Shown: positions 1 through 64,000 of the stretch, in pieces | Position numbering within the stretch: position 1 is the stretch's first letter | Layout: every line of letters starts with the position of its first letter | NCBI RefSeq assembly: GCF_012027305.1 | Contig: NZ_SNUF01000001.1 | Span: 248,001 to 312,000 of the forward strand | DNA from: Thermococcus sp. MAR1 | GTDB lineage: Archaea > Methanobacteriota_B > Thermococci > Thermococcales > Thermococcaceae | Direction of reading: 5' to 3' | Length of the DNA stretch: 64,000 nucleotides | Made by a program: the position numbers and the translations under genes | Notes under the pieces: model-generated | Told to the model about the DNA's origin: nothing | The model's input: the letters and a program-made list of their open reading frames with translations, nothing else | The model's database searches: none

Positions 1-1262
1 AGGAGCGACAGTGCATAGCAGCCTATGTCGCCGTGAATCGGGAGGGAATAGCGGCCCAGCTTGAGGTCTCTCAATGCGTCCAGCGCGGCGCGGTAGCTCC
101 CCCTGTGCGGACAGCCGGGACACATCACCGGCGGCCTCTTTGGGGCGAGGCTTTCGGCGTATTTGACTTCCTCCGGCTTCTTGTAGGTCTCCCCCTCCTC
201 GCCGATAAGTCTTAAGAGTGCGTTCCTGACGAGGCTCGGCGTCAGTTCGCCCTCGAGCGGGAAGTGGCCGGTTCTCTTGCCGTAGACTGGGACGCTTAAT
301 CCTGCCTCGTAGGCCGCTATCTTGACCTCCTCCTCGAGGAAGGGCGCGCCGTCCTCAATCACTATCGCGAAGTCCACTCCCTTTAGGAACTCAACGACGA
401 GCTTCCTCGGGAGCGGGTGGGGAGTTGAGAGCTTGAGAACCTTGAAATCTCCGCCGATCTTCGGGAGAATTTCCCTCACGTAGTTGTAGGGCGCGCCCTC
501 GACGATGATTCCGATTCTTCCCTCGCCCTCGACCCAGTTGAAGGGCATCGAGCTGAACTCCTCCTCTATCTTCGCGAGGGTCTCGTTCAGCCAGCGGTGC
601 CTCCTCCTGTTGCCCTCCATGCTGGCTCTGACATAGCGCTCTATGTCTTTCTTGAAGACTGGCTTCCTGTCAAGCTCGATGAACTCGCCGACCTCCACGT
701 CAGCTGTGGTGTGGTTAACCCTGGTAGTCGTCCTGAAGATTACCGGGACTTTGTATTTCTCGCTCAGCTCGTAGGCGTAGATGATTAAATCGTGGGCCTC
801 CTGAGGACCGGCGGGCTCAAGAACCGGGAGGAGTGAGATTTTTCCATAATAACGGTCATCCTGCTCGGTCTGGCTGGTGTGCGGACCGGGGTCATCTGCA
901 ACGAGGATGACCAAGCCACCCTCAACACCGGAATACGCCAAACTCATGAGCGGGTCGGCGGCAACGTTCAGGCCCACGCACTTCATCGTGACTAGCGCCC
1001 GGAGGCCAGTGTATGCAACGCCTGCCGCTTCCTCTAAAGCCACTTTCTCGTTGGGTGCCCACTCCGCAAAAACCTCGGGCTTCAGATGGGCTATCGTCTC
1101 GATGACCTCAGTTGATGGAGTTCCCGGATAACCTGTCGCAAAGACAACACCGCTTTCGAGGGCACCATAAGCAATGGCCTCGTTGCCCATGAGAAGCTTT
1201 TTTTCACGTTTTCTGGACTTGGACTCAACCGAATCAGAAGGATAAGCCTTAACCGCTTCCAT
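1..1262 (-). CDS. iorA: Indolepyruvate ferredoxin oxidoreductase, alpha subunit (5' part; runs off the window)
   Basis: Oxidative decarboxylation of aryl pyruvates made from aromatic amino acids, giving aryl-acetyl-CoA and reduced ferredoxin in the cytoplasm. About 420 codons are present and the 3' end lies beyond base 1. Visible are the N-terminal transketolase-like core (GNEAIAYGALE, GYPGTPSTEVIE, NEKVALEEAAG), an ADDPGPHTSQTEQDDR motif and, near the window edge, CPGCPHRG, where the second TPP-binding half begins. The C-terminal ferredoxin domain is outside the window. I start at the ATG ending at 1262, preceded by GGTGGT. The TPP/ferredoxin 2-oxoacid oxidoreductase family is clear; assignment to IorA rests on the overall sequence. 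Confidence 0.9.
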   Translation of the reverse strand, partial: MEAVKAYPSDSVESKSRKREKKLLMGNEAIAYGALESGVVFATGYPGTPSTEVIETIAHLKPEVFAEWAPNEKVALEEAAGVAYTGLRALVTMKCVGLNVAADPLMSLAYSGVEGGLVILVADDPGPHTSQTEQDDRYYGKISLLPVLEPAGPQEAHDLIIYAYELSEKYKVPVIFRTTTRVNHTTADVEVGEFIELDRKPVFKKDIERYVRASMEGNRRRHRWLNETLAKIEEEFSSMPFNWVEGEGRIGIIVEGAPYNYVREILPKIGGDFKVLKLSTPHPLPRKLVVEFLKGVDFAIVIEDGAPFLEEEVKIAAYEAGLSVPVYGKRTGHFPLEGELTPSLVRNALLRLIGEEGETYKKPEEVKYAESLAPKRPPVMCPGCPHRGSYRAALDALRDLKLGRYSLPIHGDIGCYALSL

Positions 1263-1347
1263 GATAACCACCGTAGTTTCTTTGCGAAGGGGGTTAAAAC
1301 TCTACCTTCAGAAAAGTGTCAATGAAAATTGAAAAATTTTCGAAAAA

Positions 1348-1626
1348 CTACTTCCTCTTTTTCTCGTTCTTTTCGTAGTAGACCTCGTTGTGTGTCCGGA
1401 ACCAGGTTCTTGTTATGGTCTCCGAGCGCCATTCCTTGGGGGCCATTATGAAGAGAACCCCGAGGGTGAACGCCACCACGGTGATAACACCGGCAACCGG
1501 TGCATAGCCTGAAAAGCCCCAGAACATAATGAGAAACGGAACACTGATAATCCCGACCACGATGGAGGCGAAGAGCACCGTGAGGATCTTGTATCCGTAC
1601 CTCTCCATAAACAGACCCAAATCCAT
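1348..1626 (-). CDS. Small membrane protein, second of a tandem paralogous pair
   Basis: 92 residues, not recognised. Two hydrophobic segments (about residues 14-34 and 41-61) are followed by a basic, Lys/Glu-rich tail. It shares its N-terminal signature (MD.xLFMERYGYKIL) and its layout with the gene immediately upstream (1632-1883), so the two arose by tandem duplication. I start at the ATG at 1626 because GAGGTGAAGAAG is an ideal ribosome binding site; an in-frame GTG at 1635 is the alternative. It is probably co-transcribed with its twin. Function unknown. Confidence 0.75.
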   Translation of the reverse strand: MDLGLFMERYGYKILTVLFASIVVGIISVPFLIMFWGFSGYAPVAGVITVVAFTLGVLFIMAPKEWRSETITRTWFRTHNEVYYEKNEKKRK

Positions 1627-1631
1627 CTTCT

Positions 1632-1883
1632 TCACCTCTTGGGCCGGTCATCGTAAAAGTACTTTGCGTGAGCCTGCGCTTGGGCGTCCATGACGCGTCT
1701 CTTTACTGTGAAGGCGTAGAGGATTCCAAACAGCAGGAGCAGCCCCCCGGCGAATAGGCCAAAGAGCTTGAGAACTGCATAGACAGAGAACGCCAGAACT
1801 CCAAGTATCATTAAAAGGACGAGCCCAAATATGCCGAAGAGGATTTTGTACCCGTACCTCTCCATGAAGAGGTCGAAGTCCAT
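1632..1883 (-). CDS. Small membrane protein, first of a tandem paralogous pair
   Basis: 83 residues, not recognised. Two hydrophobic segments (about 14-35 and 37-57) are followed by a charged tail (KRRVMDAQAQAHAKYF). The first 14 residues nearly match those of the downstream gene. The start is the ATG at 1883 behind GGTGGCAGAG; a GTG at 1892 is the alternative. The stop codon lies within the downstream gene's ribosome binding site, so the two are likely translationally coupled. A perfect 16-bp palindrome lies just upstream of the start. Possibly the subunits of a small hetero-oligomeric membrane complex (inference). Confidence 0.75.
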   Translation of the reverse strand: MDFDLFMERYGYKILFGIFGLVLLMILGVLAFSVYAVLKLFGLFAGGLLLLFGILYAFTVKRRVMDAQAQAHAKYFYDDRPKR

Positions 1884-1893
1884 CTCTGCCACC

Positions 1894-1909
1894 GGGTAAA
1901 ATTTTACCC
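1894..1909. promoter_or_regulatory. 16-bp perfect palindrome, putative operator
   Basis: GGGTAAAATTTTACCC is a perfect inverted repeat 10 bases upstream of the ATG of the leftward membrane-protein pair. It falls where the transcription start would be if the T/A-rich element at about 1916-1924 is the TATA box. It is a candidate repressor site; no regulator is identified. Confidence 0.45.
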
Positions 1910-1935
1910 CTTCGGTGTAAAAAGCTTTTGGGGAA

Positions 1936-1948
1936 GCTTAAATACCCC
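1936..1948 (+). promoter_or_regulatory. TATA-type promoter for the 1975-2262 gene
   Basis: The sequence GCTTAAATACCCC has BRE/TATA character and lies about 30 bases upstream of the GGTGAT-ATG start region. Confidence 0.45.
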
Positions 1949-1974
1949 GGTGCATAGGTTATGACGTGGTGATT

Positions 1975-2262
1975 ATGAAGGTCAGAGAGCTTATTGAGAT
2001 GGTCGATGAGACCATAGCCAACCTGAAGATAGCGATAATCGCGAACCAGAACAGGGCCTTTGAGAGCCCACACACGAGCTACGAGTTCACGCAGAGGGCG
2101 ATTGAGCTCCAGGAGGATTTGAATGACCTAATGAAGGCGAGAGAGATGCTCGTCAAGCTCGACCCCGAGAGCGAAGTCGAGGGGCACTTCTCCAGGGAGG
2201 AGCTTGAGGAGTTTTTAAAGCTCCTGGAACTTCTTAGGAAAGCCGATGCGCACGCCTTCTAA
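1975..2262 (+). CDS. Conserved small alpha-helical protein, unknown function
   Basis: 95 residues, soluble, highly charged and predicted mostly helical (MKVRELIEMVDETIANLKIA...). There are no cysteines or catalytic motifs. I start at the ATG at 1975, preceded by GGTGATT; two in-frame GTGs lie just upstream (1966, 1969). The next gene, a MazG-type hydrolase, starts 14 bp after its stop, so the two probably form an operon. Function not recognised. Confidence 0.7.
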   Translation: MKVRELIEMVDETIANLKIAIIANQNRAFESPHTSYEFTQRAIELQEDLNDLMKAREMLVKLDPESEVEGHFSREELEEFLKLLELLRKADAHAF

Positions 2263-2276
2263 GCCGGGGTGGTGGC

Positions 2277-2609
2277 ATGGACTTCCGAGAGCTTGAGGAG
2301 AAGCTCGTGGCATTCCGCGATGCACGTGGCTGGGGGAAATATCACACACCGAAGAACCTGGCGGTATCTGCCGCGGTGGAGCTGGGCGAGCTTTTGGAGC
2401 ACTTCCAGTGGGAAAGTGATTGGGAGATACTTGAGGCTGTGAAGGACCCGGCCAAGAAGGAAGCCATAGCGGATGAAATAGCCGACGTCGTGATATACCT
2501 AACCCTCCTCGCCCACGAGCTGGGCATAGACCTCGGCGAAGCTGTTGAGAGGAAGCTGAGGAAGAACGAGAGGAAGTACCCTGGAAAATCCGTAAAAGCC
2601 GGGGATTGA
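2277..2609 (+). CDS. MazG-like nucleotide pyrophosphohydrolase
   Basis: 110 residues, the size of single-domain MazG/RS21-C6 (dCTPase-type) enzymes, which hydrolyse (d)NTPs to NMP and pyrophosphate in nucleotide-pool cleaning. The helical core shows the metal-binding acidic pattern: E-x-x-E around residues 37-41 (AAVELGELLEHFQW) and DEIADVVIYL around residues 65-74, followed by a basic C-terminal segment. The start ATG follows GGGGTGGTGGC. Family clear; the exact nucleotide substrate cannot be read from sequence. Confidence 0.85.
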   Translation: MDFRELEEKLVAFRDARGWGKYHTPKNLAVSAAVELGELLEHFQWESDWEILEAVKDPAKKEAIADEIADVVIYLTLLAHELGIDLGEAVERKLRKNERKYPGKSVKAGD

Positions 2610-2640
2610 ATGGTCTTCCTGAGTTGTGAGAGTGATAATC

Positions 2641-5058
2641 ATGACCTTGGAAAAGAAACTTCGCAGGAGCCTCGGTATACCCGATGACGCGGAGAAGGTT
2701 CTGATCTTCACTGAATCGAGCCACTGGGACCCAAACTGGCTCTACACGTCGAAGGAATACTTCAAAAGGTTCGTTCAGAAAAACCTTGACATGGCAATAG
2801 GCGAGCTCCAGAAAGAGCCCCGGCGGGTTTATTCAGTTGAGAACGTCTTCTTTTTGAAGATGTACTGGGACCACAACCCGGGAAAGAGGGACGCCCCGAG
2901 GGACCTAATTAACGAGGGGCGCCTTCGCCTCATGAGCAGCGCCGTTACTTCGGCGGATACGATTCTCCCGAGGGTGGAAGCTATTTTGAGGGACATGCTG
3001 ATAGGACAGGAGTGGCTTCGCTCGAACGGCATTGCCCGGGAGCCCAAACTCGCCTATTTCCCGGACAGCTTCGGTTCGTCCCCGTTCCTTCCCTCACTCC
3101 TGAACGCCGCTGGATTTGACCGCACGGCAATCACGCGCCTGGACGGGATGTACTTCCCTGGATGCGACCTTGAACCAAAATGGCGCTTTCCCCGCCCAGG
3201 CTCCAGCGCAGAGCTGCTCCTCAAAAAAGAAAGGAGTCTCGACTTTGTGTGGCGCGATAAAAATGGAGGGGAGGTCTTAGCCCACTGGAACGCCTTCACC
3301 TATGGCCAGGGAGATATGCTCGCTTATCTTGGAATCAGCCGCGTCTACCTTGCGAAACTGGCGATCTCACTGCGAACCGGCTGGCACATAGCGCGGAGAA
3401 TCCACCAATACGTCAAAGCCCTTTCCCCCTTCAGCCGAACCCCTTACATGCTCTGTCCCATAGGCTTTGATTTTGTTGAACCCATCCCGGATTTAATTTC
3501 TCTGCTCGACCGCTATAACAGGGAATATTACCCCAAAACGGGAATATGGGTTGTGAATGCTGGCCTTGACGATTACCTCGCGCTAATTGAGAACTACAGG
3601 GACCGGCTCCCGGTTTTGGAACTCGACCCCAACCCGTACTGGACCGGATTCTACACATCGAGACCAAAGCTCAAGAAGCGCTGCTACCTTCTCCTTGAAA
3701 AGCTCCTCCTCGCGGAAAAACTTGCCTTTCTCCCGGAAAACCGTGGCGCAGAGAAAAGAATCCTGCAGGAGCTTGAAGAACCCTGGTGGTGTGCGGCGGT
3801 TTCCAACCACCACGATTTCATCACCGGAACTTCCACGGATAGAGTGGTCGAGGGGGAGCAGATCCCCTGCCTTGAGCGGGCGATAAAGACGGCCGATGAA
3901 GTTATCGAGAACCTCACGCCGCCCCTGAAAAAAGAACACAAAGATAACGGCTTATCTCCTCCAAAATGGTTCAGAGATGGAGATAAAATCCTCATCGAAA
4001 CGGCCCATTACAGAATCGAAATCGGCGAGTCCCGCGGCGGTGCCATCACCGACCTCAGGTTCAAGGATGGTGTCCCCCTCTTAACAGGCGTCTCAAATGA
4101 CCTCGTAAGCTACCGCGATTCAGGCGGCCTGTGGAGGATGGGGTACGAATTCCTCGGAGGAGTATGGAAAGAGTCCATGAAAGCCAGCAACAGCAGGGTA
4201 AAGGTTGAGGTTGTTGAGCACGATGGTGCCGTTGAAATCCTAAGCTCTACTTTACTCAACGGCGAGGAGATTTTAGGGAGAATATGGCTGGAAAACGATT
4301 CTCCCCTGATTTACTTCCGCGTTGAGGGGAAGATGAAGGAAGGCTACTCCCTAATCGTCCGCTTTATGACGACGGTATCCTCGGAGAGGATTTCAATGCA
4401 TGCCCCCGGTGGGGTCGTGGATCGCCCCTGGAGGAGAATTTACAACCCCACCTTCTGGCCACTCCACCGTTTTGCCCATATACGGGATGACTCAACCGGG
4501 CACGGAATCGCTATCCTTCAGCCTTTTCCGGGTGCAATCTCTTACAGCCCCGATGGAAAAATTGAGCTTGTCGCGATGAGGAGCGCCGTTCGCGAAAAAG
4601 CCTTCGGGATCCTCGGCATCCCCGGAAACCCAGTCAGTGCCCACAAACATGAGAGGTACGAGTACGAATACGCGGTCCTTTTCACAAAACGTGGCGACTG
4701 GAAGGAGAACAAAATTCACCTGCTCGCAAAGAACTTGTCCACGCCTTGGAGGGAAGCTGAAGAGAAGGATTTGCTCAAAATCGCCGATTCGGTGGTGGAA
4801 GTAGACCCTCCAGATGTTGAAGTGGTGGCGGTAAAACCAGCCTCACGGGGGGAGGGGGTAATAGTTAGGCTGTATGCGCCGTTTGTTCCAGAAAAAACGG
4901 TTAAAATAAAGCCCAGCTTCGGCGTAGCAAAAGCTTTCCTTTGCGATGCCCGGGAGCGTGATGTAGAAGGGCTGAAAGTGGAGAATAACAGCGCTTTTGT
5001 AAAAATGCCCGGTTCCATAGCCACAATAAGGTTAATCCCGGAAGAGCGGTGTTTATAG
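2641..5058 (+). CDS. Glycoside hydrolase family 38 alpha-mannosidase
   Basis: 805 residues. Predicted to cleave terminal alpha-mannosyl residues from oligosaccharides or glycoconjugates. GH38 features: HWDPNW near the N-terminus (zinc and substrate site), YFPDSFG around residues 134-140 with the probable nucleophile Asp, a central HHDFITGTSTDR motif around residues 382-393 and the C-terminal beta-sandwich region. No signal peptide is visible, so it is probably cytoplasmic. I start at ATG 2641 because GTGATAATC precedes it; an in-frame GTG at 2626 would add five residues. No sugar transporter or other glycan gene is adjacent, so the physiological substrate is open. Confidence 0.88.
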   Translation: MTLEKKLRRSLGIPDDAEKVLIFTESSHWDPNWLYTSKEYFKRFVQKNLDMAIGELQKEPRRVYSVENVFFLKMYWDHNPGKRDAPRDLINEGRLRLMSSAVTSADTILPRVEAILRDMLIGQEWLRSNGIAREPKLAYFPDSFGSSPFLPSLLNAAGFDRTAITRLDGMYFPGCDLEPKWRFPRPGSSAELLLKKERSLDFVWRDKNGGEVLAHWNAFTYGQGDMLAYLGISRVYLAKLAISLRTGWHIARRIHQYVKALSPFSRTPYMLCPIGFDFVEPIPDLISLLDRYNREYYPKTGIWVVNAGLDDYLALIENYRDRLPVLELDPNPYWTGFYTSRPKLKKRCYLLLEKLLLAEKLAFLPENRGAEKRILQELEEPWWCAAVSNHHDFITGTSTDRVVEGEQIPCLERAIKTADEVIENLTPPLKKEHKDNGLSPPKWFRDGDKILIETAHYRIEIGESRGGAITDLRFKDGVPLLTGVSNDLVSYRDSGGLWRMGYEFLGGVWKESMKASNSRVKVEVVEHDGAVEILSSTLLNGEEILGRIWLENDSPLIYFRVEGKMKEGYSLIVRFMTTVSSERISMHAPGGVVDRPWRRIYNPTFWPLHRFAHIRDDSTGHGIAILQPFPGAISYSPDGKIELVAMRSAVREKAFGILGIPGNPVSAHKHERYEYEYAVLFTKRGDWKENKIHLLAKNLSTPWREAEEKDLLKIADSVVEVDPPDVEVVAVKPASRGEGVIVRLYAPFVPEKTVKIKPSFGVAKAFLCDARERDVEGLKVENNSAFVKMPGSIATIRLIPEERCL

Positions 5059-5084
5059 CGAGTCCTTAATCCAACAACGAAAGA

Positions 5085-5534
5085 TTAGCCGCCGAATGCC
5101 TTCCTGAGTCGTTCCACTTCCTCTCGGCTCAGCCTGTTCTTCTCCCATCTCTCCTTCAGGCTCAGGTTCTCGTCCTCCAAATCAAGGACTGCCTTCCTGA
5201 CGCCGCCCCGCGGGTGAGCGCAGTCCCCCTCCCAGCGGGGAATCACGTGGAGGTGAATGTGCGGAACGGTTTGACCTGCGGCCTTTCCAAGGTTCATCCC
5301 CACGTTGAACCCGTCCGGCTTTAACACCTCTCTCAGCTTCTCCATCGCCAGCTCCATGCCCCTTATCAGGGCGGCCTTTTCTTCCCCGCTCAGCTCTTCC
5401 CAGCTCTCGACGTGTCTCCCAGGAACCACCAGCAGGTGGCCCCGGTTCGCCGGATATGAGTCAATGAGTATCCTGATGATCCCGTCATCGTAAAGAATCG
5501 CCTCACGCTTTGCATTGCAGAACGGACACTCCAT
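5085..5534 (-). CDS. HIT-family nucleotide hydrolase with Cys pair
   Basis: 149 residues. Histidine-triad protein: the HIHLHV catalytic motif sits in QTVPHIHLHVIPRW around residues 91-104. The N-terminus begins MECPFCNAK, whose Cys pair resembles the zinc site of archaeal and bacterial HIT hydrolases. Family members hydrolyse AMP-linked substrates such as adenosine phosphoramidate or dinucleoside polyphosphates. The open frame extends upstream, but the ATG at 5534 behind GGTGTTGCCG gives the typical N-terminus. It is divergent from the small membrane protein at 5590. Confidence 0.88.
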   Translation of the reverse strand: MECPFCNAKREAILYDDGIIRILIDSYPANRGHLLVVPGRHVESWEELSGEEKAALIRGMELAMEKLREVLKPDGFNVGMNLGKAAGQTVPHIHLHVIPRWEGDCAHPRGGVRKAVLDLEDENLSLKERWEKNRLSREEVERLRKAFGG

Positions 5535-5589
5535 CGGCAACACCAAAGACTTAAAACGGGTTCCAAATAAAAAGCCCTCGGTGGGAGGA

Positions 5590-5811
5590 ATGGAAGAGAC
5601 CCTTGAGGTAATGAACAAAACCTATCGGAGGTTCCTCGCGCTTGGCATGGGGTTTCTTGTAGTGGCTTTCGGCATGATGATACTTCAACCTCTCGGCCGT
5701 GAGTCCTCGCTGATTCTGGCCGCGATACTGTTTGTGATAGCGTTCATTCCCCTGGAGTTCGCCAGGAGAATAGCCAGAAAGATGGCGATGCTCGCCTTGC
5801 GAGGTGAATAG
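5590..5811 (+). CDS. Small two-helix membrane protein, unknown
   Basis: 73 residues with two hydrophobic helices (about 15-33 and 39-58) and a basic C-terminus (RRIARKMAMLALRGE). The start is the ATG after GGTGGGAGGA; upstream in-frame codons belong to the divergent HIT gene's control region. No family recognised. It lies just before the psmA promoter. Confidence 0.65.
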   Translation: MEETLEVMNKTYRRFLALGMGFLVVAFGMMILQPLGRESSLILAAILFVIAFIPLEFARRIARKMAMLALRGE

Positions 5812-5812
5812 A

Positions 5813-5826
5813 AAAGCTTAATTATG
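5813..5826 (+). promoter_or_regulatory. TATA promoter for the psmA superoperon
   Basis: AAAGCTTAATTATG has BRE/TATA character about 65-75 bases upstream of the psmA ATG, implying a leader of about 40 bases ending in GAGGTGATG. Confidence 0.45.
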
Positions 5827-5889
5827 CCGCCCGAGAATTATGGCCAGAGAGTAGGAGATATGACGATAATACGTTAGAGGTGATGTAAA

Positions 5890-6672
5890 ATGGCGTTTGT
5901 ACCACCGCAGGCAGGTTACGACAGGGCCATTACCGTTTTCAGCCCTGACGGAAGGCTCTTCCAGGTAAACTATGCAAGAGAGGCCGTTAAGAGGGGAGCC
6001 ACCGCTGTAGGAGTCAAGTGGAAGGAAGGTGTCGTTCTCGCCGTCGAGAAGAGGATAACCAGCAAGCTCATCGAGCCGAGCAGCTACGAGAAGATTTTCC
6101 AGATCGACGACCACATTGCGGCCGCTCCGAGCGGCATAATAGCTGATGCGAGGGTTCTCGTTGACAGGGCCAGGCTTGAGGCCCAGGTTTACAGGCTTAC
6201 CTACGGCGAACCCGTTCCACTCACCGTTCTGGTGAAGAAGATATGCGACCTCAAGCAGGCCCACACCCAGTACGGCGGTGTGAGGCCATTCGGTGCGGCT
6301 TTGCTCATGGCTGGCGTGAACGACAAACCTGAACTCTACGAGACCGATCCGAGCGGGGCCTACTTCGAGTGGAAGGCAGTTGCCATAGGCAGCGGCAGGA
6401 ACACGGCCATGGCGATCTTCGAGGAGCACTACACCGACGACATAGACATGGAGGGTGCGATAAAGCTGGCTATAATGGCGCTCGCAAAGACCCTTGAGGA
6501 GCCGAGCCCGGAGAGCATAGAGGTCGCGTACATAACGATGGAGGACAAGCGCTGGAAGAAGCTCGGAAAGGAAGAGCTGGCTAAATATCTCGATGAAATC
6601 CTCGAAGAGGTCAAGGAAGAGGAAGTCGAGGAGAAGGAAGAGGACTACTCCGAGCTGGACAGCAACTACTGA
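5890..6672 (+). CDS. psmA: 20S proteasome alpha subunit
   Basis: 260 residues. Forms the outer gating rings of the archaeal 20S proteasome, which degrades unfolded proteins delivered by the PAN ATPase. The N-terminal gate motif [24 protein letters not shown] and the internal [13 protein letters not shown] are hallmark alpha-subunit sequences. The acidic tail ([15 protein letters not shown]) ends in a Tyr, consistent with an HbYX-type or regulatory terminus (inference). GAGGTGATGTAAA precedes the ATG. It heads the proteasome-SBDS-exosome superoperon known across archaea. Confidence 0.98.
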
Positions 6673-6683
6673 GGTGACGGGCG

Positions 6684-7394
6684 ATGCCCATAAGTGTTGA
6701 TAAAGCCGTCATCGCCCGTCTGAAGACGCATGGCGAGACCTTTGAGATACTCGTTGACCCGTACTTGGCCAGGGACTTCAAAGAGGGCAAGGAGGTTCCG
6801 ATAGAGGAGATACTCGCCACTCCTTACGTTTTTAAGGACGCGCATAAGGGCGATAAGGCCAGCGAGCACGAGATGGAGAAGATATTCGGCACCAGCGACC
6901 CCTACGAGGTGGCAAAGGTAATCCTTCGCAAGGGAGAGGTTCAGCTGACGGCGGAGCAGAGGAGGCAGATGCTTGAGGACAAGAGGCGCTACATAGCGAC
7001 GATAATCCATCGCCACGCCGTCGACCCGAGAACCGGCTACCCACATCCGGTTGATAGAATCCTCCGGGCGATGGAAGAGGCTGGAGTCCACGTTGACCTG
7101 TTCAAAGATGCAGAAGCGCAGGTTCCTGGAGTCATCAAGGCGATAAGACCCCTTCTCCCGATAAAGCTTGAGATGAAGGTTATAGCAGTCAAGATACCCG
7201 GTGACTACGTCGGCAAGGCCTACGGGGAGGTCAGGAAGTTTGGAACGATAAAGCGCGAGGAGTGGGCCAGCGACGGTTCGTGGCTGTTCCTCATCGAGAT
7301 TCCTGGTGGAATCGAGGACGAGTTTTATGAGAAACTTAACGCCCTCACGAAGGGCAATGCGGTAACTAAACTGATAGAGAGGAAGGGACTATGA
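6684..7394 (+). CDS. Ribosome maturation protein SBDS (Sdo1)
   Basis: 236 residues, full length for archaeal SBDS. Three-domain protein: FYSH domain (1-85, ending [16 protein letters not shown]), a helical linker domain and a C-terminal ferredoxin-like domain. The eukaryotic homologue works with EFL1 to release eIF6 from the 60S subunit; the archaeal role is presumed to be late large-subunit maturation. It lies 11 bp after psmA and overlaps rrp4 by 4 bp (ATGA), indicating translational coupling. Confidence 0.97.
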
Positions 7395-8161
7395 GACGGA
7401 TTTTTGTAAAGAATAGGGAACTTGTCGTCCCTGGGACTCTGCTTGCCCAGGGACCGTTTAAGAGCGGAAGAGGGACGTTCAGGGAAGGCAACAGGATATA
7501 CTCAACGGTCGTTGGGCTGGTTGAGATCAGGGGGGACGCCATAAGGGTTATACCCCTTGAGGGCCCGTACATCCCAGAGGTTGGCGACAACGTTCTCGGC
7601 AAGATAACCGACGTCAGGTTCTCCAACTGGAGCGTTGACATAGGAGCACCCTATGAGGCCAACCTGCGCGTTCAGGATGCCACAGAGGAGCGCATAGACA
7701 TACTGAAGACAGACCTGAGGAAGATATTCGACATCGGCGACATAATCTACGCTAGGGTAAAGGCGTACAACGAGATAAACCAGATAGACCTCACAACTAA
7801 GGGCATGCCCTTCAAGGGTGGCCCGCTCAGAGGGGGGCAGATAGTCAAGATAACGCCCTCCAAGGTGCCGAGGCTCATAGGTAAGGGCGGTTCGATGATA
7901 AACCTCATCAAGAAGCTGACCGGGACGAGGATAATAGTCGGCCAGAACGGCTGGGTTTGGGTCAGCGGCAGAAAGGAAGAGCTTGAGAAGCTCGCGATTG
8001 AGGCGATACTCAAGGTAAACAGGGAGAGCCACACCCAGGGACTTACCGACAGGGTCAAGGAACTTCTCATGACGAGGCTTCGGGAGCTCAAGGAGCGGGG
8101 AGTCGTTGAAGAGATACCCCAGATTGAAGAGCCAAATGCTGGAGAGGGTGAAGGAGAATGA
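7391..8161 (+). CDS. rrp4: Exosome RNA-binding cap subunit Rrp4
   Basis: 256 residues. Cap protein of the archaeal exosome that recruits RNA to the Rrp41/Rrp42 hexamer. It has an N-terminal domain, an S1 domain (about 65-140) and a KH domain with [18 protein letters not shown] around residues 158-175. It overlaps SBDS at the start and rrp41 at the end (ATGATG), as in other Thermococcales. Confidence 0.97.
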
Positions 8162-8907
8162 TGGGCAAGCCAGAGGGTTTAAAGCTCATAGATGAGAACG
8201 GAAAGAGAATAGATGGGAGAAAGAAGTACGAACTCAGACCTATAAAGATGGAAGTCGGTGTGCTGAAGAACGCCGACGGTTCTGCCTACGTTGAGTGGGG
8301 CAAGAACAAGGTTCTGGCGGCTGTTTACGGCCCGAGGGAGATTCACCCCAAGCACCTTCAGAGGCCGGACAGGGCCATACTCCGTGTCAGGTACAACATG
8401 GCGCCCTTCAGCGTGGAGGAGCGCAAGAAGCCAGGTCCGGACAGGAGGAGCGTCGAGATAAGCAAGGTTATACGGGGTGCACTAGAACCTGCGCTCATAC
8501 TCGAGATGTTCCCGAGAACGTCCATAGACGTATTCATCGAGGTCCTTCAGGCCGACGCGGGAACTCGCGTGGCAGGAATAACGGCAGCGTCACTCGCCTT
8601 GGCGGATGCGGGCGTGCCCATGAGAGACTTGGTCGCTGCCTGCGCCGCCGGCAAGATAGAGGGCGAGATAGTCCTCGACCTCAACAAGGACGAGGATAAC
8701 TACGGCGAGGCGGACGTTCCGGTCGCGATAATGCCCCTCAAGAACGACATAACACTGCTCCAGATGGACGGCTATCTCACCAAGGATGAGTTCGTCGAGG
8801 CCGTTAGACTCGCCATCAAGGGCGCCAAGGCGGTCTACCAGAAGCAGCGCGAGGCGCTGAAGGTCAAGTATCTCAAAATAGCCGAGGAGGTCGGTGGAGG
8901 TGAGTGA
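8158..8907 (+). CDS. rrp41: Exosome catalytic subunit Rrp41
   Basis: 249 residues. RNase PH-fold subunit carrying the phosphorolytic active site; degrades RNA 3'-5' with phosphate and can add tails. Visible motifs: [15 protein letters not shown] at the N-terminus, the conserved [18 protein letters not shown] and the acidic patch [12 protein letters not shown] that contributes the active-site Asp. Two adjacent ATGs (8158 and 8161) are possible starts; GGTGAAGGAG precedes both. Confidence 0.97.
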
Positions 8908-8908
8908 A

Positions 8909-9718
8909 ATGGAAGTGATGGCCAGCATAATGCGCGACCACATCCTGAGCCTCCTCAAGGAGGGCAGGCGCATAGACGGCCGCGCTCTTGAGGATTATCG
9001 CGACCTCGAGGTCAGGGTCAACGTCATTGAGAAGGCCGAGGGTTCCGCTTGGGTTAAGCTAGGCAACACCCAGGTCTTGGTTGGCATAAAGGTGGACATG
9101 GGTGAGCCCTTCCCCGACCTCCCGGAGAAGGGAGTCATAACGACTAATGTCGAGCTCGTGCCCCTAGCTTCCCCGAGCTTTGAGCCCGGACCGCCTGATG
9201 AGAACGCCATAGAGCTGGCCAGAGTCGTGGACAGGGGCATAAGGGAGAGCCAGGCGGTGGAGCTGGAGAAGCTCGTCATCGTCCCCGGCAAGCTCGTAAG
9301 GGTGGTCTTCATAGACGTCCACGTTCTCGACCACGACGGCAACCTTCTCGACGCCAGCGGAATAGGTGCCATAGCTGCCCTGCTGAGCACGAAGATTCCG
9401 AAGGTAGTCTACAACGAGGAGAAAGATGAGGTCGAGGTTCTCGACGAGTACGAGCCCCTGCCGGTGAGCAAGATACCGATCCCGGTTACCATAGCCAAGA
9501 TCGGCGGCAACCTGCTCGCCGACCCGAACCTGGACGAGGAGCGCGTCATGGACGGCAGGATAACCATAACCACCGACGAGAACGGCATGATTTCCTCTGT
9601 CCAGAAGAGCGAGGGAGGCAGCTTCAAGCTGGAGGAGGTTATGTACGCAGTTGACCTCGCCCTGAAGAAGGCCGCCGAGATAAGGGAGAAGGTTCTTGAG
9701 GCCGTCAAGGCCGGGTGA
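8909..9718 (+). CDS. rrp42: Exosome structural subunit Rrp42
   Basis: 269 residues. Second RNase PH-fold subunit that alternates with Rrp41 in the hexameric exosome ring; it binds RNA but lacks the phosphorolytic site. Sequence hallmarks are EGRRIDGRALEDYR at the N-terminus and the DVHVLDHDGNLLDASGIGAIAAL segment. I start at ATG 8909, preceded by GGAGGTGAG, one base after the rrp41 stop; an in-frame GTG at 8894 is the alternative. Last gene of the superoperon. Confidence 0.96.
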   Translation: MEVMASIMRDHILSLLKEGRRIDGRALEDYRDLEVRVNVIEKAEGSAWVKLGNTQVLVGIKVDMGEPFPDLPEKGVITTNVELVPLASPSFEPGPPDENAIELARVVDRGIRESQAVELEKLVIVPGKLVRVVFIDVHVLDHDGNLLDASGIGAIAALLSTKIPKVVYNEEKDEVEVLDEYEPLPVSKIPIPVTIAKIGGNLLADPNLDEERVMDGRITITTDENGMISSVQKSEGGSFKLEEVMYAVDLALKKAAEIREKVLEAVKAG

Positions 9719-9748
9719 ACCTTTTCTTTTCACTTCCCGGTGGTTGCT

Positions 9749-10045
9749 ATGGGGGCGTCCCTTTTCGTTGACGTCATAGCCCTCGCGGTGCTGGTGCTCT
9801 TCCTGCTCCAGTTTCTCAGGCTGGCTGTTGCCGGTGGCTCCAGGAAGGAGCTCTACCTAACGCTCGCCCTTTTCTCGATTACTCTGGGCGTCTGGCTCAT
9901 CTACAACGCCTCCTTCACCTGGGGGTGGGACTTCTACACTTACGTGCCCCTGGCTTTCGCGGTTGCCACCTTCCTCCTCAGCGTCTTCGGGCTGTTCCGG
10001 CTGCGGGAAGAGGAGGGGTTGGGGGGTTTTCAGAAAGAGATATAA
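9749..10045 (+). CDS. Small three-helix membrane protein, unknown
   Basis: 98 residues with three hydrophobic segments (about 2-23, 31-49 and 59-78) and a charged tail. The start is ATG 9749 after GGTGGTTGCT; a GTG at 9740 is in frame. It sits between the exosome operon and the sepF promoter. No recognised family; possibly an integral membrane accessory protein. Confidence 0.7.
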   Translation: MGASLFVDVIALAVLVLFLLQFLRLAVAGGSRKELYLTLALFSITLGVWLIYNASFTWGWDFYTYVPLAFAVATFLLSVFGLFRLREEEGLGGFQKEI

Positions 10046-10047
10046 AC
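10039..10047 (+). promoter_or_regulatory. TATA box of sepF
   Basis: GATATAAAC, with purine-rich BRE-like sequence CAGAAAGA just upstream, lies about 50 bases before the sepF ATG. Confidence 0.55.
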
Positions 10048-10096
10048 ACCAATGCCCAAATTAATCCAGCCTTACGATTAACTGGGGGGAACAGTT

Positions 10097-10492
10097 ATGG
10101 GATTGTTTGACAGCCTCAAAAAGAAGGACGAAAAGGCCAAGAAGAAGCCGCCCGCGGCGATTAAAAAGGAGGTAGCTCCCAGGCGTGACATCGATGTCAT
10201 TCCTCTTGAGGAGGATGTTCTTGCTAAGGAGATAGTCAAGCCCCAGGTCAGGTACCTCAAGAAGATCGTCGTCACCAGCTACGCCGACCTTGAGAGGATC
10301 TCGGAGGAGCTCCAGAACGGCAACATAATCCTGGTCGACCTCACCCCGCTCGAGGTCAAGCCGGAAGTTCTTGAGAAGGTTGCCGAGCAGATAAAGGGAA
10401 TGGTCAGCGCCCTTGGCGGACAGGCCGCTAAAATCTGCAAGCACGAGATAAAACTGATTCTCGTTCCGGCGGACATCAGGATAACCAAGTGA
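10097..10492 (+). CDS. sepF: Cell division protein SepF
   Basis: 131 residues. Membrane anchor of FtsZ in archaea that use FtsZ. The N-terminus MGLFDSLKKKDEKAKKK is a short amphipathic membrane-targeting helix followed by a basic linker. The C-terminal DUF552/SepF domain spans about residues 50-131 (VTSYADLERISEELQNG, GMVSALGGQAAKI). It has its own promoter, a GGGGGGAACAGTT leader before the ATG, and a T-rich terminator after the stop. Confidence 0.92.
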   Translation: MGLFDSLKKKDEKAKKKPPAAIKKEVAPRRDIDVIPLEEDVLAKEIVKPQVRYLKKIVVTSYADLERISEELQNGNIILVDLTPLEVKPEVLEKVAEQIKGMVSALGGQAAKICKHEIKLILVPADIRITK

Positions 10493-10507
10493 TGCTTTCT
10501 TTTTCTA
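10493..10507 (+). terminator. Oligo-T terminator after sepF
   Basis: The stop codon is followed by TGCTTTCTTTTTCTA, an intrinsic archaeal-type oligo-T termination signal. Confidence 0.5.
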
Positions 10508-10514
10508 TCCTACG

Positions 10515-10524
10515 ATTTTATAAG
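10515..10524 (+). promoter_or_regulatory. TATA box of the ZPR1-like gene
   Basis: ATTTTATAAG lies about 40 bases upstream of the ATG at 10558, giving a short leader containing GGTGATGAG. Confidence 0.5.
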
Positions 10525-10557
10525 GGGTTAACTGAGTCTATTCTTCGGTGATGAGAG

Positions 10558-11184
10558 ATGACCGAGAGGAAAGGAGAGATTCAGGAGATCCGGCTGGGAG
10601 ACTGTCCAATCTGCGGGGGTAAGGGCACGCTCAAGGCCCTTCAGTACGTTCACGACATCCCCTACTTCGGGAAGGTCATGGAGAGCACGATAATCTGTGA
10701 GCGCTGTGGATATAGAAACGCCGACGTCATGATACTGGAGGACAGGCCGCCGAAGCTCTACAGCGTAAAGGTTGAGGAGGAAAAGGACCTCTTCACCCGC
10801 GTTGTGAGAAGCAAGAGCGGAACCATCGAGCTGGAGGAGATAGGGGTCAAGATAGAACCCGGGCCTGCTGCTGAAGGTTTCGTCAGCAACGTTGAAGGCG
10901 TTTTAGAGCGCGTCAGGGAGACCCTGATGATGGCCAAACACTTCAGGCAGCAGGAAGGCGATGAAGAAGCTGTTAAAAAGGCCGAGGAGATACTCCAGTA
11001 CATCGAGGAGGTCAAGGAGGGTAAAAAACCCCTCACAGTGAGGATCATGGATCCCCTCGGCAACAGCGCCCTCATCGGCGAAAAGGTGAAGAGCAGGCTT
11101 TTGACGCAGGAGGAAATCAAAAAGCTTAGTCTCGGTCCCTACGTAATCGTTGAGCCGGAAGAAGGCGAGGGAAAAGAGGATTAG
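10558..11184 (+). CDS. ZPR1-type zinc finger protein
   Basis: 208 residues. Single ZPR1 module: a four-Cys zinc site (CPICGGKG...CERCGYRN, about residues 16-47) followed by the beta-helical ZPR1 domain (RVVRSKSGTIELEEIGVKIEPG) and a helical stretch. Eukaryotic ZPR1 contains two such modules and acts as a chaperone for elongation factor 1A; archaeal members have one. The archaeal role is unproven but EF1A folding is the natural hypothesis. Its 3' end overlaps the convergent ASCH gene by 4 bp. Confidence 0.88.
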   Translation: MTERKGEIQEIRLGDCPICGGKGTLKALQYVHDIPYFGKVMESTIICERCGYRNADVMILEDRPPKLYSVKVEEEKDLFTRVVRSKSGTIELEEIGVKIEPGPAAEGFVSNVEGVLERVRETLMMAKHFRQQEGDEEAVKKAEEILQYIEEVKEGKKPLTVRIMDPLGNSALIGEKVKSRLLTQEEIKKLSLGPYVIVEPEEGEGKED

Positions 11185-11705
11185 AGATACACGGCCTCCC
11201 GCGCCAGGAGGTCCTCTATCAAAGCTTTAACCCATGGTTTTCTGGTTTTCCTTGAGAGGTGGATTATCCCCTCAACGTGGACTCCATAGCGCTCCTTCAT
11301 CTCCTCCTTGCTCATCGGCTCTTTGAAGAGGAAAGGCCTCTCTATTGTGAACGCATAACCGTACTCCCTGATGTATTCCCCCAGCCAGCGCTTCCCGTTA
11401 TCGCCGTGAACAATGGCCAGCCCGCTGGTTTCCTTCGTCATCTCCCAGAGCGTGTCGAGGTCTGCCTTTATTACCTCGCCCACCTCGAAGCCTCCTGCAA
11501 TGGTTCCCCTCCTCGTTAATGTCTGCTCCTCGTGGAGGCCGAGCCTTCTCAGGGTGTCCCTCAGCTCGTAGGGGTTTCCCCTGGCAACATAGAGGAAAAC
11601 GGTGTCCCCCTCACTGAATGCCCTGGCTTTCCTAAGCTCTACCGTCTTGAGCCCCCGGAAGATGAGCTCCGCGTAGACTTGGTGGAGCGCTATCACGTGC
11701 TCCAT
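11181..11705 (-). CDS. ASCH-domain protein, probable RNA-binding
   Basis: 174 residues. The N-terminal half (ALHQVYAELIFRGLKTVELRKARAF) is a typical ASCH/PUA-like fold start, with the basic VELRK motif that lines the putative nucleic-acid groove. ASCH proteins are linked to RNA processing or translation control; some hydrolyse modified nucleosides. I start at ATG 11705 behind GCGGTGAAACT rather than the upstream in-frame codon. Exact role unknown. Confidence 0.8.
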   Translation of the reverse strand: MEHVIALHQVYAELIFRGLKTVELRKARAFSEGDTVFLYVARGNPYELRDTLRRLGLHEEQTLTRRGTIAGGFEVGEVIKADLDTLWEMTKETSGLAIVHGDNGKRWLGEYIREYGYAFTIERPFLFKEPMSKEEMKERYGVHVEGIIHLSRKTRKPWVKALIEDLLAREAVYL

Positions 11706-11776
11706 AGTTTCACCGCACACACTTTTGAAAAAAGGTTAAAAATCTTGGCTTCTTAATTAGGATTAGTGGTGGTAAT

Positions 11777-12151
11777 ATGTCCTCGGTGAGAAGGGTGACG
11801 GCATGGAGGATGGGTTATCTCTCCATCGGAGTAATCTTTGTGCTGATTGGGGTTCTCGTGGGCCATTATGTGGAAGAACTCTTCGGCATGTTCTTCGGAA
11901 TATTCGGCCTCTCCCTCCTGTTCGAGGCCTGCAGGAAGAGTGCTCTCCTCGTTTCCTCTGGTAAAGACGAGTTTAAAGTTATCGTCAGGGGAAGAAAGCC
12001 ACCTTTCAATGTCATTATCCAGAAAAACGGCAAATCCCTCTGGAAGGGAAAGGTTACCGACTACGTGGAGGTTGGGAATTTCTCCTTTGACCTTGTTGAT
12101 GGAAAGCTCCTCGTGAGGTTTAGAGGTAAACCGCTGGGGAGGCTGCCTTGA
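11777..12151 (+). CDS. Membrane protein, unknown (first of pair)
   Basis: 124 residues. Two closely spaced hydrophobic segments (about 13-30 and 36-50) are followed by a soluble beta-rich domain of about 70 residues (SGKDEFKVIVRGRKPPFNVIIQ). The layout matches the next gene: two helices, then a small beta domain. They overlap by one base (TGATG), so they are translationally coupled. Function not recognised. Confidence 0.7.
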   Translation: MSSVRRVTAWRMGYLSIGVIFVLIGVLVGHYVEELFGMFFGIFGLSLLFEACRKSALLVSSGKDEFKVIVRGRKPPFNVIIQKNGKSLWKGKVTDYVEVGNFSFDLVDGKLLVRFRGKPLGRLP

Positions 12152-12561
12152 TGAGGCTCGAAAAAGTTTACGTGAAGAGTGAACGGCTATGGAGGTTGGG
12201 GCTATTCTACCTCGCGCTGTCAATTCCGTTCTTCGTCATAGGTTTGGCTACAAACCGGGCGGTTTTCCCAGTGGTGAATGTTTCCATAGCTCTTCTTTTC
12301 CTGGTTCTGGCGCACCGGCTTCGAGCGATTAGAGTGTCGTGCGAAGGAAAGACCTTCCTTCTCGTCCCTGACTACTTGACTTCAAGCCTGGTTATCAAAG
12401 ATTCCTCCGGCGAAATCTTCAGGAGGGAGTTGTTCCCACCGGTTGGGAAGAGGGAAATAGAAACTCCCTGTGGGAAAATCATCGTTGAGGTGACCCCCCA
12501 TCGCTTCGGGAAGGTGGACTTGGTAGTAAAAGCAGGAGAGGGGAGAATCAGGATTCCCTAA
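12151..12561 (+). CDS. Membrane protein, unknown (second of pair)
   Basis: 136 residues. Two hydrophobic segments (about 14-33 and 38-57) precede a beta-rich soluble domain (CEGKTFLLVPDYLTSSLVIKDSSG). The architecture parallels the preceding gene, suggesting distant paralogues or partner subunits. The start ATG overlaps the upstream TGA. The 3' end overlaps the convergent homoserine dehydrogenase gene by 14 bp. Confidence 0.7.
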   Translation: MRLEKVYVKSERLWRLGLFYLALSIPFFVIGLATNRAVFPVVNVSIALLFLVLAHRLRAIRVSCEGKTFLLVPDYLTSSLVIKDSSGEIFRRELFPPVGKREIETPCGKIIVEVTPHRFGKVDLVVKAGEGRIRIP

Positions 12562-13558
12562 GCTTCATCGAGGCCTTTATGATGTCGCCCACTACTCCGC
12601 TTGCCGTCTCCTTCAATCCCGCACCGGCTCCCTTGATGACCAGCTCGCCGAGCAGATCGGTCTTTATTACCGCTGCATTCTCGTGGCTTTCCACAGCCAG
12701 GGGATCCTTCTTCGGAACTTCTCTCGGCTCTACTGTGATTTCTTCTTCTCTAACCTCTGCCACGAGCCTTATGGTATTGCCTCTCTCGCGGGCCCGTCTA
12801 ACCTCCTCGGGGGTTATCTCCGCTATGCCCTTGGCATGAGCGTCGTTGAATGTTACTGGGTAGAATGCTAGGCAGTGGAGTATAGTTGCCTTGTAGCCTG
12901 CGTCTATGCCCAGCACGTCTCCGCTGGGGTCGCGCTCGGCTATTCCGAGCTTCTGGGCTTCTCTCAAAGCGTCTTCAAAGTCCAGCCCTACCTCCATCCG
13001 ACTCAGAATGAAGGTCGTTGTGGCGTTTAAAACCGCCTCTATCCTCTCAACGGTGTCCCCCTTCAGCCCATCCTGGAGGACGGTTATTATCGGCGTCCCC
13101 GCCATAACTGTTGCCTCGAACCGGTAGGGAACGTCTCTCCTCTCCGCCTCCTTGGTCAGCTCGGCGTAGTGAAAGGCCAGGGGCGGCTTGTTGCTCGTGA
13201 CGACGGCTTTGCCGTCCCTCAGCGCCGCCAAGTGCCAGGTCTGGGCGTTTTTATCGTTGGTGACGTCCACGACGATATCTGAATCTATCTCCCTGACTGC
13301 CTCCTCGGGCGTGAAGTTGTAGACCTCGTAGTCGTTCGTCCATGAGGAGAGTCTTCCGAAGTTCTCCTTTACCATGAGTGCTTCCCTGAGGGCCATACCC
13401 TCAGGAAGCCATACGACGGCGCTGGTGTCAGCAATGCTCACGACCTTGAACTTTAACCCGTATTTTTCGCGGAAGAGTAACTCCTTCTCCAATAAAACCC
13501 GCGCAACGGCTCTTCCAACGTTTCCAAAACCAAAGAGAGACAGCCTTACCTCCCTCAC
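12548..13558 (-). CDS. hom: Homoserine dehydrogenase
   Basis: 336 residues. NAD(P)-dependent reduction of aspartate semialdehyde to homoserine, a step of threonine and methionine synthesis. The N-terminal Rossmann motif LFGFGNVGRAVARVL is followed by DVTNDKNAQTWHLAALRDGKAVVTSNKPP and the catalytic-domain motif ATVMAGTPIITVLQDG. The C-terminus carries no ACT domain. The start is uncertain: GTG 13558 follows GGTGGTGTCT, and another GTG lies at 13567. Confidence 0.95.
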   Translation of the reverse strand: MREVRLSLFGFGNVGRAVARVLLEKELLFREKYGLKFKVVSIADTSAVVWLPEGMALREALMVKENFGRLSSWTNDYEVYNFTPEEAVREIDSDIVVDVTNDKNAQTWHLAALRDGKAVVTSNKPPLAFHYAELTKEAERRDVPYRFEATVMAGTPIITVLQDGLKGDTVERIEAVLNATTTFILSRMEVGLDFEDALREAQKLGIAERDPSGDVLGIDAGYKATILHCLAFYPVTFNDAHAKGIAEITPEEVRRARERGNTIRLVAEVREEEITVEPREVPKKDPLAVESHENAAVIKTDLLGELVIKGAGAGLKETASGVVGDIIKASMKLRES

Positions 13559-13598
13559 AGACACCACCCTTAAGAAAAGAGAGATTAATGCAGGGAAC

Positions 13599-14444
13599 TC
13601 ACTTGTTGAGGATGACTTTTATAATGTCCATGTCCCTGACGATGCCAACGAGCTCTCCTTCTCCCTTGATGACGGGCAGCTGCTCGATGTGGTACTGAAC
13701 CATCTTCTGGGCCACGTCGTAGATGCTCATGTGGGGCGTTGCAACGACGAGTTCGCGGTTCATTATCTCCGAGACGGGCTTCTTGGGGAGCTGGAGCTCG
13801 GCCTTCTCGAAGAGGAGCGTGGGGTTGCTTTCGAGTATCCAGTCCTCCTCGCTTGATGCTGCCAGTGCAGTCTGCTTCATGACCCTCACGACCTCGCTGT
13901 CCTTCAGGAGGTCGGTCTCGTCAACCATGCCCACGAGGTTGCCCTCGTCGTCGATAACAGGGATTGCCATGGCGTTACAGAGCAGGAGCGCCTTGAGGGC
14001 GGCTTTGAGAGGCGTCCCATGCCAGACAACGCCGACGTTTTTCTGGTAGTATCTCTCGATGGTAACGTTCTTCAGCTTCTCGTTCTTCGCCAGGTAGCGT
14101 CTCACGATGTCCCCAACCGTGAGGATTCCCAGAACCTTGTTCTCATCGTCAACCACAACCACGCGCCTGTAATCCATCTCGAGCATGGCCCTAACGGCCT
14201 TCTTCAGATCATCGTTTGGTTTGACGGTGGGAACGTCCCTCTTAACGAGCATCGCGAGCTGCTCTTCATCAGGGTGAAGCAGAACACGCTTTATGCTTAT
14301 TATTCCGACGAGGGCTTTCGTGTTCTTGTTGATGACGGGGAATGACCTTACTTTATGCTTCCTGAAGAGGCTGAGGGCGTACTCCCTCGTTGCCGGAAGC
14401 TCTATCACTACTGGGTCTGGGGTCATTAAAGTCTTCACGCGCAT
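13599..14444 (-). CDS. Four-CBS-domain protein
   Basis: 281 residues made almost entirely of four CBS motifs (about 3-60, 66-125, 140-200 and 218-280), i.e. two Bateman modules. Each repeat has the G.V...D hallmark (LVGIISIKRVL, VLGILTVGDIVRR, LVGMVDETDLL, LVGIVRDMDII). Bateman modules bind adenosine nucleotides and act as energy sensors, but no catalytic domain is attached, so the partner is unknown. I start at ATG 14444 behind GGTGGTGAAGGA. Confidence 0.9.
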   Translation of the reverse strand: MRVKTLMTPDPVVIELPATREYALSLFRKHKVRSFPVINKNTKALVGIISIKRVLLHPDEEQLAMLVKRDVPTVKPNDDLKKAVRAMLEMDYRRVVVVDDENKVLGILTVGDIVRRYLAKNEKLKNVTIERYYQKNVGVVWHGTPLKAALKALLLCNAMAIPVIDDEGNLVGMVDETDLLKDSEVVRVMKQTALAASSEEDWILESNPTLLFEKAELQLPKKPVSEIMNRELVVATPHMSIYDVAQKMVQYHIEQLPVIKGEGELVGIVRDMDIIKVILNK

Positions 14445-14524
14445 TTCCTTCACCACCGCTTTAACCTAAAGCGCTCTTCTCCTATTTTAAGCTTTTCATT
14501 TAAAAATTGGCAAAAAGGAGAGGG

Positions 14525-15730
14525 TCACCCAAGAACCGCCAGGAAAACTCCAGCGGCCACTGCGGTCCCTATTACTCCGGCGACGTTCGGACCCATCGCG
14601 TGCATGAGGATGAAGTTTCCGGGATCCTCTTCGCTGGCCATTCTCTGAACGACGCGCGCGCTCATTGGAACCGCCGAAACCCCTGCGGCGCCTATCATTG
14701 GGTTTATCCTTCCTCCTGAGAGCTTCATCATGAGCTTTCCGAAGAGCACTCCTCCTGCTGTAGCGCTGGCGAAGGCAACTATTCCGAGACCGAGTATCAT
14801 CAGGGTCTCCTGGGTGAGGAAGCTGTCGGCCCTCATGGTCGAACCAACGCCCAGGCCGAGGAATATGGTGACGATGTTCATGAGCTCCTCCTGTGCCGCT
14901 TTGCTGAGCCTCTCGACGACGCCGCTCTCCCTGAACAGGTTGCCTATCATGAGCATTCCAACGAGTGGTGCTGCACTGGGAACTAAGAGCCCGATGACGA
15001 TCATGCTGATTATCGGGAAGATTATCTTCTCCCTCTTTGACACGGGCCTGAGCTGCTCCATTCTGATTTTTCTCTCCTCCTTGCTCGTGAGGGCCTTTAT
15101 GATGGGTGGCTGGATCAGCGGAACCAGGCTCATGTAGGAGTATGCCGCAACCGCCGTCGCTCCAAGTATCTCCGGTGCGAGTTTTGTGGTCAGGTATATC
15201 GTTGTCGGACCGTCAGCGCCACCTATGATGCCTATCGAAGCAGCTTGGTGGAGGTTGAAGCCGAGGGCCAGAGCCGTTAGCATCGCTATGAACACACCTA
15301 TCTGGGCGGCGGCACCCATCAGGGCGGTCTTTGGATCGGCTATCATCGGACCGAAGTCCGTCATCGCTCCCAGACCGAAGAATATCAGGAGCGGAACTAT
15401 TTCCGTCCTTATAAGGGTGTAATAGATGATATCAAAGATTCCGGGCGGGCCGTACTGCTGGTTTAAGTAGCTCATGGTGGCGAAGATGTTGTCCGCTATG
15501 TTCTCGGGGAGGTTGGGAGCTATCGGCCAGTTGGCCAGGTGGCCGAGAGGTATGTTAACAAGCACCGCGCTGATACCTATCGGGAGCAGCAGGAGCGGCT
15601 CCATCTCGTATCTTATGGCCAGATAGACCAGAGTAAGGCCGACTATTATCATTATCACGTTGCCCACCGTGAGGTTCAGCAGGCCCATGCCCTGAAAGAA
15701 CGTTATTATCGATTCCACGAGTCCCGCCAT
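14525..15730 (-). CDS. mmdB: Methylmalonyl-CoA/oxaloacetate decarboxylase beta subunit (Na+ pump)
   Basis: 401 residues, polytopic. Membrane subunit that decarboxylates carboxybiotin and couples this to Na+ export. Family motifs [15 protein letters not shown] and [17 protein letters not shown] mark the Na+/carboxybiotin pathway. It ends the leftward mmdA-mmdD-mmdC-mmdB cluster, 6 bp after mmdC. In Thermococcales the complex is usually assigned to methylmalonyl-CoA; oxaloacetate cannot be excluded from this subunit alone. Confidence 0.93.
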
Positions 15731-15736
15731 GGCCCT

Positions 15737-16201
15737 TCACCCTAGTTCGATTAGTGTTTGTCCGGTGTCGACGGTGTCGCCTTCTTTGACGAGGATTTTT
15801 TTAACCACTCCGTCTTTTGGTGCTGGAATCTCGTTCTCCATTTTCATTGCTTCCAGGACGAGTAATCCCTGGCCGGTTTTGACCTGCTCGCCCTCCTTCA
15901 CGAGGATTCTCAAAATCTTGCCGGGCATTGGGGCGGTGACCGCTCCTTCACCAGCCGGAGCTGGGGTTGGCGCTACCGGGGCAGGGGTTGGAGCAGGGGC
16001 CGGAGCAGCAACGGGTGCAGACGAAGGAACAGCGGCTACAGGGGCAGCACTGGTGCTCAGGGCACTCATGTCGATTCCCAGGCCCTTCGCCTCGACGGTG
16101 TACTCCCTGTCCTCAAAGGCAACCTTAAAGCGACCCATTCCAAGCTCCTCAACCTCAACCTCGTACTCAATACCATCCACGATGACCTTGACCTTCGCCA
16201 T
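15737..16201 (-). CDS. mmdC: Biotin carboxyl carrier subunit of the decarboxylase
   Basis: 154 residues. The N-terminal beta domain is followed by a Pro/Ala-rich swinging linker (about 60-85: APAPAPTPAPVAPTPAPAG) and a biotinyl domain with the modified lysine in VLEAMKMENEIPAPKDG. It carries CO2 from the carboxyltransferase (mmdA product) to the membrane decarboxylase (mmdB product). The start is ATG 16201 after GGTGAAG. Biotin attachment needs a BirA-type ligase encoded elsewhere. Confidence 0.95.
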   Translation of the reverse strand: MAKVKVIVDGIEYEVEVEELGMGRFKVAFEDREYTVEAKGLGIDMSALSTSAAPVAAVPSSAPVAAPAPAPTPAPVAPTPAPAGEGAVTAPMPGKILRILVKEGEQVKTGQGLLVLEAMKMENEIPAPKDGVVKKILVKEGDTVDTGQTLIELG

Positions 16202-16203
16202 CT

Positions 16204-16581
16204 TCACCACTTCCCGAGCTCGTAGTTGAAGTCCTCAACTTCCTCCATGCTCGACTGGACGCCGTAGAGGCGCCAGGCATCTGAAACCTTCCTCTTGAAC
16301 GGCAGGGGCCTGAGCTGTGAGGCCTTCTCGGCAGTGTATGCCAGCACAGCGGCCGTTATGACCGCGAGGTCCCTCGGGGGTATGGCCGGCTTTTCCTCCT
16401 TGGCCTCCGGGGCAGGAACGGGAACCGGAGCGGAAGCGGGCTTTTCCCGCTCCACCAGCCTTCTCTCGGTCCAGCCAACTGCGTAGAGAACGACCGCCAG
16501 GATGCTGAGTACCATGAAGACTATGGTAACACCCAGCACCGTCAGGTTCAGGCCCTCCATAAACTCGCTCATCACGACCAT
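16204..16581 (-). CDS. mmdD: Decarboxylase delta/gamma subunit (OadG-like)
   Basis: 125 residues. One N-terminal transmembrane helix (GLNLTVLGVTIVFMVLSILA), a Pro/Ala/Glu-rich linker and a short C-terminal region, the layout of OadG/MmdD subunits that anchor and assemble the decarboxylase. ATG 16581 follows GAGGTGTTAGC; ATG 16572 is possible. It lies between mmdA and mmdC with short gaps (9 and 2 bp). Confidence 0.88.
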   Translation of the reverse strand: MVVMSEFMEGLNLTVLGVTIVFMVLSILAVVLYAVGWTERRLVEREKPASAPVPVPAPEAKEEKPAIPPRDLAVITAAVLAYTAEKASQLRPLPFKRKVSDAWRLYGVQSSMEEVEDFNYELGKW

Positions 16582-16590
16582 GCTAACACC

Positions 16591-18159
16591 TCACAGCGGT
16601 ATGTTGCCGTGCTTCTTCGGGGGCAGCTTAACGCGCTTGCTCTCCATGGCCTCAAGTGCCATGATGACCTTTGCCCTCGTCTCTGCCGGGTCGATGACGT
16701 CGTCGATGTAGCCACGAGAAGCGGCAACGTACGGGTTGGCGAAGCGCTCGCGGTATTCGGCTATCTTCTGCTGGCGAACCTCCTCCGGGTTCTCGGCTTG
16801 AGCTATCTCCTTTCTGAAGATGATGTTGGCCGCTCCCTCCGGCCCCATGACCGCTATCTCCGCGGTAGGCCAGGCGAAGACGAAGTCAGCTCCGAGGTGC
16901 TTGCTTCCCATCGCGAGATATGCTCCACCGTAGGCCTTCCTGAGGATAACCGTCACCATCGGGACGGTCGCTTCCGCGTAGGCGTAGAGAACCTTTGCAC
17001 CGTGCCTTATGATTCCGCCGTACTCCTGCTGGGTTCCAGGTAAATAGCCCGGAACGTCAACGAGGGTAACTATGGGTATGTTGAATGCGTCGCAGGTTCT
17101 TACAAAGCGCGCTATCTTATCTGAGCTGTCTATATCAAGAACGCCGGCGAAGTGTATCGGGTTGTTGGCGACTATGCCGACGGTCTGGCCGTTCATCCTT
17201 CCAAATCCAACAACCGCGTTCGGGGCGAAGTATGGCAGGATTTCCAGGAAGTCTGGGTTGCCGTTCTCGTCCCTGTCCACTATCTCGTAGATCACCTGCC
17301 TCACGTCGTAGCCCTTGTTCGGGTCGTCCGGGACGATGGAGTAGAGGTTCTCGGTCTTCCTGAAGGGCAAATCGCTCGTCTTGACCCTCGGCGGTTTCTC
17401 CATGTTGTTGGAGGGCAGGTAGCTCACGAGACGCCTTATTAAGGCAAGGACTTCCTCATCGCTCTTGCCCACGAGGTGGGCCTGTCCTGCTCTCTGGGCG
17501 TGAACCATGGCTCCACCGAGCTGTGTTGGCGTGACCTCAACGCCTGTCACAGCTTTAACGACCTGCGGCCCGGTGATGAACATGAAGCTCGCCGGGTTGT
17601 CCACCATGAGTATGAAGTCGCCGATGGCAGGGCTGTAAACGGCTCCACCGGCGCAGGGGCCCATTATCGCGGTTATCTGTGGGACGACACCGCTGAGGAT
17701 GGTGTTCATCTTGAAGATCTCGCCGTAGCCCTTGAGGGAATCCACACCCTCCTGGATTCTTGCTCCACCGGAGTCGTTGAGGCCTATCACCGGCGCTCCG
17801 GCTTCAAGGGCAAGCTCCATGATGCGCTTTATCTTTGCCGCATGCATCTCACCGAGGGAACCGCCCATGACCGTGAAATCCTGGGCGAACACAAAAACGA
17901 GCCTTCCATCGATGGTACCGTAGCCGGTGATGACGCCGTCGGCGGGCAGCTCCTTCTTGTCGAGCCCGAATTCAGTACCCCTATGCCTGACGAACATGCC
18001 TATTTCAACGAAGCTTCCCGGATCGAGGAGCTTCTCAATCCTCTCGCGTGCGGTTAGCTTCCCCTTAGCGTGCTGTTTTTCGACGGCCTTTTCGCCGCCC
18101 ATCTCAAGAATCTTCCTTTTTCTCTCATACAGATCGTTAACCTTCTCTTCCATGCTCAT
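16591..18159 (-). CDS. mmdA: Methylmalonyl-CoA decarboxylase alpha / acyl-CoA carboxyltransferase
   Basis: 522 residues. Carboxyltransferase that moves the carboxyl group of (S)-methylmalonyl-CoA to biotin (the reverse reaction would be propionyl-CoA carboxylation). Signatures include LNDSGGARIQEGVDSLKGYG, the oxyanion-hole region GPCAGGAVYSPA and the C-terminal GGAYLAMGSKHLGADF. The start is ATG 18159 behind GGGGGAG, with a second ATG two codons on. First gene of the cluster; the pump would convert decarboxylation energy into a Na+ gradient. Confidence 0.95.
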   Translation of the reverse strand: MSMEEKVNDLYERKRKILEMGGEKAVEKQHAKGKLTARERIEKLLDPGSFVEIGMFVRHRGTEFGLDKKELPADGVITGYGTIDGRLVFVFAQDFTVMGGSLGEMHAAKIKRIMELALEAGAPVIGLNDSGGARIQEGVDSLKGYGEIFKMNTILSGVVPQITAIMGPCAGGAVYSPAIGDFILMVDNPASFMFITGPQVVKAVTGVEVTPTQLGGAMVHAQRAGQAHLVGKSDEEVLALIRRLVSYLPSNNMEKPPRVKTSDLPFRKTENLYSIVPDDPNKGYDVRQVIYEIVDRDENGNPDFLEILPYFAPNAVVGFGRMNGQTVGIVANNPIHFAGVLDIDSSDKIARFVRTCDAFNIPIVTLVDVPGYLPGTQQEYGGIIRHGAKVLYAYAEATVPMVTVILRKAYGGAYLAMGSKHLGADFVFAWPTAEIAVMGPEGAANIIFRKEIAQAENPEEVRQQKIAEYRERFANPYVAASRGYIDDVIDPAETRAKVIMALEAMESKRVKLPPKKHGNIPL

Positions 18160-18208
18160 GAGGACTCCCCCTGACTGCTGAGAGTGTCGCCTACTTGTAG
18201 TTTGTAAA

Positions 18209-18218
18209 GTTTAAAAGG
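18209..18218 (-). promoter_or_regulatory. TATA box of the mmdADCB operon
   Basis: On the minus strand CCTTTTAAACT lies about 50 bases upstream of the mmdA start. Confidence 0.5.
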
Positions 18219-18298
18219 GTTTTCAAAATCGTTAGGGATGCCGAAAAATGCCGCCTAATGTGCATAAAAATACAGGGAACCGGAGAAAAAAGACTAAG

Positions 18299-18730
18299 TC
18301 AGAGGTGCTGAATAGGCGTTTCGGCACCGCAGGCCTCGCACTTGAGGAAGTGGAAGCGTCCGCGCTTGATAATCTTCGTATCCGGACTTCCACAGACCGG
18401 ACAGATGACGTAGTCCTTGAGGTACTTCTTCATCTTGTTGCCTATCAGGTATGGTGTGAATCGCCCCTGCAGGACGGCACGCCTTCCTTCGAGACTTCCG
18501 GCTGTTGCCACCTCACGCAGGATGAACTTGAGCAGATGGTTCGGGTCGCGGTTCATGGCTTCGGCTATGTCCACGAAGTTCTCGATTATAGTCCTGTTTC
18601 CGGCTATCGTGACTATCGCTGCTGGAACCTCGAAACGGGAAGTGTGATGCTTGACGTTCTCAGGAAGCTCCTCGTAAGCCTTATCGAGTAAGCCTTCGAA
18701 ATCGTAAAAGTCAACCTTCTTCTCGCTCAC
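18299..18730 (-). CDS. Translation initiation factor aIF2 beta subunit
   Basis: 143 residues. Part of the aIF2 heterotrimer that brings initiator tRNA to the small ribosomal subunit. The central alpha-beta domain ([18 protein letters not shown]) and the C-terminal zinc ribbon CPVCGSPDT...CEACG are typical. I start at GTG 18730, preceded by GGAGGTGAGGAAA; in-frame codons further upstream lack a ribosome binding site. Confidence 0.95.
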
Positions 18731-18762
18731 TTTCCTCACCTCCACTTTAACTACCGGAAGAC

Positions 18763-18772
18763 GTTTATAACC
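18763..18772 (-). promoter_or_regulatory. TATA box of aIF2-beta
   Basis: The minus strand reads AAAAGGTTATAAACG, a strong BRE/TATA match about 35 bases upstream of the GTG start. Confidence 0.6.
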
Positions 18773-18798
18773 TTTTGGAGTGGGGAAAGGGAGGGGAA

Positions 18799-21700
18799 TC
18801 AGAGCACGCGGTAGAAGCCCGCGCGCGGCTCGTATATCCTGGCGTCGCGCTTGAGGTCGTTAATGAGCTTCTTTATCTCGTTCTCCGAGCCGAGGCCGGC
18901 CTGCTTCGCCGCCTCAATTATCCTGTCCTCCGGTGCCCCGAACTCTCCCTCGCTCTCCAGACTCTTTATGATGTCGACCATCCTGTCGATCTTGTTTATC
19001 TTCTTGGAGCTCTTGCCGACCTCCAGTATCGAGACGTCCAGCGTTCCCTCCTCATCAACGGCTATCTTCCTTATCATGTCCTCGATTATTGCTATCGCTG
19101 CCCTCGCGTCCTCCCGGGTGACTGTTTCACTGAGGCGCATTCTCGCGTGTGCCTCACTGAGCCTTATCAGTGCCTCAAGCTGTCTCGCGGTTATGGGAAT
19201 CGGCTGCACGCCGTCGTCCTCGCCGGGCCTCTTAAAGCCCTTCCTCATCCTGACATAGTAGCGCTTTATCTCCTCCATTGCTTCCCTGCTCAGAACGGGA
19301 TGGACGTTCTTTCTCGCGTAGGCTATGTACTTTTTAAGCAGGTCGTAGGGTATCTTTGGAGTAACCGCCTCCGCCTCTCCCCTGCGCACCTTGAGGATAT
19401 GTTCGGCTATGCTGGCATCCACCTTCTCGTCGGGCTCATCGAGGAGGAGAAATATCAGATCGAAACGGCTGAGCAGGGTCGGCGGCAGGTCGAGCTGCTC
19501 TGGAAGGGACTTGTGGCGGTTGAATCGTCCGTATTTCGGGTTTGCGGCCGCTATAACCGTCGTTCTCGCGTTGAGAGTGGCTGTTATGCCTGCCTTGGAG
19601 ATGCTTATCGTCTGCTGTTCAAGTGCCTCATGTATCGCGCTCCTGTCGCGCTCGCTCATCTTGTCGAACTCGTCAATGCAGTTGTGGACTATGATTCCCT
19701 CAGCGAGGAAGTTGTGCTCGCCCGGCACATAGAGGTCGTAGACGTAGCCGTCGTAGGGAATGCGCTCGATGGAGACGATTTCATCGAGGAAGTAATCCCT
19801 CGTAGCGAGGACTTCAAGCTTAATCCGGATTTCTGGACTCAGAACATCGCCGAGCTTCTCAATGAGCTTTCTCAGCTGAATCCTGCTGGGCTGGTACCTG
19901 CCCCTAGCGTATGAATAAACGGTGCTCCACAGCCCCCGCTCCTGTAGTAACTTAGCCGGGACACTTTCGATGATATCCCTTGCGATTCTCTCAACGGGCT
20001 TGGTGGGAACTTTATCACTCCTCGACGAGACGAGGTGCTTTTTAACGGGTATCTCCTTAATCTTGACACTGTACGCCCTAACCGCGTTAAGGAGGTTTGC
20101 TACATCTTCTCTTCCTGTTATCTGAATCCTATTCACACCCTTTCCAGGAATTACGCGCGCGTACACGTCAAACCTGCGGAGCAGGAGTGCAAAGGCCCTG
20201 TCCATCTCCAGGTCGTTCGAAAGCAGAAAATCAACGTGAACAACACTTCCCCTCTTGCCACTCTTGATTGATACACAGCCGTCCGAGTCCAAGGCCCCGG
20301 CAACAAAGGCCTTCAGGGCCTCGTCGTCCAGGGAGAATGCATTCCTGAAGTTGTCTTTGGTGATGTATTCGTAAATATACGCGAGCAATGGTGAGCTGAC
20401 GTGGAACGTAATCGTGTTACTCTCTATCTTGTTGCCCGCGAGTTTACTCCTCGTGGTCCTTTCGTACTCCCTCAGCCGTCCATCGTAGAAGCTCTTGAAG
20501 GCTCGCTTTAGGTTCTCAATCTGCAGGTTATGCACCTTTGACTGGACTATGCGAACGTGAACCTTCGAGCCGTTCCGTTTTATCCACCCGTCCCCGTAAA
20601 GGAAGCCAAGGAAATAAGCGAGTTCGGGGGTTATGTACGCGACTTTAAGGCGCTCCCTGCGATAGTTTGGACCGTACGTTAACGGCTTCTCGCTCCATTT
20701 CTCATAGATTCCCAGCTCAAGGAGTATCTCTCTGAACTTTCCAACACTTATAGAGCCCTTTCCGGAGAGGAAATCCCTCGAAACGTTGTACTTCCTGTTG
20801 AACTCGGCGAGGCTCTTAAATCTCTTAAGAACTTCGGCCTTCAGCTCTCTCTTCTCCTCGGGAGTCAGTTTGACCTTCCAAGTGGACGGCAAGATGTCAA
20901 GTATGTAAACCCTGTTTCTCACCGGGGGAAGCTTTAGCGGGGCAACTACCTTGTCTCCAGTCCTGAACTTCTCCGCCTCCTTCCACTCAAGGGTCTGGCC
21001 GTCTATGAGGAGATGGTCTGGAGTTAGGGTTACCTCGTTGCCGGAGCGGAACTTCAGCCTGAGTAGCTCGCCCTTCCAGGGCTTCCTGCGGATTATAGTG
21101 GCCTTGGAAGTCTTCGTCCTCATGCTTCCCAAGTCTAGCGCGGTAACTCCCATCTCCTTCTCCTGAATGTCCACAACCTGACCGTCGGAGAACGCCTTGT
21201 AGGATTTCTCAAGCTCAAAGAGGTCTTCGATGCGAACGTACTTCCCATCTACCAATACCCTCGAATCGGGGTGCAGGCAGGCGAAGCCACCATCCGCCAG
21301 AACCAAAACACCGGCTTCCAGAACCCACGAGCCGGTGAACTCGTCGCGGACCGCTGCAGCCGTCAAACCGGCTGCTGAACTGCTCTTACCGCTCGTATAA
21401 ATCGCTCTCGGCGCTAAATTGGCAACGTAGCGGAGGAGCTGGCTGTTGTGGACGAAGATGTCGTTGGCTATGAAGTTATGGTGCTCAGGAACCTGCAGGT
21501 CGTAGACCCACTCGTGTTCGGGTTTGTACTCTTCAATCTCAGCTATTTTATCCCAGAAGATGTCCGACTTGGAGAGGAAATTAAGAAGATCAACCTGCGA
21601 AGACCCGGGCAGATGCTTGTTAAGGATATCCGCAATCACCTGCAGTTTCTCCCTGCTCGGGAGTCTATCTCCCCTCTCGTAGTGAAGGTAAGTTGAGCGG

Positions 21701-23868
21701 GGTATCCCCATCTGTGCCTGAGTAAGTCCTGTCCTAGTGCGAAGGTCTCTCAACAGCGAACCAACTCCTGGGACAACATCGATGTTAGTGTTTGTCTTTA
21801 TGCTGGACGTCACGCTCTTGAGAAGATCCATTTTAGAGCGCAGACCAAAGCCAACCCTTTCTTTAAACTTAATGGCGTCTTCTCCTGTGATAAACAGCCG
21901 GTAGTATGTCCTTGGAGCCTTCATCTTGCCGTTGGTTGCGCGGGCCTTTGTTTCGTGTAACTGGGACTTTATCCCGAAGCGAAGGAGAAGATGTTGAACC
22001 CCTTTGAGCAACTCTTTTGATGCTGAAACAACCGTAACCTTTGGTCGCTTTTTATCAACGGTGCCCTCTGCGTCAAAGTACCCCCTGAGGAAACCTCTTA
22101 TGTCCTCCAACTGCGCTCTGAAAAGTTGCAGTGGAACCTTCTTGTCCTTAGAACCTCCGGTTAATTCCAACCACTCCATCAAACGATAGAACTCTACACT
22201 ACTCACGTACACTTCCTTGGCACTCTTACCTTTATGGCCATCTCTAATTGTCGGGTTAAGGCCAAGAACCTGAAGGTATTCGTAAACATATTGTATCAAC
22301 CGTTCATCGTTGTTAGTGAAGTAGATGGTAGCACTTCCTCCCCTGTTCTGAGCGTAGCCTTCCCCAACCAGCAATCCTATTAGATACCAGAACTTTTCAT
22401 CAGCGGTCTCAGGAAGTTTTAGCCTTGCCTTCGCGGTCTTTGGTTTCTCAATGGAGGTATCTGAGAGCCTAACCGGCTTCCCATCAACAGGAAGGACTCT
22501 CGGCACCGCTATAAAATCTCCTACCTTAAGCTCCCTTGCCTTCTTCGTCCGAAACTGGCCATCCTCAAATGTGAAGAACGGGTGGGTTGGAGTGGCCCTA
22601 ATCTCCCTTCCGCTCGCGGTTCTTATCAGGTACATCTTTTCCGGGGCCTTCCTCTTCCAGGCGATGTTCGCCTTAACCTTCCTGACCTTCAACGTTTTCG
22701 CGTCGAGGGCGTATAGCTCAAGGTCAATCGGGGCATAGAGACCATCATCGACCTTTCCTAGGGTCCCCTTGGCCTTAGCTCTCTCAACGGCCTCCTCGAC
22801 AACCTTACCTATTTCCCTCAAGCTTCCGTCGGCGAGGAGAACTTTCGTGTGATAATCAACGCACTTGGCAACACCAGGATCTCCAACAAGCAGAACGTGG
22901 CTCTCACCGCGAAGCTTCGTCCCGTCCGGAAGAACCCTTTGCACACCGCCGAAGAGGGCCAGAGCTATGCCCTTCTTAACAGTCTTGTGGCCCCATATTG
23001 CAGGGGCTATTGAGTCCACTATCGCATCAACGATGTCCTTCCTCTTCGCCAGCTCGCGTATCTTCTGCTCGTCCTCCGGCGAGATTTCAAGCTCCTCTAT
23101 CTCCTTGCTGAGCTGTTCGATGTGGTTTACCTCCAGAACCTTCTTGAAAATCGGTCTCTTGTCCCTCTGCTCAAGGATGACGCGGAGGATTCCGGTAACT
23201 AAAACCCTGTCTCCGGGCAGGGCAGTATCCACCAGGTCATCGAGGAGTATCGCGTCAACGAAGCGGGGCATCTGGCCTCCCTTGAGGCTCTCCGGCCTGT
23301 CCTGAAGGCGGAAGCTCTGGAAGTTTATGAAGCGGCTCTTCTCGACGTCGAGGTCAACGTTCCTTGAGCCGCAGGCGTCGCATTTAGCTGGCTTGACTAT
23401 GTTCTCGTAGGGCCTCTGTAGCCTTACCATCTCGTTGCCGCAGTCCTTGCAGACGAATACAGCTTTCTCGACGAAGGGCTTCACCTCGCTCACGCGCGTG
23501 ATTATGCCCTCCACCTGAATGAGCCGGTTTATGTGCTCGCTCCCGAGTTCCTTGACGAGGAGAGTCCTCGGAAGGTTGTAGAACCTCGCGTGAACCTTGA
23601 ACTCCTCCTCTTTGAGAAGGGGCGGCTCGCGGAGGACTATTTGAATGGCATCCTCCGCGGCGAGTATGCTCTCCTCGGGGTTTTTGAGGAGCTCGCCAGC
23701 AAGCTCCGGGTCGAAGGAGTTGAGGTGCGTCCAGTCTATCGCCAGCGAGCGCTTGGGGGTAACCGTAAGCAGGTCCTTGAGCTTGTTGAGATACACCTCG
23801 TTCCCGCTGTCGTCCACGTACTCCCTCAGAAAGCGAGCAAAGCGCTCTATCATGTCCTCCCTGTCCAT
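18799..23868 (-). CDS. mcm: Replicative DNA helicase MCM, precursor with two inteins
   Basis: 1689 codons; removing two inteins leaves a 683-residue MCM, normal for archaea. Extein parts are residues 1-335, 809-863 and 1397-1689. The N-terminal zinc site is CKDCGNEM...CDACGS. Walker A GDPGVAK/S is cut by intein 1. Intein 2 sits directly before the Walker B motif (C/IDEFDKM). Sensor and arginine-finger region [17 protein letters not shown] and a C-terminal winged helix follow. It forms the hexameric 3'-5' replication helicase with GINS and GAN/Cdc45. Its ATG overlaps the stop of the GINS gene by one base, so the two are co-expressed. Confidence 0.97.
19681..21279 (-). other. Intein 2 of MCM (533 residues, before Walker B)
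   Basis: Begins at Cys864 after ADGGFA and ends HN before Cys1397 of the extein. Block B is TLTPDHLL and the C-terminal splice motif [10 protein letters not shown]. Two LAGLIDADG-type motifs, [10 protein letters not shown] and VAGALDSDG, indicate a homing endonuclease that may be active. Two extra helical stretches, before and after the endonuclease (about 19790-19990 and 20700-20900), look like helix-turn-helix DNA-contact modules (inference). It matches the insertion point of CDC21-b-type inteins. Confidence 0.93.
21445..22863 (-). other. Intein 1 of MCM (473 residues, inside the P-loop)
   Basis: Begins at Cys336 directly after GDPGVAK and ends HN before Ser809, so it interrupts the Walker A motif itself. 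Block B is ATPTHPFF and the terminal splice motif [19 protein letters not shown] motifs are [10 protein letters not shown] and LRGYFDAEG. Near its C-terminus it carries an XRE-like helix-turn-helix ([18 protein letters not shown], about 21690-21750). It matches the insertion point of CDC21-a-type inteins. Helicase activity is impossible before splicing. Confidence 0.94.
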
Positions 23869-24362
23869 TAGTCCTCACCCAACCATTCGTTTCTGATCTT
23901 GGACAGCTGGAGATATATCCTCCTCTCTTCCGGTGAGAGCCTCGACAGCAGCTCCAGGCTGTTCGGCCTCAGCATAACCGCCTTCAGGATTTTGTTGAAG
24001 CGTATCGTCTTCAGGTGCTCCAGCTTCTTCTTCAGGTTGGCGAGCTTGGTCAGCTTGACGTTTATCGTCTCTATACTCTCCCCCGCGTTCATCCTCACGT
24101 AGTTTTCCAGATAATACATGTAGAACTCGGCCCTCTCGTACAGCCCCGCGGGGAGGGGCATCAGGGGCTCGTTCTCCCGCTCCTCGGCTATGGCCCGGTC
24201 TATCTCACCTATGACCTTGTCGGTCTCATCGATGACATCAACCATCTTGGCCTCCCAGAGTTCCTTCGCCTTCCAGTCCTCAAGGAGAACGACATCGCCG
24301 GCGCTCCAGTCCCCAAGAGGACGGAGGATTTTAACCGCTATGACGGCTCTACCCGTGAACAT
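23868..24362 (-). CDS. GINS complex subunit Gins23
   Basis: 164 residues. Part of the archaeal GINS tetramer (Gins51 plus Gins23) that activates MCM in the replisome. The order fits the Sld5/Psf2-3 type: a small N-terminal beta domain (MFTGRAVIAVKILRPLGDWSAGD) then the helical A domain (LPAGLYERAEFYMYYLENYVRMN). Known context in Pyrococcus: the GINS gene beside mcm is Gins23. I start at ATG 24362 behind GAGGGTGGTGTC. It is 5' of mcm in the same transcript. Confidence 0.88.
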   Translation of the reverse strand: MFTGRAVIAVKILRPLGDWSAGDVVLLEDWKAKELWEAKMVDVIDETDKVIGEIDRAIAEERENEPLMPLPAGLYERAEFYMYYLENYVRMNAGESIETINVKLTKLANLKKKLEHLKTIRFNKILKAVMLRPNSLELLSRLSPEERRIYLQLSKIRNEWLGED

Positions 24363-24482
24363 GACACCACCCTCTCGAATATACCCATACCCCATGATGC
24401 TTTTAACTTTACCCTAAGACGATGGGCCGTAAATAACGGTTAACCCTATAAGCCCAGCGCCGTAGATACCTGTGGTGAGAGC

Positions 24483-24995
24483 ATGCTGATAGGTATAATG
24501 AGCGATACCCATGACAACCTGCCGGCCATCTCCAAGGCGGTTGAGCTGTTCAACGGGAGGGACGTTGAGCTTGTAATCCACGCGGGTGACTACGTTGCCC
24601 CGTTCGTGGCCAGGGAACTCAAGAAGCTCAAGGCACCGCTCAAGGGTGTCTTCGGCAACAACGACGGCGAAAGGAAGGGTCTCTACGAGGCGCTGGGGAT
24701 CTACGATGAGATACTGGAAATCGAGGCTGACGGCATGAAGATAGCGGTAACTCATGGCACCGATGAGCGCATCGTCCGTGCACTGGCCAGAAGCAGGCTC
24801 TACGACGTCGTCATAGTCGGCCACACCCACCGCTACGAGATACGCGAGGAGGGAAGAACCATACTCGTCAACCCCGGCGAGGTCTGCGGCTACGTCACCG
24901 GAGTGAAGAGCGTCGCCCTGCTTGACACCCGGAAAAGGGAGGTGCAGATAGTCAACCTCGACACCGGAGAGCTCCTGGGGGCAATGAGTCTCTAA
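24483..24995 (+). CDS. YfcE-type metallophosphodiesterase
   Basis: 170 residues. Calcineurin-like phosphoesterase of the MJ0936/YfcE family. Metal ligands are visible in SDTHDN (residues 7-12), HAGDYV (about 36), GNND (about 58-61), THG (about 90) and GHTHR (about 116-120). Family members hydrolyse phosphodiesters with Mn or Ni in vitro; the natural substrate is unknown. The start ATG follows GTGGTGAGAGC. Its stop codon lies inside a short tandem repeat. Confidence 0.9.
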   Translation: MLIGIMSDTHDNLPAISKAVELFNGRDVELVIHAGDYVAPFVARELKKLKAPLKGVFGNNDGERKGLYEALGIYDEILEIEADGMKIAVTHGTDERIVRALARSRLYDVVIVGHTHRYEIREEGRTILVNPGEVCGYVTGVKSVALLDTRKREVQIVNLDTGELLGAMSL

Positions 24996-25035
24996 CGAGC
25001 GTCTCTAAAGAGCGTCTTTAGCGAGCGCCTCTGAT
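24984..25035 (+). repeat. 13-bp tandem repeat, about four copies
   Basis: Units GAGCGTCTCTAAA, GAGCGTCTTTAGC and GAGCGCCTCTGAT follow each other at 24997, 25010 and 25023. A degenerate unit at 24984 includes the stop codon of the phosphodiesterase gene. Origin and role unknown; slippage or a decayed regulatory array are possible. Confidence 0.6.
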
Positions 25036-25112
25036 GGACCTCTGAAGGCCCCCAACTTTCCGTGCTCTCGATTTTTGACCATCAAATCAGCAGAAACAAA
25101 CCGGCGATGGGT

Positions 25113-25935
25113 ATGGAGGAGATACTGATTCCGAAGGAAAGGCGCGACGCGGTCGTGCTGATAGGTGTGGACAGGGCTGAAAACGTGGAGTTCATCAAGG
25201 TCTACGCTGTTAGCGAGGAGAAGGCAAAGCAAACCCTAGAGGAGTTCTTCAGTGCCAAGGGCCTCTTCCCCGGCGACTACCGTCTCGTCAGTAGGGGGAG
25301 CGAGGAAGTTGGGGGGAGGAAGGCGATAACAACGAAGAGCGAGGAAAAACTGAGTTCGTCCCTCGCCAGGCTTGGCCTCAGGCTACTTTCCAACGGGGTT
25401 CTCTATCTGGAGGGCGTTGAGAGGATCTACCAGTTCACGCTCGTCAGCGAGGCTCTCTACCAGCGCATAACCTTCGAAAAGGGAAAGGATGTGAAGGAAG
25501 AACCCGTTTTCGAGTTCGAGCCACTGGATGTGTTCTCGCTCGGCGTTGACGTTCTCGTCGAAAATCTGAGGGGAACGGAGCTGGAAGAAGTCCTCCCTCC
25601 AGACGCCGTTCTTCTGAGGGAGCCGCCGCTTGAGGAAGTTTACGAACTGCTTGAAAAGGAGAGAGATTTTCCAATTGTTGTGGAAACGAAGGACGCGGGG
25701 AAGTACTCCTCCTTGGATTTCCCCGCCATCGTCCGCCTTCCGCCCCTCACCGCCGAGGAGTTCGCGGCAGAGCTATCGGTGAGACTGGGCTTCAGGGTTG
25801 AGCCGGAGCGTTTCCTCGACTATCCTCCTGAGAGGCTGAATCTGAGAAACGCTGATGCACTGGCCAGGTTGATCAGGGCCCTCATGGCACGGAAGCGGCT
25901 TTCTCCGGAGGAGGCCCTTTCCCTCGCGGTGAGGC

Positions 25936-25955
<20 letters not shown>
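25113..25955 (+). CDS. Conserved hypothetical protein, unknown
   Basis: About 280 residues, soluble, acidic, with no cysteine motif or membrane segment and no P-loop. The C-terminal 70 residues (LPPLTAEEFAAELSVRLGFRVEPERFLDYPPERLNLRNADALARLIRALM) resemble a helical lid-type domain; the N-terminal half looks like an alpha-beta fold (AVVLIGVDRAENVEFIKVYAV). The start is uncertain: ATG 25113, ATG 25107 or GTG 25062, and none has a strong ribosome binding site. It is convergent with, and overlaps by 20 bp, the next unknown gene. Confidence 0.65.
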
Positions 25956-28489
<2,534 letters not shown>

Positions 28490-28498
28490 GCCACCACC

Positions 28499-28813
28499 TC
28501 ACGACTGGTAGATTTCCAGCTCCTCGCCTTCCTCGCATGGGATTTCGTACTCAAGCATCAAAGCCACTCTATCCCCAGCGACCGCGAAGTCTACCCTTTT
28601 GTGGCTTCTCTCTATTCTCATGATGGGACTGACAGCTTTCCCCTTCACCTTATAGCCTGGGTAAATGAGTCCCTCCGTGACCTCACCCACCAGAACCTGT
28701 CGATTAATGACTTTGAGGGTCTTTTCAACTCGGAATTTTCCGACGGGTTTCGTGGAGACAACCTCGACTTCATGGTCCTCTATTCTCCCGAGAAGGCGTT
28801 TTAGAAAGCTCAC
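28499..28813 (-). CDS. Small translation-factor-like beta-barrel protein
   Basis: 104 residues resembling domain 2 of EF-Tu-type GTPases without the GTPase (VINRQVLVGEVTEGLIYPGYKVKGKAVSPIMRIERSHKRVDFAVAGDRVALML). Such barrels bind RNA or protein; it may correspond to the Pyrococcus tRNA-binding protein Pbp11 (from memory, unverified). GTG 28813 overlaps the stop of the upstream DUF257 gene (GTGA) behind GGTGG, so it is translationally coupled. Confidence 0.65.
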   Translation of the reverse strand: MSFLKRLLGRIEDHEVEVVSTKPVGKFRVEKTLKVINRQVLVGEVTEGLIYPGYKVKGKAVSPIMRIERSHKRVDFAVAGDRVALMLEYEIPCEEGEELEIYQS

Positions 28814-29511
28814 ATCCACCACCGCAGTATCTCCCTCGGAGAGACGAGCAGATGATCCCTGTGCATGAGCAGGGTGAACACCGACTTTTTCAATTTTATG
28901 TCTATGAGTTCGTCCTCGTCTTGGAGTTCTATCACCGACGTCGCAAGATCCTCGAGCATCGGGAGGGGGTTGAAGTCTAAGGTTTCCATGATGGGCGTTT
29001 CTAATAGGTACAGGTTGATTCTCCTCTCGTCCCCCAGTTTCTGCTTTATCAGCCCCATGAGGGTGTAAATGCTGCGGACGTCGCTTTGAAGGACCAGCAG
29101 TCTCTCCAGGCCAAGGACGAGGTGTACGTACGTGGAATCGCCCGTTATCTTCCGGAGTTCTCTATCGATCTTCTCTTGGTAGACGTAGGGGTCGTTTCCG
29201 AACTTTATCTTTGCTATTACTTCCCCTGCTTCCTGGGTTCCTCCGACTTTGACGACCTTCACGTCGGAGTCCTTTATCTGAACCCCCATCAGTCTCAGGT
29301 GCGTCATATAAATCGGCAGTGTGTCGAATATGTCCTCGACTATCAGGGGAAGTCCCTTCTTCTTCGAGTATCGTATGAATGCATGGAGTGTGAATTCTAT
29401 TCCCAGCGATGCCCTGTTCTCGACGATGGTGGTTCCTCCTGGCCAAATCTGCTCCAGCAGTTCGTCGAGATCCCTTTCTTTTATCAGGACGGGTTTTTTG
29501 AGGGCCTCCAT
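28810..29511 (-). CDS. DUF257 family protein (second paralogue)
   Basis: 233 residues. Paralogue of the upstream gene: both have an N-terminal alpha-beta core (PGGTTIVENRASLGIEFTLHAFIRYSKKKGLPLIVEDIFDTLP), a VVKVGG strand and a VHLVLGLERL helix. DUF257 is a Thermococcales family without a proven function; the fold suggests a degenerate RecA/KaiC-like core lacking a P-loop (inference). ATG 29511 overlaps the upstream TGA by one base. Confidence 0.75.
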   Translation of the reverse strand: MEALKKPVLIKERDLDELLEQIWPGGTTIVENRASLGIEFTLHAFIRYSKKKGLPLIVEDIFDTLPIYMTHLRLMGVQIKDSDVKVVKVGGTQEAGEVIAKIKFGNDPYVYQEKIDRELRKITGDSTYVHLVLGLERLLVLQSDVRSIYTLMGLIKQKLGDERRINLYLLETPIMETLDFNPLPMLEDLATSVIELQDEDELIDIKLKKSVFTLLMHRDHLLVSPREILRWWM

Positions 29512-30176
29512 CAGCTCCACCCCCCTGTGTCTATCCTTGTCTCCATGCCCATCAGGTCTGGATTGATACTCTTCAGGACTTTAACCCCTGCCCCGGTGTG
29601 GTACGGTGTCAGTCTGATGACCGTCGTGGAGATTCTTTTCAGCTCGTAAAGGTTCTTAAGGGGAAGGCTTTTCATTATTCCCTCGTTGACCAGGTAGAAC
29701 GCCTTTCTCCTTTCGTTTCCTGTGAATCTCTGCATGGCCAGTATGATGCGATACGTGTCAAGGGGAGTTCTCGTGACGAGGAAGAGGTTCTCCAGCCCGA
29801 GGACGAGGTTTATCATCGGGGAGGGGATTTCCCTGAAAACTTTGACGCTACTCTCCTCGTAGTTTTTGAGGTAAACCCTCGGATCCGGGTGAAACGGAAC
29901 CCTTGCCAGAACGTTTCCTACCTCGAATTTGCCCCCGGTCTTCAGAACGTAGACGTTGTCCAGGTCCAGGGAAAGTCCCATGGTCTTGGCGCGGATTATA
30001 ATGGCGTGGAGGGTGTCGAAATTATCATCAATAACGAGGGGGATGTCCTTCTCTCTCGAGTACTCAATGAAGAACTTCAGGACGAATTCGGGGATGTAGG
30101 ATGTGGTGTATGTTACCAGAACCGTTTCGCCGGGCAGAACAGAGTCGATAATTTCGGCGACCTTTCCCTGTTCCAT
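29511..30176 (-). CDS. DUF257 family protein (first paralogue)
   Basis: 221 residues, first gene of a leftward three- or four-gene operon. It has the same layout as the next gene (LPGETVLVTYTTSYIPEFVLKFFIEYSREKDIPLVIDDNFDTL, VLKTGG, INLVLGLENLF). No P-loop lysine motif is present. I start at ATG 30176 with the ribosome binding site AAAGGTGAG. Its own promoter is visible at 30209-30217. Function unknown. Confidence 0.75.
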   Translation of the reverse strand: MEQGKVAEIIDSVLPGETVLVTYTTSYIPEFVLKFFIEYSREKDIPLVIDDNFDTLHAIIIRAKTMGLSLDLDNVYVLKTGGKFEVGNVLARVPFHPDPRVYLKNYEESSVKVFREIPSPMINLVLGLENLFLVTRTPLDTYRIILAMQRFTGNERRKAFYLVNEGIMKSLPLKNLYELKRISTTVIRLTPYHTGAGVKVLKSINPDLMGMETRIDTGGWS

Positions 30177-30208
30177 TGTTCTCACCTTTTAAAGGTTATT
30201 TGGGAGGG

Positions 30209-30217
30209 ATATAAACA
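30209..30217 (-). promoter_or_regulatory. TATA box of the DUF257 operon
   Basis: The minus strand reads AAATGTTTATATCCC, a good TATA match about 33-40 bases upstream of the ATG. Confidence 0.55.
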
Positions 30218-30264
30218 TTTTGGAGAAATCCCCGGCCTGGCACCTTTTATGGGGGGACGTGCGG

Positions 30265-30294
30265 AAAATAAAAATGGAAAATTTTTTTACCGGC
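30265..30294 (-). terminator. Oligo-T terminator after the hydrogenase operon
   Basis: Downstream of the hyhL stop the minus strand runs through T-rich tracts (ATTTTCCATTTTTATTTTCC), the usual archaeal intrinsic terminator. Confidence 0.4.
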
Positions 30295-31542
30295 CTAGAG
30301 CTTCACCAAGTGCACGGAGCAGGAGATGCACGGGTCGAATGCCCTCACCGTCTCCTCAAGGCGCCCTATCATCCTGCCCTCGTCGACTTCTCCGTAAAGT
30401 TCCCTGGCCTCTTTCAGGAGGCTGGCCTCTATCATCGCGTGGTTCAGCGCGGTTGGGGTTATGATGTTGGAGTAAGCGATATTGCCGCTATTGTCTATCC
30501 TGTAGTGGTGGATGAGCAGCCCCCGCGGGGCCTCGACGTAGCCGATTCCCTCCCCTTCCCTTGGCTCAACGGGGACGTTTTCCCCTTCGATGCCCCTGTC
30601 GAGCAGGGTCTTTGCTATTTCGTTCGCCCTTTCTAGGGAATACACAAGCTCTATCGCCTGGGCCAGGTTGTTGTAGCTGACGTAGCCGGTTTCCAGTTTC
30701 TCCCTGTGCTCCTCAAAGAGCCTCCTGGCGGTGGGTGTGAGCATCTCCGACTTCAGGAGAAGCCTCGGTAGCGCTCCGACAAAGAACGCCTCGCCCTTGT
30801 AGCGGCTCTGCTTGGCGAAGCTGTAAACGAGGGAGCGCTCCTCTATCCTCTCGGTGTAGTGAAACTCCCCGGGTTCGTCGGATATCAGCTTTTTACCCCA
30901 GAGGTAGCCGTCGGTGGCGACGAAGTGTTTCGCTTTTGCCCCGTAGGGGTCTAACTGTGCGAAGAGCCTCACGGCACGTCTTGCCAGTCTTAGAAGGACT
31001 TCGCTTTCCCTCTCTATTTCCTCCAGCTCTTCAACGGTCGGATACCTCCCAAATCCTCCCGGCTTGACGTTTATGCCGTGTATCTCCCTGCCGCCCACCA
31101 TTACCCTGAGCCTGTTGCCAAAGGCTTTGAGCGCCAGTCCCTCCTTCACGAGTTCGCCGTGCTTCGTGGCCATCCTTATTGCGTCGGGGTAGCCGAAGAC
31201 GTCAGGTGCAACGAGGAGGTATAGGTGGAGTGAGTGGCTCTCAAGGAACTCCCCTATCAGACCGAGCTCCCTGAGGAGCGTTATCTCCTCCGGGACTTCA
31301 ACCCCAAAGGCCCTCTCGATTCCAATGACCGAGGCAACGCTGTGCGATAAATAGCAGATGGCGCATATCCTCGCTTCAAGGTCCGGAACGTCGTAGTAGT
31401 GTCTCCCCAGGGTGAGCAGTTCGAAGAATCTCGGCCCTTCGATGATCTGAAGCCTGACGTCCTTTACCTCGCCGTCCTCGATGACTATCTCGGCTTTGCC
31501 GTTGCCCTCAACGCGCGTGAATTCCCGCATCTCAATTATCAT
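30295..31542 (-). CDS. hyhL: Cytosolic [NiFe] hydrogenase (sulfhydrogenase) alpha, large subunit
   Basis: 415 residues. Catalytic NiFe subunit of a group 3b bidirectional NADP-linked hydrogenase. The Ni-Fe ligands are in RICAICYLSH near residue 60 and DPCISCSVHLVKL at the C-terminus. Only four residues follow the conserved His, the short peptide expected to be removed by a maturation protease. ATG 31542 follows GAGGTGGGAGCC and overlaps the hyhS stop. Last gene of the beta-gamma-delta-alpha operon; maturation genes are not in the window. Confidence 0.96.
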   Translation of the reverse strand: MIIEMREFTRVEGNGKAEIVIEDGEVKDVRLQIIEGPRFFELLTLGRHYYDVPDLEARICAICYLSHSVASVIGIERAFGVEVPEEITLLRELGLIGEFLESHSLHLYLLVAPDVFGYPDAIRMATKHGELVKEGLALKAFGNRLRVMVGGREIHGINVKPGGFGRYPTVEELEEIERESEVLLRLARRAVRLFAQLDPYGAKAKHFVATDGYLWGKKLISDEPGEFHYTERIEERSLVYSFAKQSRYKGEAFFVGALPRLLLKSEMLTPTARRLFEEHREKLETGYVSYNNLAQAIELVYSLERANEIAKTLLDRGIEGENVPVEPREGEGIGYVEAPRGLLIHHYRIDNSGNIAYSNIITPTALNHAMIEASLLKEARELYGEVDEGRMIGRLEETVRAFDPCISCSVHLVKL

Positions 31543-32279
31543 GGCTCCCACCTCGCAAAGGTCTTGAACTTCCTTATGATGTACTCGTCATCGTAGCCGA
31601 GGCTCTTGAGTATCTCGTACTCGCTGGCCGGGTTCACCTCTCCGGGTAGCGGGCCTCTGCACCCTATGCACCCAAGGCCGGAGCGCACGCAGACGGCTTT
31701 GCAGCCGCCGTAGGTTATCGGGCCGAGGCAGGGAAGGCCTCTCTTCACCAGCACACACTCGTACTCGTTGAGCTTGCACTCAAGGCAGACCGGGTAGTCC
31801 TTTCTAACGGGCTCGATGCCCTTGGCGATGTCCATGAGTACCTGGTAGACTTCCTCCTTGTCGTACGGGCATCCGGGGAGGGCGAAATCAACGGCGACGT
31901 ATTCGACGACCGGTTTGGAGTCGAGGGCGCGCATCGGGTTCCCACCGTCTCCGTAGACTGCCTTCAGCTTCTCCCTGATGGGTAGCTCAACGCTCCCCTG
32001 AACGGAGCCGTGGGTCGCACATGTCCCCAGGGCTATGAGGTACTCCGAGTGGTTCCTTGCCTCCTTGAGCAGGTTCAGGTCGCGCTGGGTCGAGACGGTT
32101 CCCGTTACGAGTGCCACGTCGTAGTGGTTCCCCTCGCTCAGGCTGGTCGCCATGTGGAACTCGGTTATCTCGTAGAACTCGAGGAGGTCGAAGAGCTTCT
32201 CGTAGAGGAAGAGAATGTTTAGTGCACAGCCGCCGCAGTCTGTAAGCTCGAAAACCCCCAGCTTGAGCTCCTCCATCAT
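31539..32279 (-). CDS. hyhS: Cytosolic [NiFe] hydrogenase delta, small subunit
   Basis: 246 residues. Small subunit with [4Fe-4S] clusters that wires the NiFe site to the gamma and beta subunits. Cysteine motifs: LTDCGGCALN at the N-terminus, GTCATHGS, LPGCPYD and several C-terminal Cys (CLECKLNEYEC, GCKAVCVRSGLGCIGCRG). Adjacent ATGs at 32279 and 32276 overlap the end of hyhG; a long upstream open frame is only a shadow of hyhG. Confidence 0.95.
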   Translation of the reverse strand: MMEELKLGVFELTDCGGCALNILFLYEKLFDLLEFYEITEFHMATSLSEGNHYDVALVTGTVSTQRDLNLLKEARNHSEYLIALGTCATHGSVQGSVELPIREKLKAVYGDGGNPMRALDSKPVVEYVAVDFALPGCPYDKEEVYQVLMDIAKGIEPVRKDYPVCLECKLNEYECVLVKRGLPCLGPITYGGCKAVCVRSGLGCIGCRGPLPGEVNPASEYEILKSLGYDDEYIIRKFKTFARWEP

Positions 32280-33151
32280 ATCAACCCCCTCGTGGAGAGA
32301 GCATCCCAGTAGGTGAAGACCGGTCCGTCCTTGCAGACGTACTTGATGGACGTGCTCGTTCCGACGATGCAGTGGCCGCACTTGCCTATCCCACAGCGCA
32401 TGCGCCTTTCGAGCGTCATGTAAATCCTGCCCGGTGAGAGTTTTCTGTCGAGGAGCTCCCTTATCACGAACTTGTACATGACCGGCGGGCCGCAGATGAG
32501 GGCATAGGTCTTCTCCACGTCGAACTCCTCTCCCCTGAATAGGTCTGTGACGACACCCCTGCACACCCTGTCGGAGAAGCCTCTTTCCAGATAGATGCAC
32601 GATGGACTTTCAACCTCGTAGGCAAGCTTGACGCTACAGTTCATGGCCTCGCCGTGCTTCAGGAGGTGTATTATTTCATCCCTGAAGAGGATGTCCTCGT
32701 AGGCCTTCGTGCCGTAGAGGAGCCAGATGTGTTCATATTTTCCTGAATCAATCGCGTACCAGAGGACGGATCTTAACGGCGCCATCCCGAGGCCGCCGGC
32801 GACGAGGATAAGGTTCGAGCCCTCCATCTCCTCCATGGGGAAGCCGTTTCCGTAGGGCCCGCGGATCCCTATTATGTCGCCCTCCTTCATCTTGTGTATG
32901 AACTTTGTCATTCTGCCGGCTTTTCTAATGCAGAGCTGGAGGTAGCCCTTTCTCGTTGGGGACGAGCATATGCTTATCGGGAACTCTCCGAAACCGCGTA
33001 TGTCAACGATGACGAACTGCCCGGGCCTGAACTCGAACTTCTCTCCAACTTCGGGGTCGAGGAAGCGTAGTGTGAAGAGCTTCTCCCTCGATGTCAGGTC
33101 CTTCACTTCGAGAATCCTTGCGTCGTACGTCTGGTACGGGTTCTCGCTCAT
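32276..33151 (-). CDS. hyhG: Cytosolic hydrogenase gamma subunit, NAD(P)H/flavin reductase
   Basis: 291 residues. Ferredoxin-NADP reductase fold: FAD-binding region with FPISICSSPTRKGYLQLCIRKAGR, NAD(P)-binding ILVAGGLGMAPLRSVLWYA and ICGPPVMYKF, then a C-terminal [2Fe-2S] motif CGIGKCGHC plus a later Cys. It passes electrons between NADP(H) and the iron-sulfur chain. The start ATG overlaps the hyhB stop (ATGA). Confidence 0.95.
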   Translation of the reverse strand: MSENPYQTYDARILEVKDLTSREKLFTLRFLDPEVGEKFEFRPGQFVIVDIRGFGEFPISICSSPTRKGYLQLCIRKAGRMTKFIHKMKEGDIIGIRGPYGNGFPMEEMEGSNLILVAGGLGMAPLRSVLWYAIDSGKYEHIWLLYGTKAYEDILFRDEIIHLLKHGEAMNCSVKLAYEVESPSCIYLERGFSDRVCRGVVTDLFRGEEFDVEKTYALICGPPVMYKFVIRELLDRKLSPGRIYMTLERRMRCGIGKCGHCIVGTSTSIKYVCKDGPVFTYWDALSTRGLI

Positions 33152-34158
33152 TTCAGAGACCCCCTAACCTCCTCAAGAACCTTAACGTGCTCTATCTTCG
33201 CCGGGCAGAACTCGTCGCATCTTCCACATCCGACGCAGTTGTAGCCCGCTGACGGGTCAAAGTAGCTCTTGCAGTAGTAGCGGTGCCTGAAGCGGTCCAA
33301 GCGGGTCGGCCTGAAGTTGTGGCCTCCGGCAACCAGCCCGTGGTTCTCCATGAAGCACGAGTCGTAGCGCCTCTCGCGGACTGCTTTGTAAGCGTCCATC
33401 CAGCGGTCACAGACCTCGTAGCAGCGGCACGTCGGACAGACCATGTTGCAGTTGCCGCAGGCGAGGCATATCTCGGCGTACTTCTTCCACACCGGGCTGT
33501 TGTATGCCAGATCGAGCATGTCGGCGAGGCCCTCCTGCGGGAGCTCCTTCTGGAACGCATTTGCGCGCCTCTCCTCGAACTCCTTGAAGTTGGCCAGGTC
33601 TTCGTCGGTCACCTCTTCGAACAGCTCACCGTTTTCCCAGGCTATCTCGTGGCCGCGGACGCTGCCTATTCTCACAAGCCATCCGTCGGGCAATTCGTGC
33701 AGGAACAGGTCGAAGCCGTCCATGGCGAAGTGCGTGCCGAGGCTCTTGCAGAAGCAGTACTCGTCCGGCATACAGCTTATCCCTATTATCAGGGTCCTCT
33801 CGCGCCTGCTCTTGTAGTACGGGTCAGCGGGCTCATCGAGGTACACCCTGTCGAGTATCTTGAGGCCGTGGATATCACAGGAATGGAGTCCAAAGAGAAC
33901 CATCGGCTCTGCTTCTACCTCATCTTCCCAGCGGCCGTTTTTCAGCCTGAGAATGGCCTCTTTGGGCCTGAAAAAGAACTTCTTTGGCGGGAGCATGGTT
34001 CTGTTGTAGTCGAGAGCCATCTCGCTGGGGTCATGAACCTCCTGGAAAGAATATATGCTCCCCTTCCTTACTGGAGCATAGACAGTGCCCCAGGCTTCGA
34101 GTGACTTGAAGAACTTCTCAAAGTTTTCGGAAGGCAATTTTATGTATCTCAAGGGCAT
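33148..34158 (-). CDS. hyhB: Cytosolic hydrogenase beta subunit, iron-sulfur
   Basis: 336 residues. Electron-transfer subunit with two C-terminal [4Fe-4S] motifs: CLACGNCNMVCPTCRCYEVC and CVGCGRCDEFCPAKIEH. First gene of the operon. The start is uncertain: GTG 34161, ATG 34158, or TTG 34152, the last lying four bases after GGTGAT and giving an N-terminus MRYIKL like that I recall for Pyrococcus HydB. Preceded by a probable SurR-controlled promoter. Confidence 0.93.
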   Translation of the reverse strand: MPLRYIKLPSENFEKFFKSLEAWGTVYAPVRKGSIYSFQEVHDPSEMALDYNRTMLPPKKFFFRPKEAILRLKNGRWEDEVEAEPMVLFGLHSCDIHGLKILDRVYLDEPADPYYKSRRERTLIIGISCMPDEYCFCKSLGTHFAMDGFDLFLHELPDGWLVRIGSVRGHEIAWENGELFEEVTDEDLANFKEFEERRANAFQKELPQEGLADMLDLAYNSPVWKKYAEICLACGNCNMVCPTCRCYEVCDRWMDAYKAVRERRYDSCFMENHGLVAGGHNFRPTRLDRFRHRYYCKSYFDPSAGYNCVGCGRCDEFCPAKIEHVKVLEEVRGSLK

Positions 34159-34200
34159 CACCGCCTCTAACGGGCTTACGATTTTAAGTTTGTAAAGGAT

Positions 34201-34209
34201 TGATTTAAG
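34201..34209 (-). promoter_or_regulatory. Probable TATA element of the hydrogenase operon
   Basis: On the minus strand CTTAAATCA lies 17 bp from the SurR double site and about 45 bases upstream of hyhB. Weaker than the TATA on the other side. Confidence 0.4.
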
Positions 34210-34226
34210 AATTTTTCAAACAAATG

Positions 34227-34249
34227 GTTGCCAACCAGACGTTACAAAC
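34227..34249. promoter_or_regulatory. SurR-type double binding site between divergent operons
   Basis: GTTGCCAAC (34227-34235) and GTTACAAAC (34241-34249) are two copies of the GTTn3AAC motif separated by five bases, the extended consensus described for the redox/sulfur regulator SurR. In Pyrococcus SurR activates hydrogenase genes when sulfur is absent. The site lies 17 bp from a TATA-like element on each side, so it could activate both operons. Confidence 0.75.
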
Positions 34250-34266
34250 TTGTACTTTAGTGCACG

Positions 34267-34275
34267 CTTATAAAC
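34267..34275 (+). promoter_or_regulatory. TATA box of the NuoE/NuoF-like operon
   Basis: CTTATAAAC, 45 bases upstream of the ATG at 34320 and 17 bp downstream of the SurR site. Confidence 0.6.
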
Positions 34276-34319
34276 ATCAAAGTCGAAGTTTTTCCGAAAA
34301 ACCCTTGCGGTGATGCAAA

Positions 34320-34784
34320 ATGGAATCTTCCCTCGGTTATATCCGCTCTTATCCGCCGGAACCGAGCTCGCTGATTCCCCTTCTCCAGCGAACTCAGGAA
34401 AAGTTCGGCTACCTCCCCAGGGAGGCCCTTGAGGAGATAGCGAACTACGTCGGTGTCCCGCTCAGCAGGGTCTACGGCGTCGCTACCTTCTACGCCCAGT
34501 TCAGGTTTGAACCCCTCGGAAAATACGTCGTCAAAATCTGCCACGGGACGGCATGTCACGTGAACGGTGCCGTCAATATATCCCAGGCCATAACGGAGGA
34601 GCTTGGAATCCAAGAGGGGCAGACGACAGAGGACGGCCTCGTGACGCTGGAGCGCGTCGCCTGTCTCGGATGCTGCAGTTTGGCCCCGGTCATAATGATA
34701 AACGACAAGGTCTTCGGAAAGCTGAATCCTGACAAGGTCAGGAAGCTGATGAGAAAGCTAAGGGAGGGGAAGCTCGATGTCTGA
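34320..34784 (+). CDS. NuoE-like [2Fe-2S] thioredoxin-fold subunit
   Basis: 154 residues, the full length of NuoE/HndA/HydC-type proteins. It binds one [2Fe-2S] cluster through CHGTAC and CLGCC (Cys-x4-Cys and Cys-x3-Cys). The N-terminal helical bundle has IPLLQRTQEKFGYLPREALEEIA. Such subunits partner with a NuoF-like flavoprotein to feed NAD(P)H electrons. It overlaps the next gene by 8 bp. GTGATGCAAA precedes the ATG. Confidence 0.93.
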   Translation: MESSLGYIRSYPPEPSSLIPLLQRTQEKFGYLPREALEEIANYVGVPLSRVYGVATFYAQFRFEPLGKYVVKICHGTACHVNGAVNISQAITEELGIQEGQTTEDGLVTLERVACLGCCSLAPVIMINDKVFGKLNPDKVRKLMRKLREGKLDV

Positions 34785-36579
34785 AATCAAGGCCATCGCA
34801 GTCGGCATGAACTCCTGTGGAATAGCTGCCGGCGCGAGGGAAACCTACGAGGCTATAAAGGCCGAGATTGAGAGAAGAAACCTCGACGTGAAGCTCAAGA
34901 TAGTCGGCTGTGTCGGCATGTGCTACCGCGAGCCACTGGTTGACATAATCACCGATGATGAGATAATCACCTACGGTCACGTTGACCCCAAGAAGGTCCC
35001 CCGGATTATAGAGGAGCACGTCCTCAACGGAAAGCCGGTCGAGGAATGGATAGTCAAGCGCGACTGGTGGGAGGACGGCGAGAGAAAGACGTGGGATGTT
35101 GACGGCTACTTCGCAAAACAGAGGAAGATAGTGCTCGAAAACTCCGGCTACATAGACCCCGAGAACATCGACGAGTACATCGCCGTTGGAGGCTACGAAG
35201 CCCTCAAAAAGGCCCTCAAAATGGAGCCCGAGGAGATAATAGACGTCATCATGAAGTCCGGTCTGAGGGGGAGGGGCGGTGCGGGCTTCCCGACCGGCCT
35301 GAAGTGGAAGTTCGCCAGGGAGGCCAAGGGGGACGTGAAGTATATAGTCTGCAACGCCGACGAGGGCGACCCCGGGGCATTCATGGACAGGAACGTGCTC
35401 GAAGGCGACCCGCACCGAGTTATTGAAGGCATGATAATCGGTGCCTACGCGATTGGGGCAACCAAAGGGTTCATCTACGTTAGAGCAGAATACCCGCTCG
35501 CCATAAGGAGGCTGAGGATAGCGCTGAAGCAGGCTAAGGAGAGGGGCTTCCTGGGCGAGAACATCCTCGGCTCGGGCTTTTCCTTCGACATCGTCATCAA
35601 GGAAGGCGCCGGAGCGTTCGTCTGCGGTGAGGAAACCGCTTTGATAGCATCGATAGAGGGCAGGCGCGGAATGCCGAGACCGAGGCCGCCTTATCCGGCC
35701 CAGAAGGGCCTCTGGGGCAAGCCGACGAACATCAACAACGTGGAAACGTGGGCGAACGTGCCGTGGATAATCAAGCACGGCTGGGAGGCCTACGCCTCGA
35801 TAGGAACCGAGAAGAGCAAGGGGACGAAGGTCTTCGCCCTCTCGGGCAAGATAAAGCACGGCGGAAACGTCGAGGTACCGATGGGAATGACGCTGAGGGA
35901 GATACTCTACGAGATAGGTGGGGGGACAAAGACCGGCAAGAGGATAAAAGCCGTCCAGCTCGGCGGTCCCTCGGGCGGCTGTATTCCCGAGTACCTCTTC
36001 GACACGCCCGTTGACTACGAGAGCGTGAACGCTACTGGAGCGATAATGGGGAGCGGCGGAATGGTCGTCATGGACGAGGACACCTGTATGGTCGATGTGG
36101 CAAAGTTCTTCCTCGACTTTACCGTGAAGGAATCCTGCGGGAAGTGCACCTTCTGCCGTCTGGGCACTAAAAGGATGTGGGAGATACTGGACAGGTTCAC
36201 CAAAGGCGAGGCAACGGAGGAAGACCTCGAAAAGCTTGAGAGCTTGGCTTATCAGGTCAAGGCCGGCTCTCTCTGCGGCCTCGGGCAGACGGCACCTAAC
36301 CCGGTTCTGACGACGCTCCGCTACTTCAGGGACGAATACCTCGCCCACATCAAAGGGAAATGCCCCGCCAAGGTCTGCAAGCCGCTCATCAGGTACGTCA
36401 TAATAACCGAGAAGTGCACGGGCTGTACAGCGTGTGCGATCTTCTGTCCCGTCAAGGCCATCAGCGGCGAGAGGCTCAAGCCCCACGTCATAAACCAAGA
36501 GGAGTGCATCAAGTGCGGGACCTGCTACGAGGTGTGCCGGTTCAACGCCATAGAGATAGTCGATGCGGGGGGTGAGTGA
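34777..36579 (+). CDS. NuoF-like NAD(P)H/FMN iron-sulfur flavoprotein (BfuB/HndC type)
   Basis: 600 residues. N-terminal thioredoxin-like domain (Cys14, Cys45, Cys49), then the FMN/NADH core (GRGGAGFPTGLKW, NADEGDPGAFMDRNVLEGDPHR, GAGAFVCGEETALIASIEG), an SLBB region, the C-terminal [4Fe-4S] ligands SCGKCTFC and a tandem ferredoxin domain (CTGCTACAIFCP, CIKCGTCYEVC). This is the core flavoprotein of electron-bifurcating hydrogenases and transhydrogenases. Only three Cys are seen in the N-terminal domain, one fewer than usual. Translationally coupled to its NuoE-like partner. Confidence 0.92.
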   Translation: MSEIKAIAVGMNSCGIAAGARETYEAIKAEIERRNLDVKLKIVGCVGMCYREPLVDIITDDEIITYGHVDPKKVPRIIEEHVLNGKPVEEWIVKRDWWEDGERKTWDVDGYFAKQRKIVLENSGYIDPENIDEYIAVGGYEALKKALKMEPEEIIDVIMKSGLRGRGGAGFPTGLKWKFAREAKGDVKYIVCNADEGDPGAFMDRNVLEGDPHRVIEGMIIGAYAIGATKGFIYVRAEYPLAIRRLRIALKQAKERGFLGENILGSGFSFDIVIKEGAGAFVCGEETALIASIEGRRGMPRPRPPYPAQKGLWGKPTNINNVETWANVPWIIKHGWEAYASIGTEKSKGTKVFALSGKIKHGGNVEVPMGMTLREILYEIGGGTKTGKRIKAVQLGGPSGGCIPEYLFDTPVDYESVNATGAIMGSGGMVVMDEDTCMVDVAKFFLDFTVKESCGKCTFCRLGTKRMWEILDRFTKGEATEEDLEKLESLAYQVKAGSLCGLGQTAPNPVLTTLRYFRDEYLAHIKGKCPAKVCKPLIRYVIITEKCTGCTACAIFCPVKAISGERLKPHVINQEECIKCGTCYEVCRFNAIEIVDAGGE

Positions 36580-36580
36580 G

Positions 36581-39436
36581 ATGGTTAAGATCATAGTCAA
36601 CGGGAAAGAGATTGATGCCCCGGAAGGAAAGCCGCTCATAGACTTCCTCCGTGAAATAACCCATGTTCCCGGCTTCTGCTACACGAGCGAGCTCGACCCC
36701 TACGGCTCCTGCAGGCTCTGTCTCGTCTCCACCAGGAGGGGGGTCACCACCTCGTGCACCCTCAGGCCGATGGAGGGGCTTGAGTTAGAAACGCTGAGCG
36801 ACGAAGTCGTTTCGATGAGGAAAACGGCGCTTGAGCTAATCCTCTCTGACCACTACGGCGACTGTATCGGCCCCTGTCAGGATGGCTGTCCGGCGCACAG
36901 CGACGTTCAGGGCTACCTCTCACTCATAGCGATGGGCAAGTACCACGAGGCGGTCAAGCTGATGAAGGAGAAGTACATCCTGCCGGCTGTGCTCGGAAGG
37001 GTCTGCCCGGCCTTCTGTGAGGACGCCTGCAGGAGGAACCTCGTGGAAGAGCCCCTCGCGATAAGGCAGCTCAAGAGGTTTGCCGCCGACTACGACCTTG
37101 AGGATAACCCGTGGATGCCGGAGATTCCGCCTTCTACTGGGAAGAGGATTGCCGTCGTGGGTGGCGGCCCCGCTGGATTGGCGTGCGCATACTACCTCAG
37201 GACGATGGGTCACGAGGTCACGATAATCGAGGCGATGCCTCACTTAGGAGGAATGATGCGCTACGGAATCCCGCCCTACAGGCTGCCGAGGGACGTTCTG
37301 GACAAGGACATAGCGACGGTCATAAACACGGGAATAGAGGTGAAGACCAACACCGCCCTTGGAAGGGACGTGACCCTTGAGGAGCTCCGCGGGAAGTACG
37401 ATGCCGTCTTCCTCGGCGTTGGGGCCTGGAGAAGCAGAAAGATGGGAATTCCTGGTGAGGATCTTGAGGGAGTGATGCACGGCATAGAGTTCCTCAGGAA
37501 GGTCAACACCGGCGAAAAGGTCGAGCTCGGGGAGCGTGTCATAGTCGTCGGCGGCGGAAACACCGCGATGGACGTTGCAAGGACTGCTTTAAGGCTTGGA
37601 GCCAAGGTTACCGTCGTTTACCGTCGCTCGAAGGCTGAGATGCCCGCCAACGAGAGGGAAGTTGAAGAGGCCATGGAGGAAGGCGTCGAGTTCCTCTTCC
37701 TCACGAACCCGGTGAAGATTCTTGGAAAAGATAAGGTCGAGGAGGTAGAGCTCATCAGGATGCGCCTCGGCGAGCCAGATTCAAGCGGAAGGCGGAGGCC
37801 GATACCGATAGAGGGTTCGGAGTTTAGGGTTAAAGCCGACAACGTTATCCTCGCGATAGGCCAGTACTGCGACGAGGAGTTCTTAAAGGCCCTCGGTATC
37901 GAGGCAAGGCGCGGAAAGGCGGTCGTTGATGAGGTGACGCTCCAGACGAGCGTTCCAGGCGTATTCGCTGGCGGCGACCTCGTCCTCGGGCCATCAACGG
38001 TCATCGAGAGCATAGCCACCGGAAGAAGGGCCGCGATAATGATAGACCTGTACCTCAAGGGCAAGCTAGAGAAGGCTAAAGCCGTTCTCACCGAGCCCGA
38101 AAAGCACATCGAGGAAGTTCTAAGCGATGATGACCTTTACAGGGTTCTCTTCGACCTCAGGCCCTACAACCACTGGAAGAAAGTCACCGAGAAGGACTAC
38201 GAGGGCGTTGAAAGAAAGCCGAGGGCGAAGGTTAGGCTCCTAGACCCGGAAAAGAGGAAAAGAACCTTTGATGAGGTTGAGCCGGCCCTAACCGAGGAGC
38301 AGGTTCTTGAAGAAGCGAGGCGCTGTATGAGCTGCGGCTGTATGGAGGTCTTCCGGTGCAAGCTGAGGGAGTACGCGACGCTCTACAACGCTCAACAGCA
38401 CGCCTTTGAGGGAGAGCAAAAGGGGTTCGAGCTCGACGAGAGCCACCCGTTCGTTACCCTCGACAACAACAAGTGCGTCCTCTGCGGCCAGTGCGTCAAC
38501 TTCACCCACGAGGTTGCTGGAGAGGGCGTCCTCGACTACCTGTTCCGCGGGTTTAAGACGAGAATCTCACCGCCGCTCGGGGAGAGCCTCGGAGACATGC
38601 ATGGTCAGTTTATAGGCGAGATGATAGACCTCTGTCCCGTTGGGGCGATAACGGAAAAGACTCCGTTCGTCAAGCCCGGGCCATGGAAGACAACTCCAGT
38701 TAAGACCGTCTGCAACGGCTGTTCCTTCGCCTGCGAGATGAACGTTGAAGTTTACGACGGCATGCTCGTGAGGGCTTCAAGGGTAGAAAACTCTTGGAAC
38801 GGCCACCTCTGTGACGTCTGTCGCTTTAACAGGCCCTGGGCCGAGGATTTAACCGGGCCGCTCCTCAACGGAAAGCCGGTGAGCTGGGAAGAAGCCAAGA
38901 AGTTCCTCACCGAGAGGAGCTACGCCCTGATTTTGACGCCGGAGCTTACCAACGAAGAAATAGCCTGGCTCAGGGCCTTCGCTGAGGAGAAGGGCATTCC
39001 ATTAGGCTCGACAGTTGGTGGAAGCATCTCCACGGCCACACTGGAGGATGTCAGAAACGCCAGGAGGGTTCTCCTGAAGGCAGACCCGGAGAAGTTCCCG
39101 CTCCTCAAAGTACTCCTGAAGGACAAGGAAATCGTCGAGGAGGGCTACGACGCGGCCATTCTGGAGGGCCCGGCAGAGCCGCTGGAGGTGCCGACACTGA
39201 TTCTCCACGAAGGCGTCAATGCCGCTGGTCTTATCAAGGCCGGAATAACTGGAATCCCGGAGAGCGAGGCCTATGTCGTCGTTGGCCGGCCAGCGAAAGA
39301 ACTGCCCGGGGACGTCCTCGTGGTTCCAGCGGGAGTGTGGGCAGAGAAGAGCGGAACAGTCACCAACGCCTTCGGAATGGAGCTGAAAATGGAGAAGGTG
39401 AGGGAAGGCTACTCGCCGGTGGAGCTTTTCTCGTGA
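36581..39436 (+). CDS. NuoG/GltD-like fused oxidoreductase, NfnABC-type candidate
   Basis: 951 residues. Domains in order: [2Fe-2S] ferredoxin (Cys33, 44, 47, 59); GltD-type iron-sulfur region (CIGPCQDGCPAH...CPAFCEDAC); FAD domain GGGPAGLACAYYL; NAD(P) domain GGGNTAMDVARTAL; FAD-closing FAGGDLVLGPSTVIESIATGRRAA; more Fe-S motifs (CMSCGCMEVFRC, CVLCGQC); then a molybdopterin-oxidoreductase N-terminal [4Fe-4S] domain (CNGCSFACEMN...CDVC) that stops after a short, truncated remainder with no metal-pterin site. Start ATG 36581 behind GGGGGGTGAGTGAG. With NuoE/NuoF neighbours this resembles NfnABC, an NAD(P)H:ferredoxin electron-bifurcating enzyme (inference). Confidence 0.88.
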   Translation: MVKIIVNGKEIDAPEGKPLIDFLREITHVPGFCYTSELDPYGSCRLCLVSTRRGVTTSCTLRPMEGLELETLSDEVVSMRKTALELILSDHYGDCIGPCQDGCPAHSDVQGYLSLIAMGKYHEAVKLMKEKYILPAVLGRVCPAFCEDACRRNLVEEPLAIRQLKRFAADYDLEDNPWMPEIPPSTGKRIAVVGGGPAGLACAYYLRTMGHEVTIIEAMPHLGGMMRYGIPPYRLPRDVLDKDIATVINTGIEVKTNTALGRDVTLEELRGKYDAVFLGVGAWRSRKMGIPGEDLEGVMHGIEFLRKVNTGEKVELGERVIVVGGGNTAMDVARTALRLGAKVTVVYRRSKAEMPANEREVEEAMEEGVEFLFLTNPVKILGKDKVEEVELIRMRLGEPDSSGRRRPIPIEGSEFRVKADNVILAIGQYCDEEFLKALGIEARRGKAVVDEVTLQTSVPGVFAGGDLVLGPSTVIESIATGRRAAIMIDLYLKGKLEKAKAVLTEPEKHIEEVLSDDDLYRVLFDLRPYNHWKKVTEKDYEGVERKPRAKVRLLDPEKRKRTFDEVEPALTEEQVLEEARRCMSCGCMEVFRCKLREYATLYNAQQHAFEGEQKGFELDESHPFVTLDNNKCVLCGQCVNFTHEVAGEGVLDYLFRGFKTRISPPLGESLGDMHGQFIGEMIDLCPVGAITEKTPFVKPGPWKTTPVKTVCNGCSFACEMNVEVYDGMLVRASRVENSWNGHLCDVCRFNRPWAEDLTGPLLNGKPVSWEEAKKFLTERSYALILTPELTNEEIAWLRAFAEEKGIPLGSTVGGSISTATLEDVRNARRVLLKADPEKFPLLKVLLKDKEIVEEGYDAAILEGPAEPLEVPTLILHEGVNAAGLIKAGITGIPESEAYVVVGRPAKELPGDVLVVPAGVWAEKSGTVTNAFGMELKMEKVREGYSPVELFS

Positions 39437-39450
39437 TTTTTATTTTTCGC
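39437..39450 (+). terminator. T-rich terminator after the oxidoreductase operon
   Basis: TTTTTATTTTTCGC directly follows the stop codon. Confidence 0.5.
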
Positions 39451-39463
39451 TGGTTTCGGGATA

Positions 39464-39473
39464 ACGTTTAAAT
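39464..39473 (+). promoter_or_regulatory. TATA box of ATPase gene 1, overlapping an inverted repeat
   Basis: ACGTTTAAATAG lies about 28-32 bases before the ATG at 39498, so the transcript would be nearly leaderless. The left arm of an 11-bp inverted repeat overlaps the TATA. Confidence 0.45.
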
Positions 39474-39512
39474 AGTTCATATGCAATTATCATAATCATG
39501 AATGAACTATTT
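39470..39512. repeat. 11-bp perfect inverted repeat across the start of ATPase gene 1
   Basis: AAATAGTTCAT (39470-39480) and ATGAACTATTT (39502-39512) are exact inverse complements flanking the TATA-to-start interval. The right arm lies inside codons 2-5. A candidate operator or RNA hairpin. Confidence 0.6.
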
Positions 39513-40874
39513 GTGAATAGAACTCGGGAACTGGAAGCGTTGAATAGAGCATATGGAAGCAATAGAAAAGAGCTCGTAATAATCTATGGCCGGAGAAGGG
39601 TAGGAAAGACTGCCCTTGTTAAAAAATCCGTGGAGGGTATGAGACATCTGTACTTCTTCGCTGAGGAGACTCTAGAGGAGGAAAACCTGCGGGCTTTTCG
39701 GAGTTCAGTTGCCAGGGTACTGAAGAACTCTCTTATTGAGAAGGCCGAACTCTCTTGGGAAGAACTCTTCAAGCTTCTCGACGGTTCCGGAGTGGTCATC
39801 ATAATAGACGAGTTCCCGAACCTGATAAAATCCAATCGGGCTATAGTATCGAAGTTCCAGAAAATCTGGGAGGGACTAAAGGACATCAAGCTCGTTCTGA
39901 CGGGTTCATCCATAAGCGTCATGGAGAGCCACGTCCTTGGATACAAAAGTCCACTCTACGGGAGAAGGACGCTTTCCATAAAGCTTGGCCCCCTGGGCTT
40001 TTTCCATCTGAGAGGGTTTTTCCCTGAGAAGGACTGGAGGGAGCTTGTAAGGATTTATGGTATAACTGACGGCATTCCCGCATACATAAGGGAGGTTCAG
40101 TTCAGGCTGAGGGCTGGAGAAAAGCTCGAAGAAGTGTTTCAGCCGAATAAACTCCTATTCGATGAAGCGGAATTCCTACTTAAAACCGAGCTGAGGGAGC
40201 CGGCTCGCTATTTCTCCATCCTCAAGGCCATAGCCTTTGGAAAGACAAAGTTCGGTGAGATAGTGAGCTTTACTGGACTTCCAAGTTCAACTGTTTCCCA
40301 GTACCTCAGCAACCTTCAGACACTTCACATAGTTGAGGAGAGGCATCCAGTGGGGGAAGCCGAGAGAAGGAGGAACGCACGCTACTACCTGAGTGACCTC
40401 TACTTTACCTTCTGGTTCCGCTTTGTCTACCCAAACCGCTCCCAGCTCTTTGACTTTGGCTATATTGAGAACTTTGAGGAAGAGTACAACTGCTATCTTG
40501 GTTTAGTCTTTGAGAAGATAGCGGAGCAGTTCCTCAGGGAGCTAAACAAAGCGGGCAAGCTTCCCTTTAGGTTCACGAAAATCGGCCGCTGGTGGCATAG
40601 GAATGAGGAAATTGATTTGCTCGCTTTGAACGAGCGTGAGAAGAAGGCTCTCTTCGTCGAGGTGAAGTGGAAAGACCTTAGCTTGAGGGAAGCTAAAGGA
40701 GTTCTGAGAGACCTTGGGAGAAAGGCGAGGCTTACAGGCCTTGAAGACGGGGAGAGGTTTTACGGAATGGTGGCGAAGGGTATTAAAGGGAAGGAAGAGC
40801 TCAGGGCTGAAGGCTGGTTCGTGTGGGATTTGGCTGATTTCGAAAGGCTTATCTCTTCTGAAAGCGGAGTTTGA
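39498..40874 (+). CDS. Archaeal AAA-type ATPase with C-terminal DUF234 (nuclease-like) domain, copy 1
   Basis: 458 residues. N-terminal ATPase: Walker A YGRRRVGKTALV (about 30-41), Walker B VVIIIDEFPNL, sensor LVLTGSSISVM. A winged-helix region in the middle (FGEIVSFTGLPSSTVSQYLSNLQ) precedes a DUF234 domain with WWHRNEEIDLLAL...ALFVEVKWKD, matching the D...ExK pattern of PD-(D/E)XK nucleases. Such ATPases are numerous in Thermococcales and mostly uncharacterised. It shares a C-terminal region and 68 bp of nearly identical DNA with the gene at 48268. No clear ribosome binding site; likely leaderless. Confidence 0.88.
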   Translation: MNELFVNRTRELEALNRAYGSNRKELVIIYGRRRVGKTALVKKSVEGMRHLYFFAEETLEEENLRAFRSSVARVLKNSLIEKAELSWEELFKLLDGSGVVIIIDEFPNLIKSNRAIVSKFQKIWEGLKDIKLVLTGSSISVMESHVLGYKSPLYGRRTLSIKLGPLGFFHLRGFFPEKDWRELVRIYGITDGIPAYIREVQFRLRAGEKLEEVFQPNKLLFDEAEFLLKTELREPARYFSILKAIAFGKTKFGEIVSFTGLPSSTVSQYLSNLQTLHIVEERHPVGEAERRRNARYYLSDLYFTFWFRFVYPNRSQLFDFGYIENFEEEYNCYLGLVFEKIAEQFLRELNKAGKLPFRFTKIGRWWHRNEEIDLLALNEREKKALFVEVKWKDLSLREAKGVLRDLGRKARLTGLEDGERFYGMVAKGIKGKEELRAEGWFVWDLADFERLISSESGV

Positions 40875-40903
40875 GGGGTGGTGCCTTTGTCGCTTTTGCC
40901 TTT
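40836..40903 (+). repeat. 68-bp near-identical segment, copy 1 (ATPase 3' end and beyond)
   Basis: From GATTTCGAAAGG in the ATPase gene through the stop codon to the first codons of the next frame. It matches 49600-49667 with one difference (GGTGGTG versus GGTGATG), although the proteins upstream differ widely. Confidence 0.75.
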
Positions 40904-41169
40904 GGCTGGGATGTTCATCTTTGGGGGGAAGAAGAAATCGAGCGAAGAAAAAGAAACTGCAGTCCCGAAAAACTTGAGAGATAAGGTAAGAATAGTAGTA
41001 ATGCGCCACGGAAAGGGGTTGTACTACCTGCTCAGCCGCGCAACGCCGGGACAGGACGTTGCAAGAATCCCAAAGGAAACCTCGAACTCATAGGCCTCTA
41101 CACGGTAGTGCTTAGGCTGGTTGAAGAAGGAAGTTTGAAGAGGCGGAGAAGCTTCTCCGGGCGTTTTAA
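40878..41169 (+). pseudogene. Decayed small partner gene downstream of ATPase 1
   Basis: A frame starting MPLSLLPLAGMFIFGGKKK runs to a stop at 41093. Its last residues (GQDVARIPKETSNS) match the beginning of the intact small ORF after ATPase 2 (NVARVPKPSGEL). After the stop, GLYTVVLRLVEEG and then, one frame over, FEEAEKLLRAF correspond to that protein's C-terminus (GLYAFAIEIIKRNEFGRAKEIEGF). The middle is deleted and the 3' part is frame-shifted, so this is a remnant of a gene once coupled to the ATPase. Confidence 0.6.
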
Positions 41170-41204
41170 CTGGAACTAAGAGGGATGTAAAAAGTCATGG
41201 GGGG

Positions 41205-42107
41205 TCAAATCACCGCCGGAACGCCCGGAATCCTTGGGAAGGGCTGCACTTCGGCTATGTGCTTTGCCCCGACCATGTAGCGGACCAGCCTCTCTACGCC
41301 GATTCCCGCTCCTGCGCTCGGCCTTAACAGGCCAGCCTTGGCCACCTCCAGATACGGTCTGAAGGCTTCGAGGCTTATCCCAGCTTTCTTCATCTTACTG
41401 ACTATCACTTCATACTCCCACTCCCTCTCGCCGCCGCTTGAGACTTCTCCATAGCCCTCAGGCAGGTAGAGGTCGTAGTTTCTGAAGTGGCCCGGCTTTT
41501 CTGGATCCTCCCTGTCGTAGAACTCCCTCTCGATGTCGGTAACCCAGAAGGGCTCGTCCATGACTTTGCTGGCCTCGTCCTCGTCCCCGAACTCCTCCTT
41601 TATCTCCTCCAGCGTGAAGCGCTTGAACGGCGGTTTAACCTTCGGAACCTCCCTCTCAAGACCCCAGCTTCTCGCCTCCCTGAAGAGGCCGCTGATGAGT
41701 CCCTCGATGAGGCCCATCACGTCGTCCATACTGGCGTAGGCTACCTCGAAGTCGAGCTGGGTGAACTCGTAGGCGTGCCTTCCGTCGTCGGCTGAGCGAC
41801 CTTCGAGCCTTATGTTCGGCGAGAGGATGAAGAGCTTATCTATCCCCATCGCCACCGCCATCTGCTTGTGGAGTATCATGCTGTGGGTCAGCCTCAGTCT
41901 GGAACCGTAGACCTCGACCTCGGGGGGCTTGAGAGCCTCTTCCGCCGCTGGATCCGGCCAGAGCGGGTCTGTGATGGAGCTGAGCATGACCGGCAGCATC
42001 CACTTGAAGCCCTTCGCCACCATGTATCTTGTCATATAGTCAATAACTCTCGTCTGTATTTCCATAACTGGTTCAATTTTTCTGGTCACAATTTGGAGAG
42101 CGTTCAT
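41205..42107 (-). CDS. Archaeal asparagine synthetase A-like protein (AsnRS/AspRS-related)
   Basis: 300 residues. Class II aminoacyl-tRNA synthetase catalytic core without an anticodon-binding domain. Class II motifs are recognisable: motif 2-like region around FEVAYASMDDVMGLIE and motif 3 GAGIGVERLVRYMVG near the C-terminus. Known archaeal homologues make asparagine from aspartate, ammonia and ATP. I start at ATG 42107 behind CAGGTGATATAT. Reaction assigned by family. Confidence 0.85.
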   Translation of the reverse strand: MNALQIVTRKIEPVMEIQTRVIDYMTRYMVAKGFKWMLPVMLSSITDPLWPDPAAEEALKPPEVEVYGSRLRLTHSMILHKQMAVAMGIDKLFILSPNIRLEGRSADDGRHAYEFTQLDFEVAYASMDDVMGLIEGLISGLFREARSWGLEREVPKVKPPFKRFTLEEIKEEFGDEDEASKVMDEPFWVTDIEREFYDREDPEKPGHFRNYDLYLPEGYGEVSSGGEREWEYEVIVSKMKKAGISLEAFRPYLEVAKAGLLRPSAGAGIGVERLVRYMVGAKHIAEVQPFPRIPGVPAVI

Positions 42108-42255
42108 ATATATCACCTGATTTTTGTCACCGGTTTTCTCCTTTATGGCCTTTATGCAAAAACTTTTGGATTTTGGGCAAAATATGACATTAAATTATAG
42201 CTATTTTTGAACAATTGACAATATCTTGGCCGTTAATTGACATTTATCAACGACC

Positions 42256-42281
42256 GCTGGCGATAGCGTTATAACGCCAGC
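42256..42281. promoter_or_regulatory. Palindromic TATA/operator region of the orphan ATPase
   Basis: GCTGGCG (42256-42262) and CGCCAGC (42275-42281) form an inverted repeat; inside lies the perfect 12-bp palindrome GCGTTATAACGC (42266-42277) containing a TATA core. It ends about 25 bases before the ATG at 42307, so it probably overlaps promoter and operator. Confidence 0.5.
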
Positions 42282-42306
42282 CGAGAACCCTATACGGTGG
42301 TAAAGC

Positions 42307-42888
42307 ATGGGAGTGTACATATTCACGCCTGAAGACCTTGTCCGCTACGGCTCCGCAACCGAGGAGGAGCTTGAGGTTTTGAAGAACGCGATTCTCTCCA
42401 AGAAGGACATCCTCGTGGTCGGATCGAGCCGCTCCGGAAAGACCAAGCTCGTCGAGGCCCTGATGCATTATATCCCCGATAACTGGAAGGTCGCTGTTAT
42501 AACCGCTTACGGCGAGTTCAAGCCCTTCAAGCCGAATATAGTTGTCATAGACACCCAGTTCGACAGCCAGCCCCTGGAAAGGCGCACCTCGGACGTTATA
42601 TCAAGAATAAAGGCCCTGAACCCGGATTACGTTGTTATCGACACCATCCACACTATCGATGTTTCGAGGGTCTTCCGGGAGCTAATAGATGACTACGCGT
42701 TTATAGTGACATCCCTTGCCCTTACCAGTGACATAAAGGACGAAGTCAGGCACTGGCTCAGGATAAGCGGCGAGACCTTCGACAAGTTTGACATCGTCGT
42801 GGAACTCAGGAGGGACTTCAGGACAGGCAGGAAGAGTATAAACCGGATATACGAGGTAAAGAACGGGGAGCTAAGGCTGGTCATTTAG
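42307..42888 (+). CDS. Orphan P-loop ATPase, VirB11/secretion-ATPase-like core
   Basis: 193 residues. Walker A VGSSRSGKTKLVEAL (about 38-52), followed by VITAYGEFKPF and an acidic strand PDYVVIDTIHTID typical of type II/IV secretion or GspE/VirB11-like ATPases, but without their N-terminal domain and without a membrane partner nearby. The start ATG follows GGTGGTAAAGC. Role unknown. Converges on the membrane protein at 42885-43661 with a 4-bp overlap. Confidence 0.8.
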   Translation: MGVYIFTPEDLVRYGSATEEELEVLKNAILSKKDILVVGSSRSGKTKLVEALMHYIPDNWKVAVITAYGEFKPFKPNIVVIDTQFDSQPLERRTSDVISRIKALNPDYVVIDTIHTIDVSRVFRELIDDYAFIVTSLALTSDIKDEVRHWLRISGETFDKFDIVVELRRDFRTGRKSINRIYEVKNGELRLVI

Positions 42889-43661
42889 TCCTTTAGCTTC
42901 TTTTTCAGGTCTTTCCACTCATCTTTGACTTCATTTATGATCCTCATCTGTCCTTCCTTTGTTAGATAGCCCTTTCTCCATGAAACGTACAGGACAATGT
43001 TGAACGCAGCTGTGACTATCAGCGCGATTAATAGGGAGCTTACCGCAACGCCCGCTATGGTGTGCTGGGTTCTCCTGAACATCCCGAGGATAACGTAGTC
43101 CCCCGGCGTCATGTGCCTCATGGGAAGTGTAACCCTCTCAGTGCCCTCCGCGGGAATAATGGAGAGCATATGGTTCCACGTTACGGAATAGACCTTAACG
43201 TGAGTACCATTTTCGGCACAGTCGGGAACGGTTAGGTCCCTCTCGAACCACACACAGCTCCCGTCTGGGTTCACAACGGCCCAAACGTCCGTGTGCTCGT
43301 AAGTCTGGAAGTAGACCGTGCGGTTGTGGGGAAAGACCTTCACCACTTCTATGTCCTCTGTTGCTCCCCCGTAAACAAGGGCCCGGAAGAACCGGTAGAG
43401 CCTGTCTATCAGCCAGTTGCCGAAGTATTCGTCCTTCCAGACTATGTAGTAGTAGATGTTGCCGCTTCCATCACTCATGTAAAGCAGTTCATCCGGGGGG
43501 TCATCGGGTAGTGTGTAAACTATGGGGCCATACGTCCTGGCCTCTTCTGTCTCTCTTGGCAGGTAACCCTCAAGTGAATAACCGCTGGTGTAGAGACCAA
43601 CGCTCCAGAAGATGAAAAAGTTGAGAACAAACCATGCTGCAATCAGCTTCTTTGAGACCAT
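42885..43661 (-). CDS. Membrane-anchored protein with large extracytoplasmic domain
   Basis: 258 residues. A hydrophobic N-terminal anchor (LIAAWFVLNFFIFWSVGLYTSG) and a second membrane helix near 200-222 (IAGVAVSSLLIALIVTAAFNIVLYV) flank an extracytoplasmic domain of about 170 residues rich in aromatic residues. The tail is a charged cytoplasmic coil. ATG 43661 follows GTGGAAGGC. Function unknown. Confidence 0.75.
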   Translation of the reverse strand: MVSKKLIAAWFVLNFFIFWSVGLYTSGYSLEGYLPRETEEARTYGPIVYTLPDDPPDELLYMSDGSGNIYYYIVWKDEYFGNWLIDRLYRFFRALVYGGATEDIEVVKVFPHNRTVYFQTYEHTDVWAVVNPDGSCVWFERDLTVPDCAENGTHVKVYSVTWNHMLSIIPAEGTERVTLPMRHMTPGDYVILGMFRRTQHTIAGVAVSSLLIALIVTAAFNIVLYVSWRKGYLTKEGQMRIINEVKDEWKDLKKKLKD

Positions 43662-43689
43662 GCCTTCCACTAAAAGATAAAAAGAAACA

Positions 43690-44844
43690 TCATGCCTTAA
43701 GCTTTTCTATGACCTCGCGGAGGTTGGCGAGCATCTCCTCGATGTCATCAAAGGTCATGTACCCCATGTTCCCAATCCTGAAGGTCTTCTCCGCCACGCT
43801 TCCGTAACCTTTGGCCAGCTCGAAGCCGCGCTCGCGCATCGCGTTGTAAACGTCGACGCCCTTCATTCCCTCTGGAACGACAACGGCCGTTATCGTTGGG
43901 CTCTCGTAGCCCGGCTCGGCGAGAATTCCGAGACCCATCTCCTTGACGCCTTCGCGTATCATCTCGCTCCTCTTCCTGTACATTCCGAGCCAGGCATCTT
44001 TGCCGCCCATCTTTTCAACAATTCTCAGAACGACGTTGAGGCCGAATATCTGAGGGAGCGGTGGGGTTGAGGGCGTTCCCTTCTTCTTCTCGTTGAACTT
44101 CTTGTAGAGCGGCAGGTCGAAGTACCAGCCGCGCTCAGGCATCTTCTCGGCTATCTCGAAAACCCTCTCGCTGACCGCTGCAACTGCCAGCCCAGGCGGG
44201 ACGCCGAAGGCCTTCTGCGAGCTGGCGAATATCATGTCGAGGCCCCATTTGTCGAACTTTATGTCCGCGCCACCCATGGCTGAGACAGCATCGACGAAGA
44301 GGAGCTTGTCATGCTCGTGGACGACCTTCGCCAGCTCGGGGAGCGGGTTGAGGACGCCGGTCGAGGTCTCGTTGTAGGTTATGGTTACCGCAACGACGTC
44401 GGGGTTCTTTCTGATGGCCTCGTCGAGCTCCTCCGGCTTGATTGCGTATCCAGGCTCCTTACTCAGGATGGCGGCTTTCCTACCGTTGCTCTCGACCACA
44501 TCTTTGAACCTGTCCCCAAAGGCGCCTATGGTGGTGACGAGGACTTTCCCTCCCCTCGGGACGGTGTTTCTAACCGCAGCCTCCATGAAGCCGGTTCCGG
44601 AGCTCGGGAAGAGGATTATTTCCCCCTTGTCAGCCTCAAGAAAAGCCTTGAGCCTGTTAAGGGTATCAACGTGAACTTCCTTCGCTTCGGCCGAACGATG
44701 GCTGAACATCTGGACGCTCATTATCGCGAGAACCTCCGGGAAACAGGCAACCGGTCCTGCCGTGAAGAGCTTGTATTTCGGCTTGACGAGTTCGTAAACC
44801 TCTCTGTAGGCTTCTTCATACTCCATGTTGAACCTAAGCTCCAT
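43690..44844 (-). CDS. Class V aminotransferase (alanine/serine-glyoxylate type)
   Basis: 384 residues. PLP enzyme of the fold-type I class V group; the PLP lysine is in ASSQKAFGVPPGLAV, with FPSSGTGFMEAAVRN (phosphate site) and VDAVSAMGGADI carrying the conserved Asp. Homologues move amino groups between alanine, serine or glycine and glyoxylate or pyruvate. I start at ATG 44844, six bases after GGTGAT; upstream in-frame codons (44850, 44925) are less convincing. Exact substrates not determined. Confidence 0.9.
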   Translation of the reverse strand: MELRFNMEYEEAYREVYELVKPKYKLFTAGPVACFPEVLAIMSVQMFSHRSAEAKEVHVDTLNRLKAFLEADKGEIILFPSSGTGFMEAAVRNTVPRGGKVLVTTIGAFGDRFKDVVESNGRKAAILSKEPGYAIKPEELDEAIRKNPDVVAVTITYNETSTGVLNPLPELAKVVHEHDKLLFVDAVSAMGGADIKFDKWGLDMIFASSQKAFGVPPGLAVAAVSERVFEIAEKMPERGWYFDLPLYKKFNEKKKGTPSTPPLPQIFGLNVVLRIVEKMGGKDAWLGMYRKRSEMIREGVKEMGLGILAEPGYESPTITAVVVPEGMKGVDVYNAMRERGFELAKGYGSVAEKTFRIGNMGYMTFDDIEEMLANLREVIEKLKA

Positions 44845-44967
44845 CAGCATCACCTCGGCGGGAGTTTGGAGATGAAATATAAAAAGGGTTCGCTGGGGGT
44901 TTGTGGCAATTAGTTGAAACCCCACTCATTTATTCTCCCTATGATTGAAAAATCTTCGGCATGGCCA

Positions 44968-44987
44968 AGACTTTTAAAATCTTTATC
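44968..44987 (+). promoter_or_regulatory. TATA region of the MFS gene
   Basis: AAGACTTTTAAAATCTTTAT lies 25-40 bases upstream of the ATG at 45009. Confidence 0.4.
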
Positions 44988-45008
44988 TAACGTTCAGAAG
45001 GTGGTCGT

Positions 45009-46175
45009 ATGGAATCCAGACGTCTCGCCGGAATACTCCTGCTCATACTGTCAGCCTTCACAGGCACGATAGCCTTCCGCCTTGCCACTCCGGCCATAGC
45101 GTTCTACACCCGTGATATACTACAGGCCTCTATGCTTTCCGTTTCAATCGTCTCGATGTCGTTTGTGCTCGCGAGGGCATTTTCCTCAGTCTTTGGCGGG
45201 CTGATGCTCGAAAGGGGTAAGAGGCTCGTCTATATCGGTGCGGTAGCTATGATGGGAAACGCTCTAGCTGTCCAGCTCTATCCCCTGACCTCAACCTGGT
45301 TCCAGGTTGCGGGAATAAAGCTCCTCAACGGCTTTCTAAACGGTCTGAGCTGGCCGATGGCGCAGTTCGTCATAGCCGTAGCGACCCCGAAGGAGATAAG
45401 GGCGAGGGTTACCGCGGTCTACTTCTTCTTCGGCAGCATCGCTTCCCTCCTTGGAAACTACGTCTACGCCTACACGATAGACCTCGGACTTGCCAAGCAG
45501 ATGTGGATTTCTTCCGCGTTCTTTGTCCTGACGGGTCTGATAATGGTGGCCAGTTACCTTCTCCTCTACGAGAGAATAACGCCCAAGAGGAAGAAAACCC
45601 CCGACGGTGAAAAGCCGAGCCTCGAACCCAAGAGGGTTCTAATCATCGCCTCGCTGATGGCGGTGATAGTGGCTTTCACTTCCGGTGAGATAACCTACGT
45701 CTACGTTTCTGAGGCCCTTGGTATGGAGAAGGCAAGAACCGCCACGCTCATCGGCTGGGCGGGTTTCCTCGCCGCGATGCTCAGCTACTTCGCTTCTTGG
45801 CTTGCCGACGTGAGGAGCGAGAGGCGGATGGTTCTGCTCACGTCTCTAATGGCTGCGCTCTCACCGCTCCTTGCCGCTGTAAAGACCGCCCCGACGGTTT
45901 TCCTGGGGATATTTCTGGCGCTCTTCGCTTTCCAGAGCTTTCGGCCGATTTCCAGAAAGGTTCTTGCTTCATATCACCGCTCCTCCCTTGCCATCGGGGG
46001 CGTTAATGGCGTTCAGAACCTCTCGACTTTCCTGGGAGGAATGCTGTTCGGTTTTGCGTACTCGCTGGGCGAGCTTCACGGCATCTTGACGCTCAACCTC
46101 GCACTGCTGGCATTCACACCCGTTTCAGTGGTTCTGCTTTGGCAGAGCGTTAAGCTTAAAGGCGGAGGGGAGTGA
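45009..46175 (+). CDS. Major facilitator superfamily transporter
   Basis: 388 residues, about 12 membrane helices in two six-helix halves with a central charged loop (ERITPKRKKTPDGEKPSLEPKR). The MFS-type loop between helices 2 and 3 reads GGLMLERGKRLVY. Probably a drug or small-solute exporter; substrate not predictable. The start ATG follows GGTGGTCGT. Confidence 0.88.
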   Translation: MESRRLAGILLLILSAFTGTIAFRLATPAIAFYTRDILQASMLSVSIVSMSFVLARAFSSVFGGLMLERGKRLVYIGAVAMMGNALAVQLYPLTSTWFQVAGIKLLNGFLNGLSWPMAQFVIAVATPKEIRARVTAVYFFFGSIASLLGNYVYAYTIDLGLAKQMWISSAFFVLTGLIMVASYLLLYERITPKRKKTPDGEKPSLEPKRVLIIASLMAVIVAFTSGEITYVYVSEALGMEKARTATLIGWAGFLAAMLSYFASWLADVRSERRMVLLTSLMAALSPLLAAVKTAPTVFLGIFLALFAFQSFRPISRKVLASYHRSSLAIGGVNGVQNLSTFLGGMLFGFAYSLGELHGILTLNLALLAFTPVSVVLLWQSVKLKGGGE

Positions 46176-46200
46176 GTGCCCTTTGGTGGAAACTCCAAAA

Positions 46201-46212
46201 CTTTTATAAAAG
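46201..46212 (+). promoter_or_regulatory. TATA box upstream of the rpl10e leader
   Basis: CTTTTATAAAAG, a symmetric TATA with CCAAAA upstream as BRE. The predicted start is near 46231, inside a 7-bp inverted repeat (AGCTAAG at 46221-46227, CTTAGCT at 46234-46240). Confidence 0.6.
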
Positions 46213-46231
46213 CGACGGCAAGCTAAGTTTA

Positions 46232-46380
46232 GGCTTAGCTCTCATTGGGATTACTGCGGGTGCTGATAACCCCTTGAAGGGGTAACGGGCCGAAGACCCG
46301 GCCTTCGGGCTGATGTCCGAAACCGGCGACGGGAGTAGGAAAAGCCCGTAAACCGATTCACTCGGAGGTCAGGCTCATTT
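46232..46380 (+). ncRNA. Structured leader or small RNA upstream of rpl10e
   Basis: About 150 GC-rich transcribed bases with no open frame before the L10e ATG. Helices seen: CCCCT/AGGGG (46270-46282), CGGGC (46286-46290) pairing with GCCCG (46344-46348), an inner CCGG...CCGG and TCGG...CCGA hairpin whose loop contains CTGATGT, and CCGA/TCGG (46353-46365). The CTGAT plus CGA arrangement resembles a K-loop as in archaeal H/ACA guide RNAs. It could be a cis-acting L10e leader or a processed or separate RNA; class not settled. Confidence 0.5.
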
Positions 46381-46392
46381 GGAGGTGAGAGT

Positions 46393-46941
46393 ATGGGACT
46401 GAGACCAGCCAAGATTGATAGGGACGTTGACAAGCCCGCTTACACGAGGAGGGAATATATACGCGGTGCGCCCGGTCCGAAGATAACGATCTTCGACATG
46501 GGCAACCTTTCGGCTGAATTCCAGTACGAGGTCAGCCTTCACGCGGAGCAGGCCATGCAGATAAGGCAGAACGCCCTTGAGGCCATCCGTATCCAGGTGA
46601 ACAGGTACCTCCAGAAGAACGTCGGAAGGAGCAACTACCACTTCAAGATAAGGGTTTACCCGTTCCAGGTTCTCAGGGAAAACCCGATGGCAACCGGAAG
46701 GAAGGCCGACCGTTACGGAAACGGTATGAGGAGGCCCTTCGGAAAGCCGATCGGCTTAGCCGCTCGCGTCAGGAAGGATCAGAAGATACTCACCGTCTGG
46801 GTGAACGAGAACCACCTCAAGTTCGCCCTTGGAGCGATGCACAGGGCCAAGATGAAGCTGCCCTACAGCGCCTACTACAGGATCTACGACAAGGAAGGCA
46901 ACGACATCACCAGCAAGGTTCTCTCGACCATGAAGCGCTAA
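46393..46941 (+). CDS. rpl10e: Large ribosomal subunit protein L10e (uL16)
   Basis: 182 residues, full length. Ribosomal protein near the peptidyl-transferase centre and 5S RNA. Typical sequences: [19 protein letters not shown], then [17 protein letters not shown] and [15 protein letters not shown]. Preceded by GGAGGTGAGAGT and the structured leader. It stands alone, outside the main ribosomal operons, so it has its own regulation. Confidence 0.96.
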
Positions 46942-47073
46942 AGCGCAACGCTGAAGCGCAGCGCTTGTCCTCTTCTACATTTTCGTAATGTGTTTTGTGC
47001 CCCTGACCGATGGTTTTTGTCATATATTCATAATGATTATTAACGATGCCACCCAACTTAGACTGGTGGGACG

Positions 47074-48216
47074 ATGGTAAGCTCAGGCTTTAGGGCAACC
47101 CTTCTCAAGCTCGGTCTGCCAGAGGACAGGCTGGCGGTTCTTGAGGGCAAGGGTGGAGTTGTGGAGGGGGAATTCGAAGGCATAAGATACGTCCGCTTCC
47201 GGGATTCTGCCAAGGGCTTTCGACGCGGGACGGTCGTCTTTGAGAACGGCGATGTTGTTCTGGGCTTCCCCCACATAAAGCGCATTGTCCAGCTGGAGAA
47301 GGGGGTAAAAAGGGTCTTCAAAAACAGATCCTTCTACGTCGAGGAGAAGGTGGACGGCTACAACGTCCGTGTCGTGAAGGTGAGGGACAGAGTTCTCGCT
47401 CTAACGAGGGGCGGCTTTATCTGTCCTTTCACGACCGAGAGGATTCTCGACTTCGTCAACGATGAGTTCTTCAAAGATTACCCCAACCTTGTCCTGGCCG
47501 GTGAGATGGCCGGGCCCGAAAGCCCGTACATCGTCGAGGGGCCGCCCTACGTGAAGGAGGACATAGAGTTCTTCCTCTTTGACATCCAGGAGAAGGGAAC
47601 CGGGCGAAGCCTTCCGGTGGAGGAAAGATATAAACTTGCCGAGGAGTACGGGATCGAACAGGTGGAGAGATTCGGTCTCTTCAACCGCTCTCGTATAGAT
47701 GAACTTTATGACCTCATCGAACGGCTCAGTAGGGAGAAGCGCGAGGGAGTAGTGATGAAAACGCCCGACATGAAGAGAATCGCGAAATACGTTACTCCCT
47801 ACGCCAACATCAACGACATTAAGATAGGCTCGCACATATTCTTTGACCTGCCCCATGGCTACTTCATGGGGAGGATTAAACGCCTCGCTTTCTACCTAGC
47901 CGAAAAGCACGTTAAGGGGGAAGAGTTCGATGAGTACGCGAAGGCCCTCGGAAAGGCCCTCCTCCGGCCTTTCGTCGAGAGCATCCACGAGGTCGCCAAC
48001 GGCGGCGAGGTCGAGGAGGTCTTTACGGTGAGGGTGAAGAGCATAAGCACCGCCCATAAAATGGTGACTCACTTCGAGAGGCTCGGTGTGAAGATCCACA
48101 TCGAGGACATAGAGGATCTGGGCAACGGCTACTGGAGGATAACATTCAAGAGGGTCTATCCCGATGCAACGCGCGAGATGAGGGAGCTGTGGAACGGGCT
48201 GGCGTTTGTGGATTGA
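47074..48216 (+). CDS. ATP-dependent RNA ligase, archaeal Rnl3 (Pab1020-like) family
   Basis: 380 residues. Seals RNA 5'-phosphate and 3'-OH ends; the Pyrococcus homologue circularises RNA. Nucleotidyltransferase motif I is VEEKVDGYNVRV with adenylated Lys92; motif III is EFFLFDIQE and motif IV EGVVMKTPD, with a later basic motif V region. The C-terminal helical dimerisation domain is present. The start ATG follows GGTGGGACG. Not in an operon. Confidence 0.9.
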   Translation: MVSSGFRATLLKLGLPEDRLAVLEGKGGVVEGEFEGIRYVRFRDSAKGFRRGTVVFENGDVVLGFPHIKRIVQLEKGVKRVFKNRSFYVEEKVDGYNVRVVKVRDRVLALTRGGFICPFTTERILDFVNDEFFKDYPNLVLAGEMAGPESPYIVEGPPYVKEDIEFFLFDIQEKGTGRSLPVEERYKLAEEYGIEQVERFGLFNRSRIDELYDLIERLSREKREGVVMKTPDMKRIAKYVTPYANINDIKIGSHIFFDLPHGYFMGRIKRLAFYLAEKHVKGEEFDEYAKALGKALLRPFVESIHEVANGGEVEEVFTVRVKSISTAHKMVTHFERLGVKIHIEDIEDLGNGYWRITFKRVYPDATREMRELWNGLAFVD

Positions 48217-48249
48217 AGCCGAAAGGCTTAAATTATTATCCTGTCAAAG

Positions 48250-48269
48250 ATTATCTTGGTGAAGATAAT
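48250..48269. repeat. 8-bp inverted repeat over the start codon of ATPase gene 2
   Basis: ATTATCTT (48250-48257), GGTG spacer, AAGATAAT (48262-48269). The ribosome binding site is the loop and the right arm enters the ATG. Confidence 0.6.
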
Positions 48270-49638
48270 GTTTGTCAATCGAAAAGATGAGCTGGCTCTC
48301 ATTGAGTCTTTCTACTCTTCTGGCAAAAAGGAGATCCTGATTCTCTACGGGCGCAGGCGAGTTGGAAAGACCGAACTCCTAAAGAGGTTTATTCGGGGGA
48401 AGAATGCCCTCTATTTTTTAGCCGACAGGGACGGACTGGAGTCAAATGCTAAAAGATTTTACTTTGAAGCGGTGGAGGTTCTTGGACTTCCTAAGCTGGA
48501 GGTGAGGGACTTTAGAGAGGCTTTCGAGTTGATAAAGCTCAGGGCACCCGAGAGGTTTGTCGTTGTCATAGATGAGTTCTCCTACCTTCTCCTCGCGGAC
48601 AAGAATACTCCTGCGGTTTTCCAGCACGTGATAGATGAAATCCTTGACGACCGATTTTTCCTAATTTTGAGCGGCTCGATAATCGGCCTTATGGAAGGGT
48701 TGATGAACTATACCAACCCCCTCTATGGCAGAAGAACGGCACAGCTTAAGCTTAAGCCCTTGAACTTCTTCCATGTTCGAGAATACTTCGAAAACGCGCC
48801 CATCGAAACCGTCGTGAGGATATACTCGGTAACTGGCGGCGTGCCCATGTACTTCCGGCTCTTTGAGGGAAAGAACTTCGAGGAGGAACTCCTCAGGGTG
48901 GCGTTCTCGCCTACGTCCATACTCTACGAGGAGCCAGAGTTCATCCTGAGGGAGGAACTTGGTGACGTGCACAGGTATTATCTAATTCTTGAGGCGATGG
49001 CCCTTGGAAAGCACAGGGTGAGTGAGATTGCGAACTTCGCGGGAATCGAGGCAAAGGACATGCCAAAGTACCTGAGGACTTTAATCTCTCTCGAACTCGT
49101 GAGGCGCGAGGTTCCCGTTATAGAGTCTGAGAGGAGCAGAAAAGCCCGCTACTATCTCAACGACAACTTCTTCGCATTCTGGTTCCGCTTCGTAAAGCCA
49201 AACCGGGGAAGGATAGAGATCGGGACGTTCGAGATGGACTGGAATGCCTTCAACGCCTACGTGGGAAAGGCATTTGAAGATATGGCGAGGCAGTTCCTCA
49301 TTGAGCTGAACAAAGCCGGAAAGCTTCCCTTTAGGTTTACGAAAATCGGCCGCTGGTGGCACAAGAGGGAGGAGATCGACATCGTTGCCCTCGACGAGGG
49401 GGAGAAGAAAGCCCTCTTTGTGGAAGTCAAGTGGAAAGACCTTAGCTTGAGGGAGGCGAGGGGAGTTTTGAATGACTTGGAGAGGAAAAGTGGGCTCGTT
49501 GGGCTGGAAGGGTGGGGGAAGTTTTACGGAATAGTGGCGAAGGGCATTAAAGGGAAGGAAGAACTCAGGGTGGAGGGCTACCTCGCTTGGGATTTGGAGG
49601 ATTTCGAAAGGCTTATCTCTTCTGAAAGCGGAGTTTGA
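48268..49638 (+). CDS. Archaeal AAA-type ATPase with C-terminal DUF234 (nuclease-like) domain, copy 2
   Basis: 456 residues. Walker A YGRRRVGKTELLKRF, Walker B FVVVIDEFSYL, sensor LILSGSIIGLM, winged-helix region (VSEIANFAGIEAKDMPKYLRTLISLEL) and a DUF234 domain WWHKREEIDIVAL...ALFVEVKWKD. The N-terminal two thirds differ from copy 1 at 39498, but the C-terminal domain is very similar. ATG 48268 follows GGTGAAGATA. ATP-driven remodelling coupled to a nuclease-like domain is a plausible but untested role. Confidence 0.88.
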   Translation: MFVNRKDELALIESFYSSGKKEILILYGRRRVGKTELLKRFIRGKNALYFLADRDGLESNAKRFYFEAVEVLGLPKLEVRDFREAFELIKLRAPERFVVVIDEFSYLLLADKNTPAVFQHVIDEILDDRFFLILSGSIIGLMEGLMNYTNPLYGRRTAQLKLKPLNFFHVREYFENAPIETVVRIYSVTGGVPMYFRLFEGKNFEEELLRVAFSPTSILYEEPEFILREELGDVHRYYLILEAMALGKHRVSEIANFAGIEAKDMPKYLRTLISLELVRREVPVIESERSRKARYYLNDNFFAFWFRFVKPNRGRIEIGTFEMDWNAFNAYVGKAFEDMARQFLIELNKAGKLPFRFTKIGRWWHKREEIDIVALDEGEKKALFVEVKWKDLSLREARGVLNDLERKSGLVGLEGWGKFYGIVAKGIKGKEELRVEGYLAWDLEDFERLISSESGV

Positions 49639-49667
49639 GGGGTGATGCCTTTGTCGCTTTTGCCTTT
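49600..49667 (+). repeat. 68-bp near-identical segment, copy 2
   Basis: Matches 40836-40903 with one difference. It spans the end of ATPase 2 and the first codons (MPLSLLPL) of a decayed frame that stops at 49687. Confidence 0.75.
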
Positions 49668-49688
49668 ATCGGGAAGGGGCAAATAAAC

Positions 49689-49949
49689 GTGGCGAGAGTT
49701 CCCAAACCCTCCGGAGAACTTTCCGGGGCAAAGCTCGAAGTCCTCTCCATTCTTCACGGCCTCGAATTTGCGGGCTTTTCTGATGAAGCCAAGCAGAAGG
49801 CCATCGAGAGACTCTCCGCAAGGATAGGGGAAGTTTCCGCTGAGAAGCTAACGCCCGAGAACCTTCAAAAGCTTGGCCTCTACGCCTTTGCAATCGAGAT
49901 AATCAAAAGGAACGAGTTTGGGAGAGCCAAGGAAATCGAGGGGTTTTAA
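49689..49949 (+). CDS. Small partner protein after ATPase 2, N-terminally truncated
   Basis: 86 residues from GTG 49689 (ARVPKPSGELSGAKLEVLSILHGLEFAGFSDEAKQKAIERL...), helical. Upstream, an ATG at 49646 gives MPLSLLPLSGRGK and then a stop, the same beginning as the longer remnant after ATPase 1. An internal deletion has therefore fused start and body out of frame. The remaining ORF may still be expressed from the GTG (GGGAAGGGGCAAATAAAC before it). Function unknown. Confidence 0.5.
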   Translation: MARVPKPSGELSGAKLEVLSILHGLEFAGFSDEAKQKAIERLSARIGEVSAEKLTPENLQKLGLYAFAIEIIKRNEFGRAKEIEGF

Positions 49950-50119
49950 CGTCTTTTCCTTGCTTCCTTCATTCTGATGTACTCCTCCTTGGTGAGCGGA
50001 AATCCTTTAGCGGACTGGAGGAACGAGTTTATCAGCTTCACCTGTTGCCTGAATACCTCGTCGGGGTTCTCCTTCAACCTTTTCACGTACAGCCTTATGA
50101 AGGCCAGCCTCTCCTCCAT
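49946..50119 (-). CDS. Small basic protein downstream of a nucleotidyltransferase
   Basis: 57 residues (MEERLAFIRLYVKRLKENPDEVFRQQ...EYIRMKEARKRR), helical and basic. The start is ATG 50119, 7 bases after the stop of the nucleotidyltransferase gene and without a strong ribosome binding site. Gene order suggests a partner protein; an antitoxin or toxin role is only a hypothesis. Confidence 0.6.
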   Translation of the reverse strand: MEERLAFIRLYVKRLKENPDEVFRQQVKLINSFLQSAKGFPLTKEEYIRMKEARKRR

Positions 50120-50126
50120 ATCGCGC

Positions 50127-50705
50127 TTAGAACGGTACTTCGACGTTGAGCCTCTCCGCGTAGTCATTTAGCGCCCTCCTGTCTATCCTTTCCTTGAAAA
50201 GCTCATAGAGGAAGAACGCGTCTTCGAAGTCCTTATCACTTCCGAGGTAGAGCTTGTACGCTATCTGCAGTTCTATCGGTGAGATGTAAATCCTCCTGCC
50301 GCTGAGCTCCGCGGGAATTCTCATCTCAAGGGCCTCCCGGTGGAAGTAGTCCTTTGGAAACTTTATCTCCGCGTTTGGGATTATCTCCCCCTGCCTTGCC
50401 ATCCTTATTCCCATTCTCTGGAGGAGCATTTCATAGAGGCCCCCGCAGTCCTCTGGGTTGAGGAACTCGAAGCCCCTTAACTTTGCCTCATCGCACATCT
50501 TCAGGAACCTCTGCTCCGAAACCCTCTCCATTACAAAGTCCACGTCCTCAGTTCCACGGGAGCGACCGAAGAGAATCGTGACGTAGCCGCTGACTATTAC
50601 ATAGGGAGCGTATTTTTCTATGAGCTCGACCACGTCCAATACGAACTTATCCAGCTCGCTCAGCTGGCGGTTGATTATGATGGGATTTCCAATCCTAATT
50701 CCCAT
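50127..50705 (-). CDS. Nucleotidyltransferase-fold protein
   Basis: 192 residues. Nucleotidyltransferase-like core with VSGYVTILFGRSRGTEDVDFVMERVS (about 39-64), where GRSRGTEDVD holds the metal-binding Asp-x-Asp, followed by PISPIELQIAYKLYLGSDKDFEDAFFL. This resembles MNT/AbiEii-like and DUF1814-like proteins. ATG 50705 follows GGGGATAGC. A TATA box (50736-50744) and an AACTTG/CAAGTT dyad lie upstream. Substrate unknown. Confidence 0.78.
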   Translation of the reverse strand: MGIRIGNPIIINRQLSELDKFVLDVVELIEKYAPYVIVSGYVTILFGRSRGTEDVDFVMERVSEQRFLKMCDEAKLRGFEFLNPEDCGGLYEMLLQRMGIRMARQGEIIPNAEIKFPKDYFHREALEMRIPAELSGRRIYISPIELQIAYKLYLGSDKDFEDAFFLYELFKERIDRRALNDYAERLNVEVPF

Positions 50706-50735
50706 GCTATCCCCATTGATTTTTTGCCCCTTGGT

Positions 50736-50744
50736 GTATTTATC
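50736..50744 (-). promoter_or_regulatory. TATA box of the nucleotidyltransferase gene
   Basis: The minus strand GATAAATAC lies 31-39 bases upstream of the ATG and 12 bp downstream of a dyad element. Confidence 0.55.
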
Positions 50745-50756
50745 CCTTTCTCGCTC

Positions 50757-50776
50757 AACTTGTACCCCCGCAAGTT
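50757..50776. repeat. AACTTG-N8-CAAGTT dyad at the ATPase 3 stop / nucleotidyltransferase promoter
   Basis: AACTTG (50757-50762), spacer TACCCCCG, CAAGTT (50771-50776). The right arm contains two bases of the ATPase stop codon. The same arms and spacer length occur twice at the ATPase 5' end. Confidence 0.75.
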
Positions 50777-51857
50777 AAAGCTCCCTGAAGACCTTCGCCA
50801 ACACGGGGTCGGGGATGAGGTATCTGCCCCCTTTCTTTTCCACGTAGCCCGCTTTGACGAGGTTCTCAAGCAAAGCTGAAAAGTTCGAGTCGTTTACGGG
50901 GCCAAGCTTCAGGGAAAGGTAGTCTCTAATGTCCTTCCAGCGGGAATAGTTCAACGCTATCGCCTTCAGTATGAAGCGGTATCTTGGGCTGTAGTTGAAG
51001 AGCCTCGACAGCTCGTTTCCAGCTATGGCCTTTGCTTCCCTCAGAACTTCCTCCATGGCTTCATTATGTCCGAGCTTTCTCGTTATCCTTATGTATCCGT
51101 AGAGGGAGAGCCAGCCTGGAATGCCATCGAGCTCTTCAACGGCCCCTTCGATTTCCCTTTCCGTAACTTTAAACTTGGTCTCTTCGAAGCCCATTCTCAG
51201 AAATTCTCTGCTCAGGTCAGGATTAAAACGCTCAAGGGCTATGTCGTGGTGGTATCTGCCGAAGAGAGGCGCTTCAGGGTCGTTAAACTTCAAGAAGTCA
51301 AAGAGAAGACCCACCTCTGAGCCGGTGAGAATGAATGTCAGATTTTCGAGGTTGTCGATGGCATAAGCCAAAATCCCATCGTACCTTGTGGCCCCCCCAA
51401 AGCGCAGGTACTGGGCCTCGTCAAAGGCTATAACGACCCTTCCGGCTTTCTCGCCGTATTCGTTGAGCGCTTCCAAGAGCTCGGTTATCGAGAAGTCCTT
51501 CGAGGTTATCTCCAACCTGAGCCCGGAAACGCTTACCCCTTTGACCCTCTCAAGGAAGAGCTTCGCCTCCTCAACCAGCTTTTTCCTTCCGCTCATTCCT
51601 GAAAGGAGCATCTTCCCGATTACGTACCTGTTGACGGATGAGAGCTCGGAGTAGGTCTTTCTCACGTCGACTTTTATCGAGGGATAGGTGAGCTCGTTGA
51701 GTGCAACGTTGAGTAGTGAGCTCTTTCCAAGCCTCCTGAGGCCGAGAAGGAGGATTAGCCTTTCTCCTCTTTCCACTGCCTCCTTAAGCTCCCTGAGTTC
51801 CTTATCCCTGTCGAAGAGTTCTTCCCTCTTCGTCTTTGGGTAGGGTGAAAACAGCAT
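50775..51857 (-). CDS. Archaeal AAA-type ATPase without nuclease domain (ATPase 3)
   Basis: 360 residues. Walker A LLGLRRLGKSSLLNVA (about 36-51), Walker B VVIAFDEAQYLRF, sensor FILTGSEVGLLF, and a C-terminal winged-helix domain (DYLSLKLGPVNDSNFSALLENLVKAGYVEKKGGRYLI). No DUF234 domain, unlike the two ATPases at 39.5 and 48.3 kb. I start at ATG 51857, directly after a dyad whose GGGGGTG spacer is the ribosome binding site. It is followed by the nucleotidyltransferase gene. Confidence 0.87.
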   Translation of the reverse strand: MLFSPYPKTKREELFDRDKELRELKEAVERGERLILLLGLRRLGKSSLLNVALNELTYPSIKVDVRKTYSELSSVNRYVIGKMLLSGMSGRKKLVEEAKLFLERVKGVSVSGLRLEITSKDFSITELLEALNEYGEKAGRVVIAFDEAQYLRFGGATRYDGILAYAIDNLENLTFILTGSEVGLLFDFLKFNDPEAPLFGRYHHDIALERFNPDLSREFLRMGFEETKFKVTEREIEGAVEELDGIPGWLSLYGYIRITRKLGHNEAMEEVLREAKAIAGNELSRLFNYSPRYRFILKAIALNYSRWKDIRDYLSLKLGPVNDSNFSALLENLVKAGYVEKKGGRYLIPDPVLAKVFREL

Positions 51858-51858
51858 T

Positions 51859-51878
51859 AACTTGCACCCCCACAAGTT
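51859..51878. repeat. AACTTG-N8-CAAGTT dyad at the ATPase 3 start
   Basis: AACTTG (51859-51864), CACCCCCA, CAAGTT (51873-51878), ending two bases from the start codon. The complement GGGGGTG is the likely ribosome binding site, so a protein or RNA hairpin here would block translation. Confidence 0.75.
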
Positions 51879-51897
51879 ACTTGCACCCCTGCAAGTT
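51878..51897. repeat. Second dyad of the pair at the ATPase 3 promoter
   Basis: TACTTG (one mismatch), CACCCCTG, CAAGTT (51892-51897), 19 bp from the first dyad and touching the TATA-like CCTTTTAAC (51895-51903, minus strand). Confidence 0.7.
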
Positions 51898-51912
51898 AAA
51901 AGGCTTTCCCCC

Positions 51913-51944
51913 AACCTTTGCTTTCGCAAAGGTTGATCAAAAAG
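51913..51944. repeat. Hairpin repeat with GATCAAAAAG tag
   Basis: AACCTTTG / CAAAGGTT stem (51913-51934) followed by GATCAAAAAG. Similar tagged hairpins recur at 52227 and 52517. Confidence 0.5.
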
Positions 51945-52226
51945 TCTTCGCCGTTAAAAGGGTATGGAAATGTTTGCATGCTATTTTAATGAGGTGTGTT
52001 TTAATGGGTTTGTATCAAATTTCATTGATTTTGGGCGTGTTTTACTCTAACTCAGCGCCCGAAGGGCGCCAAAAATGAAAAACATGAGTAAGAGCTGGCA
52101 AGATTAAGAATAAACCCATGTAAAAATAGGCTCATTTAAAAGGCATGCCAGTTTTGATGAAACTTTTTCCAGAAAAGTTTCTTAACGTGGGGCGAAGCCC
52201 CACTTCGGGGGTTTGAGAGTACAGAG

Positions 52227-52253
52227 CAAGCTTTAAGAAAGCTTGACCAAAAG
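52227..52253. repeat. Hairpin repeat with GACCAAAAG tag
   Basis: Stem CAAGCTTT (52227-52234) and AAAGCTTG (52238-52245), followed by ACCAAAAG. Confidence 0.5.
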
Positions 52254-52516
52254 TTTGTAATTTTTTGAGGTAGTGCCCTTGAAGAGGGATTCATTTCAAA
52301 ATCAGCCATTAGGAAGTTGGATTCCTCGAACAGATTTTTTCACATGGGTTCTACTTCAACCGCGCTCCTTCGGAGCGCTAAAAACGCTTGAACCCTCCTG
52401 GAACGCATCCTTAGAATGAATTCATTCTGCCCAAAAAGAAGTCCTCAAAGAAATCCACTCCAGAACACGCTTTTCAAGAGGAATCACCAACCTTGATCAA
52501 ACGTCACGCAGGCGAA

Positions 52517-52545
52517 CAAGCTTTTAAAAAAGCTTGACCAAAAAG
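52517..52545. repeat. Hairpin repeat with GACCAAAAAG tag
   Basis: Stem CAAGCTTTT (52517-52525) and AAAAGCTTG (52528-52536), followed by ACCAAAAAG. Confidence 0.5.
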
Positions 52546-52833
52546 AGTCCTCTTCTGTTAAACCAAACAGAGAATAAAAGCGTGCACATTTAAAAACTAC
52601 TTGAAAACAAGGTTCAATTCTAATGTCTGGCTGTTACTCGGTTTCACTTTCATTCTGGCGTTCTTCGAACGCCTTGTGGGAGCGAAACGTTGTACCAGTG
52701 GCAATTGGAGAGTGAACCACTTAAAAACGGGCATTTTTGAGAAAGCACACCTTCTTTCCGCCAGCGCTTGCGAAGCAAGGGCTGATTGCAAAAAAATTAT
52801 ACACCACCCAACCCAAAAAAGGGTGGAACGGTT

Positions 52834-52850
52834 CGAAAGCCTTTTAAATA
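52834..52850 (+). promoter_or_regulatory. Promoter of the S10/spc ribosomal operon
   Basis: CGAAAGCCTTTTAAATA is a strong BRE/TATA match 57-73 bases upstream of the first gene's ATG (52907), consistent with a leader of about 35 bases. Confidence 0.65.
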
Positions 52851-52906
52851 CTCTCCATAGACCCCACTTCAGCGTTGAAGTTACCATAGCAAAGGATGAC
52901 GGAAAA

Positions 52907-53677
52907 ATGGCCTGGCACGTCTTCATTCCGGATTCGCTCCTCGAAGAGACCGACGACCCCAAAATCAGGACGTACAAGGTTGGTCAGATAGCCAGGGCCT
53001 GCGCTATATTCGGCGTTGAGCATATATGGATCTACAAAGCTGGCGGCAGAGACGGCAGGTTCATCAAAACCATCCTCGAATATGCGGAAACGCCCCAGTA
53101 CCTCAGAAAGAGGCTGTTCCCCCTCATGCCGGAGCTCCGCTATGTTGGCGTCATTCCGCCGCTGAGAACCCCCCACCACAAGCTTAAGGGAAAACCAAAG
53201 GTCGGCGAAATCCGCGAGGGCTTCGCATTCAGGAAAGGGAAGCGGGTTTACGCGGACATCGGCCTTGACGATCTCGCCATGGTGGAGGGGGACGTTGAGG
53301 GACGTGCAACCTTCAGAATCGTCTCAGTAAGGCCGCTCAGGGTGATACCGGCAAAGCCTGCTGAGTACTGGGGCTACAGGGTGCATCTCACGGGGAAGTC
53401 ACTGGCAAAAACACTTAAAAAGGCCAGGCTGGATTTGAGCATCGCGACCTCCAGGAAGGGGCGCGACATTCGAGAGGTGAAGCTTCCCCCGCTTGAGGGG
53501 GAGGTCGGATTCATCTTCGGCTCACCGAGGAAAGGCGTGATGGAGCTCCTCGGCGAGGAGGAATATGACTTTGATCTAATCCTTAACACCGTTCCGAATC
53601 AGCGGACGAAAACCGTCCGCACCGAGGAGGCCGTCTTGGCCACACTCGCGGTGTTTAATTTCATAAGGAGGGATTGA
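52907..53677 (+). CDS. SPOUT-class RNA methyltransferase (archaeal DUF171 family)
   Basis: 256 residues. C-terminal knot region with [17 protein letters not shown] and [30 protein letters not shown], typical of SPOUT SAM-binding proteins; an OB-like insert lies in the middle (about 85-150). The homologous eukaryotic SPOUT1/C9orf114 family is proposed to methylate uridine in RNA. The start is ATG 52907 behind GGATGACGG; the open frame further upstream lacks protein character. It directly precedes rpl3, as often in archaeal S10 operons. Confidence 0.85.
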
Positions 53678-53678
53678 G

Positions 53679-54722
53679 ATGGGAAAAATACACAGGCCAA
53701 GGAGAGGTTCACTGGCTTACTCCCCTAGAAAGAGGGCCAAGAGCATAGTCCCGAGAATCAGAAAGTGGCCGCAGGACAGTGAAGTCAGGATGCTCGGTTT
53801 CGCCGGCTATAAGGCCGGTATGACCCACATCCTCATGATAGACGACAGGCCAGGGCTCACCAAGGGTAAGGAAATCTTCATGCCGGTTACTATCGTGGAA
53901 GTCCCGCCGCTCTTCGTCTACGGCATTCGCGCATATAGGCAGGGCTACCTTGGACTTGAGACCGCCACTGAGGTCTGGTTCCACGAGCTCAACAACTACG
54001 TTAAGAGGAGGATAAAGACCCTGCCCAAGGAGTACAGCGAGGATGCCTTCAAGGAGAAGCTCGGTCAGCTTGAGGACCTCGTCAACGACGGCGAGATAGT
54101 CGACGTCAGGCTTCTCGTCCACACCCAGCCGTGGCTCATTAAGCTCAAGAAGAAGCCGGAGGTCATGGAGTACGCCATCGGTGGCGACGACGTTAAGGCC
54201 AAGTTTGACTACGCCAAGGAGAAGATAGGCAGGGAGCTCCGCGCCAGCGAGGTTCTCCACGAGGGCGAGCTCCTCGACGTCATAGCCGTCACCAAGGGTA
54301 AGGGAACCCAGGGCCCGGTCAAGCGCTGGGGAATCAAGATACAGTTCCACAAGGCTCAGAGGGCTGGAAAGGCCAGGCACGTCGGTAACCTCGGCCCGTG
54401 GCACCCGACGAGGGTCATGTGGACCGTCCCGCAGGCGGGTCAGATGGGCTTCCACCACAGGACTGAGTTCAACAAGAGGCTCATAGCGATAGGCGAGAAC
54501 GGCAAGCTCAAGCTCGACGAGAAGAACGAGATAGACATTACCCCGAAGGGAGGCTTCCCGCACTACGGCATCATAAGGAGCGACTTCCTCATGATACAGG
54601 GAACCGTGCCGGGTTCCTTCAAGAGGATCATCAGGGTCAGGCCGGCTATCAGGCCGCCGAAGAAGAAGCCGCCGGTTGAGAGGCCGCAGATAACCTACGT
54701 CAGTAGGGAATCCAAGCAGTGA
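53679..54722 (+). CDS. rpl3p: Ribosomal protein L3 (uL3)
   Basis: 347 residues, full archaeal/eukaryotic length. Reaches the peptidyl-transferase centre through its W-finger. The N-terminus [20 protein letters not shown] and the conserved [19 protein letters not shown] are diagnostic. Begins 1 bp after the methyltransferase stop region with GGAGGG upstream. Confidence 0.98.
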
Positions 54723-54732
54723 GGTGAGATAG

Positions 54733-55500
54733 ATGAAGGTTAAGGTTTTCAATCTCGAAGGCGAGCCTGTGGAGGAGATAGAGCTTCCGAAGGTCTTTGC
54801 CACTCCATTCAGGCCCGACCTCATCAGGAGGGCTGTCATCGCCTCATGGACCCACAGGATTCAGCCGCAGGGTAGAGACCCGATGGCCGGTAAGAGGCGC
54901 GTTACCGAGAACATCGGAAAGGGCCACGGAATGGCCAGGGTTGAGAGGATAAAGACCTCCCCGAGGTTCGCCGCCTTTGTTCCCTTCGCCCGCGGCGGAA
55001 GGAGAACCCACCCACCCAAGGTTGAGAAGATAATCTGGGAGGACATCAACAAGAAGGAGCGCAGGCTGGCCATAATGAGCGCCATAGCGGCAACGGCCAA
55101 CTACGACCTCGTCAGGGCCAGGGGCCACATCGTTGACAACGTCCCGCAGGTTCCCCTCGTTGTCGTTGATGACCTTGAGAAAGTATTCAAGACCGCCCAG
55201 ACCAGGGAGATATTCAAGAAGCTCGGCGTCTGGGACGACATCGAGAGGGCCAAGAAGAACACCAAGATAAGGGCTGGTAAGGGTAAGATGCGCGGAAGGC
55301 GCTACAAGAAGGCTAAGGGCCCGCTCATCGTCGTTGCCAAGAACGAGGGAATCGTCCAGGGAGCCAGGAACCACCCGGGTGTTGACGTCGTTACCGTCGA
55401 GAACCTCAGTGCGGAACTCCTTGCCCCGGGTACCCACCCCGGTAGGCTTACCGTCTGGACGAAGGGAGCTATAGAGAGGCTTAGGGAGATTTACGGGTGA
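54733..55500 (+). CDS. rpl4p: Ribosomal protein L4 (uL4)
   Basis: 255 residues. Contains the basic loop that lines the exit tunnel ([30 protein letters not shown]). GAGGTGAGATAG precedes the ATG. Confidence 0.98.
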
Positions 55501-55506
55501 TGAGAG

Positions 55507-55767
55507 ATGGATCCGTACAAGGTCATCATAAAGCCGGTCGTCACGGAGAAGGCCGTGGCGATGATAGAGAACGAGAACAAGCTCACCTTCATAGTCGACA
55601 GAAGGGCAACCAAGGCCGATATCAAGAGGGCCGTGGAAGCGATGTTCGAGGTCAAGGTCGAGAAGGTCAACACCCTCATAACCATGAGGGGAGAGAAGAA
55701 GGCCTACGTGAAGCTCAAGCCTGAGTACAGCGCAAGTGAGGTTGCTGCCAGGATAGGATTGTTCTGA
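55507..55767 (+). CDS. rpl23p: Ribosomal protein L23 (uL23)
   Basis: 86 residues, archaeal size. Located at the tunnel exit where SRP docks. Typical [29 protein letters not shown] start. GGGTGATGAG precedes the ATG. Confidence 0.97.
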
Positions 55768-55780
55768 CGGGGTGAGTGAG

Positions 55781-56500
55781 ATGGGAAAGAGTCTGATTCA
55801 GCAGAGGAGAGGTAAGGGAACCACGACCTTTAGGGCCCCCTCCCACAGGTACAGGGGTGCCGTCAGGTACGTTCCGCTCAACCTTACCAAGGAGAAGACC
55901 CTCGTCGGCAAGGTCGTAGAGATACTCCACGACCCTGGAAGGACCGCCCCAGTGGCAAGGGTCAAGTTCGAGAACGGCATGGAGAAGCTCATTATAGCTC
56001 CGGAAGGAGTCCTCGTCGGCGAGGAGATAGCCATCGGGCCGAACGCCCCGATCAAGATCGGCAACACCCTCCCGCTTGCCATGATCCCGGAGGGAAGCTA
56101 CGTCTACGACATAGAGGGGGTTCCTGGTGACGGTGGCAAGTACGTCAGAGCGGGCGGTGCCTACGCCCTCGTCGTCAGCAGGGAGAAGGACAAGGTCATA
56201 GTCCAGCTTCCGAGCGGTGAGCTCAAGCAGTTCAACCCGATGTGTAGGGCCACCATAGGTGTCGTTGCCGGCGGTGGAAGGCTTGAGAAGCCCATCGTTA
56301 AGGCAGGTAAGGCCTACTACATCGCCAAGGCAAGGAACAGGTTCTGGCCGAAGCCGAGGGGTGTCAAGATGAACGCCGTCAACCACCCGCACGGTGGTAA
56401 GGAGCACCACATCGGCAGGCCGAGCACCGTTTCGAGGCGCGCTCCGCCCGGAAGGAAGGTTGGTCACATAGCCGCGAGAAGAACTGGTAGGAGGAAGTGA
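55781..56500 (+). CDS. rpl2p: Ribosomal protein L2 (uL2)
   Basis: 239 residues. Core 23S rRNA-binding protein; conserved C-terminal [28 protein letters not shown] with the essential His. The start is ATG 55781 behind GGGGTGAGTGAG; an upstream frame start at 55772 has no ribosome binding site. Confidence 0.98.
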
Positions 56501-56502
56501 AG

Positions 56503-56904
56503 ATGGCGAGAAAGAAGGAGTTTAAGTACAGGGGTTATACTTTCGAGGAACTGCTCAATATGTCACTTGAGGACTTCGCCAAGCTCCTTCCGAGCAGGCA
56601 GAGGAGGAGCCTTAAGCGCGGCCTTAGCCCGGAGCAGAAGAAGCTCCTCAGGAAGATAAGGCTCGCCAAGAAGGGCAAGTACAAGAAGCCGATCAGGACT
56701 CACAGCAGGGACATGGTCATTCTCCCAGAGATGGTCGGCATGACCATCCACGTCTACAACGGAAAGGAGTTCGTCCCGATAGAGATCAAGGAGGAAATGA
56801 TAGGCCACTACCTCGGCGAGTTTGCCCTCACGAGGAAGATCGTCCAGCACGGCTCACCTGGTGTTGGAGCCACCAGGTCATCGATGTTCGTGGCCATCAA
56901 GTGA
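56503..56904 (+). CDS. rps19p: Ribosomal protein S19 (uS19)
   Basis: 133 residues. Head of the small subunit. [31 protein letters not shown] is diagnostic. The ATG follows GGAAGTGAAG, 2 bp after the L2 stop. Confidence 0.97.
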
Positions 56905-56914
56905 GGTGGTATAG

Positions 56915-57385
56915 ATGAGCAGGGGCAGGTTTTCCTACTCATTCCAAAATTTTGACCCGGACAGAATGGCTCGCGCCAGCGGAAGGGACCTCAGGATATC
57001 CCCCAAACACAGCATCGAACTCCTCAGGGAGATAAAGGGCATGATGCTTAACGATGCCATCAAGTACCTCGACGACGTTATCGCTCTGAAGAGACCGGTT
57101 CCGATGAGGCGCTTCAACGACAGCCAGGGTCACAAGCCCGGCAAAGGCTTCGGCCCCGGAAGGTACCCGGTTAAGGTTGCGAAGGCCGTCAAGAAGGTCC
57201 TCCTCAACGCCAAGAACAACGCCGAGCAGAAGGGCCTCGACCCGGACAGGCTCAGGATAATCCACGCTGCTGCCCAGCGCGGGCCGGTACTTCGCGGATA
57301 CATCCCGAGGGCCTTTGGAAGGGCCACACCGTTCAACGAGCAGACCACCCACATCGAGATAGTCGTTGAGGAAGTTAGGAGGTGA
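56915..57385 (+). CDS. rpl22p: Ribosomal protein L22 (uL22)
   Basis: 156 residues. Tunnel-wall protein. Sequence [32 protein letters not shown] is typical. It overlaps the region containing the S3 start and ribosome binding site. Confidence 0.97.
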
Positions 57386-57390
57386 GACTT

Positions 57391-58020
57391 TTGGCGATCG
57401 AGAGATACTTCATCAAGGAAGGCGTTAAGGAGATGCTCATCGACGAGTACCTTGAGAAGGAGCTCCGCAGAGCGGGCTACGGTGGAATAGACATCAAGAA
57501 GACCCCCCTCGGAACCAAGGTCGTCATCTTCGCCGCCAACCCCGGCTACGTCATTGGAAGGGGTGGAAGAAGGATAAGGGAGCTCACCAGGACCCTTGAG
57601 AGGCAGTTCAACCTTGAGAACCCGCAGATTGAGGTCGAGGAGATCAAGAACCCCTATCTCAATGCCAAGGTTCAGGCGGTAAGGCTTGCCCAGGCCCTCG
57701 AGAGGGGCATCCACTTCAGGAGGGCGGCCTACTCAGCCATTAGGGCCATAATGAGGAACGGCGCCAGGGGCGTTGAGATTCGCCTGAGCGGAAAGCTAAC
57801 CGGTGAAAGAGCGAAAAGCGTCAGGTTCTACCAGGGCTACCTCGCCAAGGTTGGAAACCCTGCCGAGACCCTTGTCAGCAAGGGCTACGCCCAGGCCAAG
57901 CTCAAGCTTGGAGTTATAGGTGTCAAGGTCTCCATCATGCCACCCGACGCCAAGCTCCCGGATGAGATCGAGGTCATAGAGAAGGTTCAGGAAGAGGTGA
58001 GCACCAATGAAGCCGAGTGA
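57391..58020 (+). CDS. rps3p: Ribosomal protein S3 (uS3)
   Basis: 209 residues. KH-domain protein at the mRNA entry site ([24 protein letters not shown]). I choose TTG 57391 because GGAGGTGAGACTT precedes it and the protein then begins [11 protein letters not shown], as in relatives; a GTG at 57382 is in frame. Confidence 0.96.
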
Positions 58021-58207
58021 GATTAGGGAGATGAGCATCGAGGAGATCGAGAAGAAGCTCAGGGAGCTCCGCCTTGAACTCGCCAAGGAGAGGGGTGTGC
58101 TCACCATGGGGGCCTCGCTTGAGAACCCCATGGTCATCCGGAACATCAGGCGCGACATCGCGCGCCTGTTGACCATAAAGAAGGAGAAGCTTAGGGAGAA
58201 AAGGTGA
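58007..58207 (+). CDS. rpl29p: Ribosomal protein L29 (uL29)
   Basis: 66 residues, typical helical hairpin ([30 protein letters not shown]...). Overlaps the S3 3' end by 14 bp; GAGGTGAGCACC is the ribosome binding site. Confidence 0.96.
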
Positions 58208-58213
58208 TGGTTA

Positions 58214-58510
58214 GTGCCTAGGATTGTTAACCCTCTGGATGAGATGCTCTTTAAAGAAGTGCTGAAGGAGCAGCAGAGAATTAGAGTCTACATAGAGAAG
58301 GCCCGCTACGGAAAGCTTAAAACCATAATCGAGGGCATAGACGAGAAGGAGTTCGACCTTGAAGATATAGCCAAAAAGCTGAAGGCGAAGCTGGCATGCG
58401 GCGGAACGGTCAAGAAAGGAAGGATAGAGCTCCAGGGAGACCACAGAGAAAGGGTCAAGAAATTGCTGGGAGACCTTGGATTTTCAGAGGACTTAATAGA
58501 AATCGAGTAA
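58214..58510 (+). CDS. Translation initiation factor aIF1 (SUI1/YciH)
   Basis: 98 residues. Start-site selection factor on the small subunit. SUI1 core [51 protein letters not shown]. Starts at GTG 58214 with GGTGATGGTTA upstream. Its 3' 115 bp overlap the RNase P subunit gene in another frame. Confidence 0.95.
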
Positions 58511-58773
58511 CGGCAAAGAACATCATCTGGAGCGAGCTCATAGGGCTGAAAGCAAAAATTATAAGGGCATCTCATCCAGAGCTGGTTGGCATCGAGGGCT
58601 ACGTCCTTGACGAGACGAGGAACACCCTCACCATCGGCGGTGAGAGGGTCTGGGTTATCCCGAAGGACGTGGTGGAGCTCGAGTTTGAAGTTGGCGATAA
58701 AAGGATCCGAATCAACGGAAAAGAGCTGATTGGAAGACCCGAGATGAGATTGAAGAAGAGGTGGCGAAAATGA
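58396..58773 (+). CDS. rnp1: RNase P protein component 1 (Rpp29/Pop4)
   Basis: 125 residues. Protein cofactor of RNase P, which cuts the 5' leader from pre-tRNA. The Sm-like barrel is seen in [37 protein letters not shown]. The only in-frame start able to give the conserved N-terminal extension ([13 protein letters not shown]...) is ATG 58396, inside the aIF1 gene; I recall a similar extension in Pyrococcus Rpp29, which supports it. Confidence 0.9.
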
Positions 58774-59105
58774 GAGAGATTGGATTGAAGGTTCAGCCTC
58801 CCGCTGAGAAGTGCGACGACCCGCACTGCCCCTGGCACGGGCACCTCAAGATACACGGCCGATACTTCGAGGGAATAGTCGTCAGCGACAAGGGCAAGAA
58901 GACCGTCGTTGTCGAGAGGCAGCACTACCACTACCTCAAGAAATACGAGAGGTATGAGCTCAGGAGAAGCAAGGTTCACGCTCACAACCCGGAGTGCATC
59001 GATGCAAAAGTCGGCGACAGGGTTCTCATCGCCGAGACCAGACCGATAAGCAAGACCAAGAGCTGGGTTGTTGTTGCAGTCACCAAGAGGGCTGGCGAGA
59101 GGTGA
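58770..59105 (+). CDS. rps17p: Ribosomal protein S17 (uS17)
   Basis: 111 residues. Archaeal S17 with [17 protein letters not shown] near the N-terminus. The ATG at 58770 overlaps the rnp1 stop (ATGA) behind GAGGTGGCGAAA. Confidence 0.97.
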
Positions 59106-59110
59106 TATAG

Positions 59111-59536
59111 ATGGCGAAGAAGGGTGCAGGTGCTACGAGAGGTATTAGCCCGGTCAGGCCGACTCGCGCTCTTCCGATAGGCGCTTACCTCAAGGTTGCA
59201 GACAACAGCGGCGCCAAGGTCATCCAGATAATCGGCGTTGTTGGCTACAAGGGCACCAGGAGGAGGCTCGCCTCAGCCGGTGTTGGCGACATGGTCATCG
59301 CCGCCGTCAAGAAGGGAAGGCCGGACATCAGGCACCAGGTAGTGAGGGCCGTTGTCGTCAGGCAGAGGAAGGAGTACAGGCGCCTTGACGGTATGCGCGT
59401 TAAGTTCGAGGACAATGCGGCTGCCATAGTCACCCCCGAGGGTGTCCCGAGGGGGACCGAAATCAGGGGTGCCATAGCCAGGGAAGCCGCTGAAAGGTGG
59501 GTCAGGCTCGGCAGCATAGCGAGCATAGTGTTGTGA
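59111..59536 (+). CDS. rpl14p: Ribosomal protein L14 (uL14)
   Basis: 141 residues. [18 protein letters not shown] and [30 protein letters not shown] are diagnostic. GAGAGGTGATATAG precedes the ATG. Confidence 0.98.
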
Positions 59537-59546
59537 GGTGAGAATG

Positions 59547-59912
59547 ATGAAGTTGAAGACGAGACAGCCCAAGAAGCAGAGGAAGTTCCTCTACAACGCT
59601 CCCCTTCACCTTAGGAGCAAGATAATGGCCGCCACACTGAGCCCAGAGCTCAGGAGCAAGTACGGCGTGAGGAGCCTTCCGATCAGGGAGGGCGACAAGG
59701 TTCGCGTTATGCGCGGCGACTTCAAGGGCAAGGAAGGCAAGGTCCTTGAGGTTGACCTCAAGAGGTACAGGATACACGTCGAAGGAGTTACTCAGAAGAA
59801 GGTCGACGGAACCGAGGTTTTCTACCCGATCCACCCGTCGAACGTCATGATAATAGACCTCAACCTTGAGGACGAGAAGAGGGAGAAGATAATTAATAGG
59901 AGGGCTGGTTGA
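59547..59912 (+). CDS. rpl24p: Ribosomal protein L24 (uL24)
   Basis: 121 residues, KOW-type ([21 protein letters not shown]). Adjacent ATGs at 59544 and 59547 are both possible starts behind GAGGTGAGA; I use the second, which gives [14 protein letters not shown] as in relatives. Confidence 0.96.
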
Positions 59913-60643
59913 TGGCGAGGAAAGGAGCCAAGAGGCACCTTAAGAGGCTTGCCGCTCCGAATCAGTGGTACATCTCAAGAAAGACCTACAAGTGGGCGGT
60001 CAGGCCGAGGCCAGGTCCACACAGCATGAGGACTTCCATACCGCTCCTCTACATAGTCAGGGACTACCTAGGCTACGCCAAGACCGCTCGTGAGGCCAGG
60101 AAGATACTCAACGAGGGCAAGATCCTCGTTGACGGCCGCGTTAGGAAGGACTACAAGTTCCCGGTCGGAATCATGGACGTTGTTTCCATCCCCGAGACCG
60201 GCGAGCACTACAGGGTTCTTCCGAACAGGATTGGCAAGCTCATACTCCACCCGATAAGCGAGAAAGAAGCAAACATGAAGCCGCTCAGGATAAGCAACAA
60301 GCGCATGGTCAAGGGCGCGAAGGTTCAGCTCAACCTCCACGACGGAAGCAACCACCTCGTCACCATGGATGAGAAGGACAAGTACAGGACCGCCTACACC
60401 GTCCTTATGAAGGTACCCGACAGGGAGGTCATCGAGGTCATTCCGTTCGAGGTTGGCTCGTATGTCTTCGTTACCCAGGGTAAGAACGTTGCGAGGAAGG
60501 GTAAGGTCGTCGAGGTCAGGCAGTTCCCGATGGGTTGGCCGGACGTCGTCACCATTGAGGACGAGAACGGCGAGCTCTTCGACACGCTGAAGGAGTACGC
60601 CTTCGTGGTTGGTAAGGACAAGCCGGAGATTTCCCTTCCGTGA
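59912..60643 (+). CDS. rps4e: Ribosomal protein S4e
   Basis: 243 residues, archaeal/eukaryal-specific small-subunit protein with an S4-like RNA-binding region ([30 protein letters not shown]) and a C-terminal KOW motif. The start ATG overlaps the L24 stop (TGATG). Confidence 0.97.
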
Positions 60644-60654
60644 GGTGAGATGAG

Positions 60655-61206
60655 ATGCAGATCAACAGAGAGGCTATCCTTGCAGACTGGGAAGCTCACC
60701 CGATGAGAAAGCCCAGGATTGCGAAGGTCACCATAAACATCGGAGTTGGCGAGAGCGGTGAGCGCTTAACTAAGGCCGAGAAGATGCTGGAGGGGCTCGT
60801 CGGCCAGAAGCCCATAAGGAGAAGGGCCAAGCAGACCAACAAGGACTTCGGAATCAGGCGCGGAGAGCCTATAGCGGTCAAGGTCACCCTCCGCGGCGAG
60901 AAGGCAGAGGAGATGCTCAAGAGACTCCTCGCTGCGGTTGACAACAAGCTCAAGGCGAGCAACTTCGACGAGCACGGAAACTTCTGCTTCGGTATAGACG
61001 AGCACATCAACATACCAGGCGTCGAGTACGACCCGGAGATAGGCATCTTCGGTATGGACGTCTGCGTCACCCTTGAGAGGCCCGGCTTCAGGGTCGCCAA
61101 GAGGAAGAGACAGAGGAAGAAGATACCGAACAGGCACAAGCTGACCAAGGAAGAGGGTATTGTCTTCGCTATGGAGGAGTTTAAGGTTACCGTGGAGGGA
61201 TTGTGA
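60655..61206 (+). CDS. rpl5p: Ribosomal protein L5 (uL5)
   Basis: 183 residues, 5S rRNA-binding. Conserved [26 protein letters not shown] and [30 protein letters not shown] precedes the ATG. Confidence 0.97.
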
Positions 61207-61207
61207 G

Positions 61208-61378
61208 ATGGCGAAGGCTGACTACAACAAGAGGAAGCCCAGAAAGTTTGGGAAGGGTGCGAGAAGATGCATGCGCTGCGGCCAGTACGGCCCAATAATC
61301 AGGATACACGGCCTTATGCTCTGCAGGCACTGCTTTAGAGAGATAGCCCCCAAGCTGGGCTTTAAGAAGTACGAGTGA
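61208..61378 (+). CDS. rps14p: Ribosomal protein S14 (uS14), zinc-binding
   Basis: 56 residues with a four-Cys zinc site (CMRCGQYG...CRHCFRE). The start is ATG 61208, one base after the L5 stop, with GGGATTGTGAG upstream; the longer open frame overlaps L5 and is not real. Confidence 0.97.
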
Positions 61379-61389
61379 GGTGAGAGGAG

Positions 61390-61782
61390 ATGACTTTGCT
61401 TGACCCGCTGGCAAACGCGCTTTCGCATATAACCAACAGCGAGAGGGTCGGAAAGAAGGAGGTCTACCTCAAGCCGGCCTCCAAGCTCATGGGAGAGGTT
61501 CTCAGGGTTATGCAGGAGAACGGCTACATCGGTGAGTTTGAGTTCATAGACGACGGAAGGGCAGGCATCTACAGGGTGCAGCTCATAGGAAAGATCAACA
61601 AGGCTGGGGCGATAAAGCCGAGGTTCCCGGTCAAGGCCAGGGAGTACGAGGCCTGGGAGAAGAGGTTCCTTCCGGCCTTCGAGTTCGGTATCCTCATCGT
61701 CTCGACCTCCCAGGGTGTCATGACCCACAAAGAGGCCATCGAGAAGGGAATCGGCGGAAGGCTGATAGCCTACGTATACTGA
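61390..61782 (+). CDS. rps8p: Ribosomal protein S8 (uS8)
   Basis: 130 residues. Central-domain 16S rRNA binder ([47 protein letters not shown]). GAGGTGAGAGGAG precedes the ATG. Confidence 0.97.
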
Positions 61783-61792
61783 GGTGAGAGAG

Positions 61793-62347
61793 ATGCCGAT
61801 AGACGCGTGGGTAAGGGAAGAGGTTGAGATTCCTGAAGGCGTTGAAGTCACCGTTGAGAATGACGTCGTCAAGGTCAAGGGCCCGAAGGGAGAGCTGGAG
61901 AGGGAGCTCAGGTATCCGGGCGTTCAGATCTTTACCGAGGACGGTAAGGTCGTCGTCTTCAAGGAGTTCCCGAGGAAGCGCGACATAGCCATAGCCAGAA
62001 CCTTCAAGGCCCACATAGCGAACATGATCAGGGGAGTCACCGAAGGCTTCACCTACAAGCTCAAGGTTGTCTACAGCCACTTCCCCATGACCGTCAAGGT
62101 TCAGGGTGACGAGGTCGTCATCGAGAACTTCCTCGGTGAGAAGAACCCGAGGAGGGCCAAGATACTTCCTGGAGTCACCGTCAAGGTCATGGGTTCAGAG
62201 GTCATCGTGGAGGGCATCGACAAGGAAGCCGTCGGTCAGACTGCCGCGAACATCGAGCAGGCAACCAGGATAACCAAGTGGGACAGGCGCGTCTTCCAGG
62301 ATGGAATTTACATCGTGGAGAAGGCTGGTAAGCCGATAAAGTTCTGA
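61793..62347 (+). CDS. rpl6p: Ribosomal protein L6 (uL6)
   Basis: 184 residues. Two-domain L6 ([31 protein letters not shown]). Begins at ATG 61793 behind GAGGTGAGAGAG; an upstream frame start has no support. Confidence 0.97.
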
Positions 62348-62357
62348 GGTGTGAGAA

Positions 62358-62741
62358 ATGAACGAGAAGGCGAGACTCCTTAGGATAAGGGCCAGGATCA
62401 AGAGGAAGAAGCCCCGCTTCCTTAGGCAGGAGTGGTGGCGCTATCCGAAGTTCAAGAACGACCCGAAGTGGCGCAGGCCGAAGGGAATCGACAGCAAAAT
62501 GAGGCTCAAGAAGAAGGGTAAGGCTAGGTCACCGAGCATAGGCTGGAGCTCACCGAGGCTCGTCCGTGGGCTTCACCCGAGCGGCTACGAGGAAGTCCTC
62601 GTCCACAACGTCAAGGAGCTCGAAGCGATAGACCCGACCAGGCAGGCCGCCAGGATAGCCAGGACCGTCGGTGCCAGGAAGAGGGAGCTTATACTTGCCA
62701 GGGCGAAGGAGCTCGGTGTGAAGGTTCTTAACGCGAGGTGA
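62358..62741 (+). CDS. rpl32e: Ribosomal protein L32e
   Basis: 127 residues, archaeal/eukaryal protein with [12 protein letters not shown] and [36 protein letters not shown] precedes the ATG. Confidence 0.97.
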
Positions 62742-62746
62742 GACTC

Positions 62747-63193
62747 ATGCTCAAGATGCAGAGAAGGATTGCCGCTGATTTGTTGAAGTGCGGTGAGAAC
62801 AGGGTCTGGATTGACCCGGAGAGGATTGATGACGTCGCGGCTGCCATCACCAGGGAGGACATCAAAAGGCTCATCAACGACGGCGTCATCAAGAAGAAGC
62901 CCGTTAAGGGCCAGAGCAGGGCCCGCGCCAGGGCCTACCAGGAGGCCAGGAAGAAGGGACGCCACAGGGGTCCCGGAAGCAGGAAGGGCAAGAAGACCGC
63001 CAGGATGGGTAAGAAGGAGCGCTGGATGATGACCATAAGGGCCCTCAGGAAGGAGCTCAGGAAGCTCAAGGCCGAGGGCAAGCTCGACGAGCACACCTAC
63101 AGGCGGCTCTACATCAGGGCCAAGGGCGGTCAGTTCAAGAACAAGAGGCAGCTCTACATGTTCATGCAGGAGCACGGTATCTTGAAGGAGTGA
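62747..63193 (+). CDS. rpl19e: Ribosomal protein L19e
   Basis: 148 residues. Basic helical protein ([31 protein letters not shown], then an Arg/Lys-rich segment). Starts at ATG 62747 behind GAGGTGAGACTC. Confidence 0.97.
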
Positions 63194-63203
63194 GGTGAGA
63201 GAG

Positions 63204-63809
63204 ATGGCACACGGACCAAGGTATAGGGTTCCGTTCAGGAGAAGGAGAGAGGGTAAGACTAACTATCACAAGAGGCTCGCCCTCCTCAAGTCTGGAAAGC
63301 CCAGGCTTGTCGTGAGGAAGACCCTCAACCACCACATAGCTCAGATCGTCGTCTACGACCCCAAGGGAGATAAAACCGTGGTTTCAGCTCACACCAGGGA
63401 GCTCATGAGGGACTTTGGCTGGAAGGGACACGGCGGCAACACCCCGAGCGCCTACCTGCTCGGTCTCCTCATAGGCTACAAGGCCAAGAAGGCCGGCGTT
63501 GAAGAGGCCATCCTTGACATAGGCCTCCACCCGCCGACCCGGGGTTCGAGCATCTTCGCTGTCCTCAAGGGCGCAGTGGATGCCGGCCTCAACGTCCCGC
63601 ACAGCGAGGAGATCTACCCGGAGGACTACAGGATAAACGGCGAACACATAGCCAACTATGCCAAGGCTCTCAAGGGGGAGGACGAGGAGCGCTATAGGAA
63701 GCAGTTCTCGGGATACCTCGTCAAGGGTCTCGAGCCCGAGAAGCTCCCCGAGCACTTTGAGGAGGTCAAGGCGAGGATAATCGAGAAGTTTGAGGAGGCG
63801 AGAGAATGA
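63204..63809 (+). CDS. rpl18p: Ribosomal protein L18 (uL18)
   Basis: 201 residues. 5S rRNA-binding, archaeal/eukaryal L5-type length. [39 protein letters not shown] is typical. ATG 63204 follows GAGGTGAGAGAG. Confidence 0.97.
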
Positions 63810-64000
63810 GCGACCCGAGGGAGATTGCCCAGAGGGTTTTGGAGGAGTGGGAGCCGAGAACTAAGCTCGGCCAGCTCGTCAAAGAGGGCCAGATAACTGA
63901 CATTCACGAGATATTCCGCAAGGGATACCAGATCAAGGAGCCCGAGATAGTTGACGTCCTCCTTCCGGAGGTCAACATGAGGGAGAACCAGGAGGTTCTC
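63806..64000 (+). CDS. rps5p: Ribosomal protein S5 (uS5), 5' part
   Basis: The first 65 codons ([37 protein letters not shown]...) match archaeal S5; the gene runs past the window end. Its ATG overlaps the L18 stop (ATGA). Confidence 0.95.

Follow-up and report, generated by a model that had tools for sequence, protein, structure and literature searches.

The closest described relatives of the protein studied here are SSO1545 (PDB 2FNA) and PABY2304 of Pyrococcus abyssi (PDB 2QEN), full-length homologs with the same AAA+ and winged-helix architecture. Structures of this ATPase family were solved from 2006-2008 onward with no known function, and some archaeal genomes carry more than 10 copies. 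Whereas SSO1545 and PABY2304 are known from structures only, we describe putative operators and a recognition code; no operator, autoregulation, palindrome or recognition code for the SSO1545/2QEN family was found in the open-access papers searched. Archaeal Orc1/Cdc6 proteins on origin recognition boxes (2QBY, 2V1U) also combine an AAA+ domain with a winged helix and are the best DNA-bound fold matches. However, their sites lie at the origin rather than at the start codon of their own gene, and the identity is 17-18%. Origin recognition boxes likewise combine an inverted repeat with a G-run. STAND NTPases such as CED-4, MalT and the mycobacterial IniR are related in fold, and IniR, which has an SSO1545-like ATPase domain, binds and activates a promoter (PMC5760070). 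Unlike them, the present ATPase has no sensor or repeat domain and is a predicted self-repressor with one target. Classical autorepressors, including antitoxins and phage repressors, also bind dyads over their own promoters, and their paralogs diverge in specificity. The ATPase system differs from these in its predicted AAA+ binder, its fixed tandem geometry across phyla, its stop-codon copies and its lack of a partner gene. Autoregulation is ordinary in principle, but it is undescribed for this ATPase family in the literature searched.

We analysed a 64,000-nucleotide stretch of Thermococcus sp. MAR1 DNA, hereafter the window, that encodes one such ATPase. Its ribosomal-protein neighbourhood and the relatives identified likewise point to a member of Thermococcaceae. 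The ATPase's ATPase_2 match (76.1 bits against a curated cut-off of 33.2) and full-length homology to 2QEN (E 5e-78) and 2FNA (E 2e-48) place it in the SSO1545/2QEN family, and its Walker-type residues are conserved in sequence. The predicted model (pLDDT 91) matches the solved members in Foldseek with a TM of 0.89, and DNA-bound Orc1/Cdc6 structures come next in fold similarity, behind 2QEN and 2FNA. The recognition helix comprises residues 323-336, with residue 323 first. Matches of the ATPase to PDC-S27/S01 were taken as generic ATPase matches. From the comparisons below, we put the probability at roughly 80% that this AAA+ protein binds DNA and controls its own gene. Three repeats around the gene would most likely be the binding sites by which it does so.

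The initial annotation had noticed these repeats, and we found them as described: exact AACTTG-N8-CAAGTT dyads at 50757-50776 and 51859-51878 and a one-mismatch copy at 51878-51897, with two over the ATPase promoter and ribosome binding site and the third at the stop codon (Table 1). Some details needed revision. The gene starts at ATG 51857, giving 360 aa, rather than at TTG 51929, and the spacers, called C-rich, are G-rich on the coding (-) strand. Both upstream dyads are present, but they form one tandem unit of 18-bp dyads with a 19-bp period that spans the interval from the TATA box to the ATG, and the predicted Shine-Dalgarno sequence is embedded in the second, proximal dyad.

Table 1. 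Features of the ATPase locus, in window positions.
Feature	Position	Strand	Remarks
Small basic protein P0003, 73 aa	49946..50167	-	Overlaps the nucleotidyltransferase; not in the operator system
Nucleotidyltransferase P0002, 192 aa	50127..50705	-	MenT/AbiEii-like fold; not in the operator system
3' operator dyad copy, ACTTGCGGGGGTACAAGT	50758..50775	-	Overlaps the ATPase stop codon
ATPase gene P0001, 360 aa	50775..51857	-	AAA+/ATPase_2 domain (PF01637) and C-terminal winged helix
Proximal operator dyad, ACTTGTGGGGGTGCAAGT	51860..51877	-	2 nt before the ATPase ATG
GGGGGTG, predicted Shine-Dalgarno	51865..51871	-	Inside the proximal dyad spacer; from sequence and sense-strand G bias
Distal operator dyad, ACTTGCAGGGGTGCAAGT	51879..51896	-	Period of 19 with the proximal dyad
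TATA-like TTTTAA	51896..51901	-	Touches the distal dyad; same placement in relatives

The dyad is not scattered through the host genome. A genome-wide pattern scan found no exact AACTTG-N8-CAAGTT elsewhere in the 2.02 Mb, and allowing up to one mismatch added three sites with unrelated spacers. The reversed control pattern gave five sites at the same tolerance, so the chance background is about as large as these three additional sites. At the locus, all three copies lie within 1.14 kb and have a YRGGGGTR spacer. In a family-wide scan, genomes with the GGGG-type dyad mostly had it at a single locus, where two copies were usually arranged in tandem at a 19-bp period. The S1 dyads (the ATPase subfamilies are numbered S1 and up) have no other targets in the host genome. 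The intergenic region at 51900-52850 is rich in other short hairpins, such as CAACCTTTGCTTTCGCAAAGGTTG and CAAGCTTTAAGAAAGCTTG, that recur beside the S1 loci of relatives.

Because one dyad lies just upstream of the nucleotidyltransferase TATA box, the initial annotation had joined the ATPase, the nucleotidyltransferase and the small protein into a co-regulated toxin-antitoxin or defence module. The same placement is seen in G000 and G060, with a scar pair in G071, and the AlphaFold model of the nucleotidyltransferase, which has an SGY...GR...TEDxD signature, is indeed MenT-like, with the MenT1 and MenT3/TglT toxins as best matches. However, when homologous loci were searched, the dyads stayed with the ATPase and not with the nucleotidyltransferase. 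Homologs of the nucleotidyltransferase at other places (at least 15 other genomes) are preceded by a TATA box of their own and by no dyad, and ATPases with dyads nearly always lack the nucleotidyltransferase and small protein alongside. Among the loci examined, dyads occur near a nucleotidyltransferase only in the three genomes just named, each with the ATPase or its scar directly upstream. The third dyad is the ATPase's own 3' copy rather than an element of shared control. With neither conserved co-occurrence nor shared control sites among the three genes, we regard such a module as extremely unlikely; the idea that the dyads are control-type sites, and probably targets of the winged helix, survives without it.

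The guess of a toxin may still hold for the nucleotidyltransferase and small protein as a separate pair, given the MenT-like fold. The 73-aa protein adjoins the nucleotidyltransferase in all eight loci examined, and the two are kept together at several unrelated Thermococcaceae loci. We propose them as a candidate MenT-like toxin-antitoxin pair, independent of the ATPase. Pfam, NCBIfam, PADLOC and PHROGs returned no function for the nucleotidyltransferase, the small protein or a 104-aa ORF at 49635-49949. This ORF is apparently the C-terminal remnant of a longer Thermococcales protein, and its counterparts in relatives often end with their stop codon directly against the S1 dyad, on the opposite side. 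The neighbouring gene at 48256-49638 encodes a DUF234-type ATPase/nuclease (PF01637 and PF03008) that matches the PADLOC candidate PDC-S27 (E 8e-40). Homologs of this ATPase/nuclease turn up repeatedly in this variable region, which has an RNA-ligase-like gene on one side and the SPOUT/RPL3 genes on the other.

Dyads accompany the ATPase in about 25 genomes, and nearly all S1 ATPases have a dyad pair ending right before the start codon. The family includes at least eight paralogous subfamilies, and every Thermococcaceae subfamily examined has its own arm sequence at this same position. Examples are TAACTTACCCCGGGGTAAGTAACTTACGGTGGGGTAAG-TTG in S2, AGTATCGGTACCGATACTTAGTATCGGGGGCGATACCT-ATG in S4 and GGTAACGGTACCGTTACCTGGTAACGGGGGCATTACCT-ATG in S7, while S3 has inner half-sites only, CCACCAGT-A-ACTGGTGG. 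Exact cognate arms lie upstream of 22/23 S1, 20/20 S2, 9/10 S3, 14/16 S4/8, 7/7 S5 and 5/6 S7 genes. Non-cognate arm types were found upstream of none of the ATPases, except between S2 and S5, which have common arms; the S2/S5 pattern matches in 46 of 94 genomes and its reversed control in none. Since S2 and S5 have the arm ACTTAC in common inside one genome, orthogonality is incomplete. S5-type pairs also occur near another gene: one at L350:2344-2378, some 50 bp ahead of the gene for a 260-aa membrane protein (MRVFVRDYLLPW...) and near the S5 ATPase in G022, and a degenerate one at L086:5744-5761, before the same gene in G017. These may be a second target or a scar.

With different arms, this layout recurs in relatives from Desulfurococcales, Pyrodictiaceae, Korarchaeota, Hadarchaea, Sulfolobales (Metallosphaera), Thermoplasmata (DHVE2), Thorarchaeota and others; the Metallosphaera operator reads ACTAACAGGGTGTTAGT-AT-ACTAACAGGGTGTTAGT and that of Hadesarchaea GTTCAAGGGGTTGAAC-TA-GTTCAAGGGGTTGAAC. 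We scanned with a flexible geometry and matched controls because the fixed 18/19 geometry missed many operators outside Thermococcaceae. Dyad scores exceeded every control window in 69 of 83 Thermococcaceae (Mann-Whitney p 6e-40) and in 26 of 36 other archaea (p 4.5e-20), the remaining 10 of the 36 not exceeding the best control; 31 of the 36 passed the 99th percentile of control windows. Palindromicity is maximal at the start codon and, 60 nt upstream, no longer exceeds background. The period is 19 in 90 of 102 cases, the gap to the start codon is 0-2 nt in 87 of 102, and an AT-rich hexamer at the TATA position immediately precedes the distal dyad. Cognate palindromic sites are thus found over the ATPases' own promoters. 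A further ATPase subgroup (L315, L326, L328 and L337) has a CCCCATAATGGGG-type palindrome at the start codon, in some cases with a 3' copy, which the tandem model does not fit.

We read the half-sites outward from the centre of each pair and compared every protein column with every operator base in 46 representatives (<70% identity); about 22 half-site registers were set by hand before residues were compared, and 10 sequences had no assignable register. Of all these pairings, residue 323 and operator base 2 were the most strongly associated (z 17). For base 5, residue 325 ranked first among the columns (z 9), and for base 4, residue 324 ranked second (z 6.9), so that two to three ATPase residues predict operator letters of the protein's own site. 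An acidic residue 323 (D/E) goes with C (n=81) and N/K/S/R with G (n=39), a rule that fits 120 of 121 cases; the exception, L299, combines Pro and a mixed operator. We also built a tree from the AAA+ region, leaving out the winged helix; each of the seven parsimony changes in base 2 maps to a branch on which residue 323 switches class. Residue 323 changes class eight times on this tree, and the extra change is the exception. S5, whose PEPRLY recognition helix is that of 2QEN, is nested among Asn/G subfamilies and yet has Asp/Glu with C. The architecture of the sites, its conservation and this covariation are direct results of computation.

As a hold-out, we used paralogs from the same outgroup genomes, with selection criteria scripted before the residues were read. 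Base 2 was predicted correctly in 14 of 14, although the hold-out is not fully independent because its members are related to the training set; among weaker hold-out operators there was one contradiction, L417, with Ser and a C-type operator. Together, the covariation and the hold-out suggest that specificity is set by the protein's own DNA-binding domain. They strongly back the earlier suggestion that the winged helix would bind the dyad. Palindromic operators over promoters are typical targets of regulators in general, and the dyads might serve another, unlinked transcription factor. Such a common regulator would need no new site for each paralog, whereas the operator sequence tracks the ATPase subfamily, and on seven independent branches it varies together with that ATPase's recognition helix; we can hardly credit this alternative.

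We propose that each AAA+/winged-helix ATPase represses its own gene through a private operator. The C-terminal winged helix would read the dyad arms; the two 18-bp dyads, offering four half-sites at a 19-bp period, fill the space between TATA box and start codon. In archaeal promoters, a TATA box at this position would put the transcript start inside the dyads, which would place them at a repressor position. Bound ATPase would then cover the transcription start and the embedded Shine-Dalgarno sequence, and the gene would be repressed. We infer that the protein binds, that it represses instead of activating, and that nucleotide state has a controlling role. As operator and recognition helix change together, each paralog would have a largely private switch. 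Given that no other target is visible, one may speculate that self-limitation is the gene's actual purpose, much as for genes of a selfish or addiction type.

The dyads could instead act in RNA, as a leader hairpin that hides or presents the Shine-Dalgarno sequence and so controls translation. In 71 of 73 Thermococcaceae, the sense strand of the proximal spacer is rich in G, while the distal spacer favours neither strand (25 G, 21 C, 27 equal), and this difference indicates that the proximal spacer doubles as the Shine-Dalgarno sequence. A G-run fixed on the sense strand only there speaks for such a hairpin. However, the distal dyad, with its unbiased spacer, sits at the TATA box, probably at or upstream of the transcript start; S3 and S9 retain only the inner palindrome with a 1-nt centre, a poor hairpin; copies also lie 3' of the gene; and the covariation is with a DNA-recognition helix. 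We therefore think control through RNA very improbable.

Simple autorepression does not account for the 3' copies. Cognate 3' dyads follow 10/23 S1, 10/20 S2, 8/10 S3 and 1/7 S5 genes and none in S4/8 and S7; in S1, the TAA stop codon forms part of the dyad. In several genomes, the ATPase coding sequence is flanked exactly by dyads at its ATG and stop codon. Additionally, some loci appear empty: G071 has one pair and no ATPase, and joins the 5' flank of G000 to its 3' flank at that pair, while the pair left beside the TBP gene in G016 and G023 combines the 5' distal dyad with the last 3' dyad of the filled G044. L099, L103 and L110 show plain decay, with ATPase remnants left.

These arrangements might mean that the gene is an excisable or mobile cassette bounded by dyads that serve as recombination or landing sites. 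The exact flanking, the one-pair loci in matching flanks and the presence of S1 at several unrelated loci in different lineages would suit such a cassette, and arms around an asymmetric 8-bp spacer generally resemble recombinase core sites. On the other hand, no recombinase or transposase lies nearby, a 3' copy is absent from many members (S4, S7, Pyrococcus-type S1, outgroups), some "empty" sites retain ATPase remnants or have a different 5' flank, and a search of viral contigs and plasmids found no relatives. Precise losses between 5' and 3' operator copies do appear, from the compared loci, to occur, and precise deletion between the repeats, by homologous recombination or slippage, is sufficient to explain the empty sites. 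We consider a mobile cassette unlikely, and identification of the dyads as loxP/FRT-like or dif-like sites was rejected for lack of recombinase evidence. It is also quite doubtful that the ATPase binds and joins its 5' and 3' operators and so promotes, or prevents, its own excision and reinsertion at scars, as a one-gene, self-regulated mobile unit without its own recombinase that has spread across archaea. Under autorepression, the 3' copy would be a second, non-essential binding site that also permits precise gene loss by recombination between copies.

For a family long known only as structures, the operators predict sequence-specific DNA binding, and they indicate the DNA that each protein would bind and the residues to swap. 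Taken as a set, the natural paralog-operator pairs amount to a recognition code for base 2 and, in part, bases 4 and 5; they are also candidate orthogonal repressor-operator pairs for hyperthermophile genetics. This self-operator layout, conserved across archaeal phyla, is specific enough for immediate testing. The locus also illustrates that a gene may look co-regulated with its neighbour merely because of a 3' operator copy. At another locus, L187 (G067:C91), an S9 ATPase adjoins an orphan S3 operator with the promoter flank usual for S3, an arrangement that looks like the replacement of one paralog by another.
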